Below are positions 1-64,000 of a stretch of 64,000 nucleotides of DNA, piece by piece (the first letter of the stretch is position 1; each line of letters begins with the position of its first letter). The position numbers and the translations under genes are program-made. Source of the DNA: Mesotoga infera (lineage in GTDB: Bacteria; Thermotogota; Thermotogae; Petrotogales; Kosmotogaceae); NCBI RefSeq assembly GCF_900157305.1, contig NZ_LS974202.1, forward strand, positions 1,984,001 to 2,048,000. The letters are read 5' to 3'. Under the pieces are notes generated by a model, which saw nothing but the letters and a program-made list of their open reading frames with translations, was not told where the DNA came from and did no database searches.

Positions 1-2
1 AG

Positions 3-1613
3 GCGAAAGAAGTATCGGAAAAGACAATGATCGGCGCTCTGGAAGCCGCTCATGAGGCGATAAAATCTCTGGTAGCCTTCCAGGAGGAGATACTGGCTGA
101 ATTTGAAATCAAAAAATGGGAACTTGAAATCCCGACGGCTCCGGAAGGTTTCCTCGAAGCCTTCGGAGAATTAGTAGATAGAGATAAACTGGCCGGCCTG
201 ATGCTCACTCCCGGGAAACACGCCAAAGATGAAGCGTTGAAAGAATACAGGGACCAACTCATCGAGGACTTCATCCAAAAGGTCAACGATCGCTGGTCGG
301 AAGAAGAGATAATGGAAAACGTCGGTTACCTGAAGGATTTCTATCACGACGTGGAGAAAGAAGTGATGAGAAGAAGGATCGTTCAGGACGATGTAAGAAT
401 GGACGGTAGAAAGCACGACGAGATCAGACCTATCACGATAGAGCTGGATCTCCTCCCCAGAGCCCACGGTTCGGCCCTTTTTACCAGAGGCGAGACACAG
501 AGCCTCGGCATAGTAACCCTTGGGGCAACAATGGACGAGCAAATAGTGGATACAATGTTCGAAGAGGGCTCGAAATCCTTCATGTTGCACTACAACTTTC
601 CTCCATTCAGCACCGGAGAAGTGAAAAAGTTGAGAGGTCCTGGGAGGAGAGAGATAGGTCACGGCCATCTTGCCGAAAGATCTCTGAAAAATATAGTTCC
701 CAAGGACGAAGATTTTCCTTACACTATCAGAGTCGTTTCGGAAATCCTCGAATCCAACGGATCATCTTCGATGGCAACAGTCTGTTCGGGATCTCTGGCG
801 CTCATGGCTGCAGGAGTGCCGATGAAGAAACACGTTGCAGGCGTCGCCATGGGCATGATTCAGGAACCAGATAAAACGGTGGTTTTGACCGACATACTTG
901 GAAACGAAGATCATATGGGTGACATGGATTTCAAAGTCACAGGTACCCGGGACGGTATTACGGCCTTTCAAATGGATGTAAAAGTATCGGGTGTTTCCGG
1001 AGAAATAATGATGCGGGCCCTTGAACAGGCGAAAGTTGCAAGACTGAAAATCCTCGACCTGATGTACCAGGCGATAGATACCCCGAGAACAACGGTGTCC
1101 GATTATGCACCGATCATCAAAACGATTGCACTTCCTTATGAAAAAATAGGCGAGATAATCGGCCCCGGTGGAAAGGTTATCAAGAAGCTCTCGAGCGATT
1201 ACGACTCGACGATTTTCATAGACGACGAGAAGTCGCTCGCGAAGATCGTGGGAAACGACCACGCTAAACTCGAGAGGCTTGAAAAAGTCATCGAGGCCAT
1301 AATTTCCGAGGCGAAGCCCGGTCAGATCTTCGAAGGAAAAATCACGCGAGAAGAGGCTTACGGATTCTTTGTGGAACTTGCGCCGGGTAAGACGGGACTC
1401 CTGCACGTATCGAAGATGGGTGAAAATTCGAAAGAATTCCTTAAATCGCACAAATTAGGAGACATAATAAAGGTAGAAGTCTCGGGCATCGATCAAATGG
1501 GTAAGATAAGCCTTAAACTCGAGGGCGTCGAGGTAACTGAGGAACAGAGAAGAGAGAGAAAACCCTATCCAAGAAACGAAAGTAGAAACAGAAACGAGCG
1601 AAATAGAAAGTAG
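3..1613 (+). CDS. pnp: polyribonucleotide nucleotidyltransferase, 5' end cut off by window
   Basis: Phosphorolytic 3'-5' exoribonuclease of the cytoplasm that degrades mRNA to nucleoside diphosphates as a trimer. The reading frame is open from base 3, so about the first quarter (first RNase PH domain) lies outside the window; the ATG at 27 is internal. Visible are the linker helical domain, the second RNase PH domain with FTRGETQ and RREIGHGHLAE, and the catalytic stretch GDMDFKVTGTRDG, whose aspartates match the metal-binding ones of the family. A KH domain with IIGPGGKVIKKL (about residue 375 from the ATG at 27) and an S1 domain (about 430-505) follow, then a short basic Arg/Asn-rich tail. 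An M16 peptidase follows after 10 bases, as next to pnp in Bacillus. Identification is secure. Confidence 0.97.
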   Translation, partial: AKEVSEKTMIGALEAAHEAIKSLVAFQEEILAEFEIKKWELEIPTAPEGFLEAFGELVDRDKLAGLMLTPGKHAKDEALKEYRDQLIEDFIQKVNDRWSEEEIMENVGYLKDFYHDVEKEVMRRRIVQDDVRMDGRKHDEIRPITIELDLLPRAHGSALFTRGETQSLGIVTLGATMDEQIVDTMFEEGSKSFMLHYNFPPFSTGEVKKLRGPGRREIGHGHLAERSLKNIVPKDEDFPYTIRVVSEILESNGSSSMATVCSGSLALMAAGVPMKKHVAGVAMGMIQEPDKTVVLTDILGNEDHMGDMDFKVTGTRDGITAFQMDVKVSGVSGEIMMRALEQAKVARLKILDLMYQAIDTPRTTVSDYAPIIKTIALPYEKIGEIIGPGGKVIKKLSSDYDSTIFIDDEKSLAKIVGNDHAKLERLEKVIEAIISEAKPGQIFEGKITREEAYGFFVELAPGKTGLLHVSKMGENSKEFLKSHKLGDIIKVEVSGIDQMGKISLKLEGVEVTEEQRRERKPYPRNESRNRNERNRK

Positions 1614-1623
1614 GTAAGCGACG

Positions 1624-2898
1624 TTGAGCATTCTTTATAATGAACTTTCAAATAATGCTACTCTTGTCGGCGAAAGAAAAGAGGAAACTAGGACGGTTTC
1701 TATGGCTTTCGCGGTAAAAGTAGGGTCCGCTGATGAGGATGATCCCATCAGCGGAGTTTCTCATTTCATAGAACACACTCTATTCAAGGGAACCAAAGAC
1801 AGAAACGCGTTCGAGATAAAAGAACCGATCGAGAGAATAGGCGGAAGTCTCAACGCATATACCGGCAGGATATCCACGGTTTACTACGCGAAAGTTCCGG
1901 ACACCTATTCGCACGAAGCGCTGGATATTCTTTTCGATCTGATATCTTCTCCACGTTTCGAAGAAAGTGCGATAGAGCTGGAACGCGGAGTCATACTCGA
2001 AGAGATAGCTTCGGCCGAAGACGATCCTTACGACAGAATTTACGACATGACAATCCAGAAAGTCTGGGACAGAGATTTCGGACGACCAATACTCGGATAC
2101 GACAGTACCGTCAAGGTTCTCACCAGGGAGGATATTTCGAATTTCTACGAGAACAAATACATCGCCGACAGGGCGATCTTCGCAGTCACTGGCAATTACC
2201 GCGATTCTTTGATCGACAGCGCCCGGGAGAAGCTTCTTTCTTTGCAGAGAAAAAACAGTGAGACCCCTGCAACCAAGTCTCCGGTGATTTCGAAGGAACC
2301 TCTTTGGATAGTGGAGAAAAGAAAGGATCTGCAGCAGGTCCACCTTCTTTTAACCAAAGAGGCGCCAGGAAGAAGGAACAGGGATGATTTCGAGGCTTTC
2401 AAGGTGTTCAACATACTTTTCGGAAGCGGCATGAGCTCGATTTTGTTCCACAATATACGTGAGGAGCTGGGAATGGTTTACAACATTAATTCAGAGTTCG
2501 TCTCTTACACCGAATCCGGGGCCTTCATGATAAATGCCTCCACCAATCCCAAAAACCTCGATGATCTGATTGGATCGCTCGAAAACGAACTCCACAGGAT
2601 AGTGGAGAAGGGGGTCAGTCGAGCTCAATTCAATTACGGAGCCGAGAGGCTCAGAGGAAAACTCCTGATGTCCACCGAAGGAACCCTCTCGACGCTGAGC
2701 CGTTTCCTTGACGACGTGGTTATATGCGGCCAGCCCGATTCGCTCGAAACTCTCATTGAAAAGATAGATAAACTTACAATCGAAGAGCTGAACGATGTCG
2801 CCAAAAAATACCTGAGCGGTAGCTGGAACGTCTCTCTTCTTTTGCCGAAAAACATGCCGGACTCCTCTTTTGTAGCCAGACACGGCTTCTCAATCTGA
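1624..2898 (+). CDS. M16 family zinc peptidase (processing-peptidase-like)
   Basis: Zinc metalloprotease of the pitrilysin/mitochondrial processing peptidase family, 424 residues, the usual length of the single-unit bacterial form. The inverted zinc motif HFIEH lies near residues 47-51, and the downstream metal-ligand glutamate lies in the ERGVILEE stretch near 120-128. The C-terminal half is the inactive M16 lobe. The start is TTG at 1624, with a Shine-Dalgarno-like GTAGGTAAG overlapping the pnp stop, so translation is probably coupled. The physiological substrate is not known for this group. A 6-base inverted repeat with a 3-base loop (2887-2901) spans its stop codon but has no T-run, so I do not call a terminator. 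Confidence 0.93.
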   Translation: MSILYNELSNNATLVGERKEETRTVSMAFAVKVGSADEDDPISGVSHFIEHTLFKGTKDRNAFEIKEPIERIGGSLNAYTGRISTVYYAKVPDTYSHEALDILFDLISSPRFEESAIELERGVILEEIASAEDDPYDRIYDMTIQKVWDRDFGRPILGYDSTVKVLTREDISNFYENKYIADRAIFAVTGNYRDSLIDSAREKLLSLQRKNSETPATKSPVISKEPLWIVEKRKDLQQVHLLLTKEAPGRRNRDDFEAFKVFNILFGSGMSSILFHNIREELGMVYNINSEFVSYTESGAFMINASTNPKNLDDLIGSLENELHRIVEKGVSRAQFNYGAERLRGKLLMSTEGTLSTLSRFLDDVVICGQPDSLETLIEKIDKLTIEELNDVAKKYLSGSWNVSLLLPKNMPDSSFVARHGFSI

Positions 2899-2944
2899 GA
2901 ATGAATTCACTGACAGGGGTGCAATCAGGAAACCAATCTGTAAC

Positions 2945-2973
2945 TTGACAGTGAAGGGAGGTACTGGTAGTAT
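2945..2973 (+). promoter_or_regulatory. rRNA operon promoter
   Basis: Consensus -35 TTGACA at 2945-2950, a 17-base spacer, and -10 TAGTAT at 2968-2973. Transcription should start near 2980, about 90 bases before mature 16S rRNA. It is the only good sigma-70-type match in the 170 bases between the M16 gene and 16S. Confidence 0.8.
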
Positions 2974-3021
2974 AGGAATTGCTGACGCGGAAAGGGAGCG
3001 AAGGCGAAGGTGGAAGGAAAG

Positions 3022-3033
3022 GGTCATTGAAAA
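3022..3033 (+). promoter_or_regulatory. boxA-like antitermination element, 16S leader
   Basis: GGTCATTGAAAA in the 16S leader. The identical 12-mer recurs at 4822-4833 before 23S. Placement and sequence resemble the boxA (TCTTTGAAAA-type) elements bound by NusB/NusE in rRNA leaders of other bacteria. The role is inferred from position and repetition. Confidence 0.6.
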
Positions 3034-3048
3034 ATGGATAGCAATCCA
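3034..3048 (+). other. pre-16S processing stem, 5' arm
   Basis: ATGGATAGCAATCCA is the exact reverse complement of 4612-4626 on the far side of 16S. The 15-bp perfect helix, with further pairing outside it after one mismatch, is the expected RNase III substrate for release of pre-16S rRNA. Confidence 0.85.
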
Positions 3049-3070
3049 GCGAGTTTCAAAGAATGAGTCA

Positions 3071-4600
<1,530 letters not shown>

Positions 4601-4611
4601 TAAGGAGTTTA

Positions 4612-4626
4612 TGGATTGCTATCCAT
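4612..4626 (+). other. pre-16S processing stem, 3' arm
   Basis: TGGATTGCTATCCAT pairs perfectly with 3034-3048. With its neighbour base it can also form a small local hairpin (ATGGAT, TGCT loop, ATCCAT), so a local and a long-range fold could alternate during transcription. Confidence 0.85.
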
Positions 4627-4646
4627 CTTTGAGTGAGTCCTCAACT

Positions 4647-4723
4647 GGGCTCGTAGCTCAGTAGGTGAGAGCGCGCGCCTGATAAGCGCGAGGTCAGTGG
4701 TTCGACTCCACTCGAGCCCACCA
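4647..4723 (+). tRNA. tRNA-Ile (GAU)
   Basis: The 7-bp acceptor stem GGGCTCG/CGAGCCC, anticodon GAT at 4681-4683, T-loop GTTCGACTC and an encoded CCA end are all visible. It is the standard 16S-23S spacer isoleucine tRNA. Confidence 0.97.
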
Positions 4724-4727
4724 GAAC

Positions 4728-4803
4728 GGGGACATAGCTCAGCTGGGAGAGCGTCTGCTTTGCAAGCAGAAGGCCAGGGGTTCGAATCCCCTTGTCTCCA
4801 CCA
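4728..4803 (+). tRNA. tRNA-Ala (UGC)
   Basis: Acceptor GGGGACA/TGTCTCC (one G-U pair), anticodon TGC at 4761-4763, T-arm GGTTCGAATCC and an encoded CCA. It lies 4 bases after tRNA-Ile in the rRNA spacer. Confidence 0.97.
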
Positions 4804-4816
4804 GTGGGTGAAGAGT

Positions 4817-4845
4817 TATCTGGTCATTGAAAAGTGCATAGGGAA
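4817..4845 (+). other. pre-23S processing stem 5' arm with second boxA-like element
   Basis: 4833-4845 pairs with 7800-7812 (13 bp, one G-U). After a mismatch the helix continues through 4817-4828 with 7817-7828. The boxA-like GGTCATTGAAAA (4822-4833), identical to the one before 16S, lies inside this arm, so the antitermination element becomes part of the RNase III stem once the 3' arm has been made. Confidence 0.8.
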
Positions 4846-4870
4846 GAAAGATAGGAGCGAGTTAAAGAAA

Positions 4871-7797
<2,927 letters not shown>

Positions 7798-7799
7798 TA

Positions 7800-7828
7800 T
7801 TCCCTGTGCACTCTTGAGTGACTAGATA
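7800..7828 (+). other. pre-23S processing stem, 3' arm
   Basis: Complement of 4817-4845. It fills the spacer between 23S and 5S completely and ends 2 bases before 5S rRNA. Confidence 0.8.
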
Positions 7829-7829
7829 T

Positions 7830-7947
7830 TCTGGGTGAAGATACCGGGGCGGGAAACACCCGGCTCCATACCGAACCCGGCAGTTAAGCCGCCTCGGGCC
7901 GATGGTAGTATGTGGGCAACTGCATGCGAGAGTAGGTATCGCCCAGA
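7830..7947 (+). rRNA. rrf: 5S ribosomal RNA
   Basis: About 118 bases. The terminal helix TCTGGGTG/CGCCCAGA defines both ends. The loop B/C core CCATACCGAACCCGGCAGTTAAG and the loop E region GATGGTAGTATG are typical of bacterial 5S rRNA. Confidence 0.95.
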
Positions 7948-7955
7948 TGTTTTCA

Positions 7956-7985
7956 AAAAGGAGAGTCTTTTGACTCTCCTTTTAT
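7956..7985 (+). terminator. bidirectional terminator of rRNA operon and ispD operon
   Basis: AAAAGGAGAGTC (7956-7967), TTTT loop, GACTCTCCTTTT (7972-7983), with more T after it on the plus strand and a T-run on the minus strand. It lies between the converging 5S and ispD genes and overlaps the ispD stop codon (7982-7984). Confidence 0.9.
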
Positions 7986-8671
7986 TTTTGCTTTGCCTTT
8001 AGTAGCAGTTCTGCGATCTCTAGATCCTGAGGGCCGGTGATTTTTATATTTCTGGTGATGGAGTCCAGAGTGATGATTTTGCCTGCGTAGTTCAACAGCA
8101 GACTTGCATCGTCGGTGAAAGAGGTCAGGTTTTCACCTATTGCCTTACGGTGAGCTGCAAAGATATCTTGGTATCTGAAGACCTGCGGCGTTTCTGCAGC
8201 CCTGAGTTTTGTACGATCGGGGATCTCCACCACCGAGCCACTGTCGGTGATGTATACCGTATCGCTCAACGGCTCTACCACTACCACGCCAAGTCTATTT
8301 TCGACCATTTTGAGCAGATCCGGGATCTGGAAGGCCGAGAAAAGCGGCCTTGCTGCATCGTGAATCAAAACGGTTTCGAACCCCTCGTTTTCGATTGAAC
8401 AAAGACCCCTGTAAACGGATTCCTGCCTTGTCTCTCCCCCCGGGATAATGTTCACCGAATCTATACCGTATTTGTTCAGAATTCTCCCGGCAACCTCCAT
8501 CCAGTCTGGATGCATGACGAGAACGACTTTATCAATTAAATCGGATCCGTGAAATATCTCCACGGATCTGACGAATATCTCTCTTTGTTGAAGCAACATG
8601 AACTGCTTGGGGATGGATGCCTTCATCCTGTCTCCCCGGCCACCTGCAACGACAATCGCCGCGGTTTTCAT
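7982..8671 (-). CDS. ispD: 2-C-methyl-D-erythritol 4-phosphate cytidylyltransferase
   Basis: Joins CTP and methylerythritol 4-phosphate to give CDP-methylerythritol in the non-mevalonate isoprenoid pathway; cytoplasmic. The protein is 229 residues, normal for the family. The N-terminal nucleotide-binding signature VVAGGRGDRM followed by PKQF (about residues 7-26) and the central IHDAARPL motif are both present. The start ATG at 8671 overlaps the stop of the upstream DUF1015 gene by 4 bases (ATGA), so translation is coupled. It is the last gene of the phoH-pgpH-ybeY-DUF1015-ispD group. Its stop lies inside the shared terminator. Confidence 0.95.
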   Translation of the reverse strand: MKTAAIVVAGGRGDRMKASIPKQFMLLQQREIFVRSVEIFHGSDLIDKVVLVMHPDWMEVAGRILNKYGIDSVNIIPGGETRQESVYRGLCSIENEGFETVLIHDAARPLFSAFQIPDLLKMVENRLGVVVVEPLSDTVYITDSGSVVEIPDRTKLRAAETPQVFRYQDIFAAHRKAIGENLTSFTDDASLLLNYAGKIITLDSITRNIKITGPQDLEIAELLLKAKQK

Positions 8672-9915
8672 TTTAAAAGATGCACAACCAGTCCGCTTCG
8701 CAGTTTCGGTTCGAACCAGGTGGATTTCGGAGGCATTATCTTTCCGCTGTCGGCGACAGCCAGCAACTCCTCCATAGAAGTCGGGAACATCGAAAAGGCG
8801 ACGGCCCAGCCGTTGGTTATTCTGTTTTCCAGGGCCTTCAAACCTCTTATACCGCCTACGAAATCTATTCTTGGATCCTTTCTGGGATTGTCGATCCCCA
8901 GTACAGGTCCCAGGAGGTTTCTCTGAAGGATATCTACGTCCAGACTTCCAACCGGGTCATTCTCATCAAAAGTCCCGCTTCTGGCGGTCAGAAGATACCA
9001 CTTTCCAAACAGACACATACCGAATTCATGTCTCTTTACAGGTTTGTACGGACTTTCTGGAGCATGGGATATGTCGAAAACTGCTCCCACCCTATCAATG
9101 AACTCATCCTGGGTGATTCCACCAAGGTCTTTTACTACCCTGTTATAGTCCATTATCCTGAGGTGAGAGTGCGGAAAGGCAACGGCCATGAAATAATTGT
9201 ATTCCTCCTCGCCAGTATGGTCTGGATTTTTAGCTTTCATCAGTTCCCTGACCCTCGAAGAGGAAGCCGCTCTGTGGTGACCATCGGCGATGTACATGTT
9301 TTTTATTTCCCCGAGCGATTGCCTCAACTCTTCGACTCTCTTATCGTCTTTGACCGCGTAGAGCCTGTGTTCCACATCATTTTCGTCGACAACCCTCATA
9401 GAGAGTTCCAGCTCTTTCACATATCTAGAAAGAATTTCTTCGAGTTTTTCGGTGGACCTGAAGGTTAAGAATACAAGCCCGGTGTTGGCTCCAACAGTGT
9501 AGATATGTTTTATCCTGTCATCTTCTTTGTCCTGCCTAGTTAGCTCGTGCTTTTTTATTCTCTCCTGTTGATACTCATCGACACTGGCGCAGCCCACGAT
9601 TCCCACCTGGACATGATCTTTCATCTTCTGCCAGTATATATAGTAGACGGGTTTCTCTTCCTGTACCAGAACAGACTCGGAAAGAAGTTTTTCAAAATTT
9701 TCCTTCGCTTTCAGATAGACGCTCTCGTCGTAATGGTCGGTCTCTTCGGGAAGATCGATCTCCGATCTAATGACGTGTATGAAACTTTCCGGGTTTCTGC
9801 CCATCTCTCTAGCCTCTTCAAACGAAATGACATCGTACGGCGGGCAGTTTACCTTTTGCTCCAATCCAGCAACCGGTCTTACAGCCCTGAAAGGTCTGAA
9901 ATCAGACAAAGCCAA
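8668..9915 (-). CDS. DUF1015 family protein
   Basis: Conserved bacterial/archaeal protein of unknown biochemical role, 415 residues, full length for the family. Typical family marks are the N-terminal FRPFRAVRP and CPPYDVIS and the central motif ADGHHRAAS, which looks like a catalytic or ligand site. The start is TTG at 9915, immediately after the ybeY stop, with GGGGTGA overlapping that stop as ribosome-binding site at short spacing. The 4-base overlap with ispD suggests co-translation. I see no signal peptide or membrane segment, so it should be cytoplasmic. I would not assign a reaction. Confidence 0.88.
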   Translation of the reverse strand: MALSDFRPFRAVRPVAGLEQKVNCPPYDVISFEEAREMGRNPESFIHVIRSEIDLPEETDHYDESVYLKAKENFEKLLSESVLVQEEKPVYYIYWQKMKDHVQVGIVGCASVDEYQQERIKKHELTRQDKEDDRIKHIYTVGANTGLVFLTFRSTEKLEEILSRYVKELELSMRVVDENDVEHRLYAVKDDKRVEELRQSLGEIKNMYIADGHHRAASSSRVRELMKAKNPDHTGEEEYNYFMAVAFPHSHLRIMDYNRVVKDLGGITQDEFIDRVGAVFDISHAPESPYKPVKRHEFGMCLFGKWYLLTARSGTFDENDPVGSLDVDILQRNLLGPVLGIDNPRKDPRIDFVGGIRGLKALENRITNGWAVAFSMFPTSMEELLAVADSGKIMPPKSTWFEPKLRSGLVVHLLK

Positions 9916-10341
9916 TCACCCCTTTACCAGTTCTCGAAAGTATTTTTTCTGAAGAAGAAAGATCTCTTCGTCTTCAGTGTCATCCCCCTCATGGTTGTAA
10001 CCAAGGACATGAAGGACTCCGTGGATCGTGATGTATAGGAGTTCCTCTTCGAAGGAGTTCCCGAATTCTTGAGATTGTTCGGCTATTCTCTCCAACGAAA
10101 TGACTATATCACCGATCGGTTCTTCTTCCAAACCGTATCCAAAGGAAAGAATGTCCGTTGATTCTTCTTTGTTTCTGAATTGCTTGTTTATGCTCGTTAT
10201 TTCTGCATCGTCTGTAAGAAGGATATTCAAGCTTCCAATTTCGGTATCGGCGAGTTCTTTCTCAATTACTTTTTTGGCTATGTTACTCACTTTTTTCGAG
10301 TCTATTGTCCTTTCCGTCTTGTTTTGGACTATTATCTCCAT
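9916..10341 (-). CDS. ybeY: endoribonuclease YbeY
   Basis: Zinc-dependent single-strand endoribonuclease used in 16S rRNA 3'-end maturation and ribosome quality control. The protein is 141 residues. The diagnostic zinc site HGVLHVLGYNH with three histidines is in the C-terminal third, preceded by TDILSFGYG, the usual strand before the active site. The ATG at 10341 lies 59 bases inside the 3' end of the upstream HD-protein gene in another frame. The start fits the family's N-terminal strand, so the overlap is probably real. Its neighbours phoH and a PgpH-type gene are the common bacterial context. Confidence 0.94.
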   Translation of the reverse strand: MEIIVQNKTERTIDSKKVSNIAKKVIEKELADTEIGSLNILLTDDAEITSINKQFRNKEESTDILSFGYGLEEEPIGDIVISLERIAEQSQEFGNSFEEELLYITIHGVLHVLGYNHEGDDTEDEEIFLLQKKYFRELVKG

Positions 10342-11770
10342 TTGCCATCACCACTTTTTCTACCGTCTCTTTCGGATATTCTATTCTTGGCTGATTCATG
10401 CTCATTAAGACTCTTGTGAAGGCTTCGACTATCTTCTCAAGATCTTCGAGATCCAGCCCGGTTTGATCGAGCTGCCTTTCGTTATAAATTCCATTTACCA
10501 CTTCCTCAACCAGTTCCTGGGTCTTTGCGGGAGTTGGTTTCTTAAGGCTCTTGTAAGCTGCTTCAACCGAGTCTGCAAGCATAATAATACCAGATTCTTT
10601 GAATCGAGGTTTCGGTCCGGGATACTGGAAGTCTTCCTGGTGTTCTTCCTGACCACCGGTTTTGGCCTTGTGGAAAAAGAACTTCTTTATTCTGGTTCCG
10701 TGGTGTTCTTTCACTATGTCTTCTATCAACAGGGGGAGGCGGTATTTACGCGCCAGTTCGACTCCCTGTTTCACATGTTCGTTGATGACCAGGTTAGACA
10801 TCGAAGGTGTGATACTGTCGTGCGGGTTGATTCCATCCTGCTGGTTCTCTATGAAGTACTGGGGTCTCCTTGATTTTCCAATATCGTGGAAGTACGCGGC
10901 AACTCTGGCAAGTATCGGGTTAGCTCCGATCTTTTCAGCGGCCGCTTCGGATAGATTCGCCAGAGATATACTATGATAGTACGTTCCCGGTGCGTATATC
11001 GACAGATTCTTCAACAATGGATGAGACAAATTTCCAAGTTCCAGCATTCCTGTGTCCGAATAGATTCTACTCACGTATTCTATATACGGCACTATGCCTA
11101 TAACTATCACCGATGAAAGAATCGGGTTCGCGAAGGCTACCGCAAGGTCCAGAGCGTTGATCGGCTCTCCCTGGAGAATCATTCTTACCAGGTTAACGGC
11201 CGTGAAGATTAAACTGACTTCGAACCCAGCCCTGGCAATCTCTATTCTTCTTTCGATATGCCTTGTCGTAAGTGTCGTTGAGAGAACGACGACCGACAGG
11301 AGTATGAAAGTCTCGAACGAGTTGTCTATATTGGCTGAAGCCAGAAACGACATGAAAAGACCGCTACCTATTCCTTCCTGATAGCCTATCAGCACGGTTA
11401 CCATTGATACACTCAAGAAGATGGGCGTCATCTCTGGCATGAGCTTCGCATTGGCCAACGAAGGGAGGAAAGAGTTGATGAACACTCCGAAAGCGACCAC
11501 GGAGAAGAATGTCAATCTGTACGCCATATGTAGATGGAAGTATCTGTTATTTTTAATTGTTCTTTCGGCAAATATATACCAAAGAATCGTAGAACCGACG
11601 AAATAGAGAAAGGGTTTCGACGGTAAGGAAAGAAAGGGAGCTCTATTTAAAAGAGCAAGAAAAATCGGATATATTATAAAATTGGTGAGATCCTTTATGT
11701 TGAAGAGTCTCTCAAAGGGAAATTGGATTTTCTTTTTCTCTTTATTCTTTTGCCTGTTTTTCACTTTCAT
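10283..11770 (-). CDS. PgpH-like membrane HD phosphodiesterase, short form
   Basis: 495 residues. A basic N-terminus is followed by about six to seven hydrophobic segments (roughly residues 30-230) and a cytoplasmic HD domain: YYHSISLANL (about 262), YFHDIGK (about 290) and a further histidine-rich stretch EHHGT near 355. This is the 7TM-HD architecture of PgpH, which hydrolyses cyclic di-AMP in Listeria. Known PgpH proteins are about 700 residues because of a large extracellular domain between the first and second membrane segments; here I see no room for it. The start ATG at 11770 overlaps the phoH end by 29 bases. The cyclic di-AMP substrate is inferred from the family, not shown. Confidence 0.82.
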   Translation of the reverse strand: MKVKNRQKNKEKKKIQFPFERLFNIKDLTNFIIYPIFLALLNRAPFLSLPSKPFLYFVGSTILWYIFAERTIKNNRYFHLHMAYRLTFFSVVAFGVFINSFLPSLANAKLMPEMTPIFLSVSMVTVLIGYQEGIGSGLFMSFLASANIDNSFETFILLSVVVLSTTLTTRHIERRIEIARAGFEVSLIFTAVNLVRMILQGEPINALDLAVAFANPILSSVIVIGIVPYIEYVSRIYSDTGMLELGNLSHPLLKNLSIYAPGTYYHSISLANLSEAAAEKIGANPILARVAAYFHDIGKSRRPQYFIENQQDGINPHDSITPSMSNLVINEHVKQGVELARKYRLPLLIEDIVKEHHGTRIKKFFFHKAKTGGQEEHQEDFQYPGPKPRFKESGIIMLADSVEAAYKSLKKPTPAKTQELVEEVVNGIYNERQLDQTGLDLEDLEKIVEAFTRVLMSMNQPRIEYPKETVEKVVMANGDNSPKQDGKDNRLEKSE

Positions 11771-12719
11771 ATGTGTCGTAGGCTTTTATTATCTCCTTTA
11801 CCAGTGGGTTCCTCACCACGTCCTGATCGGTGAGATAGGAAAAACCTATCGATTCTATACCTCCAAGAACTTTTTGTATCACCACTAAACCCGATTTGGT
11901 GTCTCGCGGAAGGTCTATCTGTGTTATATCTCCTGTAACAACTACCCTTGAGTTGAACCCGATCCTGGTCAAGAACATCTTCATTTGCTGGTAAGTTGTG
12001 TTCTGCGCTTCATCGAGGATAATGAAGGAGTTGTTCAGCGTTCTTCCTCTCATATAAGCGAGCGGAACGACTTCAACTATCGAATTTTCCCTGTAGTAAC
12101 TGAGTTTCTCGGTGGGAATCATCTCCATGAGCGCATCATAAAGAGGCCTCAGGTAAGGATCCACTTTATCCAGCAGTGTTCCCGGAAGGTACCCCAGTTT
12201 TTCTCCGGCCTCCACCGCCGGCCTTGTGAGAATAATTCTCTGAACCTTTCCGGACTTCAAGAAGTCTACCGCCATCGCAACGGCCAGGTAGGTCTTTCCC
12301 GTGCCGGCCGGACCGATCGAGAAGACCATTTCCTTTTCTTTCATGGTTTCCAGGTATTCTTTTTGACCGAGAGTCTTAGGCCTTATTCGATTTGAAAGCA
12401 GGGATGTCTCTCTTACCTCGCTATATACACCCTTGAATTCCTCGTCTTTCTCATCGTGTTGCAGGTGCTGATCGACTATGTATTCAAACTCGCGCCATTC
12501 CACGAAATGTCCGTCTTTGGTCATCTGGAGCAGTTCATCAACTATGTTTTTCGCAACTTCTATACCGTTGCCGTCTTCGCCCTTTATCCAGATTTCGTTT
12601 CCGATGATCGATATCTTCACGTTCAGTTTTTTCTGAATGAGCTTCGCCTTCCGGTCGTACTCTCCGAACAGCTCTGCTACTTCTATCTCTTGTGGAAGAT
12701 TGAGTTTTCTTACAGCCAA
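11742..12719 (-). CDS. phoH: PhoH-like ATPase
   Basis: Cytoplasmic P-loop ATPase of the PhoH family, 325 residues, standard length. Walker A GPAGTGKT and the following LAVAMAVDFLKSGKVQ stretch lie near residue 135, Walker B is IILDEAQN, and an N-terminal KH-like segment of about 100 residues precedes the ATPase domain. PhoH proteins are commonly encoded with YbeY and are thought to act in RNA metabolism. The start is TTG at 12719, chosen because a strong GGAGGTG sits 5-6 bases upstream. It is the first gene of the minus-strand run phoH-pgpH-ybeY-DUF1015-ispD. Confidence 0.93.
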   Translation of the reverse strand: MAVRKLNLPQEIEVAELFGEYDRKAKLIQKKLNVKISIIGNEIWIKGEDGNGIEVAKNIVDELLQMTKDGHFVEWREFEYIVDQHLQHDEKDEEFKGVYSEVRETSLLSNRIRPKTLGQKEYLETMKEKEMVFSIGPAGTGKTYLAVAMAVDFLKSGKVQRIILTRPAVEAGEKLGYLPGTLLDKVDPYLRPLYDALMEMIPTEKLSYYRENSIVEVVPLAYMRGRTLNNSFIILDEAQNTTYQQMKMFLTRIGFNSRVVVTGDITQIDLPRDTKSGLVVIQKVLGGIESIGFSYLTDQDVVRNPLVKEIIKAYDTYESEKQAKE

Positions 12720-12741
12720 AAAAACACCTCCTACTCCTGAG

Positions 12742-12747
12742 ATTATA
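12742..12747 (-). promoter_or_regulatory. possible -10 element of the phoH operon
   Basis: TATAAT on the minus strand, 22 bases upstream of the phoH start. No convincing -35 lies 16-18 bases upstream, so it is weak support. The 100 bases between phoH and the upstream activator gene hold nothing else I recognise. Confidence 0.4.
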
Positions 12748-12819
12748 CATTAATTATCTCCGGCCGGGGATTTTTACATCAATTACGCAACCATACGCCC
12801 AATGAATGAGGCTTCAGGT

Positions 12820-14103
12820 TTATTGAACTTCAAGCTCCGACAGAAGGTCTCTTATTCTTCTCGGTGTGAGTCCAAATTCACCGGCCAGTGCATTAATATC
12901 GTTATCGAGAATACTGGCCCTCTGGATGAGTATCTCTCTTGATACACCCTTGTAAATTTCCTGAAGAAAGTCTTTGTAAGTGGTCCCCTTTACGATTCTG
13001 GCAACGAGGGCATCTTCGGCGAGCGTTTTTATGTTCTTTGAAATCGACGAATCAACCGTAGCCTGTACAACCTCATTCAGAGCAAGATACTCCTCAATCA
13101 TGTTCAACAATTCGCGGATGTTGCCCGGGTAGTTGTAAGAGAGAAACCTTTCTTTCAATTCTCTAGGGATATTTTCAAATCTTACAAGGTATCCCTTTCT
13201 CTCAAGTACACTGTCGAAAATCAACGGTATATCCGTCTTTCTCTCTCTGAGTGGGGGAAGATCTATCTTAACAGCTGAAAGCCTGTACCTCAGATCGTTT
13301 CTCATCGCCGAGTCTTCGGTTCTGTTTGTGGCTGTAATGAATCTCACGTCGACCTTCGTCGGTTTTGTGGCTCCGATTTTGAAAAACTCCCTGTTTTCGG
13401 TGATTGCTAGAATCTTTGCCTGAAGGTTCAGGGGCATGTCTCCGATTTCATCGAGAAAGAGGGTTCCGTTGTCGGCCTGCTCTATGAGACCTGTCTTTTC
13501 GCCGGTAGCACCCGTGAAGGACCCTTTCTTGTAACCAAATAGCTCGCTCTCCAGGAGTGTTTCGGGAATTGCGGCACAATTTATCGAATAGAAGGGTTTG
13601 TTGCCGCGTGGAGATAGTTTGGCAATAGTTTCGGCAAGAAGATTCTTTCCCGACCCTGTTTCTCCGAGTATCATGATAGAACCGTCATAAAACATGGAAA
13701 GCACGATCATACGCTTCATCTGAATTACCCTGTCGCTGTTTCCGATTATCTTTTCGAGGCTTCTGTCTATGCTGTCTATTATATCTTGAACTATCTGTCT
13801 GGAACTTTTGTAGCTTCCCACAATTCGATAGTACCCTTTGAATTCCTGCGTCTCTTCGGAGTAACCTCTGATTATGAACGCCCTTATGGGGTTGTTGTTT
13901 ATCAGTATTATATTGGTGAATGCAAAGACCCAGTCACTGAGGATATCTTTGCTGTAGTTTCCACCATCTATGAAAAGAATCGTAGGAGTCTCCTTTCCCA
14001 GGTTCACCAGGAAATCGAAGTCCACATCGAAAAGACTTTGGAAATGTTCTTCACAGTGTAAAGACTCGAGATTCTCTCCAACGGTTATCTTTCTGTACAG
14101 CAA
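12820..14103 (-). CDS. sigma-54-type AAA+ transcription activator
   Basis: 427 residues. The central AAA+ domain has Walker A GETGSGKN (about 143), the sigma-54 contact loop as GSFTGA (about 190; consensus GAFTGA, threonine kept) and Walker B LFLDEIGD (about 216). The C-terminus ends with a short Fis-type helix-turn-helix (LAGEFGLTPRRIRDLLSEL). The N-terminal 125 residues match no receiver, GAF or PAS pattern I can recognise and should be the signal-sensing part. The start is TTG at 14103, after GGAGGTGG. It is transcribed divergently from the MFS gene, a typical regulator-target layout. It needs RpoN in the cell if it is a true sigma-54 activator. Confidence 0.88.
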   Translation of the reverse strand: MLYRKITVGENLESLHCEEHFQSLFDVDFDFLVNLGKETPTILFIDGGNYSKDILSDWVFAFTNIILINNNPIRAFIIRGYSEETQEFKGYYRIVGSYKSSRQIVQDIIDSIDRSLEKIIGNSDRVIQMKRMIVLSMFYDGSIMILGETGSGKNLLAETIAKLSPRGNKPFYSINCAAIPETLLESELFGYKKGSFTGATGEKTGLIEQADNGTLFLDEIGDMPLNLQAKILAITENREFFKIGATKPTKVDVRFITATNRTEDSAMRNDLRYRLSAVKIDLPPLRERKTDIPLIFDSVLERKGYLVRFENIPRELKERFLSYNYPGNIRELLNMIEEYLALNEVVQATVDSSISKNIKTLAEDALVARIVKGTTYKDFLQEIYKGVSREILIQRASILDNDINALAGEFGLTPRRIRDLLSELEVQ

Positions 14104-14204
14104 AATACCACCTCCAGCGTTTTCAAAACCGTTCTTAGCGATTATACAACTACGCTGTCAATTCCGAAAGCAATTTTGCACACTGCTTCTGAGTTAATCA
14201 AAAT

Positions 14205-14221
14205 GCTGGCACGAGTTTGCA
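14205..14221 (+). promoter_or_regulatory. sigma-54-like -24/-12 element (spacing one base short)
   Basis: CTGGCACGAGTTTGCAT closely resembles the sigma-54 consensus YTGGCACGNNNNTTGCW, but only nine bases separate the GG and GC doublets instead of ten. It points at the MFS gene and lies beside a sigma-54-type activator gene. Base matches are seen directly; function is uncertain because sigma-54 spacing is strict. Confidence 0.4.
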
Positions 14222-14265
14222 TAAAAAACATTGTGGAGAATTCCACCCCTTATCTCTCAAACATG

Positions 14266-14288
14266 GCGGTTGTCTAAATGACAGCCGC
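14266..14288 (+). promoter_or_regulatory. inverted repeat in MFS gene leader (operator or attenuator)
   Basis: Nine-base-pair stem GCGGTTGTC / GACAGCCGC (one T-G pair) with a TAAAT loop, followed by ACTTTTCTT. It lies where the -35 region of the TATAAT at 14297-14302 would be, so it could be a repressor site. It could also be a weak terminator for transcripts that start at the upstream -24/-12-like element. The remaining bases of 14104-14350 hold a small palindrome GTTTTCAAAAC (14119-14129) and GTGGA/TCCAC (14232-14246). Confidence 0.5.
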
Positions 14289-14296
14289 ACTTTTCT

Positions 14297-14302
14297 TATA
14301 AT
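14297..14302 (+). promoter_or_regulatory. possible -10 element of the MFS gene
   Basis: TATAAT 49 bases upstream of the MFS start codon. No clear -35 is seen 16-18 bases upstream, where an inverted repeat sits instead. This would fit an activator-dependent or repressed promoter. Confidence 0.4.
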
Positions 14303-14350
14303 TCAGCTTTCTATGTTTTGGGTTTACAATAGTTATCGAAAGGGGATTAG

Positions 14351-15733
14351 ATGGACTCGATGAATGAACTCGACACTGAGAAACTTCACAAGAAGACCAG
14401 AAGACTATCTTTCATGGATACGTTTTTCTACAACGGTTTTTTCATAATCACTCAGGGTTTCATTCTGACGGGTCTTGCCCTCGAATACAGAGCAGAAGAA
14501 CTCGTCATATCTGTTATCGGGGTTTTACCGGTTCTTTCTCAGCTCGTTCAGCTGCTGGTACCTTTCATCATGAACAGAACCGGCACAAGAAAGAGAGCAT
14601 TGCTCAGCACTGCTCTGATATCGAGAATTACGGTGGCTTTCATATCCATCACACTCGCAACGGGCATGGTGCACCAGTCTATATTGTTGATTCTCCTCTC
14701 GGTTATTGCCATCTGTAACAGCTTTGCTTCGAATTTTTGGGTATCGATAATGAAGGACATAGTGCCGGCGAATATCAGTGGGAGGTTTTACAGCCGCAGA
14801 AATCTCTTGAGCTCTTTCACGGCCATGTCGATGACTTTCATCTACTCTTCTATTCTGGACAATGTTCCTGGACGTAAAGGATTCATCATCGTATCGATCA
14901 TAGCGACAGGATTTGCGATTGCCGATTTTCTGGTGCTGGCTCTCCATTATGTACCACCGCGGCAGGAACCTTCCTACAGCGTTGGTGTATTCATCAGACC
15001 GTTGAAGGATCTTCAGTTCAAGAAATTCATTTCATTTTCTTTCGTGTGGAACTTCGCCCTGGCCATATCCAGCCCCTTCTTTTCCTATCACCAGATCATA
15101 AACCTCAAACTGGACTACTCTTTCATGAGTATAATGACCATCGTGAATAGCCTTTCGCTCATGGTATTCTACCTGTTATGGGGTAAAATAACCGACGAGA
15201 TAGGTGGTTTCGATGTTGCACACTTCACTCTGGGAATAACGATCTTTTTGCCTATTACATGGGTTTTTACCAATCTTGGAACGATTTTTTTGATTCCCGT
15301 CAACCAGGTAGTGAGTGGTTTTGCCTGGAGCGGTGTGAATCTCACCCTCTTCACGACTATGATGACTCTTTTTCCAGGCGAGCGTGCAGAGGCGTACTTT
15401 GCGGTTCTCTCTTTCGCCAACGGTCTGGGTGCTCTGTCGGGATCGCTTCTAGGCGGGGTTCTCGCAACTTTAATGAAGAGCATAAAATTCGATATTTTCG
15501 GGTTCCCTTTCTACGGGATTCAGCTGCTGTTCGTCTTTTCTTCACTCTTCCGTTTTTTGGCATGGACTTTTCTGAAAAGAATCAGAGTTGGCAAAAAGAG
15601 TTCAATACCGAGGATAATCTACAATATCACCGCGGCCAGCGCCAACAGGTCTGTGGCCAGAATATTCGAATTCCCCTCGATTTATGCGGCGATAAAGGGC
15701 AGAGTTGCAAAGAAGATAGTCAGAGACGACTAA
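14351..15733 (+). CDS. MFS transporter
   Basis: 460-residue inner-membrane carrier with about twelve hydrophobic segments in two halves. Residues 60-85 carry the short loop after TM2 with an RTGTRKR cluster, like the basic MFS motif between TM2 and TM3. The C-terminal tail of about 45 residues is cytoplasmic and basic. The start ATG at 14351 has AGGGG at 7-10 bases. I cannot name the substrate. Its divergent neighbour is a sigma-54-type activator, and the next gene on the same strand is a phosphohexomutase 62 bases downstream, so a sugar or sugar-derived substrate is possible but only a guess. Confidence 0.85.
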   Translation: MDSMNELDTEKLHKKTRRLSFMDTFFYNGFFIITQGFILTGLALEYRAEELVISVIGVLPVLSQLVQLLVPFIMNRTGTRKRALLSTALISRITVAFISITLATGMVHQSILLILLSVIAICNSFASNFWVSIMKDIVPANISGRFYSRRNLLSSFTAMSMTFIYSSILDNVPGRKGFIIVSIIATGFAIADFLVLALHYVPPRQEPSYSVGVFIRPLKDLQFKKFISFSFVWNFALAISSPFFSYHQIINLKLDYSFMSIMTIVNSLSLMVFYLLWGKITDEIGGFDVAHFTLGITIFLPITWVFTNLGTIFLIPVNQVVSGFAWSGVNLTLFTTMMTLFPGERAEAYFAVLSFANGLGALSGSLLGGVLATLMKSIKFDIFGFPFYGIQLLFVFSSLFRFLAWTFLKRIRVGKKSSIPRIIYNITAASANRSVARIFEFPSIYAAIKGRVAKKIVRDD

Positions 15734-15795
15734 AACCATACAGTATTTTTCAAGTGGCATCATAAGATATAATCATTATCGAGAGGGGGAAAAGA

Positions 15796-17526
15796 ATGGA
15801 CTACTATCAGAGATTTCGGAAATGGCTAGAAAGCGAGTATATAGATGATGAGACGAGAAACGAACTCCTGTCGATAAAGGATTCTCCCGAAGAAATCAAA
15901 GACAGATTCTATACTCAATTGCGATTCGGTACAGCCGGTCTGAGAGGCAAGATCGGTGCGGGAGACAACCGGATGAACAGATACAACGTCGCCCGCGTTA
16001 CACACGGACTGGCCAATTACATAGCCTCTCGCGGTGAATCGGCAAAAAAGAGAGGTGTTGTAATAGCCTACGATGTCAGACACCACTCGCGAGAATTCGC
16101 TGAAACGGCCGCCTCTGTGCTCTGCGCTAACGGTATAAAGGTCTTTCTCTTCGATGACATAAGACCCACTCCGGAACTATCTTTCTCTGTAATTCATCTT
16201 TCGACGATATCTGGAATAATGATAACGGCCAGCCACAATCCCAAAGAGTACAACGGATACAAGCTCTACTGGGAAGACGGAGCCCAAGTACTACCGGAGA
16301 TAGCCGATGAGGTTTACAGAGAGATCGAAAAGGTAGATCTCTTTTCGGACGTTCATTATGTCTCCCTCAAAAAGGCAGAGTTGGAGGGATTTCTTGTATA
16401 TACCGGAAAAGAGATTGACGATCTTTACATAAGCAGAGTAAAATCGCTCTCCTTGAGAGATTCACACGAAGAACTAGATAAAGATATAAGGATAGTCTTC
16501 ACCCCGCTTAATGGAACGGGAAATGGACCGATACGAAGAGTACTCGAAGAGAGGGGTTTCAAAAAGGTTTTCGTGGTTCCCGAGCAAGAAAAACCCGATC
16601 CCGACTTCACTACAGTCGGTTATCCGAATCCCGAAGACATCAAGGCCTTCAAACTAGCCGAAGAGATGGGGAAGAAGGTGGGAGCCGATGTTTTGCTCGC
16701 TGCCGATCCCGATGCCGATCGAATGGCTGTTATGGTTAGGCATGCGAACGGGTACGTTTCCTTTAACGGAAACCAGACGGGCGCTTTGCTGGTAAACTAT
16801 ATTCTTCTATCTATGAGAGAGAAAGGGATCTTACCGGAAAACGGTTTCATCGTAAAATCTATAGTAACCGGAGATCTAGCGAAAACCATCGCAGAAAATT
16901 ATGGGGTAAGGACCTATGAAACGCTTACTGGCTTCAAAAACATCTGCGGAAAGGCGCTGGAGATAGAAGAAAGCCGGAAAGGGAGTTTCATTTTCGGTTA
17001 CGAGGAGAGCATAGGTTACGTGACCGGAACTTTTGTAAGGGACAAGGACGCCATTTCCTCTTCGATGTTGTTCTGCGAAATGGCGGCTTATTTCTTGAAA
17101 CGCGGACTTTCGCTTTACGAAGTTCTCGAGGGACTGTTTGAAAGATACGGATTTTTCGCGGAAAAGCAGATCTCGTTGGTTCTTGAAGGTGTACATGGCC
17201 AGGAGAGGATAGCAAGAATGATGAAAGAATACAGGAAGGATTATCCAGTAAGTATTGACGGAGTTGACCTGGTTTCATATATCGATTATCTCGAAGGGAT
17301 AGAAACGTTTTTAAGAGGCAAAGAGAAAAGATCTATAGATGTCCCATGCTCGGATGTGGTGAAATATCTCTTCGACGACGGTTCGTGGTACGCCGTAAGA
17401 CCATCGGGCACCGAACCGAAGCTGAAGTTGTACATATACTCGAGAGGAAAGACCAGAGAGGCGACGGAAAGAAGAATCGAAGTATTCGAACGTGAGATAA
17501 TGGGCAGACTCAACGGGATAAAGTGA
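15796..17526 (+). CDS. phosphohexomutase (phosphoglucomutase/phosphomannomutase)
   Basis: 576-residue cytoplasmic alpha-D-phosphohexomutase that moves phosphate between C1 and C6 of glucose or mannose. All four signature regions are present: catalytic phosphoserine loop TASHNPKEYNG (about 143), metal loop DPDADR (about 304), sugar-specificity loop GYEESIGYV (about 401), and phosphate-binding RPSGTEPKLK (about 535). Length and the YEESIG loop fit the PgcA-like subgroup, which acts mainly on glucose-1-phosphate. The start ATG at 15796 has GAGAGGGGG upstream, and a TATAAT lies at 15768-15773. It would connect glycogen or maltodextrin breakdown with glycolysis. Confidence 0.93.
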   Translation: MDYYQRFRKWLESEYIDDETRNELLSIKDSPEEIKDRFYTQLRFGTAGLRGKIGAGDNRMNRYNVARVTHGLANYIASRGESAKKRGVVIAYDVRHHSREFAETAASVLCANGIKVFLFDDIRPTPELSFSVIHLSTISGIMITASHNPKEYNGYKLYWEDGAQVLPEIADEVYREIEKVDLFSDVHYVSLKKAELEGFLVYTGKEIDDLYISRVKSLSLRDSHEELDKDIRIVFTPLNGTGNGPIRRVLEERGFKKVFVVPEQEKPDPDFTTVGYPNPEDIKAFKLAEEMGKKVGADVLLAADPDADRMAVMVRHANGYVSFNGNQTGALLVNYILLSMREKGILPENGFIVKSIVTGDLAKTIAENYGVRTYETLTGFKNICGKALEIEESRKGSFIFGYEESIGYVTGTFVRDKDAISSSMLFCEMAAYFLKRGLSLYEVLEGLFERYGFFAEKQISLVLEGVHGQERIARMMKEYRKDYPVSIDGVDLVSYIDYLEGIETFLRGKEKRSIDVPCSDVVKYLFDDGSWYAVRPSGTEPKLKLYIYSRGKTREATERRIEVFEREIMGRLNGIK

Positions 17527-17582
17527 CTCTCTCGTTGTCAGGTCTGTTTCTATAAATCAAATGAAGAAACGGAGGGTGCCCT

Positions 17583-18326
17583 TTGAAGAGTATATCCAAG
17601 AACGTACTGTTTTACTTCATCGCGCTCTGGATATTTATCTACATAATCAGCACCACGATCGCGGGAATCTTTCCTCATGAAGTTCCCAGCTATTTCCGGA
17701 TAGGTCCATGGATCAATCCCGCCTGGATTCTCGTTATTCTTACCCAGTTCATCTTTGCAAGAACACTCGATAAAAGAGAGTTCGACAGATTCTATCTACT
17801 CTCTCTGTACTTGAGTGGTGCGTTGTGGATACTTTTTTCGACCTTTGGAGTAGAGTCGTTATCTCTGGTGCTATCCATGGCGTTTCTCTTTCTCTCGTGG
17901 CAGGTCTATAGAGTTTTCCGGCCGGTCTATGGAAAACTCCGTAAACATTTCAGAGACATGTCGATCGGAAGTTTGCTTTTCTCTTGGAGCATTATCGTCC
18001 TTCTTTCCAGTCTGGCGATGTTCTGGAGATCAGAGCTTACAGCTATATTCTTTCTTTTCTTGATGGTTCTTATCTCTTCGATCCTGGCGCACACCAAAAT
18101 TGATCCGATAAACGGTCTGGTGTTTTCCTATTTTGCATTCTCCACGGGAATAGAGAATCTTTCGCAATCCTACTATGTTGCAGTAGCCGGTATCTCATCT
18201 GGTATTATTTTCCTACTGATCTTCCTGTTTGCCATTATGATAGCCAGGGAAGATCCGTCCAAGAAAATTTTCGCGGCCGTAAACCCTCCGAGAGAGGAAG
18301 AGATCAAGCTAAAGATAAATCGCTGA
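17583..18326 (+). CDS. polytopic membrane protein of unknown function
   Basis: 247 residues with about seven hydrophobic segments covering nearly the whole chain and a short basic cytoplasmic tail (from about 222). The start is TTG at 17583, with CGGAGGGTG upstream, which makes it a credible gene. It follows the phosphohexomutase by 56 bases on the same strand and may be co-transcribed. It ends 5 bases from the convergent PhzF-like gene. I recognise no family motif and assign no function. Confidence 0.7.
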   Translation: MKSISKNVLFYFIALWIFIYIISTTIAGIFPHEVPSYFRIGPWINPAWILVILTQFIFARTLDKREFDRFYLLSLYLSGALWILFSTFGVESLSLVLSMAFLFLSWQVYRVFRPVYGKLRKHFRDMSIGSLLFSWSIIVLLSSLAMFWRSELTAIFFLFLMVLISSILAHTKIDPINGLVFSYFAFSTGIENLSQSYYVAVAGISSGIIFLLIFLFAIMIAREDPSKKIFAAVNPPREEEIKLKINR

Positions 18327-18331
18327 GCCAA

Positions 18332-19135
18332 TTAGACAAGCATCTGCCCCCTGATAACGGTTACGGCATTTCCGATTATGGATATCCTGTTGCCGTCAAG
18401 AATCTCAAGCCTTATTTCGCCGCCCCTTTGCGAAGCCTGGTAAGCCCGGAGTTTGTCTTTGCCGAGTCTCTCCGACCAGAAAGGCCCCAAAACTGTGTGA
18501 GCCGAGCCAGTCACGGGATCTTCGTTTATTCCTACCCAGGGAGCGAAGTATCTGGAGAAGAAGTCGAACTCCCCGTCGCCTTTACAGGTGACGATCAAAC
18601 CCCTCAGAGGAACACCGACTGACAGTTTCTCCATCTTTGAGAAATCCGGGTGCAGTCCTTCAAGTTTTTTGCGGTCGGATATTTCGAAAAGAAGTTTCCG
18701 GGTGCCGGTTGAGTAATATGCCATTCCGTTACAATCGAGAGCCTCTCCTATCGATTGGTCTAAGTCGATTCTGAACGGAAGCTCTGACGGAAAGTCCATC
18801 TTCAGGTCGTCTCCAATTCGAGATACTTTCAGCTGCCCGCTCAGAGTTTCGTAATATATATCTCCGTCGATACCGAGCTCGGTGAAATGTACCCATGACG
18901 TTGCCAGAGTTGCGTGTCCGCACATCGGGACTTCGGTTGTCGGGGTGAACCATCTTAACCTGTAGTGATTATCATCGGTTGTTCTCACGGGGAAGGCTGT
19001 CTCGGAGAGGTTCATCTCTCTGGCGATTTTGATGCAGGTTTCGTAATCTTGTTCCACGTCGCTAATGTAAACTCCCGCGGGATTGCCACTGAAAGGGAGT
19101 TTTGTGAAGGAATCCACCTGGTATATTGCGGCCAT
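18332..19135 (-). CDS. PhzF family isomerase/epimerase-like protein
   Basis: 267 residues of the diaminopimelate-epimerase fold PhzF family. The N-terminal IYQVDSFTKLPFSGNPAGV signature with the conserved catalytic-region GNPAGV is clear, as is the mid-protein MCGHATLATSW motif and the C-terminal-half EDPVTGSAHTVLGPFW motif. The open frame extends upstream to 19276, but the ATG at 19135 is chosen because GGAGGTG lies 6 bases before it and the family begins right there. The substrate of most PhzF homologues outside phenazine synthesis is unknown. It stands alone, convergent to the membrane protein gene and divergent from feoA. Confidence 0.92.
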   Translation of the reverse strand: MAAIYQVDSFTKLPFSGNPAGVYISDVEQDYETCIKIAREMNLSETAFPVRTTDDNHYRLRWFTPTTEVPMCGHATLATSWVHFTELGIDGDIYYETLSGQLKVSRIGDDLKMDFPSELPFRIDLDQSIGEALDCNGMAYYSTGTRKLLFEISDRKKLEGLHPDFSKMEKLSVGVPLRGLIVTCKGDGEFDFFSRYFAPWVGINEDPVTGSAHTVLGPFWSERLGKDKLRAYQASQRGGEIRLEILDGNRISIIGNAVTVIRGQMLV

Positions 19136-19268
19136 AACCACACCTCCGTCGCTTGGATATTGATATGTTACTACTTTCCCGGTTATTAAGAGAAAAACCG
19201 GTCCTTTTTCTGCCAAATCTGTGTCTTTCGAATTCTTTTGGATACCTGCTGAAAAGCTACGATATAGA

Positions 19269-19299
19269 TGGTACAATCTTATTGAGACATATTCTCAAT
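19269..19299 (+). promoter_or_regulatory. feo promoter with palindromic operator
   Basis: An extended -10 element TGGTACAAT (19269-19277) is followed 4 bases later by a perfect inverted repeat, ATTGAGA-CATAT-TCTCAAT (19281-19299), which covers the expected transcription start. The arrangement is that of a repressor site for the feo operon. The sequence is not the classic Fur box, and the bound regulator is unknown. Confidence 0.65.
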
Positions 19300-19312
19300 A
19301 AGGATGATGCCG

Positions 19313-19759
19313 ATGGTAGTCCCGCTGTCAAGGATGTGTGAAGGAGAAAAGGGAAAGATAAGCAGGCTGGAGCTTCCGGTAGAAGTGAGGGAGAGGCTCT
19401 GTGGTCTGGGTTTTGTGAGTGGAGAGGAAGTAGAACTGGTGAAGATAGCTCCTTTTGGCGATCCCAAAGTTTTCAGAATAAAGGGGACCAACGTGACGCT
19501 GAGGAACGATATAGCCATGTGGATCCTGGTGGAAACATCGTCCATACCTCTGTCAAGCGCGCGGCCGGGGGAGTACGTAGTGAGTCTCATCAACGGTGGC
19601 TGGGGATTGAGAGAGAGGATGAGACAGTGTTCGATCCAGGAAGGAACGACTATCAGGGTTTTGGAAAACTCTACCAGAAAGATAGAAGTCGAGGTTCATG
19701 GAAAGATCCTGTCCCTCTCGAGAGGACAGGCCTTCAGAGTGATAATCAGGGAGAGATAA
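19313..19759 (+). CDS. feoA: tandem FeoA-domain protein
   Basis: 148 residues from the ATG at 19313, containing two FeoA (SH3-like) domains in a row: about 1-72 (PLSRMCEGEKGKISRL...) and about 75-148 (PLSSARPGEYVVSLI...). FeoA is normally about 75-80 residues with one domain, and is a small cytosolic partner of the FeoB iron transporter. Three in-frame ATGs lie at 19304, 19307 and 19313; the last has AAGGA at proper spacing, while the first two touch it. FeoB begins 11 bases after the stop. Regulation by the palindrome upstream is likely. Confidence 0.88.
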   Translation: MVVPLSRMCEGEKGKISRLELPVEVRERLCGLGFVSGEEVELVKIAPFGDPKVFRIKGTNVTLRNDIAMWILVETSSIPLSSARPGEYVVSLINGGWGLRERMRQCSIQEGTTIRVLENSTRKIEVEVHGKILSLSRGQAFRVIIRER

Positions 19760-19770
19760 AAATCTAAATC

Positions 19771-21717
19771 ATGCAGCCAAAAAGCTCAGCAGATCTCAAA
19801 AAAACGACTGTAGCATTACTGGGAAATCCAAACGTAGGCAAAACGAGTATATTCAATTGTCTTACCGGTTCAAAACAGATTGTTGCCAACTGGCCGGGCG
19901 TAACTGTGGAAAAACGTGTCGGTTCTCTCAAACACGGCGATATAGCACTCGATATAGTCGATCTACCGGGTACATATACGCTGGGGTCCAGGAGTATCGA
20001 CGAAAAGATTGCGAGAGATTTTCTGATCGATGAACGTCCGAACGTTGTTGTTGTGATAGGTGATGCGATCAATCTTGAAAGGAGCCTTTATCTCCTTCTG
20101 CAGGTTCTTGAACTCAGGGGAGACGTGGTGCTTGTTGTTAACGCCGTTGACGAAGCCAGAAAGGCCGGTCTGGAGATAGACAAAAACGAACTCGGCAAAC
20201 AGCTGGGAATACCTGTGGTAATGACTTCGGCAGCTACCGGTGAAGGTATAGAAGAATTGAAAGAAACTCTGGTCAAAAGTGTACGTTCTTCTAGCCACAT
20301 CCATTACCTATTCTCAGAAGAGATAGAGCAAAGGATCGAAGCCCTTGCCGGCAGATTCAGACTAGTACCAGCCCTTTCGGAATTCGATAGCAGATGGCTG
20401 GCTATAAAGTCTCTTGAACACGATAGTGAAGTAGAGAAGCTCACGGGTTTCAAAGTCGAAAAGGATTTTTCGAGCGAACTCGCCGAAACAAGATACCGGT
20501 ATATAAAAAGAGTTCTCTCAACATCCGTAAAGGGAAAAGAAAAACACGGATGGGATCTTTCCGAGGCCATCGATCACGTCATTACCCACAGGGTTCTGGG
20601 CATTTTCGTGTTTTTGTCCGTTATTTATATCGTCTTTCAATTGACCTTTACGGTCTCGGGCCCCTTATCACTCCTCATAGAAAGCGGTCTTGAAACTCTT
20701 GGAAGCTCTCTGGGAAATTTGATAGGTCCCGCATGGTTGCGTTCTCTGGTTGTGGATGGAATCATAGGCGGTATAGGTGCCATACTCGTCTTCGTCCCAA
20801 ATATTTTCATACTCTTCATGGCTTTGGGGGTTCTAGAAGAGTCGGGTTATCTTCCAAGGGCCGCATTTGTCATAGACAGGCTTATGTACTCAATGAAACT
20901 CAGCGGTAGATCCTTCATATCCATGCTTCTCGGTTTTGGATGTAACGTATCTTCTATAATGTCAACCAGGTCTATCTCCGAGCCTAAGGAAAGAATAGTA
21001 ACGATACTTGTCTCACCGTTCATCTCCTGCAGTGCCCGGTTGCCTGTTTTCCTACTCATAGCCGGAACCTTCTTTGGCGCCAAGGGCGGCGTAGTTGTAT
21101 TTTTCCTGTACCTTTTAAGCATCATCGTTACTGTTATCTCGGCTCTCATAATCAATCGACTCCTCTTTAAAGGAGAACCCTCTACGATGATCATGGAACT
21201 GCCCAGGTACAGAAAACCCAGGGTTAGTTCCATAATTCTCTATACATGGAACAAGGGGAGACACTTCCTTGAAAAGGCCGGTACGATCATATTGGGAGCC
21301 TCTATCGTGATCTGGATACTGAGTTTCTTCCCTTCCGAAGGTTCTCAGAGTTACGCCGCGATGATCGGTCGAACTCTGGAGCCGTTGTTTGTCCCTCTGG
21401 GCTTTTCCTGGGAGATGATTTCTAGTCTCGTCTTCGGAGTGGCGGCGAAAGAAGTAATAGTCTCTTCTTTGACAACGTTCTATGGCAACTATGCGTTGAT
21501 GGGTTCCGCGATGGAAGTGATGAGAGCGGCGATCTCACCAGTGACGGCTTTCTCATTTCTTGTCTTCGTTCTTTTGTATGTACCCTGTCTGCCGACTCTG
21601 GCGGTAACAAAGAACGAGACGGGAAGCTACAGGTACGTCTTCTTCTCCGTAATTTACAGTCTCGCCGTAGCTTATTCGCTTGCACTGGTGGTCAGAATGA
21701 TCGGGGGACTTTTATGA
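19771..21717 (+). CDS. feoB: ferrous iron transport protein B
   Basis: 648-residue inner-membrane Fe(II) importer. The N-terminal G domain shows G1 GNPNVGKTS (about 17-25), the switch region ANWPGVTVEK, G3 DLPGTY, a G4-type NAVD and G5 TSA. A helical GDI-like spacer follows (about 170-270). The membrane part starts near 275 and carries the two Gate domains with the conserved cysteines of GFGCNV and SCSARLPVF. The C-terminus has the CLPTLAV segment. Length is at the shorter end of the family. It overlaps the next small membrane gene by 4 bases. Confidence 0.96.
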   Translation: MQPKSSADLKKTTVALLGNPNVGKTSIFNCLTGSKQIVANWPGVTVEKRVGSLKHGDIALDIVDLPGTYTLGSRSIDEKIARDFLIDERPNVVVVIGDAINLERSLYLLLQVLELRGDVVLVVNAVDEARKAGLEIDKNELGKQLGIPVVMTSAATGEGIEELKETLVKSVRSSSHIHYLFSEEIEQRIEALAGRFRLVPALSEFDSRWLAIKSLEHDSEVEKLTGFKVEKDFSSELAETRYRYIKRVLSTSVKGKEKHGWDLSEAIDHVITHRVLGIFVFLSVIYIVFQLTFTVSGPLSLLIESGLETLGSSLGNLIGPAWLRSLVVDGIIGGIGAILVFVPNIFILFMALGVLEESGYLPRAAFVIDRLMYSMKLSGRSFISMLLGFGCNVSSIMSTRSISEPKERIVTILVSPFISCSARLPVFLLIAGTFFGAKGGVVVFFLYLLSIIVTVISALIINRLLFKGEPSTMIMELPRYRKPRVSSIILYTWNKGRHFLEKAGTIILGASIVIWILSFFPSEGSQSYAAMIGRTLEPLFVPLGFSWEMISSLVFGVAAKEVIVSSLTTFYGNYALMGSAMEVMRAAISPVTAFSFLVFVLLYVPCLPTLAVTKNETGSYRYVFFSVIYSLAVAYSLALVVRMIGGLL

Positions 21718-22103
21718 GCATAAGAAACATCTCTACCTGGTTGTTTCTTTTGGGAGTGCTTTACCTGATCTTGGCAATAAATACGCTCTTGGGTATTCTC
21801 TTCAGCGTAAAGGATTTGATGATGGGAATAGTGATCCTTGTGAATGGTTCTATCTATCTTTTCGGACTCCTAGAAAGAAGGGAGGATGCAAAGAAGAGGG
21901 CTTCCCATCTTTTAGTAGGCAGTTTCTTCTCTTACACCCTCTCGATTTACCAGATCGTTGTTGTCTTCAGTTTATGGCTTGAGGGATTTATTGGCGGTGT
22001 ATGCCTTCTTTCGGTAGATGTAATTAACTTTCCTCTGCTCTTTTCCGGTTTGCTGATCTCCTTCGTTTCCGACTATGTCAAGAAAAGTTTCACCACTACT
22101 TAA
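21714..22103 (+). CDS. small four-helix membrane protein in feo operon
   Basis: 129 residues with about four hydrophobic helices (about 8-30, 36-56, 65-92, 94-122) and a short charged loop near 58-65. Its ATG overlaps the feoB stop (ATGA), so expression with FeoB is almost certain. I do not recognise the family; it is not FeoC, which is a soluble winged-helix protein. It may be an accessory subunit of the iron importer, but only the context says so. Confidence 0.75.
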   Translation: MSIRNISTWLFLLGVLYLILAINTLLGILFSVKDLMMGIVILVNGSIYLFGLLERREDAKKRASHLLVGSFFSYTLSIYQIVVVFSLWLEGFIGGVCLLSVDVINFPLLFSGLLISFVSDYVKKSFTTT

Positions 22104-22147
22104 TGATCAAAGAACCATTGGGAAGTGCAATCGAACTCTGTAATGGC

Positions 22148-22153
22148 TATAAT
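22148..22153 (+). promoter_or_regulatory. possible -10 element before the response regulator gene
   Basis: TATAAT in the 123-base gap between the feo operon and the response regulator. The -35 position shows only a poor match. Nothing else is recognisable in this gap. Confidence 0.35.
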
Positions 22154-22226
22154 TAAGGCCAGAGTGAATCACTAGACATTATTGCTCGCCGATGTGGTAA
22201 TATGATTTGTGTTTGGGGGTGATTGC

Positions 22227-22832
22227 ATGGCGCTCGTTTACGTGGTCGACGACGAGCTGAATGTGAGACGTATCATCAAGCAGACCATGGAGAACGAAGG
22301 CAACGAAGTCAGTGGGTTTGTCACAGCCGAAGAAGCGCTAGAGGCCATTGAAAAGAGACAACCGGATTTGATTTTCATGGACCTAACACTACCTTCGATG
22401 GATGGGGTACAGTTCCTTAAAGAATTGGAAGATAGAGCTTATTCAATTCCAGTAGTAGTTGTTTCAGCAATCACTTCTCCCGAATCTATCAGGGCCGTCT
22501 TCAAGCTGGGCATAGTGGACTTTCTGACCAAACCCTTCACTCCTCAAGAGCTGAGACAGGCCGCCGAACTATCGTTAAAAAACGAAGAAAGTCTTCAAAA
22601 AAGGGCAAGAGATATTAGAAGACTGATAGAGGAAAAAGAGTTCAGGAAGGCCAATTCTCTGCTGCGTGAGCTTTTCGCCGATTTTCCAAGTTCGCCCTAT
22701 CCACACTTCCTTTATGCTCTCCTGATAAAGAGCTCTAACCCGAGAGTGGCCGCAAAACATTTGCGGGCCGCACTTTCTCTTGACGAGGAGTTCAAAGAGG
22801 CATCGTCAGAGTTGAGAAAACTGGAGGAATAA
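22227..22832 (+). CDS. response regulator with helical (TPR-like) output
   Basis: 201 residues. The receiver domain (1-120) has every key residue: acidic pair D8/D9, phosphorylation site D52 in FMDLTLPSMDG, S80 and K102. The C-terminal 75 residues are helical and read like one and a half to two TPR repeats (KANSLLRELFADFPSSPYPH... and AAKHLRAALSLDEEFKEA); there is no DNA-binding or enzymatic domain, so output is probably protein-protein contact. The open frame extends to a GTG at 22209, but ATG at 22227 has GGGGGTG at the right distance. The TrkA-like gene follows 4 bases later. No sensor kinase is in the window. Confidence 0.88.
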   Translation: MALVYVVDDELNVRRIIKQTMENEGNEVSGFVTAEEALEAIEKRQPDLIFMDLTLPSMDGVQFLKELEDRAYSIPVVVVSAITSPESIRAVFKLGIVDFLTKPFTPQELRQAAELSLKNEESLQKRARDIRRLIEEKEFRKANSLLRELFADFPSSPYPHFLYALLIKSSNPRVAAKHLRAALSLDEEFKEASSELRKLEE

Positions 22833-22836
22833 TCCG

Positions 22837-23289
22837 ATGCCGTTCATGAAAGGCGCAATCAGGAAAGACGAGTATTATGTCGTCATATTTGGTTGTGGTA
22901 GGCTCGGTTCAAGAATGGCCAACTGGCTTTCAACCATGGGATGCAGTGTCGTGGTTGTTGACAGAAGCGAGGAGTCTTTTCAGGCATTATCCTTTGAATT
23001 CACCGGGTTCACCGTTCTCGGAGATGCTACCGAACTCGACACTTTGAAGGAAGCTAAAGTAGATAAGGCAGATGTCGTACTGGTTTTGACACCCGACGAC
23101 AACACGAATCTTATGGTAGCGATGTCGGCGAAAGAGTATTTCAAAGTTGCACGCGTTGTTGCCAGAGTCTACGATCCGAACAACATAGAGATGTTTTCTG
23201 ATTTCGGAATAGAGGTCATCTGTCCCACTCTGCTCGCGGTGGAAAACATAAAAAACGTTCTCTACTTCATCGGTGGTGACGAGAGGTGA
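22837..23289 (+). CDS. RCK_N-only TrkA-like potassium channel regulator
   Basis: 150 residues holding a single Rossmann RCK_N domain: nucleotide-binding GCGRLGS (about 19-25), acidic residue at the end of the second strand (VVVVDRS), and GDAT in the third strand region. It lacks the RCK_C ligand-binding domain that normally follows. GGAGGAA precedes the ATG at 22837 by 7 bases. It overlaps the next RCK gene by 4 bases (GTGA). Such proteins form rings on the cytoplasmic face of Trk/Ktr channels and gate them with NAD(H) or adenine nucleotides; here the two paralogues may form a mixed ring. Confidence 0.87.
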   Translation: MPFMKGAIRKDEYYVVIFGCGRLGSRMANWLSTMGCSVVVVDRSEESFQALSFEFTGFTVLGDATELDTLKEAKVDKADVVLVLTPDDNTNLMVAMSAKEYFKVARVVARVYDPNNIEMFSDFGIEVICPTLLAVENIKNVLYFIGGDER

Positions 23290-23945
23290 AGATAGTTCTA
23301 ATAGGTGGCGAAAAGATAGCCTATCACCTCGCTAGAAGGTTTCTGAGCAAGGGTTACCAGGTTATGGTCGTAAATAAAAACGAAAAGTTCTGCGAAGAAA
23401 TAGCCAAAAAACTCCGTGCGCTGGTTATAAGAGGCGATGGAAGCCGTAGATACGTTCTTGAACAGCTGGAGCTCGATAGAACAGATCTCTTCGTTGCGTT
23501 GACTCCCAACGATCAGGACAACCTAGTAGCTTGCTTGACGGCGGCGAGGGTATACGGTATAGAGAGACCTGTAGCACTTGTGAACGATCCCGACAATAAA
23601 GCGACTTTTCAGATGATGGGAATCAAGAACGTTGTGAGTCCCACGGAGATACTGGGATCGGCGCTCGAAGACAGTCTTTTCAGGGAGCAAATCACCAATC
23701 TTCTGCCGTCGTCGGAAAAAATTTCCATCTTGAGGATTGAAATGACCGATAAGTCTCCGGCAACAGGTCAGGCCGTTAAAAATCTCCCTCTTCCGAAAGA
23801 GAGCGTGATCGGTGCGATTATAAGAGAGAACGAAGTTATAATTCCTAGGGGGGACAACGTCATAAAAGGAGGCGACATCCTCCTGGTTCTCAGTAATCCA
23901 AAGGTTCAGTCATCGGTTTTCGAAGTGCTTCTAGGAGAAGTATAA
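23286..23945 (+). CDS. TrkA-like regulator with RCK_N and RCK_C domains
   Basis: 219 residues, starting at GTG 23286. The RCK_N domain is about 1-130, with a degenerate nucleotide loop (IGGEKIAYHLA instead of GxGxxG); RCK_C is about 140-219, ending GGDILLVLSNPK as the family does. The degenerate loop suggests weak or altered nucleotide binding, while the partner encoded just before has a perfect loop but no RCK_C. The TrkH gene starts directly after its stop codon. Together the three genes encode one potassium uptake system at the inner membrane. Confidence 0.9.
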   Translation: MKIVLIGGEKIAYHLARRFLSKGYQVMVVNKNEKFCEEIAKKLRALVIRGDGSRRYVLEQLELDRTDLFVALTPNDQDNLVACLTAARVYGIERPVALVNDPDNKATFQMMGIKNVVSPTEILGSALEDSLFREQITNLLPSSEKISILRIEMTDKSPATGQAVKNLPLPKESVIGAIIRENEVIIPRGDNVIKGGDILLVLSNPKVQSSVFEVLLGEV

Positions 23946-25430
23946 ATGTACCGCAATCTTTTGAAGCAGCGCTACAGACTGGTTTTTGGCTACATAGGGA
24001 ATCTCTTCGTCTTCTTCCCTCTGGTAATGATGCTTCCTGTGCTTTACTGTATCTGGTATCCTTCGGTATTTGTGGATAGTCTGCCATTTCTCGAAGCGGC
24101 GGTGATCTGCTTCGCTTTTGGCATACTGTTCAAGCTCATCATGAAGGTCAAGCCTGGAGCACCTATCACGGTTCAGGAAGGTGCCATCATAGTGTTTTTT
24201 GCGTGGGTATTTGGAATAATCTTTTCAGCTCTTCCCTTCATCTTTGGCGGTTATCTTAACTTCACACAGGCGATTTTCGAGTCCACAAGCGGATTGACAA
24301 CTACCGGACTTACCATGGTAAACGTGCTCGCGATACCCGACACTTACCTTTTGTGGCGAAGCATATTGCAGTTCCTCGGAGGAGCAGGGTTTGCGATAAT
24401 AATGATGTCCGCGATACTAGGACCGGGAGGGCTCGGCCTTTACAAGGCCGAAGGACGCATGGATAATCTGGTGCCCAACATAAAAAGTTCAACAAGAACG
24501 ATTGCGGTTATCTACACTTCATACGCGGTGGCCGGTATTTTAATGTACAGAATAGCCGGTATGAACTGGTTCGATGCTATAAACCACTCTTTGACAGCCC
24601 TGGCCACAGGTGGTTTTTCGACCAGACTGGGCTCTATCGGCGAGTTCAACAGTCTGCCCGTAGAGATCGTGACCATTGTTCTTATGCTGCTTGGCGCTAC
24701 CGGTTTCGGTATTCACTATACGCTCTGGAGAAGAAACTTCAGAGCCTTCTGGAAAAATGGAGAGCCAAAACTGATGTTTCTGATAATAGCTTTTTTCACT
24801 CCATTGATAATGGCCGGAACGATGAAATACTTCTATGAGTCGATAGGAACTCAGTTCAGGCACGCTCTTTTCCAGTCAGTCTCGGCGTTAACAGGTACGG
24901 GCTTCTCCACCGTTGACTTCATACCATGGAATCAAATGGGGCTCTACCTATTAACAATTCTAATGATATTCGGCGGTAATCTCGATTCCACGTCAGGAGG
25001 ACTGAAACAGTACAGGCTCTTCGCTCTTTGGAAACTTCTCTGGATGGAGATAAAGATGTATTTTCTGCCGAAGAACGCTTTGCTTAAAGAAGAGATCTGG
25101 AAGGGCGAGACCAAAAGATATTTGAATCATTCACTGGTGAAAGAGATTCTGTTGGTTTTCTCGCTTTACTTTATAACGTACGCCGTTGGAGTTGGTATCA
25201 CGGCTTCTTACGGTCATTCGCTGGCATTCTCCGCCTTTGAGTTCGCCTCCGCACTCAGCACGGTCGGACTTTCGGTGGGAATTACCCTTCCCTCTTCACC
25301 CGTAGGTTTGATCTGGACGGAGACAATCGGTATGTTTCTAGGAAGACTTGAGTTTCTTGTCGTGATATATGCTATAACTAAATTACTGAGAGACGGAAAA
25401 GTAATGCTGGCTAAACGGAGGAATGATTGA
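23946..25430 (+). CDS. trkH: TrkH/KtrB-type potassium transporter subunit
   Basis: 494-residue inner-membrane pore subunit with four M1-P-M2 repeats. The four selectivity-loop segments are visible: STSGLTTTGLT (about 108), ALATGGFS (about 221), ALTGTGFST (about 315) and SALSTVGLS (about 436), each with the central glycine. The length fits TrkH more than KtrB. It is the last gene of the RR-RCK-RCK-TrkH group; hisS begins 3 bases after its stop, so hisS may be read on the same transcript. Confidence 0.94.
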   Translation: MYRNLLKQRYRLVFGYIGNLFVFFPLVMMLPVLYCIWYPSVFVDSLPFLEAAVICFAFGILFKLIMKVKPGAPITVQEGAIIVFFAWVFGIIFSALPFIFGGYLNFTQAIFESTSGLTTTGLTMVNVLAIPDTYLLWRSILQFLGGAGFAIIMMSAILGPGGLGLYKAEGRMDNLVPNIKSSTRTIAVIYTSYAVAGILMYRIAGMNWFDAINHSLTALATGGFSTRLGSIGEFNSLPVEIVTIVLMLLGATGFGIHYTLWRRNFRAFWKNGEPKLMFLIIAFFTPLIMAGTMKYFYESIGTQFRHALFQSVSALTGTGFSTVDFIPWNQMGLYLLTILMIFGGNLDSTSGGLKQYRLFALWKLLWMEIKMYFLPKNALLKEEIWKGETKRYLNHSLVKEILLVFSLYFITYAVGVGITASYGHSLAFSAFEFASALSTVGLSVGITLPSSPVGLIWTETIGMFLGRLEFLVVIYAITKLLRDGKVMLAKRRND

Positions 25431-25433
25431 GGA

Positions 25434-26693
25434 ATGATTAACAGAATCAAGGGAACCCAGGACATTGCTTTCGAAGATATCGAATACTGGCAGTACATAG
25501 AGCAGGCTGTCCGAAACATAACCTTCAGGTACGCCTACAACGAGATACGCACGCCGATATTCGAAGCAACCGAGCTGTTCAAAAGAAGCGTTGGAGAATC
25601 GACCGATGTCGTTCAGAAGGAGATGTACACTTTCGATGATAAAGGCGGAAGGTCGATCACACTAAGACCGGAGGGCACAGCCAGCGTTGCGAGAGCCTTT
25701 ATCGAGAATTCTTTCATAAATCTGGGTTCTCCAGTGAAGCTCTTCTACATGGGACCAATGTTCCGTTACGAAAAACCCCAGGCAGGCAGGCTCAGGCAAT
25801 TTCACCAGTTCGGAGCGGAGATACTTGGATCGGCCAGTGCCATGGCGGATTTTGAGATAATCGAACTGGCTTGCGAGTTTTTAAAAGAAGTGAAGATAAA
25901 CAAGACCAAGCTTTTCATAAACTCCATAGGCTGTCCTTCCTGCAGAGCCAGGTACAAAGAAGCCCTGAGGGAGTATTTCCGCGATAAAGTCGATGGAATG
26001 TGTGAAGACTGCAGGCGGAGGTTCGACAGCAACGTGTTGAGGTTGCTCGACTGCAAAATCGACAGGGAGCAATCCGAGAACGCTCCGAACATACTTGAGT
26101 ATCTAGACGAGGAGTGCAGGAAACACTTCGAAGATTTGAAGTGGTATCTTGAAAAGTCCGGAATCGATTACGAGATCGATCCCCATCTGGTGAGAGGACT
26201 CGATTACTACAGCCGTACGGCCTTCGAAATAAGGTCTCCCTCACTTGGCAGTCAGGATCAGATAGTAGGTGGTGGAAGGTACGACGGGCTCGTCGAAGTG
26301 ATTGGAGGCAAGAGCTGTCCCGCAGTGGGCTTTGCAACAGGTATTGAAAGGATAGTCATGCTCCTCAAAGCCGAAAAGGTTAACATCCAGACCGATAGAA
26401 ATTCAGAAGTCGCCATTCTTGCCGTCGGCAGAGAGGGATCTTTGAGAGGATTCGAGTACGCGAGAAGACTCAGAAAAGCCGGTATCTCCACTTATGTTGA
26501 TGTAATGGAGAGAAATATGAGAAATCAGATGAAACACGCCGCCAGGATAGGGGCCAAAATTTCGGTTATCATAGGCGATGAGGAACTCGAAAAGGATCTC
26601 GTGACGGTGAAGATAATGCTGGATGGTTCTCAGTATCAGGTTGACGGAGATTACATGGTCGACTATATTATCGATAAACTGAGAGATATATAG
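25434..26693 (+). CDS. hisS: histidyl-tRNA synthetase
   Basis: Class II aminoacyl-tRNA synthetase, 419 residues, cytoplasmic dimer. Motif 1 region is near residue 40, motif 2 FRYEKPQAGRLRQFHQFG at about 110-127, histidine-A motif LVRGLDYYSRT near 253, and motif 3 region GFATGIER near 300. The C-terminal anticodon-binding domain follows from about 325. The insertion between contains CPSC and a CEDC pair that might bind zinc, not usually noted for HisRS. The ATG at 25434 follows GGAGGAATGATTGAGG. Confidence 0.96.
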   Translation: MINRIKGTQDIAFEDIEYWQYIEQAVRNITFRYAYNEIRTPIFEATELFKRSVGESTDVVQKEMYTFDDKGGRSITLRPEGTASVARAFIENSFINLGSPVKLFYMGPMFRYEKPQAGRLRQFHQFGAEILGSASAMADFEIIELACEFLKEVKINKTKLFINSIGCPSCRARYKEALREYFRDKVDGMCEDCRRRFDSNVLRLLDCKIDREQSENAPNILEYLDEECRKHFEDLKWYLEKSGIDYEIDPHLVRGLDYYSRTAFEIRSPSLGSQDQIVGGGRYDGLVEVIGGKSCPAVGFATGIERIVMLLKAEKVNIQTDRNSEVAILAVGREGSLRGFEYARRLRKAGISTYVDVMERNMRNQMKHAARIGAKISVIIGDEELEKDLVTVKIMLDGSQYQVDGDYMVDYIIDKLRDI

Positions 26694-26762
26694 ATAACAC
26701 CGCGATTTATGTTATCCAGGAAAGAAAAAACTAGATAATCGCCAATAGTTGTTCTTATTGTC

Positions 26763-26792
26763 TTGATATTTCCTCCCAAGGTGTGTTATATT
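26763..26792 (+). promoter_or_regulatory. promoter of DUF4912-GH57 operon
   Basis: TTGATA (26763-26768), an 18-base spacer, and TATATT (26787-26792), 38 bases before the start codon. A weak inverted repeat ATAACA/TGTTAT lies just after hisS but has no T-run. Confidence 0.6.
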
Positions 26793-26829
26793 ATATGCAG
26801 TGACAATAACGCCCGGGAGGATTTGTGCT

Positions 26830-27564
26830 ATGAAAAAAGAAGAAATCGGTTCTTTTTTAAAGACCGATCCGTCGATTCAGGAAATGCGAAGATACGCGAA
26901 GATGCTCGGTGTTCATCTTAAGAGAACCATGGGCAAAAAGGATATCGCAAGAGCGCTGTCGAAAATCTCGGATAAAGATGTGCCGGTGAGCAGTCAGACA
27001 GTTGTAACGGTTCCTTCGGAAAGCAAAAGACCTTCCAAGCCTGTAAACGTTGATCTTCCCAGGACTTATTTCGCCGATTCGATTACTCTACATCCGGTAA
27101 ATCCTTACTGGGTATATATAAAATGGGATTTTTCTAAAGAGACCAGAGAACGTCTAAATGAACTCGGAAACAATCTCTTTGTAAGAGTTAGCGACATCAC
27201 CAACATAATCTACGATGGAAAGAACGCAAACAGGTATAAAGAGGCGAAGATCCTGTCTGAGGAAGGTAACTGGTACTTTCAAGTGGATTTTCCCGATGCC
27301 GACTACATAGCGGAGATAGGGTATTATACCGGAGGGCTTTTTGTGGGTGTCATGAAATCAAAAATCGTCCGGACCCCAAGGAACACTCCGCGATTTGTCG
27401 ATCAAGAGACCTGGGTGGATCTATCTAAAGGTTCTAAAAAGGAAGTAAAAGTTTCGACCGAAGCGACAGGGGTTTCTCCATCGATCAGATCGTCTGGTCC
27501 ATTGGACAATCCCTCTTCCGAAGAATTCATCAAGAGCATATCCAAGTCTCGAAGTGGGAGATGA
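26830..27564 (+). CDS. DUF4912 domain protein
   Basis: 244 residues from the ATG at 26830 (GGGAGG 9 bases upstream; the longer frame from 26800 lacks a site). The first 45 residues resemble a Rho_N/SAP-like helical module (MRRYAKMLGVHLKRTMGKKDIARAL). Residues about 85-190 form the DUF4912 domain with HPVNPYWVYIKWDF and GNWYFQVDFPDADYIAEIGY. The last 50 residues are low complexity. DUF4912 genes are repeatedly found beside GH57 alpha-glucan enzymes, and the GH57 gene starts 4 bases after this stop. A carbohydrate-binding or enzyme-partner role is plausible; the function is unknown. Confidence 0.85.
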   Translation: MKKEEIGSFLKTDPSIQEMRRYAKMLGVHLKRTMGKKDIARALSKISDKDVPVSSQTVVTVPSESKRPSKPVNVDLPRTYFADSITLHPVNPYWVYIKWDFSKETRERLNELGNNLFVRVSDITNIIYDGKNANRYKEAKILSEEGNWYFQVDFPDADYIAEIGYYTGGLFVGVMKSKIVRTPRNTPRFVDQETWVDLSKGSKKEVKVSTEATGVSPSIRSSGPLDNPSSEEFIKSISKSRSGR

Positions 27565-27568
27565 GAAG

Positions 27569-29173
27569 ATGAGAAAAGGTAAATTCATATTGATGCTTCA
27601 TGCCCATCTTCCCTTCATAAATCATCCGGACTTTCCGAGCTTCATGGAAGAACGCTGGCTTTTCGAGGCGATAACGGAGACTTATATCCCGCTAATTCGG
27701 GCTTTCAATCGCTTGAAGAACGACGGTATCAACTTCAGGGTGAGCATGAGTATAACTCCTCCACTGATGGAAATGTTCGCCAACGCGGATTTGCAAAAGA
27801 AGTACCTCAAGTATCTCGATTTATCAATAGAACTTGCCGAGAAGGAGATCGAGCGAACAATCTCAGAAAACCCCGCCAGCCACAGGCTGGCGAAACATTA
27901 TCTCAAAGAACTCGAAGAAACCAAGTCGGTATATCTACGCTGCAACGGCGACCTTTCGGGGGAGTTTGCTCAACTTCAGGAGACGGGCAACCTTGAAATC
28001 GTTACCTGCAACGCCACACATGGTTTTCTTCCCCTAATGACACAGTACCCGGAAGCCGTGAACGCTCAGATCGGAGTGGGAGTGGATACCTACAAAAGGC
28101 ACATGGGTAAGCCTCCAAAAGGAATCTGGCTGGCAGAGTGCGGTTACGTTCCAGGAATAGATTCTTACTTGAGAGAGTGGGGCCTCTCATTCTTCTTCGT
28201 GGATTCACACGGGCTGTGGTATGGAGATCCCGCTCCAAGATACGGTGTGTATAGACCTGTCATGACTCCAGAGGGCGTGTTTGTCTTTGCAAGAGATCCG
28301 GAGTCAAGCCAACAGGTGTGGAGCGCAGAAGTCGGGTACCCCGGAGATTCCAGATACAGAGAGTTCTATAGAGATGTTGGGTTCGATAGAGAAGAGGATT
28401 ACATAAGACCCTACATAGACCCCAGCGGTGAGCGATGCAACACAGGTATCAAGTACTACAGAATAACGGGCAAGGATGTTTCTTTGAATGAAAAGAGCTA
28501 TTACGATTTCGAAGAAGCTAAGAAGGCCACCAGGGAACACGCTAAAGACTTCGCAAGCAGAAAGCGTGAGCAGATCAAGAGACTTTCCGAGCAGTTCGAT
28601 GGTGTGAGCCCCGTAATTGTCGCTCCTTTTGACGCTGAGCTTTTCGGTCACTGGTGGTACGAAGGACCGATCTTCATAGAGGAGCTTTTCAGAGAATTGA
28701 ACGGAGACGATACCGTGATCTGCGCGACACCGCCGGAGGTAATCGATTCGATGGGCGAAGTCCAGTGCGTCACACCAAACATCTCCACGTGGGGCGCAAA
28801 CGGTTATAACGAAGTGTGGCTGAACGGAAGAAACGACTGGATTTACAGGCATCTCGATGAAGGTATCAGAAGAATGATCGAACTCGCAAGGAAATACAAA
28901 AAAACGGAAGACAAACTCAAAATAAGGGCTTTGAATCAGATGGCCAGAGAATTGCTCCTGGCGCAATCGAGCGATTGGGCTTTCATAATAACAACCAATA
29001 CAACTGTTGAGTATGCCGTTAACCGTACTAAGACGCATATAAATAGACTTCTCACTCTTTATGGAGAAATAGAGTCGAATACCATAGATGAAGAGAGACT
29101 CAAAACACTGGAATGGATAGACGGTATCTTCTCTTCGATCGACTTCAGAGTCTACTCCAGGCAGGTTGGTTAG
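27569..29173 (+). CDS. GH57 family 1,4-alpha-glucan branching enzyme-like protein
   Basis: 534 residues of the GH57/DUF1957 branching-enzyme type. The family's conserved regions appear in order: LHAHLPF near the N-terminus, CNATHGFLPL (about 150), WLAECGYVPG with the nucleophile glutamate (about 187), FDAELFGHWWYEGP with the acid/base aspartate (about 353), and WGANGYNEVWLNGRNDW in the C-terminal helical part. It should transfer alpha-1,4-glucan segments to make alpha-1,6 branches in glycogen in the cytoplasm. The ATG at 27569 is chosen over the GTG at 27554 since it follows the DUF4912 stop and has GGGAG upstream. Confidence 0.92.
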   Translation: MRKGKFILMLHAHLPFINHPDFPSFMEERWLFEAITETYIPLIRAFNRLKNDGINFRVSMSITPPLMEMFANADLQKKYLKYLDLSIELAEKEIERTISENPASHRLAKHYLKELEETKSVYLRCNGDLSGEFAQLQETGNLEIVTCNATHGFLPLMTQYPEAVNAQIGVGVDTYKRHMGKPPKGIWLAECGYVPGIDSYLREWGLSFFFVDSHGLWYGDPAPRYGVYRPVMTPEGVFVFARDPESSQQVWSAEVGYPGDSRYREFYRDVGFDREEDYIRPYIDPSGERCNTGIKYYRITGKDVSLNEKSYYDFEEAKKATREHAKDFASRKREQIKRLSEQFDGVSPVIVAPFDAELFGHWWYEGPIFIEELFRELNGDDTVICATPPEVIDSMGEVQCVTPNISTWGANGYNEVWLNGRNDWIYRHLDEGIRRMIELARKYKKTEDKLKIRALNQMARELLLAQSSDWAFIITTNTTVEYAVNRTKTHINRLLTLYGEIESNTIDEERLKTLEWIDGIFSSIDFRVYSRQVG

Positions 29174-29210
29174 TCTTCGATACACAATAATCGTTTTCTT
29201 CAAATGTGCG

Positions 29211-29240
29211 TTAACAAGTAAATTGTGGCTGTGGTATAAT
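29211..29240 (+). promoter_or_regulatory. promoter of SurA/PrsA-like gene
   Basis: TTAACA (29211-29216), an 18-base spacer and TATAAT (29235-29240), with TGG directly before the -10 making it an extended -10 element. It is among the strongest promoters in the window. Confidence 0.8.
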
Positions 29241-29251
29241 TCCTGAAGGCG

Positions 29252-29272
29252 GGGGAGGCTTATTACCTCCCC
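29252..29272 (+). promoter_or_regulatory. 5' leader hairpin
   Basis: GGGGAGG / CCTCCCC stem with a 7-base loop, starting about 5 bases after the predicted transcript start. It has no good T-run, so it is more likely an mRNA-stabilising 5' hairpin or control element than a terminator. It also contains a second GGAGG that could mimic or mask a ribosome-binding site. Confidence 0.6.
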
Positions 29273-29317
29273 TTGTTGGTTGTAGAGTATCGGTATGTGG
29301 AGGGAGTTGAAAATTAG

Positions 29318-31369
29318 ATGCCGGCAAAGAAACCAAGTAGAAACGCCAATTTCATGAAATCAATTCAACGCCCGATAGTATGGGCAATAGTCATACTATT
29401 CGGGATCGGGATCATCTGGTGGACGGTTGCCCAGTACCTCGGAAGCGGTTTTAGGAATAACACGCAGGATGTTGATCAGACAGTCAAGTTCGAAGAAACA
29501 GTCGGCGGACTCACCAGAGATGGAACCCCGGTGACCGATTCAAGGTACTGGATCACTTATTCGGAATACGAGATCTCAGCTAGAGACACTCTGAGCAACA
29601 TAAGGAGTCAGGGTTACAACCTGGATCCATACTTTGAAGTTGAAAACAATCCCAGCGAGATGGGAATAAGATATGAGCTTTTCAGATCTCTCATCGATCA
29701 GAAAACGCTTCTACTGTACGCCGTTGAGAATGATGTGGTTCCGACTGCCCAACAGATAAAATCCGAAAGCGACCGCATAGTCAATCAGTACGTGGCCGAT
29801 GAAAACACCAAGGCCGCAATAATATATCAATACGGATCGGTAGAGGCTTTCGCGGAATTAGTTCAGGAGTATGTATCGACACAGCTCCTCTCGATGAATG
29901 TCCAAGCAAAGGCGCTCCCGAACATCGAAGAGGATTTCAAACAGTACGTGGCCGATAACATGACCGATCTAAAGTACGAGTACGAGAAAGTAACTGCCAG
30001 CCATATTCTGGTAACCGATGAGGCCAGTGCTCTCGAGCTTAAAGCTAAGATCGAAGAGGGTGTTTTGTCCTTCTCTCAGGCTGCCAGCGAATTTTCAATT
30101 GATACAGGTTCTGCGATTGACGGCGGTGATCTGGGCGAATTCGGACACGGGCAGATGGTAAAGGAATTCGAAGATGCCGCTTTTGCAGCAACTCCCGGAG
30201 TCATAACCGGCCCAGTTCTGTCGCAGTTCGGTTATCACCTGATAGACGTGGCCACCAAGACGACCTTCGATACGTACGAAGAGTTCGTGAAAGTTGCAGG
30301 ATACGACACCGAGTACTCCCAGTACAGCAACGACCGTTTCAATTCGTGGCTTTCCAGCTATAAGGAGGAGAACAAGCTCTCCTATGCCATCAACGATCCG
30401 GATCTGGTAATGTACGAGAAATACGCCAACAGCAGAAACGATGCCGAGAGCTCGCAAAAACTAATGGCTGAGCTTCAGAACGAGTATTTCGACGGTGAAG
30501 GCAATGTTTTGATAGGTGATTCTTACTTGCCGTTGGTTATCTACACAGAACTCGCAGATAGCAGGGTTTCTGAACTCAGGAACGAAATCCTAGATCTTGA
30601 GGATCTTAAAAGTATATTGACCACAGTTCCCGCGAGCATAACATCCCTATCGAAAGAAGAGATAGCGGCTCAGCTTGAAACCACTCCGTCAACCGATTCG
30701 ATAACAAGAGTATATCTTTCCAATTCGCAGAGAGCGCACGATTACTTTGACAAATACGGCATTTCGGAATTGGTGGATGTGGAGAAACTGCTCTCGGAAA
30801 AGAACGAAGCATATGACAAAACCAACACTTATTTCGAAAGCAGTGTAAAGTTCCTGTACTCGGCGATGCCCAATTCCTCGCAGGTGATAAACTACATGTA
30901 CAGGATAGATGGAAATGATCCGAAGATCGTATATCTCTATAACGAGAGTATCTACAACAGAAATATCAGGCCGCTCTTGGAGAATCCTACGCTTCTGGAT
31001 AGCTATCTCCAGTACTACGGTCAGTACTTTGGAGCCCAGACCGTTTCTTTTTTGATCGATTCTCCCGTTCAAAGCGTCGAAAGCGACCTGAACATGAAAA
31101 TACTCAACATTACGGACGTTGCAACGGATCTTAAAGTCAGCACACTCTATCTGCTGGTGGATATGTACGAGAAACTCGCGAATATACAGAAAAACGAACA
31201 GATGATGCGGATGTACCTCATAGGTGAGATGAGTTACCTGGAGATGCTTCTGGAACTGTATCCCGATGATGCGGCGTTAAAATCGACGATAGAGACCGTT
31301 CAGTTCCAGATATCAGAGCTGGCAACGGGCACCGGCACTACTACGGAAGCTACCGGAACGGAAAACTGA
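29318..31369 (+). CDS. membrane-anchored parvulin-type foldase (SurA/PrsA-like)
   Basis: 683 residues. A basic N-terminus and one membrane helix (about 19-41) anchor it with the bulk outside the cytoplasm. Residues about 60-215 look like a SurA_N-type chaperone region. Residues about 222-320 form a PpiC rotamase domain (TASHILVTDEASA, then GGDLGEFGHGQMVKEFEDAAF and FGYHLIDV). The remaining 360 residues are mostly helical and match nothing I know; the tail is Thr/Gly-rich. It probably helps fold proteins of the periplasm-like space under the toga. GGAGGG precedes the ATG; it is a single-gene unit closed by a strong terminator. Confidence 0.88.
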   Translation: MPAKKPSRNANFMKSIQRPIVWAIVILFGIGIIWWTVAQYLGSGFRNNTQDVDQTVKFEETVGGLTRDGTPVTDSRYWITYSEYEISARDTLSNIRSQGYNLDPYFEVENNPSEMGIRYELFRSLIDQKTLLLYAVENDVVPTAQQIKSESDRIVNQYVADENTKAAIIYQYGSVEAFAELVQEYVSTQLLSMNVQAKALPNIEEDFKQYVADNMTDLKYEYEKVTASHILVTDEASALELKAKIEEGVLSFSQAASEFSIDTGSAIDGGDLGEFGHGQMVKEFEDAAFAATPGVITGPVLSQFGYHLIDVATKTTFDTYEEFVKVAGYDTEYSQYSNDRFNSWLSSYKEENKLSYAINDPDLVMYEKYANSRNDAESSQKLMAELQNEYFDGEGNVLIGDSYLPLVIYTELADSRVSELRNEILDLEDLKSILTTVPASITSLSKEEIAAQLETTPSTDSITRVYLSNSQRAHDYFDKYGISELVDVEKLLSEKNEAYDKTNTYFESSVKFLYSAMPNSSQVINYMYRIDGNDPKIVYLYNESIYNRNIRPLLENPTLLDSYLQYYGQYFGAQTVSFLIDSPVQSVESDLNMKILNITDVATDLKVSTLYLLVDMYEKLANIQKNEQMMRMYLIGEMSYLEMLLELYPDDAALKSTIETVQFQISELATGTGTTTEATGTEN

Positions 31370-31377
31370 TACATACC

Positions 31378-31405
31378 AAAAAGGGTGGCCGAAGCCACCC
31401 TTTTT
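31378..31405 (+). terminator. terminator of the foldase gene
   Basis: AAAAAGGGTGGC, CGAA loop, GCCACCC and TTTTT. The A-tract before and T-tract after extend the stem. It is directly followed by the convergent tRNA-Gln gene, for which it can also end transcription on the minus strand. Confidence 0.93.
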
Positions 31406-31406
31406 C

Positions 31407-31482
31407 TGGCTGGGGCGGCAGGATTCGAACCTACGGATGTCAGAGCCAAAATCTGATGCCTTACCAGCTTGGCGACGCCCCA
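31407..31482 (-). tRNA. tRNA-Gln (UUG)
   Basis: Acceptor TGGGGCG/CGCCCCA, anticodon TTG (complement of 31447-31449) in loop TTTTGGC, T-arm GGTTCGAATCC, and encoded CCA at 31407-31409. Confidence 0.96.
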
Positions 31483-31492
31483 TCGCTAGTAG

Positions 31493-31521
31493 ATTTTAGC
31501 ATTGGCTCTCGATGCTGTCAA
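31493..31521 (-). promoter_or_regulatory. promoter of tRNA-Gln
   Basis: On the minus strand TTGACA (31521-31516), 17-base spacer and TAAAAT (31498-31493), 11 bases before the tRNA. Its presence here supports a start for the opposite-strand kinase gene downstream of this site. Confidence 0.88.
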
Positions 31522-31545
31522 CGATTCAGAAGTGGTGATATAAGT

Positions 31546-33210
31546 ATGACGAAGAAAACTTTAAGAATCAAAGGAATCGAGGAATCGATTTCGGTCTCCG
31601 AAGGAATGACCTTTCAGGATCTGGCTTGCAGGTTTCAAGAAAGGTACGGGTCCCCAATAATGGCCGCAAAATCCGGGAACTCTCTTCTTGAACTCTGTAG
31701 ACCTATCGCTGACGAGAAGGAGATCGAATTGGTCGATCTCAGTTCACTAGATGGGATAAGAATCTATACCAGAGGAGCCATTTTTATACTCTTCATGGCC
31801 GTCAGAGAGCTGCTTGGAAAGGTCTCGCTTGACGTCCATCATTCGAGGGGTTCCGGTCTGATCTGTGAAATAGAGGGTTTCGCGACGGATCATGAACTTC
31901 TCGGCAGAATTCAGAAAAAGATGAGGGAGATAGTTGAGGAGAACGTCCCATTCATAAAGGACACCATAGGAAAGTTCGAGGCGATAAGACTTTTCATGGA
32001 AGACGGTCAGATCGATAAAGCTCTACTCTTCAAGTATCGAAAAAAATCCACAGTCAATATATACCGGTGCAAAGGTTATCTGAATTATTTTTACGGTTAC
32101 ATGCCTTTCTCCACAGGTTCTGTGAACAATTTCTCACTCATACCCTACGGCAGTTATTTCGTGCTGAACCTGCCTTCACCAAGCGAACCTAACACTCTGC
32201 CGGATTTCGTGGATCAACCGAAAATTTCCAGCATCTTTCTCGAACACGAACGCTGGGGAGGCATACTCGGTGTCAAGACGATAGGCGAGTTGAACGGAAT
32301 AATAAGTAAAGGATACAAGGAAACCAGAGAGATGATAAACATCGCCGAAGCTCTCCATGAAAAGAAGATAGCAGGAATAGCCGATCAGATAGCGAGTCGA
32401 GAGAGTGCGAGGGTTATCCTGGTTGCCGGACCGTCGAGCTCGGGGAAAACCACCTTTTCAAAACGGCTCATGTTGCAGTTGAAAGTACTGGGAATGAATC
32501 CGATCCAGATTTCGCTGGATGATTACTTCTTCGATAGAAAGGATACCCCACGGGACGAAAACGGAAACTACGATTTCGAGTCGATATACGCACTAAATAT
32601 TGACCTCTTCAACAGACAGATGGGTGAGTTGCTCGAGGGTAAAGAGGTGTTGCTTCCAAAATTCGATTTTCTTCTCGGAAAGAGCGGTTTTCAAGAAAAG
32701 GCCGTTTCAATAGGTCACGATCAGCCAATAATCGTGGAAGGTATTCACGGTCTAAATGAGCTGCTGACGGCTTCGATACCTAAAGAAAGAAAATTCAAGA
32801 TATATGTGAGCGCGCTAACCCAGTTGAATATAGATAATATGAACAGAATTCCAACCACCGATGTCAGATTGTTGCGCAGAATAGTGAGGGACAACAGGTT
32901 CAGGGGGCACTCGGCTCTGGACACGATTAGAATGTGGTCGAGTGTCAGAAGGGGAGAGGACAGGTACATTTTCCCCTTCCAGGAAGAGGCCGATGCTATG
33001 TTCAACTCCGCGCTGGCTTACGAGCTGGCTATACTAAAGAGTTTCGCAGAACCCCTCCTTGTCCAGATAGATGATTCGGTACCTGAGTTCTTAGAAGCGA
33101 AAAGGCTTTTGAGGTTTATAGATTACTTTTTGCCAATAACCAATCTGGAAGATGTGCCAAGAACTTCCATAATAAAGGAATTTATCGGCGGTAGTGTGTT
33201 CAGTTACTGA
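31546..33210 (+). CDS. uridine kinase-like protein with N-terminal TGS/ThrRS-like region
   Basis: 554 residues. The N-terminal 70 residues look like a TGS domain, followed to about 230 by a region like the editing-associated N-terminal domain of threonyl-tRNA synthetase (HHSRGSG here, with one of the usual histidines kept). The C-terminal half is a phosphoribulokinase/uridine kinase P-loop domain with GPSSSGKTTFSKRL (about 294) and DDYFFDR. Similar proteins are annotated as uridine kinase-related in Thermotoga and Clostridia; the true substrate is not settled. The start ATG at 31546 is used rather than the longer frame from 31456, which would begin inside tRNA-Gln. Confidence 0.88.
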   Translation: MTKKTLRIKGIEESISVSEGMTFQDLACRFQERYGSPIMAAKSGNSLLELCRPIADEKEIELVDLSSLDGIRIYTRGAIFILFMAVRELLGKVSLDVHHSRGSGLICEIEGFATDHELLGRIQKKMREIVEENVPFIKDTIGKFEAIRLFMEDGQIDKALLFKYRKKSTVNIYRCKGYLNYFYGYMPFSTGSVNNFSLIPYGSYFVLNLPSPSEPNTLPDFVDQPKISSIFLEHERWGGILGVKTIGELNGIISKGYKETREMINIAEALHEKKIAGIADQIASRESARVILVAGPSSSGKTTFSKRLMLQLKVLGMNPIQISLDDYFFDRKDTPRDENGNYDFESIYALNIDLFNRQMGELLEGKEVLLPKFDFLLGKSGFQEKAVSIGHDQPIIVEGIHGLNELLTASIPKERKFKIYVSALTQLNIDNMNRIPTTDVRLLRRIVRDNRFRGHSALDTIRMWSSVRRGEDRYIFPFQEEADAMFNSALAYELAILKSFAEPLLVQIDDSVPEFLEAKRLLRFIDYFLPITNLEDVPRTSIIKEFIGGSVFSY

Positions 33211-33239
33211 AAAAACCGACGAAACAAAGGAGAGAGGAA

Positions 33240-33515
33240 ATGCAGGTTATGGATGATAGTACCAGAAAAGCAGTCCTTAATAGGTTGAAGAGGATCGAAG
33301 GACAGATAAGAGGACTGCAAAAGATGGTAGAGAATGATAGAGTATGCGGCGACATTCTCACACAGGTTTCTGCAGTCAACTCGGCTCTCTCGAGGGTTTC
33401 GGAGATGATAATCAAGGGTTATGCCAGAAAATGCGTTGTTGAGGCCAACGAAGCAGGGAAAATCGAGGAGCTGGATAATCTGATCGAAAACATCATCAAA
33501 CTTAGAGGAATATGA
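33240..33515 (+). CDS. CsoR/CstR-family (DUF156) transcriptional repressor
   Basis: 91-residue all-helical DNA-binding tetramer of the CsoR/RcnR/FrmR/CstR family. NRLKRIEGQIRGLQKMVE in helix 1 is the family hallmark. At the sensing positions it has Cys36, Tyr61 and Cys65: the histidine that completes the copper site of CsoR is replaced by tyrosine, leaving two cysteines as in the persulfide sensor CstR. I therefore favour a sulfur/redox sensor over a Cu(I) sensor, as inference. The ATG at 33240 has GGAGAGAGG upstream. trmI starts directly after its stop. No copper ATPase or sulfurtransferase gene lies nearby. Confidence 0.9.
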   Translation: MQVMDDSTRKAVLNRLKRIEGQIRGLQKMVENDRVCGDILTQVSAVNSALSRVSEMIIKGYARKCVVEANEAGKIEELDNLIENIIKLRGI

Positions 33516-34292
33516 ATGATAAGACCAGGTGATCGTGTTGTAATACTACTCGAAGATGAAGAGACGAGGTTTTTCGCAGAAGTGAGCGAAGGAAAAGTTC
33601 TGGCGACCCATTATGGGAATCTGATCATGTCCTCCCTAGTAGGTATGGAGTACGGCTCTTTCGTTTCACTGGGATTCAAGGGAGCTTATGTGTTAAAGCC
33701 ATCTTTATTGGATGGAGTCCTCTCGCTTAAACGTTCTACACAGATAGTCTATCCGAAAGATATCGCGTTCATAACGCTCAACCTAGACATCAAAGATGGG
33801 GATATCGTTTATGAGGCGGGAACGGGAACCGGTGTCATGACTTCTGTCTTGTCCAGGATGGTGGGGAGTTCTGGGCGTGTGGTAACCTACGAAAAAAGAA
33901 GTGATTTCGTCAGGAGAGCCCGGGAAAATGTGGCCGCTCTCGGGAAAATAGACAGGGTGACTTTTTTTCCGGAAGATATAGAGAATTGCAACGAAGAGAA
34001 CGTGGCCGATTCTTTCTTTCTGGATGTACCCGACCCTCTTGCAGTAATGGGCAGAGCAGTTTCGACATTGAAAGGCAGCGGTAGAATCTGCGTTCTTTGT
34101 CCGACGACCAATCAAGTTCAAGAATCCATAAGACGTCTTGGAGAGCTGGGTGTTGTCGATATTCAGATGTGGGAGATAATGGCAAGAAACTACAAAACCA
34201 ATCCCGATAGATTGCGACCCGAGGACCGTATGGTGGGACATACGGCATACCTTGTTTTTGGTGTGAAGATCAAGAGGAGGAGTAGATCATGA
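33516..34292 (+). CDS. trmI: tRNA (adenine-58-N1) methyltransferase
   Basis: 258 residues. TrmI methylates A58 in the T-loop of tRNAs with SAM, a stabilising modification. The N-terminal beta-rich domain, the LKRSTQIVYPKD motif (about 71-82), SAM motif I EAGTGTGV (about 98), the LDVPDP catalytic-region motif and the C-terminal RPEDRMVGHTAYLVF all fit. It begins right after the CsoR-family stop codon and overlaps the processing peptidase by 4 bases. Confidence 0.93.
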   Translation: MIRPGDRVVILLEDEETRFFAEVSEGKVLATHYGNLIMSSLVGMEYGSFVSLGFKGAYVLKPSLLDGVLSLKRSTQIVYPKDIAFITLNLDIKDGDIVYEAGTGTGVMTSVLSRMVGSSGRVVTYEKRSDFVRRARENVAALGKIDRVTFFPEDIENCNEENVADSFFLDVPDPLAVMGRAVSTLKGSGRICVLCPTTNQVQESIRRLGELGVVDIQMWEIMARNYKTNPDRLRPEDRMVGHTAYLVFGVKIKRRSRS

Positions 34293-35527
34293 AAAAGAAT
34301 AAACTTTTTAAGACCGTTGGAGTTATCTCTGCGCTTGTCGGTGTCTTCTTTTTGGGAGCTTTCACCTCTTTATCGTACGAAAACATGCTCGATAAGTTCA
34401 GCCCAATGTTCGAAATACTGACCTATATAGACAGAAATTACTACGATATCGAAAAGGTTGACTACGACAATATTCTGGATGAAGTTCTTAAAGGTACTAT
34501 GAGGGGACTGGAAGATCCCTTCGCCTGGTATTTCGATCCGGTTGAGACTAAGGAAAACGAAATCGATACCAGTTCCAAGTACGGAGGTATTGGATCGGTC
34601 GTGCAGTACAACATCGAGTTCGAATGTCTCCAGGTCGTGTCGCCTATGGCCGGAAGTCCCTCCGAAAGGATCGGCCTTAGATCAGGAGACTTGATTATTA
34701 CGATAGACGGTACACCTGTCTCACAGACCGGCTATTACGAGTCGGTGAACATGCTTAGAGGAGAGCCCGGCACAAAAGTCATCCTCGAGGTTTACAGACA
34801 AGGATCTACCGAAACGATCTTCTTCGAAATCACAAGGGAGATAATCGAAATCAAGAGCGTTAAAAGCGAGATCATTGATTACGAGGGCTCTAGCATTTCC
34901 TACATACAGATAACGGGGTTCAACGCGCCCACGTACGAAGAGTTCCAGAACGCCCTCGATCTCACCAGAGATAGTCAGGCTTACATAATCGATCTGAGGA
35001 ACAATCCCGGAGGTCTACTCCAGAGCGTTTTGAACATTTCCTCCCTTATACTTCCCAAAGGACAGCGGGTGATAACTATAAGATACAGGGATGGACAGGA
35101 AGAAATCTACAATTCCTGGGGTTCACGCTATAACAGCTATTTTACGAACAAGCCTATCGTAGTGCTCGTTAACGAAGGAAGCGCCTCGGCCTCCGAAATA
35201 TTGACAGGTGCCTTGAAGGACCACAATATAGCGACGGTAATAGGTACGAGGACTTTTGGCAAAGCCGCCGTTCAGACAGTGTACAATCTCTCCAACGGTG
35301 GCGAGATATGGTTGCCGACGGCCCATTACTTCACTCCTAACGGAGACGACATACATCTTGTAGGCATAGAACCGAACATCACCGTTGAAGCGACGGCAGT
35401 CTCTCTAGAAGACGAAAACAGGGCTCTAACCCTGTCAACTGCAGCGGTAGATATTGAAAACGATGCACAATTATTCGCGGCCCTCGAGGCGATAGCTCAA
35501 ATGCTGGGAGTCGGTGTGGCCAATTGA
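34289..35527 (+). CDS. S41 C-terminal processing peptidase
   Basis: 412 residues. The N-terminal signal anchor (about 8-27) places it outside the cytoplasm. A PDZ domain (about 95-170) precedes the protease core with the catalytic serine in NEGSASASEIL (about 297) and lysine in RTFGKAAVQ (about 320). CtpA-type proteases trim or degrade envelope proteins from their C-termini. It is co-translated with trmI before it (ATGA) and an unknown envelope protein after it (TTGA overlap). That second coupling hints that the unknown protein is an adaptor or inhibitor. Confidence 0.93.
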   Translation: MKKNKLFKTVGVISALVGVFFLGAFTSLSYENMLDKFSPMFEILTYIDRNYYDIEKVDYDNILDEVLKGTMRGLEDPFAWYFDPVETKENEIDTSSKYGGIGSVVQYNIEFECLQVVSPMAGSPSERIGLRSGDLIITIDGTPVSQTGYYESVNMLRGEPGTKVILEVYRQGSTETIFFEITREIIEIKSVKSEIIDYEGSSISYIQITGFNAPTYEEFQNALDLTRDSQAYIIDLRNNPGGLLQSVLNISSLILPKGQRVITIRYRDGQEEIYNSWGSRYNSYFTNKPIVVLVNEGSASASEILTGALKDHNIATVIGTRTFGKAAVQTVYNLSNGGEIWLPTAHYFTPNGDDIHLVGIEPNITVEATAVSLEDENRALTLSTAAVDIENDAQLFAALEAIAQMLGVGVAN

Positions 35528-36198
35528 AATTGAGAAAGTTCACAATATTCATTTCACTGGTTGCTCTGGTTTTTGGCCTTGTGGGCATGATTTTCGCGTT
35601 TTATCCAGCAGTTAAGGAAGTCGGGAGCAGAAAGTCCTCTCCCGACTTTTCAATCAGAAACAGTATCTTTCCTTACTTACAGGACTTCAAAGAGCATCTG
35701 GAAAGTTTGCAGAAGTTCAGCTCGATATTGAAAGAACTGGAAAAGGAAAAAGCCGGAGCCTGGTTGATGTCACTGGAAAACGGTGAAAAGAGATTCATTT
35801 GTCCATATACCGATACCTACAACAAACTACGCGCGATCTTACTGATCGAAACAGGAAGCAGTGGATCCAGAGCTGTGACTACCACGAAGTACTTCGGCAA
35901 CGATGTCACCAGAAGTGAAGTTGTAGAATACGGCGGCTTTTATCTGGATTATATTCCATCGTATTCGCTGATAATGGAAAGCGATTACCAGAAATATCTT
36001 CAAGAAGGTTACACATTCAACAAGGTTTATAATGCCAACGCCTTCAGTCTGGGTCGGTTCGTTTCAGACGTTTTCCAGGGTATGGGGCCGGTAATAATTC
36101 TGAAGGAAGGCGCGAGCCTTTCGGAGCAATTCTTCGAGATAGTGGAGCGTTATTCTATACCTTTCATGCCGGTGAGATACTTTTTGAGAAAGGCATGA
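35524..36198 (+). CDS. unknown membrane-anchored protein coupled to ctp
   Basis: 224 residues, starting at a TTG that overlaps the peptidase stop codon (TTGA). One hydrophobic helix (about 5-27) is followed by an extracytoplasmic part; residues 55-75 are helical and charged, and the rest looks mixed alpha/beta. I recognise no domain. Tight coupling to the S41 peptidase suggests a functional link. Confidence 0.72.
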   Translation: MKLRKFTIFISLVALVFGLVGMIFAFYPAVKEVGSRKSSPDFSIRNSIFPYLQDFKEHLESLQKFSSILKELEKEKAGAWLMSLENGEKRFICPYTDTYNKLRAILLIETGSSGSRAVTTTKYFGNDVTRSEVVEYGGFYLDYIPSYSLIMESDYQKYLQEGYTFNKVYNANAFSLGRFVSDVFQGMGPVIILKEGASLSEQFFEIVERYSIPFMPVRYFLRKA

Positions 36199-36274
36199 AA
36201 TGGCGTATAGATAAAGCCACTATACTCCGAAGCGTATTTACGATAGTATATAAGAGAATTCGGCCATAACGATT

Positions 36275-38701
36275 ATGAGTGGTGATAAAGTGGACAGACT
36301 CAGTGAGTTCATAATTCGACATCGGGCGGCTGTGATAGTCTTTTTCGGAATTCTGGGAATTTTTGGAGCTTTTCTCTCTTCCAAGCTCAGTATCGATTCC
36401 GATCTGATGAAAATACTTCCCGAAAACGATCCAGTCATAAGGCAATATGAGAGTTTCATAGAGGGAAACTCTTCGAGAGATGTGACTTATATCGTTATCA
36501 AAAGTGACGACAAGTCTCCCCGGGGTATCGACAACCTGGTAGCCGCCGCACGAGAAATTTTTGACAGTGCCGATCAATTCACCAGTATAGAAGCTTTCGT
36601 AAGGTTTGACGTAATCTCGGATCTCGGACCGCTCGGCTTTGTACTCGTGGACTCCTCCGAACTTGAATCTCTGAGCAGTTCTAATCAAGATATGGTCAGA
36701 AACGTGCAGAGACTCGTTAATTATGACTTTTCGGCCATACACAACATCGGTGAAATGCTGGCGGGATTCGATGATTTCAAAGAAATAATGAAAGGAGATG
36801 AAAGCGCGGAGCGCTTTGAAAATTTCATCAGGCTCCCGGACAGTATCCCTCAGAAAGACCCGATGGTCCTGGTCATGGGTTTCAAACTCGACGGCCCCTC
36901 GTCAGATGTGGCATATGTGGCCCGTGTAATCCCGTCCCTCCGGAAATGGATAAGCGAGAAGCTCGAGCCGTACGGTCTTACCTATGGTATGGCCGGCGAT
37001 CATTTCGGCACTTACGATTCTCACAGGCAGGCAACTGACGATTTCATGCTAACAACCGTGATCTCTTTGACTGGAATATCTTTGCTCTTTCTGCTCGCCT
37101 ACTCTAGCCTTAAGATCACTTTATTCGTATTCTTGTCGTTGGCGGTTTCGATGTTCATAACCCTAGGAGCGGCTCATTTGATTTTTGGGTCGCTCAATAT
37201 AATTACCTCATTTGTAACCTCCATAACTCTTGGTCTCGGTATCGATTACGGAATTCATATGGTAACAAGACTTTCCGACGGCGCAAAGAAGGAGAGAAAT
37301 GCGCAGAGGCTCTTAAGGGAGACTTACGGGTCTCTTTTGAAGCCTTTGATGGCGAGTATGCTAACAACGGCAGCCGTTTTCGTGATTCTTGCTTTAATCG
37401 ATTCCCCGGCAGTAAGGGAACTCGGAATACTTACTTCCTTCGGAATAGTCATATTTTTTATCGTCATGATAACGTTTTTACCTGCACTGAGTATAAAGAC
37501 CGTCATGAATCTTGGCAGATCGGCGAACATCCATCTTCTTGATCGATTTTTTTCATGGCTGGCAAGGTTGATAAGAAAATTCGGTGTAGTTTCAGGCGGT
37601 ATTGTCTTCGTACTTATACTTTCTCTAAGTTATCTCGGTTATATAAGCATAACCAATTTTTCTTATACTCCACCGGGACTGATGGCCACCGATTCCGAAC
37701 AAATAGCCGTTCCGGCGCTGATAGAAAGAACTTTCGGAGGAAGTATCCTGAACTCGGTTCCATTCATGGTCGGCGACGTTGAATCGTTAAGGCGTGCTCA
37801 TGAAAGCCTCAATAACAATCCGAATATAAGGAGCGTCTTCTCCATACTCTCGATTCTGGAAGATGGAAGTCAGAATCAGGTGAACAGGATACAATCGATC
37901 ACGAGACAGATAAATTCGATGCGTAACTCGCCACTTGTGGAGGCCCTGCTCAAAAAAGCTCAGTACTACGATTTCATGATTGAACTTCTCGACAGGGCCG
38001 AAAGCGTGAAAAGCTCCGACGAACTCATCGATTTAATATCGGAGGTCATACCCGATAGTCTCAAGGAAAGGGTCCTGTACGAAGATGGGCAAGGACGGAG
38101 ATATTTCGTTATCAACGCTGAGCCTACATCCATAATCTACAGAAACAACGTGATAAAAATCCTTTTCGACAGTGTTGGCGAAGAGCTCAGAGAAGCCGCC
38201 GGTGGTTACCCGAAAGTATTCTATTACCTGATGGATGTCGTACGAAAGATATCGATCCCGGTCTCACTCTTTGCTTTTGTAGTCGTTTTTATAATAGTGA
38301 CCATCGAAAGGAAGAACCTGTTCGATGGATTGAAACTCTTTGCCTTGATGATAGGCATCCTTATGACGATGTTCGGGCTGATGGAGATTTCAGGTATCGA
38401 GACGACTTTCATAACGGTAATCTCGGCACCGCTCATAATAGGTATAGGGGTCGATGCGCTGGTATATGTGGTCCACAGTTCGGGAAAGAGAAACGAAAAC
38501 GAGCTAGCCAGAACGCTGAAATCCATAACTATGTCATCCGTAACAACGATGTTTGCCTTTTTTTCCTTTGCCTTCGCGGAGGGTAAACTGCTGAGAAATT
38601 TCGGACTCAGCCTGGCTTCGGGTGTTCTTATGTCACTTGTTGTTGCAACTTTTCTAGTTCCCGTGCTACCATGGAACAGCAAAGAACGAAATGGAGGTTA
38701 A
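36275..38701 (+). CDS. RND superfamily (MMPL/HAE3-type) exporter
   Basis: 808 residues with the RND pattern: TM1 (about 17-38), a large extracytoplasmic loop, TM2-6 (about 250-415), TM7 (about 430), a second large loop, and TM8-12 (about 655-800). The segment GLGIDYGIHMVTR in TM4 and GIGVDALVYVVHS in TM10 carry the acidic residue of the proton relay. HAE3-type proteins export lipids or hopanoid-like molecules in several phyla; substrate here unknown. The GTG at 36290, with GGTGAT 4 bases upstream, is a fair alternative start. A weak promoter (TTGAGA, 16 bases, TATAGA) lies at 36184-36211. Confidence 0.9.
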   Translation: MSGDKVDRLSEFIIRHRAAVIVFFGILGIFGAFLSSKLSIDSDLMKILPENDPVIRQYESFIEGNSSRDVTYIVIKSDDKSPRGIDNLVAAAREIFDSADQFTSIEAFVRFDVISDLGPLGFVLVDSSELESLSSSNQDMVRNVQRLVNYDFSAIHNIGEMLAGFDDFKEIMKGDESAERFENFIRLPDSIPQKDPMVLVMGFKLDGPSSDVAYVARVIPSLRKWISEKLEPYGLTYGMAGDHFGTYDSHRQATDDFMLTTVISLTGISLLFLLAYSSLKITLFVFLSLAVSMFITLGAAHLIFGSLNIITSFVTSITLGLGIDYGIHMVTRLSDGAKKERNAQRLLRETYGSLLKPLMASMLTTAAVFVILALIDSPAVRELGILTSFGIVIFFIVMITFLPALSIKTVMNLGRSANIHLLDRFFSWLARLIRKFGVVSGGIVFVLILSLSYLGYISITNFSYTPPGLMATDSEQIAVPALIERTFGGSILNSVPFMVGDVESLRRAHESLNNNPNIRSVFSILSILEDGSQNQVNRIQSITRQINSMRNSPLVEALLKKAQYYDFMIELLDRAESVKSSDELIDLISEVIPDSLKERVLYEDGQGRRYFVINAEPTSIIYRNNVIKILFDSVGEELREAAGGYPKVFYYLMDVVRKISIPVSLFAFVVVFIIVTIERKNLFDGLKLFALMIGILMTMFGLMEISGIETTFITVISAPLIIGIGVDALVYVVHSSGKRNENELARTLKSITMSSVTTMFAFFSFAFAEGKLLRNFGLSLASGVLMSLVVATFLVPVLPWNSKERNGG

Positions 38702-38704
38702 GAT

Positions 38705-39322
38705 ATGCCTTTGCATCTTTTGGTCGCGTATTACGTTGTTGATCATGCTTTTGTGAACAACACCAAACTTTCGAAAATGGACGACAAGAAGCTTTGGACA
38801 CATTTCATCTGGGTGATTCTGGTCTTTCTAGCCTTCACTTTCGATGTATTCCTTTCCAATCCCCTTGGCATTCTGTTGCTCATACTCTCTATCGGCGTTA
38901 CGGTAACTCTGGACATGGGAAGGAAGAAGCTCTCCAACCATTTGATAGAGATAATTGCCTTCTTCATCTTTCTTTTTTTTACGCTTCTCGGCAAGAGTTA
39001 TCTGAGCAAGTCCTTTGTAACCATTGAGTTTTCTTGGTATCTTTTGGGAATGCTTGCCACTACTGTTGGGGTCACGTATTTTCTGAGAGGGAGGATTTTG
39101 GCGGAAAATGCGACCGATTCCATAGGGATAGCCGAACGTATGTCCATATTCATATTCGTTCTCGCAGGACACTGGGAGTGGACTCTGATAGCTATCGGTG
39201 CTGCGTTAGCCTTCAGAGTGGTTTTCTCGAAAGATAGAAAAATCGAATGGTTGATAAGTCCCGTAGCCGGTATCGGACTTTCATTCCTCTGGCAACTGCT
39301 GATGAGGAGCATGCTGGGTTGA
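38705..39322 (+). CDS. DUF3307-like membrane protein
   Basis: 205 residues with about six to seven hydrophobic helices. The N-terminal LHLLVAYYVVDHAF resembles the start of DUF3307 proteins; this is a tentative match. The ATG at 38705 has GGAGG 5 bases before it and lies 3 bases after the RND exporter stop; its stop TGA overlaps the TTG start of the phosphatase. It is therefore part of a three-gene transcription unit with them. Confidence 0.6.
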   Translation: MPLHLLVAYYVVDHAFVNNTKLSKMDDKKLWTHFIWVILVFLAFTFDVFLSNPLGILLLILSIGVTVTLDMGRKKLSNHLIEIIAFFIFLFFTLLGKSYLSKSFVTIEFSWYLLGMLATTVGVTYFLRGRILAENATDSIGIAERMSIFIFVLAGHWEWTLIAIGAALAFRVVFSKDRKIEWLISPVAGIGLSFLWQLLMRSMLG

Positions 39323-39936
39323 CCTATGCTGTAGGAGACATACATGGTTGTCTCGATGTTTTGAGAAGACTTGTACGGTCTCTGGAGGCAAAGAGTTCCG
39401 ATGTTTTCGTTTTTATCGGTGACTACGTTGACAGAGGGCCCGATTCAAAAGGTGTTATCGATTATCTGATAGCTCTTTCGGAAAGATACGAATGTCACTT
39501 CTTAAGAGGTAATCATGAACAGATGTTTCTTGATTATCTGAACCGCGAGCCAGGTGCAATGATCTGGGCATACAACGGTATGGAGAGAACCGTTATGAGT
39601 TACGGGAGTTTGGGGGCCGTTCCCGACAATCACATCGATTTTCTCAATAGAACTGTTTACGGCCACACGATAAAAAGGTTCGTTTTTGTCCATGCCGGTG
39701 TCAGGCCGGGGATACCACTCGAAGAGCAAGAAGAACGAGACTTGTTATGGATTAGAGAACCTTTTCTAAGCAGTCACAACCCGATCAAGGGTAAGACGGT
39801 AATCTTCGGACATACACCACAATTTGGCGGGCCGTTGATCGAAAAAAGCAAAATAGGCATAGACACCGGCTGTGTCTATGGAGGTTACCTTACGGCGTAC
39901 AGGATCGAAGACAGACACTGGGTGTGTGAGAAATGA
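39319..39936 (+). CDS. PPP-family metallophosphatase
   Basis: 205-residue calcineurin-type phosphatase of the PPP family (serine/threonine phosphatase or diadenosine tetraphosphatase type). The three signature blocks GDIHG, GDYVDRGPDSKG and LRGNHEQ are present, followed by GHT metal ligands near the C-terminus. A longer frame from 39247 exists, but TTG at 39319, overlapping the DUF3307 stop (TTGA) with GAGGAG upstream, gives the family's normal N-terminus just before AVGDIHG. Substrate (phosphoprotein or dinucleotide) cannot be told. Confidence 0.9.
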   Translation: MTYAVGDIHGCLDVLRRLVRSLEAKSSDVFVFIGDYVDRGPDSKGVIDYLIALSERYECHFLRGNHEQMFLDYLNREPGAMIWAYNGMERTVMSYGSLGAVPDNHIDFLNRTVYGHTIKRFVFVHAGVRPGIPLEEQEERDLLWIREPFLSSHNPIKGKTVIFGHTPQFGGPLIEKSKIGIDTGCVYGGYLTAYRIEDRHWVCEK

Positions 39937-39937
39937 A

Positions 39938-39965
39938 AAACGGGCGGAAGATCTTCCGCCCGTTT
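39938..39965. terminator. bidirectional terminator, 28-bp perfect palindrome
   Basis: AAACGGGCGGAAGA followed directly by its reverse complement. The convergent phosphatase and gdhA genes flank it. The T-run is better on the minus strand (TTTTTC), so it mainly serves gdhA. Confidence 0.88.
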
Positions 39966-39981
39966 CAAGATGATCGGTATA

Positions 39982-41235
39982 TCAGGGATAGATGCCTCTC
40001 AATTTGGTCGCGAGTGCAACCTTCTCTATAGCATCTACATAGGCTGCCGATCTCATATCGATGTTGTACTTGTTCGCCGTCGAGGCTACGGAGTTGAAGG
40101 CTTCTTTCATGATCTTGTGGAGAGCCCTTCTCACGTCTTCGATATCCCAGAAATAATGCTGCAGACCCTGGACCCATTCGAAGTAGGAGACAGTGACTCC
40201 ACCGGCGTTTGCAAGGAAGTCCGGAACGATAAAGATGTTCTTGGAGAGTATTATTTCGTCCGCTTCTGGCGTTATCGGTCCGTTGGCTCCCTCGACTATT
40301 ATTTTGGCCTTGATGTCGCCTGCATTATTCGCCGTTATGGCGTTTTCGAGCGCCGCGGGAACTAGAATATCGACATCTAGAGCCAACAGATCGTTGTTGC
40401 TGATTTTCTGGCCCTTTGGATAACCCTCGATTACACCCTTGTTCTGGTCTCTGTAGGCAATTACTTCGTCGATATCGAAACCAGCCGGATTGTACAGACC
40501 ACCGGAAACGTCGCTAAGGGCAACCACTTTTGAGCCTATCTCTTCGCTTATCAATTTCGCCGCAAAAGAACCGACGTTTCCGAAGCCCTGAACCGCTACT
40601 GTGGCGCTTTTTGGATCCATACCCTTGTACTTGGCTGCCTCTTCGGCGATGACTCTGACTCCTCTTCCTGTGGCTTCAGATCTTCCCTTCGAACCGCCAA
40701 TTTCCAGTGGCTTACCGGTGACTATACCGAGAACGGAGTGGCCAACGTTCATCGAATAAGTATCCATGTACCAGGACATTATCTGCGCGTTTGTGTTGAC
40801 GTCCGGTGCGGGAATATCCTCGTTCTCTCCTATGATTATCTGTATTTCTGAGAAGAAGCGTCTAGAAAGTCTTTCCAGTTCGCCCATAGAGAGTTCTTGA
40901 GGATTTACACAGACTCCACCTTTACCTCCGCCGTAAGGGATACCAACTACGGCACATTTCCAGGTCATCCAGAAAGCCAGCGCTTTTACTTCATCCAGGG
41001 TAACGTTTTGATGGTACCTAATTCCGCCCTTCGCCGGGCCTCTGGCAACGTTGTGTTGAACTCTATGACCGGTGAACACTTTTATTTCGCCGTCATCCAT
41101 TCTCACCGGGAAATTCACCGTGAGTTCTCTCTTCGTTGAAGTGAGAACCTGCCTCATGCTGTTGCTCAGATTCATTACATCCGCAGCTTTGTTAAACTGC
41201 TTCAATGCATTTTCAAACAAACTTATCTCGGCCAC
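39982..41235 (-). CDS. gdhA: glutamate dehydrogenase
   Basis: 417 residues, the length of the hexameric bacterial/archaeal enzyme. It interconverts glutamate and 2-oxoglutarate plus ammonia. The substrate-binding KGGIRYHQNV and catalytic-lysine loop PYGGGKGGV are in the N-terminal domain, the nucleotide loop GFGNVG is near 210, and the EGANGP motif is near 318. The start is GTG at 41235 with AGGAGGT 6 bases upstream. Cofactor preference cannot be decided by eye. It forms a monocistronic unit between its own promoter and the palindrome terminator. The Leu/Val dehydrogenase alternatives are shorter. Confidence 0.94.
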   Translation of the reverse strand: MAEISLFENALKQFNKAADVMNLSNSMRQVLTSTKRELTVNFPVRMDDGEIKVFTGHRVQHNVARGPAKGGIRYHQNVTLDEVKALAFWMTWKCAVVGIPYGGGKGGVCVNPQELSMGELERLSRRFFSEIQIIIGENEDIPAPDVNTNAQIMSWYMDTYSMNVGHSVLGIVTGKPLEIGGSKGRSEATGRGVRVIAEEAAKYKGMDPKSATVAVQGFGNVGSFAAKLISEEIGSKVVALSDVSGGLYNPAGFDIDEVIAYRDQNKGVIEGYPKGQKISNNDLLALDVDILVPAALENAITANNAGDIKAKIIVEGANGPITPEADEIILSKNIFIVPDFLANAGGVTVSYFEWVQGLQHYFWDIEDVRRALHKIMKEAFNSVASTANKYNIDMRSAAYVDAIEKVALATKLRGIYP

Positions 41236-41278
41236 GAAAATACCTCCTACTCCTTGTTTTTGGTGTCATACCATTTGA

Positions 41279-41307
41279 ATTTTATGATTATATTCAGAGC
41301 TTCACAA
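41279..41307 (-). promoter_or_regulatory. promoter of gdhA
   Basis: TTGTGA (41307-41302), 17-base spacer and TAAAAT (41284-41279) on the minus strand. A second TATAAT at 41292-41287 has no matching -35. The untranslated leader of about 35 bases carries CAAGGAGTAGGAGGT, similar to the phoH leader. Confidence 0.65.
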
Positions 41308-41399
41308 ATCCACGTACGGTCAAAAGGAGACGCTTAAAGTCAATTAAAGACTCCTATGTGTTCTTTTCAAGGCGAGTTTTCTCTATGCTAGCAACTATC

Positions 41400-41426
41400 A
41401 AAAAAAAGCGAGGAGAAAACCTCGCT
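41400..41426 (-). terminator. terminator of tRNA-Arg
   Basis: On the minus strand AGCGAGG, a 6-base loop and CCTCGCT, followed by eight T. It begins 2 bases after the CCA end. Confidence 0.93.
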
Positions 41427-41427
41427 C

Positions 41428-41502
41428 TGGTACCCCCAGAAGGAATCGAACCTTCATTTGCGGATTAGGAATCCGCCGTTCTATCCGTTGAACTATAGGG
41501 GC
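41428..41502 (-). tRNA. tRNA-Arg (CCU)
   Basis: Anticodon CCT (complement of 41467-41469) in loop TTCCTAA, anticodon stem GCGGA/TCCGC, D-stem GTTC/GAAC, T-arm with GGTTCGATTCC, encoded CCA. The acceptor stem has two G-U pairs (G1-U72 and U6-G67), a little unusual but acceptable. Confidence 0.93.
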
Positions 41503-41513
41503 GTAACGTGCAG

Positions 41514-41542
41514 ATTATAGCATCACGTTCAAGCCTTTTCAA
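41514..41542 (-). promoter_or_regulatory. promoter of tRNA-Arg
   Basis: TTGAAA (41542-41537), 17-base spacer, TATAAT (41519-41514) on the minus strand, with TGC before the -10. Confidence 0.85.
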
Positions 41543-41551
41543 CAGCTTCTC

Positions 41552-41598
41552 TGCTACAATTGAAAAGTGTCGGTCTAGCTTGATCGAATGTATTCGAT
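41552..41598 (+). promoter_or_regulatory. psuG promoter with palindrome in the leader
   Basis: Extended -10 TGCTACAAT (41552-41560), then a 16-base perfect inverted repeat ATCGAAT-GT-ATTCGAT at 41583-41598, about 16-31 bases into the transcript and 7 bases before the ribosome-binding site. It may be an operator or a translation-control hairpin. The regulator is unknown. Confidence 0.55.
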
Positions 41599-41622
41599 TG
41601 ATCCGGAGAGAGGTGGATATAA

Positions 41623-42480
41623 TTGGAAAGAATTGTGGCTCTTGAATCTACGGTTATCGCTCACGGGCTTCCCTTTCCCGAGAATGTTGACACCGCATTC
41701 GAAATGGAAAGAGTAGTGATAGAGAATGGAGGTTTACCAAAAACTATAGGTATCATCGATGGAGAGGTCAGGATCGGTCTTCAAAAAGAAGAGATCCTTT
41801 CGTTCGCGAAGGCGAGCGACGTGATGAAGGTCGGAACGGCCGAGATTGCTTACGCTACGGCACTCAAGAGAAATGCCGCAACGACAGTCAGCGCGACGAT
41901 GTTTCTGGCAAGACTTCATGGTATTTCCGTCTTCTCCACTGGAGGAATAGGTGGTGTGCATAGAGATATCGACTGGGATGTTTCGCAGGATATCATCGAA
42001 CTCTCCAGAAACGACATCATAGTTGTATCGGCCGGCGTCAAGAATATTCTAGATGTTCAAAAGACCTTGGAGTTTCTCGAGACGTTTCAGGTGACGGTAC
42101 TGGGATACAGGACCGATTACTTTCCGCTTTTCCATTGTAGAGATAGCCAGTACAGGCTCAATCTACGGGTAGATTCACCCGAAGAAGTGGTAGAAGTTTT
42201 GAAGGATAAGAGGCGGCTGGGAATAAAGGGTGGAATTCTGGTTGCCAATCCGATACCGGAAGAGTCGGCAATAGACTTTGATGAAATAAACCTTCTTGTC
42301 GAGCAAGCCGTACTCTCTGCAAGAGAAGATGGTATAGGCGGCAAGGCTTTGACCCCATATCTTTTGAGCAAAATCAGCTCTCTTTCTGATGGAAAAACTC
42401 TCCGGGCAAATATATCCCTTCTGATAAACAACGCCGCTCTCGGCGGAAAGATAGCGGCCTCTCCAGTGTGGACCGTATGA
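41623..42480 (+). CDS. psuG: pseudouridine-5'-phosphate glycosidase
   Basis: 285 residues. PsuG breaks the C-C bond of pseudouridine 5'-phosphate to uracil and ribose 5-phosphate; manganese enzyme of the cytoplasm. Family marks are ALESTVIAHGLP at the N-terminus, IGIIDGEVRIGL, VSATMFLARLHGI followed by FSTGGIGGVHR, and the C-terminal ANISLLINNAALGG. The start is TTG at 41623, with GAGAGGTGG upstream. The partner kinase psuK is not in the window. The stop overlaps the amidohydrolase start (ATGA), so both are co-translated. Confidence 0.94.
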   Translation: MERIVALESTVIAHGLPFPENVDTAFEMERVVIENGGLPKTIGIIDGEVRIGLQKEEILSFAKASDVMKVGTAEIAYATALKRNAATTVSATMFLARLHGISVFSTGGIGGVHRDIDWDVSQDIIELSRNDIIVVSAGVKNILDVQKTLEFLETFQVTVLGYRTDYFPLFHCRDSQYRLNLRVDSPEEVVEVLKDKRRLGIKGGILVANPIPEESAIDFDEINLLVEQAVLSAREDGIGGKALTPYLLSKISSLSDGKTLRANISLLINNAALGGKIAASPVWTV

Positions 42481-43913
42481 ATTATGTACTGAAGAATTCA
42501 AGGGTCTTTTCTGTCGATCTAGGTGAGTTTAGCCATAGGGATCTGTACATAACCGACGGTAGAATCTCAGATAGAGTCGGTCCGGAAGCCCTGACTATGG
42601 ATCTTTCCGGCAAGTTCATATATCCGGGATTCGTTGACTCTCATGCTCACCTTATCGGGACAGGACTGGAGAAGATGGTAGTAGATCTGCGAAATTGCAG
42701 ATCGATGGAGGAGCTCCGCTCATGGCTGAAGGAAGAAGGTCCGTTAATCAGAGGCAGAGGCTGGGATCAGGAGACTTTGGGCTTTTTACCGGAGCGCAGG
42801 ATTCTCGACAGGATCACATCGCAGCCAGCCATTCTCATAAGGAGGTGCGGTCATGTGGCCACTGTAAATTCGGCAGCCATAGATCGTTTCTCTCTCGAAA
42901 CGCTGGATGGTCTTGATGAAACCGATATAGAGAATGGTGTGATCAAAGAAAGGGCGCTCGAAAGGTTGAACTCGATCGTGAAGTTAACTCCAGAAGAGGT
43001 CGAGGAAGCCATACGCATAGGAAGTACTGAATTCCTGAAGTATGGAGTTACCTGTGTTCACAGCGACGATTTTCATGGTTTGAAACTCGAGACGCTGGTC
43101 GAGAGTTTAAGTAGAATAAGCAACATCAGGGTATTCGAAAAGATCGCAGTGGAGAACTCCGACCAGCTTTCAATGTTAGATATAGCCAAAGATGGAGAAA
43201 CGAGTTTTTTCAAAGTGATCGCCGCAAAGATATATATGGACGGATCTCTCGGAGCAAGGACAGCTGCCATGAAAGAGCCTTATTCCGATTCGCCACGAGA
43301 AACGGGTGTCCTATACATGGATTGCGAAACTCTGAAAAGAATAGTCGAAAGGGCCGACCGCAAAGCGTTTCAACTATGTGTTCATGTTATCGGCGATAAG
43401 TCGCTGGAAGAAGCTTTAAAGGCATTTCACGGTTCGAGAGCCCATGAATTGAAGCACAGGCTGATTCATGTACAGATCGCATCCCCCGAACAGATCCGCA
43501 GAATCGCCGACCTGGGACTAACGGCATCGATTCAGCCGGTTTTCTTCGATTCAGATGCCCATATCGCTCCCGATCGTTTCGGAGAGGAACGCATGAGAGA
43601 TGCCTACCCTTTCAAACAAATGAGGGACGTGGGAATCCGGATGGCCCTTTCCACCGATTCACCCGTCGAAAGTCCCTCAATACTGCCGAACCTGGTATCG
43701 GCCGACAGGTTCTTTCAAAGAAGAGATGCGCTGAAAATGTACACAAAGGCCGGTTACTGCCTTGCGAACATGGAGGAAAGGGGCTCTCTTCTCCCCGGCG
43801 AAGAGGCCGATCTCTTTGTTTCTTCAGTGAATCTTCTTGATGGCGTGGGAGAGGCGGAATCGGAAATAACTTTCGTGGATGGAAAAATAGTTTACCGAAC
43901 CGAAAGCCGGTAA
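42477..43913 (+). CDS. amidohydrolase, YtcJ-like
   Basis: 478 residues of the amidohydrolase superfamily (amidohydro_3, YtcJ type). Metal-binding DSHAHLIG (about 62), KIYMDGSLGARTAAM, HVIGDKSLEEAL and the STDSPVESP aspartate site near 395 are all present. The ATG at 42477 inside the psuG stop is preferred to the GTG at 42468. The substrate is unknown; coupling to psuG suggests a pyrimidine- or nucleoside-derived compound, as inference. No terminator is visible after it. Confidence 0.88.
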   Translation: MNYVLKNSRVFSVDLGEFSHRDLYITDGRISDRVGPEALTMDLSGKFIYPGFVDSHAHLIGTGLEKMVVDLRNCRSMEELRSWLKEEGPLIRGRGWDQETLGFLPERRILDRITSQPAILIRRCGHVATVNSAAIDRFSLETLDGLDETDIENGVIKERALERLNSIVKLTPEEVEEAIRIGSTEFLKYGVTCVHSDDFHGLKLETLVESLSRISNIRVFEKIAVENSDQLSMLDIAKDGETSFFKVIAAKIYMDGSLGARTAAMKEPYSDSPRETGVLYMDCETLKRIVERADRKAFQLCVHVIGDKSLEEALKAFHGSRAHELKHRLIHVQIASPEQIRRIADLGLTASIQPVFFDSDAHIAPDRFGEERMRDAYPFKQMRDVGIRMALSTDSPVESPSILPNLVSADRFFQRRDALKMYTKAGYCLANMEERGSLLPGEEADLFVSSVNLLDGVGEAESEITFVDGKIVYRTESR

Positions 43914-44018
43914 TTTTACACAAAATTGGATCCGAGGTGGTCTCTTCAGAGTTGCGTTAAAGTTAAATTAAAGAAAACTATCTTGAATAATCCCGATGAA
44001 ACTGCTAGAATTATAATG

Positions 44019-44041
44019 AAAAAAGGCGGCTTAATGCCGCC
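44019..44041 (-). terminator. terminator of tRNA-Met
   Basis: GGCGGC / GCCGCC stem with a 5-base loop and six T on the minus strand, 3 bases after the tRNA. Confidence 0.92.
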
Positions 44042-44044
44042 CTC

Positions 44045-44122
44045 TGGTGGGCTCGGGTGGAGTCGAACCACCGACCGCCCGGTTATGAGCCGGAAGCTCT
44101 AACCAAACTGAGCTACGAGCCC
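44045..44122 (-). tRNA. tRNA-Met (CAU), elongator type
   Basis: Acceptor GGGCTCG/CGAGCCC with a G1-C72 pair, anticodon CAT (complement of 44085-44087), T-arm GGTTCGACTCC, encoded CCA. The paired position 1-72 rules out the initiator type. A tRNA-Ile2 read as CAU before lysidine modification is not excluded. Confidence 0.92.
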
Positions 44123-44135
44123 GAACACAGAATTG

Positions 44136-44164
44136 ATTATAATATCCCTCTTGGCTTATGTCAA
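44136..44164 (-). promoter_or_regulatory. promoter of tRNA-Met
   Basis: Full consensus on the minus strand: TTGACA (44164-44159), 17-base spacer, TATAAT (44141-44136), 13 bases before the tRNA. Confidence 0.92.
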
Positions 44165-44184
44165 GGGGTTCAGGAGATGATCAT

Positions 44185-44358
44185 ATGCTTGATAGCAGTC
44201 TTGCAGGACTTCAGACATCTATTGATCCCGTTCAAGAAATGACAATCAGGTATCCCAGAATCCTTGTCATAAAGGCAGCATTCGCTCTTCTCAAAGATGG
44301 AAAGTCTATTGAACATAGAGATCTTGAGAAAACCCTGCAATTGTTTCTTTCAAAATGA
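44185..44358 (+). CDS. possible 57-residue small protein
   Basis: An open frame starting at ATG 44185 with AGGAG 8 bases upstream, between tRNA-Met (opposite strand) and the end of mnmG (opposite strand). The product is hydrophilic with one amphipathic segment (RYPRILVIKAAFALLK) and a C-terminal charged helix. No domain is recognised. No clear plus-strand promoter is seen. It may be real because the ribosome-binding site is good, but chance is not excluded. Confidence 0.45.
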   Translation: MLDSSLAGLQTSIDPVQEMTIRYPRILVIKAAFALLKDGKSIEHRDLEKTLQLFLSK

Positions 44359-44376
44359 TCAAAAATAGATCTTTTT

Positions 44377-46257
44377 TCATTTCTTCATCTTCAGATGAAA
44401 CGAGAGGTTCATTATATCTGAAGGAGTGATACCGGGTATTCTCATAGCCTGTGCTAGAGATTCCGGAGTAGTTTTTTTGAGCTTTTCCCTTCCTTCGGTC
44501 GAGAGATTGGCCACCTCATCGTAGTTCAGAGTTCTCGGAATGTATTCGTTTTCCAGCTCATCCAGCCTGTTGATCTCTTCTTTCAACCTTTCAATGTACC
44601 CACCGTAACTGGTTTCTATATTTACTTGTTCGATCAGATCTTGATTTTTAAGCGGTTGGGGGTCGAATTCCACGAGATCGCCGTATCCGATACCGGATCT
44701 CCTCAGAAGTGAAATGAACTTTACGGTTGTTTCAATCGCAGTACTCCCTGCTTTGACAAGAAGATCGTTTAGCTTTCCGGAAGGCTTTAGAGATATTCTC
44801 GATAATCTGTCGATCTGATTGGCGACTTCCTCCTTCAATTTACGGACTTTTTCGAAGAACCATTTCGGTATCAGACCGTATCTATATCCGTACTCGACCA
44901 ATCTGAAACTGGCGTTGTCGTGTCTCAGCAAGAGTCTGTACTCGGCTCTGGAGGTGAGCAGCCTGTAAGGTTCATCCACTCCCCTTGTGACGAGGTCGTC
45001 TATCATGACGCCGATGTAAGCCTCTGACCGCCCCAGGACAAGTTGTTGGAGACCTAGGAGCTTTGCAGAGGCGTTTATCCCTGCCAGAAGTCCCTGACCT
45101 GCCGCCTCTTCGTAGCCGCTCGTTCCGTTAACCTGACCGGCGAAGTAGAGGTTCTCGACATTTTTGCTTTCAAGTGTAGGATACAGTTGCATCGGATCAA
45201 TGTAATCGTATTCTACGGCATAGGCCGGTCTGACAATCTCGGCCCTTTCAAGACCGGAAATGGTTCTGATCATCTCCAGTTGTGTTTCATAAGGCAAACT
45301 CGTAGACAGACCGTTCAGATAAAACTCGTTGCTTGAGGCGCTCTCGGGTTCGATAAAGAGTTGATGGCTGTCTTTTGAGGAGAATTTTATGACTTTGTCC
45401 TCTATCGATGGACAATAACGCGGTCCACGCGAGTTTATGAGCTTCACATCTCCATAAAGTGGAGAGAAGTGGAGGTCTCTTTTGATTATTTCATGTGTCC
45501 TGGTGTTGGTTCTAGTTAGCCAGCAAGGGTGATTGCTTTCGAGAACGAATGGTTCGCTGAAATGTGAAAAGGCTAGTGGAGAGTTTGACGTGTCCTGACG
45601 TTCCATCTTTTCGAAGTCTATGGATCTACCAGCGATCCGCGCAGGAGTACCGGTTTTGAAACGTCTTACATCGAATCCCAGCCTTATAAGCGAACGTGAT
45701 AATTCTGTCGCGGGGAACTCCCCGAGTCTTCCAGCTGGAAACTCCCTGGGGCCTATGAAAATCTTCCCCCCTAAAAAGGTTCCGGTGGTGATAATCACGG
45801 CTTTGGCTGAATATCTAAGACCAAAGTGCGTCGATACTGCGACAGTCCGGCCGTTCTCAACTTCAATGTCCGTTACTATACCGCTTTGGAGCGATAAATT
45901 CTTCTGTTCTTCCAGTTTTCTCTTCATGATTTTACTGTATTCGTACTTATCTATTTGCGCCCTCAAGGCTCTCACGGCTGCGCCCTTACTTGTATTAAGC
46001 ACTCTTATATTCAAAGATGTTTCGTCGGTTGTTTTGGCCATCTCTCCACCTAGGGCGTCTATTTCTCTAACGACTATACCCTTTGCGGGACCACCTATTG
46101 CAGGATTGCAGGGAGCCCACCCGACCGTGTCGAGATTGATGTTCAGAACCAGTGTTCTCAGACCCATACGGGAGCTGGAAAGTGCCGCCTCAATACCTGC
46201 GTGGCCGGCTCCGATGACAACTATGTCAAATTCGTAATCTCTTTTATTTGAACACAT
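44377..46257 (-). CDS. mnmG: tRNA uridine-5-carboxymethylaminomethyl modification enzyme MnmG
   Basis: 626 residues, FAD-dependent tRNA wobble-uridine modifying enzyme that works with MnmE. The FAD-binding [13 protein letters not shown] (about 12-24), [10 protein letters not shown], the two-cysteine region GRSID..., [13 protein letters not shown] and [19 protein letters not shown] motifs all fit. The start ATG at 46257 has GAGGAGTG upstream. It is divergent from the carboxyltransferase gene, 48 bases away, and mnmE is not in the window. Confidence 0.96.
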
Positions 46258-46305
46258 AACATCACTCCTCTATCATAGTATTGTACACAGAGAGGGGGCA
46301 TCGAT

Positions 46306-47700
46306 TTGAGAAAAGTCTGTTTCGTTGATACTACGATGCGAGATGCGCATCAATCGTTACTGGCTACAAGGGTTACGACGAGGGAGCTCAGAGATGTGGC
46401 TGCCCTGGTCGATAAAGTGGGTTACCACGCCGTCGAAGTTTGGGGGGGTGCGACCTTCGATTCCTGCGTGAGATATTTGAACGAGAATCCCTGGGAGAGA
46501 CTTGACGCATTGAAGGGCGAGTTCAAGAACACACAACTCCAGATGCTTCTCAGGGGACAAAACCTTCTCGGATACAGGAACTACGCGGACGATGTAGTCG
46601 ATTTATTCGTCGAAACGATGTCCAGGCATGGCATAAATATAGTCAGAGTCTTCGATGCACTGAATGACTTTAGAAACCTAGAAAAGTCGGTTCAGGCCAT
46701 CAAAAAATACGGTATGCATCTCCAGATAGCCATGTCCTATACCACGAGCCCGGTACATAGCATCGAATATTTCGTCGAGCTCTCCGACAGAGCTATCGAG
46801 TTCGGTGCCGATTCACTGTGTATAAAGGATATGGCGGGCCTTCTAAAACCCGGTACGGCATACGAACTCGTGTCTGTGATAAAGAAGAGACATACCATCC
46901 CCCTCGAAGTGCATTCCCATTTCACTACCGGGCTAGCCGATATGACCTACCTGAAGAGTGCTGAGGCCGGAGCAGACTATCTCGACACGGCAACTTCCTC
47001 TATGGCCTTCGGCACCTCGCAACCCGGTGTTGAGAGTCTCTGGACGGCTCTTGCAGATATCGGTTTGGCAGACAAGCCCGATTACAGATTACTGGAAGAG
47101 ATAAACGATTACTTCGAAAAAGTGAGGAGGAACCATAAAGGTACCGACACCGGATTCACCATCAACACTTCCGTTCTTGAAAACCAGATCCCTGGAGGGA
47201 TGTATTCGAACCTGATTAATCAGCTGAAAGCTCAAAACATGCAGGAAAGACTTCCCGAAGTTCTTGAGGAGGTTCCGCGAGTCAGGGAAGAACTCGGCTA
47301 TCCACCACTGGTTACCCCAACCTCGCAAATCGTTGGAGTTCAGGCCGTTCTCAACGTTATCACAGGCGAGAGGTACAAGATGATAACCAAAGAGGTCGAG
47401 AAATATATCAAGGGATTTTATGGCAAGCCACCCGCAGATATCTCCGACCATTTGAAGAAAAGAGTTCTCGGAGATGGCGAGCCCATCTCTTTCAGACCGG
47501 GCGACGCGATAGAACCGGAAGTGGAGAAGGGCAGGAAAGAACTGGGTTTACTCGCCAGGAACGACGAGGATCTATTGATATATCTCCTTCTTGGCGAGGT
47601 AGGAAAGAAGTATCTTTACGAGAAGTACAGGGAAAACCTGAGAATAGACTTCGATATTGCCAGAGACTTTCAGGACGGTATGACGGTCTATCCAGTTTAA
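46306..47700 (+). CDS. oxaloacetate decarboxylase / pyruvate carboxylase-type carboxyltransferase subunit
   Basis: 464 residues. TIM-barrel carboxyltransferase with DTTMRDAHQSLLATR at the N-terminus, the metal/substrate site SLCIKDMAGLL and HSHFTTG, then the conserved C-terminal PYC_OADA region (PGGMYSNLINQL). The protein stops before any biotin-carrier domain, with no lysine-MKM motif, so it must work with a separately encoded biotinylated protein. It could belong to a decarboxylase pump, transcarboxylase or pyruvate carboxylase. The start is TTG at 46306 with GAGAGGGGG upstream. Confidence 0.88.
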   Translation: MRKVCFVDTTMRDAHQSLLATRVTTRELRDVAALVDKVGYHAVEVWGGATFDSCVRYLNENPWERLDALKGEFKNTQLQMLLRGQNLLGYRNYADDVVDLFVETMSRHGINIVRVFDALNDFRNLEKSVQAIKKYGMHLQIAMSYTTSPVHSIEYFVELSDRAIEFGADSLCIKDMAGLLKPGTAYELVSVIKKRHTIPLEVHSHFTTGLADMTYLKSAEAGADYLDTATSSMAFGTSQPGVESLWTALADIGLADKPDYRLLEEINDYFEKVRRNHKGTDTGFTINTSVLENQIPGGMYSNLINQLKAQNMQERLPEVLEEVPRVREELGYPPLVTPTSQIVGVQAVLNVITGERYKMITKEVEKYIKGFYGKPPADISDHLKKRVLGDGEPISFRPGDAIEPEVEKGRKELGLLARNDEDLLIYLLLGEVGKKYLYEKYRENLRIDFDIARDFQDGMTVYPV

Positions 47701-47857
47701 AGTACGGTTTTGAAGGCAAATCACGATGAACCATACCCGATTTTCCACTGAAGAGAAAACATAGAGAGTTTTTTACTTATACGCCTTTAATTGTCCATGG
47801 GTAAGTTTTTTTCTCACTGCCACAGTGTGAACATTAATAATTAGAAGACTGGATTTC

Positions 47858-47866
47858 TGGTAGAAT
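47858..47866 (+). promoter_or_regulatory. extended -10 promoter of the mal operon
   Basis: TGGTAGAAT in the 211-base gap before malE, with no matching -35. GGCG-ATA-CGCC (47875-47885) follows near the transcript start and may be an operator half or hairpin. The rest of the gap (47701-47857) is AT-rich with CACAGTGTG near 47821; nothing firm. Confidence 0.5.
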
Positions 47867-47911
47867 TTTTGTAAGGCGATACGCCAATAACAACAAAGGA
47901 GGTTATAAAGA

Positions 47912-49102
47912 ATGAGAAAACTCACGGCAATTTTTATCATTATGCTGGTAGTTTTGTCCTTTGTCAGTGCAAAACTAGTCATTTGGTCTTCGGAAAATCA
48001 GATACCTGCGCTTCAAAAGCTTGCTGCAGATTTTGAAAGCGACTACGGTATTCAAGTCGAGATACAGCAGGTGAATTTTGGTGACATCAAGTCGAAGTTT
48101 CTGACGGCCGCTCCAGCCGGAGAGGGGCCGGACATAATCGTCGGTGCCCACGACTGGGTGGGAGAACTGGCCATCAACGGTCTTATCGAACCGATTCCCT
48201 TCCTTCCAGACAAAGAACAGTATTATGAGGTGGCTCTTGAGGCTTTCAATTATGGCGGGAAGCTTTACGGAGTACCATATACCATCGAAGCTATAGGGAT
48301 TATTTACAACAAAGACCTGGTTTTCGACGTACCCAAAACACTGACAGAACTAGAACAGCTCGCCCTTGAAGCCAGCGATGACGAAGTGGTCGGCTTTATC
48401 TACACTGCAGGAGACTTCTACTTCTCTGCCCCATTCATACTGGGAAGGGGCGGATATATATTCAAGGAAACTTCTGCCGGGCTGGATGTCAAAGATATCG
48501 GCCTTAGCAACCAGGGTGCGATCGCCGGCGGTAATCTGATTAAGTCCTGGTTCGACAAGGGACTCATCCCCGGAGGACCGAACTATAATCTCATGGATTC
48601 TCTGTTCAAGGATGGACTAGCGGCCTTTATTATCAACGGTATTTGGGCTACACCGAGCTACAGAGACGCCGGGATCGACTATGCGATAATTCCCTTCAGC
48701 GAAATCACTTTCAACGATGGCACCACGCCGAGACCGTTCGTCGGGGTTCAAGGGTTCATGATAAACGCCAAATCTTCGAACAAACTCGAAGCGACAGAAT
48801 TCGTGGTCAATTACATCGGTAGCTACGAAGGGCAATACGGTATGTTCCTTGGAGAGAGAAGGGGAACGGCCAGAGCAGACGTATTTGCATTCATTGAAGC
48901 TGGCGCCGGTCCGGAACTTTACGATGTTCTTCAGTTCTCCAAGAGTGCTTCTGTCGGTACTCCAATGCCGAACGTTCCGGAAATGGCAAGTGTCTGGGGA
49001 GCCATGGGTGATGCGCTTGGCCTTATAATCAATGGCCAGGACACAGTTGAAAACGCATTGAGTGCAGCGGTTCAAAAGATAAAGACTACTATAGGCAATT
49101 GA
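47912..49102 (+). CDS. malE: maltose/maltodextrin ABC transporter substrate-binding protein
   Basis: 396 residues. A signal peptide of about 20 residues ending FVSA precedes the mature start KLVIWSSENQ. The chain matches the Thermotoga MalE type (DIKSKFLTAAPAGEGPDII, GVPYTIEAIGIIYNKDLV, AAFIINGIWA). It binds malto-oligosaccharides outside the inner membrane and delivers them to MalFG. GGAGGT precedes the ATG. The genes malF and malG follow; the ATPase MalK is not in the window. Confidence 0.94.
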   Translation: MRKLTAIFIIMLVVLSFVSAKLVIWSSENQIPALQKLAADFESDYGIQVEIQQVNFGDIKSKFLTAAPAGEGPDIIVGAHDWVGELAINGLIEPIPFLPDKEQYYEVALEAFNYGGKLYGVPYTIEAIGIIYNKDLVFDVPKTLTELEQLALEASDDEVVGFIYTAGDFYFSAPFILGRGGYIFKETSAGLDVKDIGLSNQGAIAGGNLIKSWFDKGLIPGGPNYNLMDSLFKDGLAAFIINGIWATPSYRDAGIDYAIIPFSEITFNDGTTPRPFVGVQGFMINAKSSNKLEATEFVVNYIGSYEGQYGMFLGERRGTARADVFAFIEAGAGPELYDVLQFSKSASVGTPMPNVPEMASVWGAMGDALGLIINGQDTVENALSAAVQKIKTTIGN

Positions 49103-49139
49103 TTCCGTTTTTTATCACATCTCTAAACACGGTTAGGCT

Positions 49140-49164
49140 GAGCGCGGGGCTATTCCCCGCGCTC
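49140..49164 (+). terminator. intercistronic hairpin between malE and malF
   Basis: GAGCGCGGGG / CCCCGCGCTC, 10-bp stem, CTATT loop, with only TGATTCT after it. It is more likely an mRNA-stabilising or partial termination element that raises MalE over MalFG than a full terminator. Confidence 0.7.
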
Positions 49165-49191
49165 TGATTCTAATTGCCTGGAGGGATTACC

Positions 49192-50934
49192 TTGAGTGGA
49201 AGACGTTTTGCCGCATTTCTCTTGCTTCTGGCTATTTTGGCCATTTTCAACGGGTTTGCTTTGTGGAGTATCTATCTACTCTATGCAGACGGTAATTTTG
49301 GTCTGATGGTTACCATGGTGATTCTTACGCTTCTCATAGATTTGATCGCCCTGAATCCGAAAGGATATCCGTACAGGTACATGATCCCCGCCATGGTACT
49401 CCTTTTCATTCTCACTCTATACCCTATGTATTACACGTTCAGAACCGCTTTCACCAATTACGGGACCGGACATCTCTTTACCAGGCAACAGGCCATTCAG
49501 AAATTGTTGAGCGACTATTTCTACATCCCCGAAAAGCCTCAAGAGTACGAGTTTTCCATATATATACAACTCAAAGACTACAATCCGACAGATAACTTCA
49601 TAACTGTACTCCAGTCGAAAGAAAGCGGAGAGGTTTTTGCTGTCCCGAGACCGCAGGCGATAAACAGGGATGCAACAGGAAATATAACTCTTGCCACTGC
49701 CAAAATGATTGAAATCAAGGGCGATACATTTTCGATCGGCGGTGTTAATTATTCAATATCTCGCTCACCGACGGGGAGTATTCTGGCTATAAGATCGGAT
49801 ACCGGAGAACGTTACGTTTATTTCTATTCTCCACAGGACCAATCGACAAGGCCAAACGCATCCTTCTATTTCAGCGAAATAAGGGGTGTCTGGCTACGCA
49901 ACGCCGAGTTCACCGATAGCGAAGGTAACCAGGTGAGACTCTTTCCCAATTCCCTTTACACAACTTTTGCGACTACGGAAAGAAAATACGCTTTGAGGGC
50001 TGAAACGGTTTTCTCTGCAGGAAGGGCTGTTCAAGAGACGGTTGTTTACAACAGACAGACGGGAAGAAAGCTCGTTGAAGAGGGCGGCTTCTTTTACGAT
50101 GTCGATGAAAATGGAAACGATATAACCGTAGAAGGCTATATATCGGATGTCGGTTTCTGGAACTTCGTCAGGATGTTCCGTGACCCGAAGATCAGCAAGC
50201 CCTTCTTTCAGGTGTTCGGCTGGACCTTCACCTGGGCCGGGCTCAGCGTTTTCTTCTCTTTCACCATCGGTCTGGCTCTTGCAATGACGCTAAACGACCG
50301 CAGGTTGAAAGGGAAGAAGATCTATCGAACCCTAATGATCATACCGTGGGCGGTTCCGGCATTCATATCGGCTCTCGTATGGAGAAACGGTTTCTTCAAC
50401 GAGACTTATGGTGTTCTCAACAGATTCATAGTACAGGGACTCTTCGGTCTGGAACCGATCAAGTGGTTAAACGACGCTTTCTGGGCAAAAGTATCCGTTC
50501 TCATCGTAAACACCTGGCTGGGTTTCCCGTATATGATGACTGTAAGTCTGGGAGCACTTCAAAGTATTCCTGAGGAGTTTTACGAAGCATCTTCGATCGA
50601 CGGCGCAACCCGGTTGCAAAGATTTAAAAAGATCACCTTTCCTCTGTTGATGGTAACGGTAGCCCCTCTGTTGGTCGGGAGTTTCGCCTTCAACTTCAAC
50701 AACTTCACGGGAATATATCTGGTGACCCAGGGAGGTCCGGCAATCGTGGGCGCATCTACACCGGCTGGAGCGACGGACATACTGATCTCTTACACTTTCA
50801 AACTGGCCTTCGAGGGGAGAGGTCAGGACTTTGGTTTTGCAAGTGCCATTTCGATCATCATTTTCATAATCGTTGCCGGATTCAGTTGGATCAACTTCAA
50901 GCTTTCCGGTTCTTTTGAAGAGGTGAGCAGATAA
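49192..50934 (+). CDS. malF: maltodextrin ABC transporter permease MalF
   Basis: 580 residues. Start TTG 49192 is preferred over 49174 because GGAGGG lies 6 bases before it. Three N-terminal helices (about 5-30, 36-55, 62-85) are followed by a large extracytoplasmic domain (about 86-320), the counterpart of the MalF P2 loop, and then the transport core (about 345-575) with the EAA loop EFYEASSIDGATRLQRFKK near 460. It forms the inner-membrane channel with MalG. The stop and malG start overlap by one base (TAATG). Confidence 0.93.
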   Translation: MSGRRFAAFLLLLAILAIFNGFALWSIYLLYADGNFGLMVTMVILTLLIDLIALNPKGYPYRYMIPAMVLLFILTLYPMYYTFRTAFTNYGTGHLFTRQQAIQKLLSDYFYIPEKPQEYEFSIYIQLKDYNPTDNFITVLQSKESGEVFAVPRPQAINRDATGNITLATAKMIEIKGDTFSIGGVNYSISRSPTGSILAIRSDTGERYVYFYSPQDQSTRPNASFYFSEIRGVWLRNAEFTDSEGNQVRLFPNSLYTTFATTERKYALRAETVFSAGRAVQETVVYNRQTGRKLVEEGGFFYDVDENGNDITVEGYISDVGFWNFVRMFRDPKISKPFFQVFGWTFTWAGLSVFFSFTIGLALAMTLNDRRLKGKKIYRTLMIIPWAVPAFISALVWRNGFFNETYGVLNRFIVQGLFGLEPIKWLNDAFWAKVSVLIVNTWLGFPYMMTVSLGALQSIPEEFYEASSIDGATRLQRFKKITFPLLMVTVAPLLVGSFAFNFNNFTGIYLVTQGGPAIVGASTPAGATDILISYTFKLAFEGRGQDFGFASAISIIIFIIVAGFSWINFKLSGSFEEVSR

Positions 50935-53705
50935 TGGCTGTCGAGAGAAGAATTTACTGGTTGAGACATCTAGTACTTATAGCCGTTGTTATAATAGTTC
51001 TTTTCCCGATGGTATGGCTGGTGAGCACATCCATAAGGCGCGATCAGGCGGCCTTTTCCTCGAACCTCTTTTCCAGTAGAGTGACTCTCCAACACTACAG
51101 GAACCTGTTATTACCCGAGAGAAGTGTCGGAAGGTTGATTCTGGATTTACAGAGTGCCACCTACGCCACAGGGGATTACCGTGGAAAGAGTCAGGAAGAG
51201 CTCAAAAAAAACGTTGAGAGTTATCTGGTCAAATTCGATTCTCTCATGGAAGAAAGTCAGAGAATGGTGTCGAATATCGAGTCGGGTATGGCCTCGATAG
51301 AGAAAGATGTAGTAAGTAAAGAGAAGAAGATCCTTCTTGAGATTAACGAGATAAGGATCAATGACAAAGAGCTTTTCGAAAACCGTTTAAAACAGATCGG
51401 TACTTTTGAAGAGCCCCAGATGGCCTATGCTGTCGGCAGAATTCTCGAGACCACAGTTCCCTCTCTGGAAGGAGTTTATCCCTTCTACGTTGATCTTCTC
51501 GGAGAACGGGCAGCTCCGATAACTGAAGCTATGGAAGACTACAGACAGAAGTACGAGAGTACATTGAAATATCGCGACGAGACTCTGAAAGCACTCGTTG
51601 GACTGGAGTTTGAAAACCGAGAAGAGGTTATAAAATCATTGAACTCGATAGATAAATATATATCCCTTTCTTCCGTGGATTACTCGGAGTGGAGGAGGGT
51701 GGAATGGTTAAGAGTAATCAACAGGTATTTACGTGAAGTAGAGAGTTCTCTGTCGGAGACTGAAGCCTCTGTTCTCAATCAGGCAAGAACAAATCTTTAC
51801 GACTCTTTCAAGGCGGCAGGAGATGCCTGGGAGGTGATTCTGTCATCTAACGAGAAAGTTTCGCAGGAACTCTCATCCCTTGCCGGTGAAGCTTTCGGTT
51901 CAGATTATTACGAATACATCGAAGTAAGGGAGACTCTTTCGGGAATTGAAAATTCGATAGCGGAACTCAAAAAATCTCTTGCCGTTTCCGAATCGGCCGT
52001 TCTGGAACTCGAAGACTCGTTCGAGATAGCTATCCCGACAGTTATATCCGAAACCAGGAAACTGTCAGCCCTTATCCCCCCATTTGAACTGGTGGTTTCA
52101 AAGGGCATAGAAAGTAGTAATTCCATCTCCAACGCCAAATTGGCAGGATCGCTCGATGGGGTTTTGTCGGCCATGGAAACTATAGATCTCGTGAACGGTC
52201 AGTTGGCAGATATTAAGAACGTTGAAGAACTCTCTTCGGAACTCTCAGAGCTTTCATCGAAACTCTCCTGGTTCGTCGATAACAGAGAGGTTCTCATGAA
52301 GGTCTCGGGCAACTCTGAGATATCCAAGGGAGCCGATGTAATCAATATAGCCCTGTCAAATCTTTCGAGAGTCTTACCGGTTCTCCAAACCAGTGTTTCC
52401 GATTATATTGAAGTTTCAAAGAGTGCCAAAGAGGCTAAATCAAGATTGCAGAATCTGGAAATTGAAAAGGAAAAACTGCTCGATACTATTTCCAGTCACG
52501 AAAAAGAAGCGAAAAAGGCTGAAGAGACTTACGCGCATGCCCTGGAGGCTATAAACATAAGGTCGGCGATGCTGCACATCGATCGGGAGATCCTCTCGAT
52601 GGAAGAGGCCAGGAACTACGTTTCGAGCCTGACTAACCTTTTGAACAGCTACTTCAAAATCAAAGCCTCCGTCCGTTACCGGACACTTTTCTGGTACGAC
52701 GATTTCGTCAAGGCTAGCACGGAAGCCAGGGATGGTACTGTACTGTTGAAAGAATTGATATCTTCGATGAAAGTGATGAAGGACGACCTGGCTTCGAAGA
52801 TCTATAACTATATAGAACTCAGGTTTTTAGGAACATCGATAACGCTCGATGACTTTGGAAAGATGCAGGAGACGTACAACACCCTCTTCCAGCAGGTGAA
52901 TGCCAAGTATCAAAGGGCATCCAGATTAATTTCCGATCTGATAGAAAAACCCACTTCTTATTCCGAATCGTACGCTGCCGAACTCAGAGAAGTGGACAAA
53001 TCTCTTTTCAGGGCGAACCAGATCTGGGTTCAAAAAGAGAGTACGTATTTCTACTTTGTCAGGTGGCTTCTGAACTCCGTAATAGTGGCTCTGGCCGTTG
53101 CCCTCATTAGTGTTACCGTCGCCGCACTGGCAGCGTATCCCTTCAGCAGAATGAGATTCCGTGGAAGGAAACAGGGACTTCTGGCACTGTTGCTGGTCCA
53201 GATGTTCCCGTCTATCATGTTCATGGTTGCGTTGTACGCGTTGCTTCAATTCTTGGGAAGTGTCATTCCCTTCCTGGGATTAAACACTCTCGGAGGTTTG
53301 ATATTCTTGTACTCCGGAGGGATTGCATTCAACATCTGGCTCATAAAGGGTTATTACGACACGATATCCAATTCGCTGGAAGAGGCAGCCATGATCGATG
53401 GTGCAACGAAATTCCAGGCCTTCACCAGGGTCATTCTGCCCCTTGCCAGACCCATTCTGGCGGTGGTTGCGATACTGACCTTCATGAACATATTCAACGA
53501 ATACCTCATCGCAAGGATAATCCTTCAGGATATGAACAAATGGACGTATGCCGTTGGTCTCTGGCAGTTTTCCGGTAGGTTTGAAACCAGCTGGGGACCC
53601 TTCACGGCGGCAGCTTTGATAGGTGCGGTCCCGATGGTCATTTTCTTCCTGGTTTTACAGGAGTACATTGTAGGTGGCCTAACGCAGGGCGGTGTTAAAG
53701 AGTAA
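50934..53705 (+). CDS. malG: maltodextrin ABC transporter permease MalG with giant insert
   Basis: 923 residues; ordinary MalG is about 280-300. TM1 (about 9-30) is followed by some 640 residues (about 55-700) of strongly charged heptad-rich sequence, almost all coiled coil, with a single NIRSAMLHIDREILSMEEA-like stretch. The normal permease core resumes near 705, with the EAA loop NSLEEAAMIDGATKFQAF near 812 and family C-terminal LTQGG. The insert is in the loop that faces outward. Frame and base use are continuous, so it is not a fusion artefact as far as I can see. Other Thermotogota seem to carry long MalG proteins (from memory). Confidence 0.92.
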   Translation: MAVERRIYWLRHLVLIAVVIIVLFPMVWLVSTSIRRDQAAFSSNLFSSRVTLQHYRNLLLPERSVGRLILDLQSATYATGDYRGKSQEELKKNVESYLVKFDSLMEESQRMVSNIESGMASIEKDVVSKEKKILLEINEIRINDKELFENRLKQIGTFEEPQMAYAVGRILETTVPSLEGVYPFYVDLLGERAAPITEAMEDYRQKYESTLKYRDETLKALVGLEFENREEVIKSLNSIDKYISLSSVDYSEWRRVEWLRVINRYLREVESSLSETEASVLNQARTNLYDSFKAAGDAWEVILSSNEKVSQELSSLAGEAFGSDYYEYIEVRETLSGIENSIAELKKSLAVSESAVLELEDSFEIAIPTVISETRKLSALIPPFELVVSKGIESSNSISNAKLAGSLDGVLSAMETIDLVNGQLADIKNVEELSSELSELSSKLSWFVDNREVLMKVSGNSEISKGADVINIALSNLSRVLPVLQTSVSDYIEVSKSAKEAKSRLQNLEIEKEKLLDTISSHEKEAKKAEETYAHALEAINIRSAMLHIDREILSMEEARNYVSSLTNLLNSYFKIKASVRYRTLFWYDDFVKASTEARDGTVLLKELISSMKVMKDDLASKIYNYIELRFLGTSITLDDFGKMQETYNTLFQQVNAKYQRASRLISDLIEKPTSYSESYAAELREVDKSLFRANQIWVQKESTYFYFVRWLLNSVIVALAVALISVTVAALAAYPFSRMRFRGRKQGLLALLLVQMFPSIMFMVALYALLQFLGSVIPFLGLNTLGGLIFLYSGGIAFNIWLIKGYYDTISNSLEEAAMIDGATKFQAFTRVILPLARPILAVVAILTFMNIFNEYLIARIILQDMNKWTYAVGLWQFSGRFETSWGPFTAAALIGAVPMVIFFLVLQEYIVGGLTQGGVKE

Positions 53706-53715
53706 TTCAAATGAA

Positions 53716-53740
53716 GGGGCGGAGAGATCCGCCCCGCTTT
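53716..53740 (+). terminator. hairpin after malG
   Basis: GGGGCGGA, GAGA loop, TCCGCCCC, then GCTTTTAT. The T-run is short, so it may only partly stop transcription before the next gene, which starts 13 bases later. Confidence 0.65.
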
Positions 53741-53752
53741 TATGGAGGTTTT

Positions 53753-54937
53753 ATGGAATTCGTCTTTCCCGATTATGAAGGAAGTTCGATAGTGAATTTC
53801 TCCGCCGGTCTTCTGGAGCACTTCATGGTCCGGCTTCCCGAAGATAGCATTCCTTATTCCTTTGAATCAAACGGAATAGACCTTACAGGATCGGAAAAAG
53901 TAGTGGTCTTTGTTATCGATGCACTGGGATACTTCAATCTCCTTAGAGTAATGGAGGAAAAGTCTTTCAGGCTTTTCTCCAGAGAGGATATTAAAATACT
54001 CACATCGGTCTTTCCCTCAACCACCACGGCTGCATTGACATCGATATTCACGGCAACTCCCCCCTCAGAGCACGGTTTTCTGGGGTATCTGTTGAACATA
54101 CCCGAGTATGGCGGTCTGGTAAATATGATAGAACTCACTCCCTATACCCAGGACAGAGACAACCTGACCAGACTGGGGTTCGATCCTTTGAAATATATAG
54201 AGCGACAAACCATCTTCGAATTGTTGAAAGAGGCCGGCGTCAGAGGATACCACCTCACATCGAAGAGTTTTGTTAACACAGGATTGACCAGAATGCATAC
54301 CCGTGGTGGGATCGCTCGGGGTGCGCATGGGATTGGAGATATACTCGAGGAACTTAAGATAGTCCTGGATTCGGAGGAAGCCAACAGTCTCACAATAGTT
54401 TACTGGGGCTTGATAGACACCTACGGTCACAAATACGGCCCCGAATCGCTTGCTTATTCGGTCGAAACGACGGCCTTGATCCGTTCCATAGAAGATTTTT
54501 TCGATAGATACGTAATGCCGGGAACTAGCTTTTTCATCACAGCCGATCACGGGCAGATTCAAACGCCATGGGACAGGGAAATCTGGTGGTCTAAGTTCGA
54601 TAGACCCTTCGAAGATATGTACTCTATGCCCGGTGGTGAACAGAGAATGGCCTATATATACACCAGCGATCGAGAGAAGACCCGTGAGGTTCTTGAGGAG
54701 CTTTATGGCGACTCTCTCCTTATAATTTCCACAGAAAGCCTCGACTGGAAAAGATATTTCGGTGGCGAGATGCCGAATAATCTAAAAAAGAGGGTCGGAG
54801 AGCTGATCACCATATCGAAGGAAGATTACTCTTTCTGTTTCAAATACACCGGTCAGGAACACTCACTCAAGGGTCGTCACGGAGGAATGTCGCCCGAAGA
54901 GATGTATGTTCCCCTGATTTTTCTCAGAAAAGGCTAA
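53753..54937 (+). CDS. alkaline phosphatase-superfamily phosphodiesterase-like protein
   Basis: 394 residues of the type I phosphodiesterase/nucleotide pyrophosphatase group. Metal and nucleophile sites are seen as VFVIDALGY (aspartate), FPSTTTAALTSI (threonine nucleophile), SEHGFLGY, IDTYGHKYGPES, ITADHGQ and KGRHGGMSPEE. No signal peptide is evident, so it is probably cytoplasmic. ATG 53753 has GGAGG 5 bases upstream; the frame from 53711 lacks one and starts in the hairpin. Substrate unknown. It ends by overlapping tsaB from the other strand by 4 bases. Confidence 0.87.
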   Translation: MEFVFPDYEGSSIVNFSAGLLEHFMVRLPEDSIPYSFESNGIDLTGSEKVVVFVIDALGYFNLLRVMEEKSFRLFSREDIKILTSVFPSTTTAALTSIFTATPPSEHGFLGYLLNIPEYGGLVNMIELTPYTQDRDNLTRLGFDPLKYIERQTIFELLKEAGVRGYHLTSKSFVNTGLTRMHTRGGIARGAHGIGDILEELKIVLDSEEANSLTIVYWGLIDTYGHKYGPESLAYSVETTALIRSIEDFFDRYVMPGTSFFITADHGQIQTPWDREIWWSKFDRPFEDMYSMPGGEQRMAYIYTSDREKTREVLEELYGDSLLIISTESLDWKRYFGGEMPNNLKKRVGELITISKEDYSFCFKYTGQEHSLKGRHGGMSPEEMYVPLIFLRKG

Positions 54938-55584
54938 GTCTTACGGGAGTTTCTACCGTCCCAGTTGATTTCGGCGACGGACTTTTGAAGATAAACGGGT
55001 TCAAGGTCGAGGCCGGAAAGTATCTTACCGCTTCTGAAAGCCTCCAGTACGATCTTACGCATTAAAACGGGTGACGGTTCCAAGAGAAAGGTTCTATAAT
55101 CTTGAAAATCCACTAGCTCCTCGTTTCTTTCCGAGCATACTACGATCGATTTGTCGAGTTTTTCTTTTATCTCTACGATAGAACTGAAAAGAGTTTCACC
55201 CGGTCTCTTCTTGAGATACGTCCTCCAATAAAAGTGACCCTCTCTGCCCTTTCTACAGATCACGAAGTCATCGAAACATATCCCTTCAGCCAGCGGATCG
55301 AACGAATTGAAAGGAACGACAGGGATGTTATATGGCAGCGAGATCCCTTTTATGGTAGACAACCCCACTCTCAAGCCGGTAAGAGATCCGGGACCAACGC
55401 CTGCCCCGAGAAAATCCAGATCGGCAGGAGAGATCTCCAGAAGATCCAGAAACTGCTTGATGACAACAGCTAGTATGGCTCCGTGACGGTCCAGATCTTT
55501 CAAAGAGAGACTTACATCGCCTTTACCGTTGCTGGCGGAAAGCAGCAGGGTTCTAGATGAAGTATCGACAATCAAATACTTCAT
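54934..55584 (-). CDS. tsaB: tRNA threonylcarbamoyladenosine biosynthesis protein TsaB
   Basis: 216 residues. TsaB is the inactive ASKHA partner of TsaD in making t6A37 of tRNAs reading ANN codons. The N-terminal MKYLIVDTSSRT and the GVGPGSLTGLRVGLSTIKG motif are diagnostic. The ATG at 55584 is chosen over 55620 since GAGGTG sits just before it and the family begins there. It is the last gene of the hrcA operon, 7 bases after yitT. The 3' end overlaps the converging phosphodiesterase gene. Confidence 0.94.
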   Translation of the reverse strand: MKYLIVDTSSRTLLLSASNGKGDVSLSLKDLDRHGAILAVVIKQFLDLLEISPADLDFLGAGVGPGSLTGLRVGLSTIKGISLPYNIPVVPFNSFDPLAEGICFDDFVICRKGREGHFYWRTYLKKRPGETLFSSIVEIKEKLDKSIVVCSERNEELVDFQDYRTFLLEPSPVLMRKIVLEAFRSGKILSGLDLEPVYLQKSVAEINWDGRNSRKT

Positions 55585-55591
55585 ACACACC

Positions 55592-56455
55592 TCAATTGAT
55601 GTTCTTGAAGCCTTCCCCAAAGACTTCGGAGTTGTTTACCAGAATTACGAAGGCCTTTTTGTCAATGGCTTTGACGATTTGTCTCAATTGGCCGATTTCG
55701 CGGCGCCGTAGTGAAACCATCAATACCGGCCGCTCTTCGCCAGTGAATCCACCAGTGGCCTTGATCATCGTAGTTCCCCTTTCCATCTCCTTTATTATCC
55801 TGTCCTTTATCTCCGTGCTGTGTACGCTCACTACGAAGGCCGTTCTCGTGTTCCCTATGCCTTCGATAATCGCGTCGATAGTTTTTCCGGTTGTAAATAT
55901 GGTTATTATTCCGTACATGGCTGCTATAGGACCGAAAACAACGATCGCGAAAATTGTGATCAACGAGTCGCTTATGAAGAGTCCCGATCCAGTGCTGAAA
56001 CTGAAGTACTTTGCCAGTATCATGGCAACGATGTCCGTCCCGCCAGTGGAGGCTCCCCTCCAAAGAACCAGTCCCATTCCAACTCCCGCTACTACTCCTC
56101 CGTAGATCGCCGCTAGAAGATAACCATCTTGTGTGGAGGCGGCATCCAGGTATGGAAAATGCAGTTTCTGCAAGATATCGACGGTTAGCGACATAAGGAT
56201 TGCCGAGTATATGGATTTTATTCCAAAGCCGATTCCTAGAATCACGAAGGCCATCGAAAACAGAAAAATATTGTAAACAAGCATCTGAGCACCTACCCAG
56301 AAGCCGAAAACTCTGTAGAGTATTATTGCCAAACCGCTAACACCACCGGCGATTATATTGTTTGGAATCATGAATGAGACTATCGCCACGGATGTCAGAA
56401 TCGAGCCTATCGTTATTAGAGAGTAATCAAGAAAGACCTTTCTCAAAGCCTTCAT
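55592..56455 (-). CDS. YitT family membrane protein
   Basis: 287 residues: five to six membrane helices (about 10-185), with the GASTGGTDI motif near 135, and a cytoplasmic DUF2179 domain (about 215-280) with TGGFTGEERPVLMV. The family has no agreed function; some members are linked to transport. It overlaps dnaJ by 4 bases and so is translated with the chaperone genes. Confidence 0.9.
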   Translation of the reverse strand: MKALRKVFLDYSLITIGSILTSVAIVSFMIPNNIIAGGVSGLAIILYRVFGFWVGAQMLVYNIFLFSMAFVILGIGFGIKSIYSAILMSLTVDILQKLHFPYLDAASTQDGYLLAAIYGGVVAGVGMGLVLWRGASTGGTDIVAMILAKYFSFSTGSGLFISDSLITIFAIVVFGPIAAMYGIITIFTTGKTIDAIIEGIGNTRTAFVVSVHSTEIKDRIIKEMERGTTMIKATGGFTGEERPVLMVSLRRREIGQLRQIVKAIDKKAFVILVNNSEVFGEGFKNIN

Positions 56456-57579
56456 TCGACCACCTTGGAGTTTTTCAACTTGGCGATCTGTTGCAGCAGT
56501 TTCTTTTCGCGGCTTGAAGGTCTGCCTATATTGACCCTTACCGTGACCAGCAGGTCGCCACGTTTACTGCCCGATATGTTGGGGACTCCCAGGTTCTTCA
56601 TTCTAAAGACGGTGTTCGGACTGGTACCGGCCGGTATCTTTAGAGTCTCGCTACCGCCCTCGGGGAGTCCGACGTCAATAGAAGTTCCCAGAGCGGCCTC
56701 CACATAATCAATTTCCTTGCTCACGTAGAGATCGTTACCGTTTCTGCGATATTCGGAAGGCATTTCAACCCTTACGCTCACATACAGATCGCCCGATGGA
56801 CCACCATTTTGACCGGCGTTTCCATGCCCCCCGATTCTCAAAGTAGAGCCGTTCTCAACGCCGGCAGGGATGTTGACACTCACCTGGTGTCTCTCCTTCT
56901 GTGTTCCTCTTCCTCCACAATCAGGGCAACGCTTGTCGATTATTCTCCCACTGCCGCCGCAAGTATTGCAGGCATGTGTGTTGCTGAAGATTCCAAAGAA
57001 AGATCGGTGTTCTTCCTTTATATAGCCAGTTCCGTTACAATTGGGGCAGGTTTTATAACTGGTGCCGCCCTCCGATCCATTGCCATTACAGCTCTTACAG
57101 GTGGTACTCCTGTCGTACTCGAGGATCACTTTCTTCCCAAGAATGACATCCTTTAGATCCACAACGACCGAAGCGTGTATATCCTCACCCCTGATGGCGC
57201 GTGGTCCCTGAGTCCTCGCAGTTCCGCCAGCTCTGTTACTTCCGAAAAAGACATCGAAGACGTCCTGAAAGTCTCCGAAGATATCGTCGAAGTGACCGCC
57301 CTCGGCACCCGGGGTCCGGCCGGAGCCACGGCTATAGGCCGAGGGATCTCCGACGTAGCCAAAACGATCGAACGTAGCTCGTTTCTCCTGATCGGAAAGA
57401 ACTTCATAGGCCTCCTGTATCTCCTTGAATTTCGCCTCGGCCGATTTTTTATCCTCGCCCTTGTAAGCGTCGGGATGCCATTCCTTCACCAGTTTTCTGT
57501 AAGCCTTTCTTATATCCTCCGGTGTTGCCGTTTTGGGAACTCCGAGGATCTCATAATAGTCCTTTCTCGATGGAGCCAT
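56452..57579 (-). CDS. dnaJ: chaperone DnaJ
   Basis: 375 residues, type I DnaJ. J domain with the HPD tripeptide in EWHPDAY (about 33-35), a Gly/Phe-rich linker, four zinc-finger repeats (CKSCNGNG, CPNCNGTG, CNTCGGSG, CPDCGGRG, about 150-215) and the C-terminal substrate domains. ATG 57579 is preferred to GTG 57588 as AGGTGA lies 6 bases upstream. It stimulates DnaK, which is not encoded in this operon, as in Thermotoga. Confidence 0.97.
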   Translation of the reverse strand: MAPSRKDYYEILGVPKTATPEDIRKAYRKLVKEWHPDAYKGEDKKSAEAKFKEIQEAYEVLSDQEKRATFDRFGYVGDPSAYSRGSGRTPGAEGGHFDDIFGDFQDVFDVFFGSNRAGGTARTQGPRAIRGEDIHASVVVDLKDVILGKKVILEYDRSTTCKSCNGNGSEGGTSYKTCPNCNGTGYIKEEHRSFFGIFSNTHACNTCGGSGRIIDKRCPDCGGRGTQKERHQVSVNIPAGVENGSTLRIGGHGNAGQNGGPSGDLYVSVRVEMPSEYRRNGNDLYVSKEIDYVEAALGTSIDVGLPEGGSETLKIPAGTSPNTVFRMKNLGVPNISGSKRGDLLVTVRVNIGRPSSREKKLLQQIAKLKNSKVVE

Positions 57580-57601
57580 GAAAATCACCTGCCACAGGTT
57601 C

Positions 57602-58165
57602 TCATTCGCCCGCCGAAGAGTTGTTTAGAGCTACCACTACCCTTGCTGGTTTGAGAACCTTACCATTGAAATTGTAACCGATCGCATTCACCTTATAAAC
57701 TGCCATATCCGGCATTTCGTTCGTCGATACGGTCTCGTCCACTTCGTTGGAGAAAGGATCGAACGGCATTCCGATCTCAGGCTCAATAAAGGAGACTCCC
57801 TCGTCCGACATCAGTTTTTCCATCGACTTCGATATTAATTCTATACCCAGAAAAAGACCATCGTCTCGATTCTGGTTGTTGGCCAACGCCCTCTTCAGAT
57901 CCATGTAGATATCTATTATTCTAAGGATCGTTCTCTCTTTGCTTCTTCTGACCTGTTCTTCCGCTTCCCTTTGTATCGCCGTCTTGAAGTTCTGAAACTC
58001 AGCCCTCAACCTAGCGTTTTCTTCCATCAGGTTCTTAACCGATGTCTTTAATTCATCTATCTCAATTTTTGATGCGTCTCCCATTTCAATTAAATTTTCC
58101 TGTACTCCAGAAGGAGTATCGTTTCGATCCATATCGTTGATGGTTTCTTCATGCTTCCCGTCCAT
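57602..58165 (-). CDS. grpE: nucleotide exchange factor GrpE
   Basis: 187 residues. A variable acidic N-terminus, a long coiled coil with ARLRAEFQNFKTAIQREAEE, a four-helix part and the C-terminal beta domain ending YNFNGKVLKPARVVV fit GrpE. It releases ADP from DnaK. AGGAGG precedes the ATG; it lies 18 bases after hrcA and 22 before dnaJ. Confidence 0.95.
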   Translation of the reverse strand: MDGKHEETINDMDRNDTPSGVQENLIEMGDASKIEIDELKTSVKNLMEENARLRAEFQNFKTAIQREAEEQVRRSKERTILRIIDIYMDLKRALANNQNRDDGLFLGIELISKSMEKLMSDEGVSFIEPEIGMPFDPFSNEVDETVSTNEMPDMAVYKVNAIGYNFNGKVLKPARVVVALNNSSAGE

Positions 58166-58183
58166 AATGTTTCCTCCTGTATG

Positions 58184-59227
58184 CTATCTGTTCGAAAAAA
58201 CTTCCGAAAGCCTGTTTATAGAAAATTCGAGATAGCCAGTTATCTTCTCGTAATATGACAGCTTCGGAGCCACTATGTAGACCGTACCTATCTTCTCGTC
58301 GTTTCTGGTGTAAGGGGAGGCGAAAATAGAATAGTTCTTCATATCATCTCTGCCTATCTCCTGACCTATGAAGGCCTTCGGAGAATCGACTTCTCCCAGT
58401 TCTTTAAGTAACCCGTCGAGACTTTTCGGATTCTCTACCGCCTTTACAAGATCAATAACGTCTTGAGAGTCAAGAAACTCACTGGCTATTACGAACTCGA
58501 GTCCATACCTGAAATACTTCTCTTCGTTCTCCTTATCGAATATACTTTGCAGAAAGTGAAGGATCTCCTGCACTCTTCTGTCGTACCATTGATCTTCTTT
58601 TATCTCGACGTTCCTGATGCCCTTTCGTATCTCCCCAACGGTTTTTCCGACAACAGCCATGTTGATTTGTTTTTGAAAAGCATCGACATCAAATTCATTA
58701 AGTCCCGTAAAAACAGTGGTATTCAAACTCACGCCCAGATCGGTGATCACCGAAACGTTCAGATAACCTTCGGCTATTCTGGATATTGAGACAGATCTTA
58801 CGACTAGCCTGTCGAGTTTCGGTTTTTCAATTATCACGAAGGCCGAGGCGGCGCGAGCGAGAATTCTGGTCATACCCTGAAGGAGCCGTTCAATATCACC
58901 CATGAAGCTGGCCTGGCGGATAGCTATGGCTACGTTGCTCTCCTGCAAATCTCTTGAGATGCTCTTTATTGAATCGAAATAAAACCTCAATCCCTTATCC
59001 GTCAGTACCCTACCGGCAGATGTATGTGGCTGGTTGATGTACCCCAGAAACTCGAGCTTTCTCATATCGTTTCTGACAGTCGCAGAGCTGAAATTAAGGT
59101 TGGAATGCTCGAGAACCTGTTTAGAACTCACAGGTTTGCCGGTGGATATGTACTCTCTAGATATGCAGTAAAGGACTCTAATCTGCCTGGAATTAAGATC
59201 CGGACCAATCATTCGCTTTCTGGACAT
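58184..59227 (-). CDS. hrcA: heat-inducible repressor HrcA
   Basis: 347 residues. The N-terminal winged helix with SSATVRNDMRKLEFLGYI and QPHTSAGRVLTDKG is the HrcA hallmark; a GAF-like middle and dimer region follow. HrcA binds CIRCE and represses the chaperone operon. The start ATG at 59227 lies directly against the CIRCE element, whose inner half contains the ribosome-binding GGAG. It is the first gene of hrcA-grpE-dnaJ-yitT-tsaB. Confidence 0.96.
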   Translation of the reverse strand: MSRKRMIGPDLNSRQIRVLYCISREYISTGKPVSSKQVLEHSNLNFSSATVRNDMRKLEFLGYINQPHTSAGRVLTDKGLRFYFDSIKSISRDLQESNVAIAIRQASFMGDIERLLQGMTRILARAASAFVIIEKPKLDRLVVRSVSISRIAEGYLNVSVITDLGVSLNTTVFTGLNEFDVDAFQKQINMAVVGKTVGEIRKGIRNVEIKEDQWYDRRVQEILHFLQSIFDKENEEKYFRYGLEFVIASEFLDSQDVIDLVKAVENPKSLDGLLKELGEVDSPKAFIGQEIGRDDMKNYSIFASPYTRNDEKIGTVYIVAPKLSYYEKITGYLEFSINRLSEVFSNR

Positions 59228-59254
59228 TTAGCACTCCTTCCTAAAGACTGCTAA
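59228..59254. promoter_or_regulatory. CIRCE operator
   Basis: TTAGCACTC, 9-base spacer, GACTGCTAA; one mismatch from the consensus TTAGCACTC-N9-GAGTGCTAA. It covers the expected transcript start and the ribosome-binding site of hrcA, so HrcA would block both initiation and, in RNA form, shape the leader. Confidence 0.95.
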
Positions 59255-59257
59255 TTA

Positions 59258-59286
59258 ATGTTAGCATACGCCGCCTCAGTTGTCAA
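59258..59286 (-). promoter_or_regulatory. hrcA operon promoter
   Basis: TTGACA (59286-59281), 17-base spacer, TAACAT (59263-59258) on the minus strand. Confidence 0.88.
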
Positions 59287-59308
59287 GTTCAGGGAGCGAT
59301 GATACAAT
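59280..59308 (+). promoter_or_regulatory. murE promoter, -35 overlapping that of hrcA
   Basis: TTGTCA (59280-59285), 17-base spacer, TACAAT (59303-59308) with TGA before it (extended -10). Five bases of its -35 are shared with the -35 of the divergent hrcA promoter. Confidence 0.82.
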
Positions 59309-59334
59309 CTTCTAGAGCGAAAGGGGTGTGATTC

Positions 59335-60831
59335 ATGAGATTGTCTCAGATCATAGAACTCCTCGGCAACAACGTCCTTCAGGTAGTGAACCCCGGAAAT
59401 ATAGACCCCGAATTTGAGCATGTGGAGAGCGATTCAAGAATTCTCAAAGAGAACGATCTCTTCATATGTATAAAGGGGCAGGCTTTCGACTCGCACCTGA
59501 TTGCCAGAGAGCTTCAAAAGAAGGGTGCGGCTGCTCTGATAGCCGAAACTGCCATAGAGGATGAAGAGATTTTGATTCCCATAGTTTACGTGAAAAGTTC
59601 CCGGCTTGCAGAAGCTTTGTTGACCATGGAAGAGTGCAACCACCCTTATCGCAAACTCACAACCATAGGCGTCACAGGTACCAATGGTAAAACGACGATC
59701 ACCACTCTCATTTATCATGTGCTCTCAATTTTCGAAAGGAAGGCATCTCTCATAGGAACTGTGAGAAATGTAGTCGGTGAAAACGTATATACAAATCCCA
59801 AGAACACCACGCCAGGTCCTTTCGAGCTGGCCAGACTCCTCCAGCTTTCGACCAAACTCAAATCCGAATATTTCGTCATGGAAGTCTCTTCACATTCACT
59901 CTCCATGAACAGAGTCGAGGGCATGAGGTTCGACGTCGGTATAATAACCAACGTTACGCGGGATCATCTGGATTTTCACTCCTCATTTGAAGATTACTAC
60001 AGGGCGAAGATGCATCTGTTTTCGCTTTTAAAATCCAACGGTATAGCCGTCGTGAATGGAGACAAAATAAACATCGCTGATATTCACATATCCAGGAACC
60101 GAATCATAACTTACGGTTTCGGAGACGAATCTGATTACAGAATCGAAGATCTCGATATTTCCCGCACCGGAATGGATTTCACTATACATACCCCGTTCGG
60201 TTCCTCCCAGAGAGTTTACACCCGACTGATAGGAGAACACAACGCATACAACGTGGCAGCCGCAATAGCAGTGCTAAATTCGTTGAATTACGATATGGAT
60301 CACATACTGAAGGCTATTTCATCTTTCGGTGGAGTGCCCGGAAGGTTCGAATTCGTCGAAGAGGCCACCAAGTACGGTTTCGATGTCGTGATAGATTTCG
60401 CCCACACGCCAGATGCACTGGAAAAACTGCTGCGTACTGCCAGGAGACTCAGCCCGGGTAGGTTGATACTTGTCTTTGGAGCGGGAGGGTCGGCCGACAA
60501 AGGGAAGAGACCGTTGATGTCGGAAGTTTCCTCCCGGTTCAGTGATGTGGTGATACTTACCTCCGACGATCCGAAAAACGACGATCCTCTGGAGATACTT
60601 CAGGATCTGGAAAGTGGAATCGACAAATTCAAGCCATATCTAGTGATCCCGGATAGAAAAGAAGCCATTTCCGTTGCCCTAACACTTGCCAACAGACAGG
60701 ATATGGTTTTGATAGCGGGCAGGGGGCACGAAGATTTCCAGATTCTCAAGGACAGGAAGGTTCCTTTCAACGATAAGCAAGTCGTTAAAGATATTTTAGA
60801 AACTAAATTCCGGAGGCACATCAAGAAGTGA
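59335..60831 (+). CDS. murE: UDP-N-acetylmuramoyl-tripeptide synthetase MurE
   Basis: 498 residues. Adds the third amino acid to UDP-MurNAc-L-Ala-D-Glu in the cytoplasm. ATP loop GVTGTNGKTTITTLIYH (about 110), a carbamylated-lysine region, and the C-terminal domain with the specificity motif DDPKNDDP (about 408-415). Diaminopimelate-adding enzymes have DNPR at this place; T. maritima MurE, which adds lysine, has a DDPRGEDP-like motif. I infer a lysine-adding enzyme. The ATG follows AAAGGGGTG. It overlaps murF by 4 bases (GTGA). Confidence 0.94.
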   Translation: MRLSQIIELLGNNVLQVVNPGNIDPEFEHVESDSRILKENDLFICIKGQAFDSHLIARELQKKGAAALIAETAIEDEEILIPIVYVKSSRLAEALLTMEECNHPYRKLTTIGVTGTNGKTTITTLIYHVLSIFERKASLIGTVRNVVGENVYTNPKNTTPGPFELARLLQLSTKLKSEYFVMEVSSHSLSMNRVEGMRFDVGIITNVTRDHLDFHSSFEDYYRAKMHLFSLLKSNGIAVVNGDKINIADIHISRNRIITYGFGDESDYRIEDLDISRTGMDFTIHTPFGSSQRVYTRLIGEHNAYNVAAAIAVLNSLNYDMDHILKAISSFGGVPGRFEFVEEATKYGFDVVIDFAHTPDALEKLLRTARRLSPGRLILVFGAGGSADKGKRPLMSEVSSRFSDVVILTSDDPKNDDPLEILQDLESGIDKFKPYLVIPDRKEAISVALTLANRQDMVLIAGRGHEDFQILKDRKVPFNDKQVVKDILETKFRRHIKK

Positions 60832-62153
60832 ATTCTAATGAAGCGGTCGAAGAGTTTCTGAGGCTCACCGAAAATCGTAAAATATCCGTCGATTCCAGAG
60901 AGATAAATGAAGGCGATGTCTTTCTGGCTCTTAGGGGAGAGAGGATCGATGGGAACGATTTCGTACTTGATGCCCTCAACAGGGGTGCGGCTTTTGTTTT
61001 TACTTCACGAAAATTCAACGATAGGCGTGCCATATACTGTCAAGATATAAAGGAGCTACTGATTAAGGCCAGTAGAAGTTTGCTGGCCAGAGCGAATTTC
61101 GATAAACTTGTCACGATAACAGGTTCAAACGGCAAAACAACTACCAAAGAGATAGCGGCCTTTCTTCTTTCGAAGATCGGTAGGACTTTTAAAACCGAGG
61201 GGAATCTGAACACTGAAATTGGACTGCCGTTATCTCTTTTGAACGGAAGGAGAGAGTTTCTTTTTGCCAGATTCGGTGTCTTTGAGCTTGGCACAAACAA
61301 CAAAGGCGATCTGGAAAAGCTGGTATCGCTTCTGGAACCTCAGATCTGCGTTCTCCTCAACGTTGGCAGTGCACATCTGGGCAATTTTGGAAATCCGGAA
61401 GACCTTCTCAAAGAAAAGCTGTCCATTTTCAATTCAAGACGTATAACAACCGCGATAACGAACGGCGACGATACAAGAATCAGGGAGTTCGTTCGAAATC
61501 TCGAATGTGAGAAGTACTTTTTTGGAACGGGCAGGTGCGATTTTACTCTCGTTGATTTTTCATACGACGACCGGAACACTAAGGTACATTTCGTGAGTGG
61601 CGGAGACAAGTTTGTAAGGTTGAACGGTTTGTGGAGTGCCGGACAGATAATGGATTTCGGTGCGGCGTATCTTGTCGCGAAAAACTGTGGGCTTGATGAA
61701 CCGGCTTTAGACATCTCCGGTTTAAGTCTCTCTTTCAACGACCGTTTCAAAGTAGAAAAACTGCACGGAATGACTCTGATAAGTGATTTCTACAACAGTA
61801 GCCTTGAATCGTGGAGGTCGGCCGTAGATTCTATAAAGAAGATCGAGTCGAAAAGGAAGATAGCCGTTGTGGGTTCTATACTTGAACAGGGGATTCACAG
61901 CGGCAGTACACATATGGAACTTGGGAAGATCCTCGGTGCATTCGATGAAGTCCTCTTTTTCAACGTAGATCGTGATATCGAGATGGCTTGTGGAACGGTG
62001 AAACCGGTTCTCATCAGTGAAGATGAGGGAGTGCTGGCTTCATGGTTGAAGGAGAACACAAAGAAGGGTGACCTGATTTTCTTCAAAGCCTCCCGCGGTG
62101 TCTTTCTAGAGAGGGTCTTCGGAAAGTTCATGGAGTTGATTAAAGATGGTTGA
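60828..62153 (+). CDS. murF: UDP-N-acetylmuramoyl-tripeptide-D-alanyl-D-alanine ligase MurF
   Basis: 441 residues. Attaches D-Ala-D-Ala to the UDP-MurNAc-tripeptide. N-terminal domain with VDSREINEGDVFLAL, ATP loop TGSNGKTTTKE (about 103), FELGTNNKGD, NVGSAHLGNFG, and a C-terminal domain with the DFYNSSLESW motif. The start is GTG 60828; GGAGG lies 11 bases upstream. Confidence 0.95.
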   Translation: MNSNEAVEEFLRLTENRKISVDSREINEGDVFLALRGERIDGNDFVLDALNRGAAFVFTSRKFNDRRAIYCQDIKELLIKASRSLLARANFDKLVTITGSNGKTTTKEIAAFLLSKIGRTFKTEGNLNTEIGLPLSLLNGRREFLFARFGVFELGTNNKGDLEKLVSLLEPQICVLLNVGSAHLGNFGNPEDLLKEKLSIFNSRRITTAITNGDDTRIREFVRNLECEKYFFGTGRCDFTLVDFSYDDRNTKVHFVSGGDKFVRLNGLWSAGQIMDFGAAYLVAKNCGLDEPALDISGLSLSFNDRFKVEKLHGMTLISDFYNSSLESWRSAVDSIKKIESKRKIAVVGSILEQGIHSGSTHMELGKILGAFDEVLFFNVDRDIEMACGTVKPVLISEDEGVLASWLKENTKKGDLIFFKASRGVFLERVFGKFMELIKDG

Positions 62154-63072
62154 TCAAGTCCTCTCGTTTTTAATTTCACTGGTTGCGACGGCAATTCTTC
62201 TCGAACCCTTCAAGCGATTCCAGAGGAAACACAAGATAGGCCAGTACATACGACAGGAAGGACCGGATCTCCACAATTACAAAACCGGTACTCCCACGGC
62301 CTCAGGCGTTATCTTCATACCCGTCTCCCTGATCGTCATGATCCTTTTTTTCCGGAAGCCGGAAACACTCATCGTGGTGATGGCCGGTATTCTTTTCGGC
62401 GCCGTCGGTTTGATCGACGATATTTCGAAGATAGCTAAGAAGAACGCAGCCGGTTTAAGTGGCAAGAGGAAGTTGCTATTGCAGTTCGTGTTCGCCTCTA
62501 TCGTAGTGCTCATGATTCAGTTCTACAATCCCCATACATCTATGAAGATCCCATTCGGTGGCGAGATCGAATTTGGCTTTATGTATTACATAATCTCCGC
62601 AACAGTTCTGGCTGGTATGAGTAACGCAGTCAATCTTTCCGATGGGTTAGATGGGTTAGCGGGTTCTATGTTCATCTTTTCGCTGTTACCTCTCTTCGCC
62701 CTTCCGTTGTGGCAAAATGGAATCATCGCCCCGATCTTCGGCGCTCTGGCCGGTTTCTTGTGGCACAATTGGTTTCCAGCATCCGTTTTCATGGGAGATA
62801 CGGGCGCGCTCGGCCTGGGTGGTATGTTGGCCACGATTTTCGCTATTGATGGCAGAGAGCTCTTCTTGATCTTTTTCGGCGTCATGTTCGTAATTGAAAT
62901 GTTCAGTGTGATACTTCAGGTGGGGTCCTTCAAACTCTTTGGGAGAAGAGTCTTCAGGATGTCACCCATCCATCACCACTTCGAACTCAAAGGCTGGAAG
63001 GAAACAAAGATCACTTTCAGATTTTCGTTGCTTGCATTGACCGCGGCCGTCATTGGCCTGCTGGCCTGGTAG
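62146..63072 (+). CDS. mraY: phospho-N-acetylmuramoyl-pentapeptide transferase MraY
   Basis: 308 residues, somewhat short of the usual 320-360. It moves phospho-MurNAc-pentapeptide to undecaprenyl phosphate at the inner membrane, forming lipid I. About ten helices; catalytic motifs GLIDDISKI, NLSDGLDGLAG and the GDTGALGLGG and HHHFELKGW loops are intact. It overlaps murF by 8 bases. Confidence 0.95.
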   Translation: MVDQVLSFLISLVATAILLEPFKRFQRKHKIGQYIRQEGPDLHNYKTGTPTASGVIFIPVSLIVMILFFRKPETLIVVMAGILFGAVGLIDDISKIAKKNAAGLSGKRKLLLQFVFASIVVLMIQFYNPHTSMKIPFGGEIEFGFMYYIISATVLAGMSNAVNLSDGLDGLAGSMFIFSLLPLFALPLWQNGIIAPIFGALAGFLWHNWFPASVFMGDTGALGLGGMLATIFAIDGRELFLIFFGVMFVIEMFSVILQVGSFKLFGRRVFRMSPIHHHFELKGWKETKITFRFSLLALTAAVIGLLAW

Positions 63073-63084
63073 GTGGAGGACGTG

Positions 63085-64000
63085 TTGAAAAGCAAAATAG
63101 GTTTCGTGGGACTGGGAATATCCAATTATAGATTGCTCAGAGTACTCCGCAAGGAGTGTCCATCATCGTCTTTCTTCGTTTCTGATATGGGATCGATCGA
63201 GGGAGAAGCCCTTGAATTTCTGAGAGACAGCGGTATAGAGTATGAAGATAACGGTCATACTGAAAGGCTTATGGAGTGCGGCAGCTTCATAGTATCACCT
63301 GGCGTTTCGCCTTTCTCGAAAGTCGGGAGAGCCATTCTCGAGAGCGGAAAGCCATTCACTACCGAACTGGAAGTGTCCTTGGATATCCTAAAATCTAAGC
63401 CTCACGGAGTGATAATAGGTATCACAGGGACTAATGGAAAATCGACCACTGTCACCATGCTCGGGCATGTGCTCGCAGCCAGGGGAAAGAGTATCTTTCA
63501 GGGTGGAAATCTAGGCGACCCGCTGGCTGGGATACTTGGAGAAAGTCTTGAGTACTACGTTCTCGAAGTTAGTTCGTTTCAGCTTAAATGGTTCAGCAGA
63601 AGCGATATTCGCTTCCATTTATCGGCTGTTATCAATATAGGCGAAGATCATATAGACTACCACAAAACGTACGAAGACTACCGACAGTCAAAACTTCGAC
63701 TGGTCGATATGACGGAAGGTTTTTCTTTGCTTCCTTCGTGTGAGAAGGAGTTTTTCGAAGGTAAACCTCAACAAGGGAAGATACTTCCATTTTCAATGCA
63801 CGGAGAGACCGATTGCTGTTACGATCTGGGCAAGTTTAAAATAGGAGGAGAGTCCTTCGATAGCGGGGACCTGCCTTATGAGGGAATTCACAATTTTGAA
63901 GACACCCTGGTAGTTATGACCCTGGCAAACCTTCTTGGTATGCCTCTGAGAAGAGTCTTCGAAGATCTAAAGAAGTACGAGTTCCTCTCTCACAGGCTTC
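63085..64000 (+). CDS. murD: UDP-N-acetylmuramoylalanine-D-glutamate ligase MurD, 3' end cut off by window
   Basis: About 305 codons are inside the window with no stop. The N-terminal Rossmann part FVGLGISNYRLLRVL, the VSPGVSP segment (about 75), ATP loop GITGTNGKSTT (about 113-123), the LEVSSFQL motif and GEDHIDYH with the following carboxylated-lysine region are all MurD-like. TTG 63085 has GGAGG at 5 bases; GTG 63082 is the other option. It adds D-Glu to UDP-MurNAc-L-Ala. Confidence 0.93.
   Translation, partial: MKSKIGFVGLGISNYRLLRVLRKECPSSSFFVSDMGSIEGEALEFLRDSGIEYEDNGHTERLMECGSFIVSPGVSPFSKVGRAILESGKPFTTELEVSLDILKSKPHGVIIGITGTNGKSTTVTMLGHVLAARGKSIFQGGNLGDPLAGILGESLEYYVLEVSSFQLKWFSRSDIRFHLSAVINIGEDHIDYHKTYEDYRQSKLRLVDMTEGFSLLPSCEKEFFEGKPQQGKILPFSMHGETDCCYDLGKFKIGGESFDSGDLPYEGIHNFEDTLVVMTLANLLGMPLRRVFEDLKKYEFLSHRL

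Follow-up and report, generated by a model that had tools for sequence, protein, structure and literature searches.

Divergent hrcA and murE promoters of Mesotoga infera overlap in a conserved -35 heptamer that may couple heat-shock chaperones to a cell-wall cluster

Can RNA polymerase serve a heat-shock chaperone operon and a cell-wall operon at the same time when their divergent promoters read one -35 region on opposite strands? The locus that raises this question lies in a 64-kb stretch of the Mesotoga infera genome (contig NZ_LS974202.1, positions 1,984,001 to 2,048,000), hereafter the window. Direct reading of the sequence placed hrcA on the minus strand and murE on the plus strand, with an intergenic gap of 107 bp between them (Table 1). 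The gene hrcA is the first of an operon ordered hrcA-grpE-dnaJ, while the cluster on the right runs murE-murF-mraY and continues with a murD-like frame. In addition to its family assignment, the HrcA protein matches one solved structure, 1STZ, named as an HrcA homolog (E 1.4e-65). The left operon thus has the composition of an HrcA/CIRCE heat-shock operon, with an HrcA of a curated family and a CIRCE operator between the promoter and the hrcA start.

The earlier note had proposed that the two -35 elements overlap by five bases next to CIRCE and that each is followed, after a 17-base spacer, by a good -10 element. Direct reading and a consensus scan bore out this layout, and all the coordinates given for both -35s and for CIRCE proved correct. 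The hrcA promoter (TTGACA, 17-bp spacer, TGcTAACAT) and the murE promoter (TTGTCA, 17-bp spacer, TGaTACAAT) each score 10/12 plus the TG extension. Their -35s are read from opposite strands of a single heptamer, TTGTCAA, within which five bases are shared (59281-59285), and the double promoter as a whole spans 59258-59308. As core elements on opposite strands overlap, the pair can be classed as overlapping divergent promoters. Base 59283 is position 4 in both -35 hexamers, so that the consensus A is possible for only one of them, and it is hrcA that has it; base 59280, the first T of TTGTCA, is needed by the murE -35 only. Counting 7 nt beyond each -10, transcription is predicted to start near 59251 for hrcA and near 59315 for murE, which would place the starts about 64 bp apart and give murE a leader of 20 nt. 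CIRCE covers the predicted hrcA start and includes the hrcA ribosome-binding sequence.

Table 1. Features of the hrcA-murE locus (positions are those of the window unless stated otherwise).
Feature	Position	Strand	Basis or remark
dnaJ	56452..57588	-	TIGR02349, 395 bits (cut-off 377)
grpE	57602..58165	-	best family NF010750 GrpE, E 1.2e-25, under its cut-off
hrcA, heat-inducible transcriptional repressor	58184..59227	-	TIGR00331, 216.5 bits (cut-off 197.2)
CIRCE operator, 1 mismatch	59228..59254	.	pattern match; abuts hrcA ATG (start codon 59227)
hrcA -10 hexamer TAACAT (TG extension 59265-59266)	59258..59263	-	consensus scan and conservation
hrcA -35 TTGACA (consensus)	59286-59281	-	consensus scan and conservation
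murE -35 TTGTCA	59280..59285	+	consensus scan and conservation
murE -10 hexamer TACAAT (TG extension 59300-59301)	59303..59308	+	consensus scan and conservation
murE	59335..60831	+	TIGR01085, 488 bits (cut-off 257); NF001126 also above cut-off
second CIRCE-like site, before groES-groEL (groESL)	NZ_LS974202.1 genome 2079096-2079122		

Taken alone, the consensus scan is weak evidence, as it returned three promoter-like sites in a 2-kb region against 3.1 expected from shuffles. The hrcA-murE site is the sole overlapping divergent pair in the window whose two promoters each reach at least 10/12, and 12 shuffles yielded none. Pattern searches of the 2.97-Mb genome returned it as the only match, allowing 0-1 mismatch, to a composite pattern that includes extended -10s, and as one of two matches to a looser composite pattern. 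The double promoter is not the product of chance. One other, weaker pair of this kind, at 24804 within a 494-aa reading frame, was set aside as a chance occurrence.

HrcA was found in 99 of 103 Thermotogota genomes, and the upstream regions were compared. This comparison of relatives, which the earlier note had suggested, revealed a conserved overlap. In 17/17 genomes of the host family, judged from named records L033 and L036 to be the Kosmotogaceae (f1), hrcA and murE diverge across some 89-112 bp and the complete double promoter is present; it also occurs, with both -10s at 17 bp, in a second family of Thermotogota (f3), in all ten of its readable genomes. Throughout these 27 genomes TTGTCAA is invariant and the TG-extended -10 of hrcA stands at 17 bp. 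A murE TAnAAT at 17 bp is likewise found in 27/27, versus 0/50 genomes without murE beside hrcA, none of which has even a -10 of 5/6 at the murE position (Fisher 2e-21, a value overstated by the kinship of the genomes, which was left uncorrected). Furthermore, among 13 diverged representatives from different genera or lineages, the heptamer and the murE T-A-n-A-A-T are invariant, and so are positions 1, 2 and 6 of the hrcA -10; most spacer columns come close to random, with less than 0.5 bit around offsets +10 to +17. The distance from the murE -10 to the start codon ranges from 10 to 28 nt, with one outlier at 140 nt, and the spacer between -35 and -10 is always 17. A fixed spacer next to a variable -10-to-start distance is what use of the shared -35 by murE would predict.

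In a further family (f2) the genes stay divergent and the murE -10 is in register in 1 of 20 genomes. Most f2 genomes offer other candidate promoters for murE, indicating that sharing of the -35 is dispensable. The order that comprises Kosmotogaceae and f2 does not include f3; an ancestral layout that was mostly lost in f2 seems simpler than repeated origin.

The heptamer, for its part, is not confined to hrcA genes paired with murE. TTGACAA differs little from its reverse complement and gives the opposite strand a 5/6 -35; in most families without a nearby murE it stands at hrcA, in 25 of the 28 murE-less genomes whose TTGACA is perfect. Since it is kept at hrcA without a murE neighbour, conservation of the heptamer is no evidence for a switch or for its use by murE; judging from these alignments, it is the in-register murE -10, unlike the heptamer alone, that is informative about murE. 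Base 59280 was also considered as a marker of an adjacent murE and rejected, as the same 25 murE-less genomes have an A at position 7, after TTGACA.

Several known systems resemble this locus in part. E. coli bidirectional promoters, whose two directions have a -10 in common, are transcribed too weakly at the basal level to compete, and repression of one side appears only when the other is strongly activated (PMC12825309). Both there and here, pseudo-symmetric DNA is read on both strands, polymerase binds in one orientation at once, and activating one side can repress the other, an effect seen in E. coli and suggested by geometry at hrcA-murE. However, starts in the E. coli promoters are commonly 10, 18 or 23 bp apart (PMC12825309), whereas in our case it is the -35 that is shared, the predicted starts are far wider apart and two promoters stand back to back; with unshared -10 elements 39 bp apart, the site is not a bidirectional promoter in the sense of Warman et al. 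For plasmid pLS20, polymerase itself was proposed as the switch between the overlapping divergent promoters Pc and Pr (PMC4207663). That system also combines such promoters with a dedicated regulator, but the -10 and -35 boxes of its two promoters are believed to coincide, both promoters are covered by the regulator and looping is involved (PMC4207663), while HrcA has its site outside the murE promoter and there is no known loop. The likeness to class I heat-shock operons under HrcA/CIRCE control is found in the CIRCE over the predicted hrcA-grpE-dnaJ start and the second one before groESL; the difference is a divergent housekeeping operon sharing the -35, which we did not find described in the literature searched. 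The open-licence literature on hrcA-murE, on Thermotogales HrcA regulons and on overlapping -35s yielded no description of hrcA and murE promoters sharing a -35, which is weak evidence of absence. The novelty claimed in the earlier note thus holds in part: what appears new is the combination of hrcA with murE and the geometry of the shared -35, but polymerase acting as the switch had already been described for pLS20. Overlapping divergent promoters are a known kind, and a conserved chaperone/cell-wall pair with a shared -35 appears to be a new instance.

With predicted starts so close together, one RNA polymerase should exclude the other, and a polymerase on either promoter would cover the -35 and -10 of its neighbour. 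That only one promoter can be used at a time was also the view of the earlier note, and as a deduction from geometry it is strongly supported by the conserved elements and by both spacings; we consider functional mutual exclusion of RNA polymerase at the two promoters likely. CIRCE is located at about -61 to -87 of murE, upstream of the expected polymerase footprint, so that HrcA bound there would block hrcA only and repress the chaperone direction alone. Heat is established to release HrcA in the HrcA/CIRCE family. On heat shock, the derepressed hrcA promoter, which has the better -35, would gain a larger share of the site and initiation at the murE operon would fall in a graded manner; conversely, polymerases at murE would damp leakage from hrcA. 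A steady-state sketch with assumed parameters put murE at 0.15-0.99 of its resting level, depending on the hrcA on-rate and the clearance time. The reading that combines overlapping divergent sigma-70-type promoters, exclusion, one-sided action of HrcA and a graded drop of murE on heat shock is the one we favour, with moderate confidence. A physiologically meaningful fall of murE on heat shock is possible rather than probable, and we find it rather doubtful that a switch conserved in two families lets derepression of the HrcA operon in protein-folding stress throttle peptidoglycan precursor synthesis at the shared -35 without a second regulator. As competition in E. coli was seen only under strong one-sided activation, a one-sided, graded dampening of murE during strong derepression appears likelier than a toggle, and HrcA leaving the site to murE at rest, as the earlier note had it, may mean little. 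Neither hrcA nor murE is named in the main text of an RNA-seq paper on Kosmotoga olearia at 30, 40, 65 and 77 degrees (PMC5674127).

The overlap might instead have no regulatory role and simply be locked in, with murE having adopted the near-palindromic TTGACAA of hrcA and both promoters being too weak to compete, an explanation that we judge quite plausible, if short of probable. No single small change would separate the promoters without breaking one of them, so the overlap would persist, and escape would need a second -35, as in the f2 genome G031, which has one TTGACAA per gene. Such an origin fits the common occurrence of TTGACAA at hrcA without a nearby murE, the lack of competition at basal level in E. 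coli bidirectional promoters (PMC12825309) and the short promoter-containing intergenic regions reported for T. maritima (PMC3636130). However, sharing spares no more than about 6 bp, and separation is possible, as seen in f2 genomes. Moreover, a heat-shock promoter freed of its repressor should be strong, which is the very condition where competition was observed.

Use of the shared -35 by murE would itself be in question if murE had a -35-independent extended -10 promoter (TGnTAnAAT) and TTGTCA were an unused by-product of the hrcA -35, although the footprints would still overlap. All 17 Kosmotogaceae genomes have TGnTAnAAT at murE and might need no -35 there, this mode has the highest information in 63% of T. 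maritima transcription units (PMC3636130), and in a genome of another family (G043, f8) with divergent hrcA and murE the murE -10 is shifted and its -35 is poor. We nevertheless consider this unlikely, as the murE -10 stands exactly 17 bp from TTGTCA in 27/27 genomes while neighbouring distances vary, and as four f3 genomes are devoid of the TG extension at murE and keep the -35 and the spacing. Least convincing is transcription of murE mainly from another promoter, the apparent one being a chance match: the 2-kb scan, with as many sites as in shuffles, would allow it, but conservation in the 27 genomes against none of the 50 controls, together with the top score of the shared-site candidate upstream of murE in every Kosmotogaceae and f3 genome, makes it very improbable.

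As far as can be judged from sequence, seven bases shared by the two promoters in the host and most of its close relatives may couple the heat-shock chaperones to the cell-wall cluster. If such coupling is true, a rising demand for chaperones would slow wall-precursor synthesis through promoter geometry alone, and the locus would be a test case, conserved in nature, in which polymerases compete for a shared -35 and one side can be induced physiologically. Two genomes provide natural controls: G031, with its separated -35s, and G001, with a frameshifted hrcA behind an intact promoter. In G031 (L101), two TTGACAA copies lie 16 bp apart, apparently one for hrcA and one reversed for murE, making this a natural unshared version of the layout. 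In G001, a genome of the same genus (L105:1-1600, minus strand), an apparent duplication of 4 bp (TAAG) shifts the reading frame in the middle of hrcA, with CIRCE and both promoters unaffected; this reflects either a natural hrcA-minus strain or a sequencing error.

A CIRCE-like site is present upstream of hrcA in every Kosmotogaceae and f3 genome. The M. infera genome contains two within three mismatches, at hrcA and before groES-groEL, and no further one was found genome-wide at that threshold; any dnaK locus outside these two operons therefore seems to be without CIRCE. At position 59248, in the promoter-proximal arm, all 17 Kosmotogaceae genomes share one departure from CIRCE, TTAGCAGTC for TTAGCACTC, and the groESL site of the same genome departs there too (TTAGCAAAC). 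This shared departure may reflect a shifted preference of HrcA or the needs of the start site. A third HrcA half-site within the hrcA -10 (TTAGCA, 59262-59267) was considered and rejected, as several close relatives have TTACCA there and f3 genomes vary. Finally, in several f2 genomes (L085-L096) TTGACA has become unrecognisable at its usual position before hrcA, which reads TTTTTAC, while the TG-extended -10 and CIRCE are kept.
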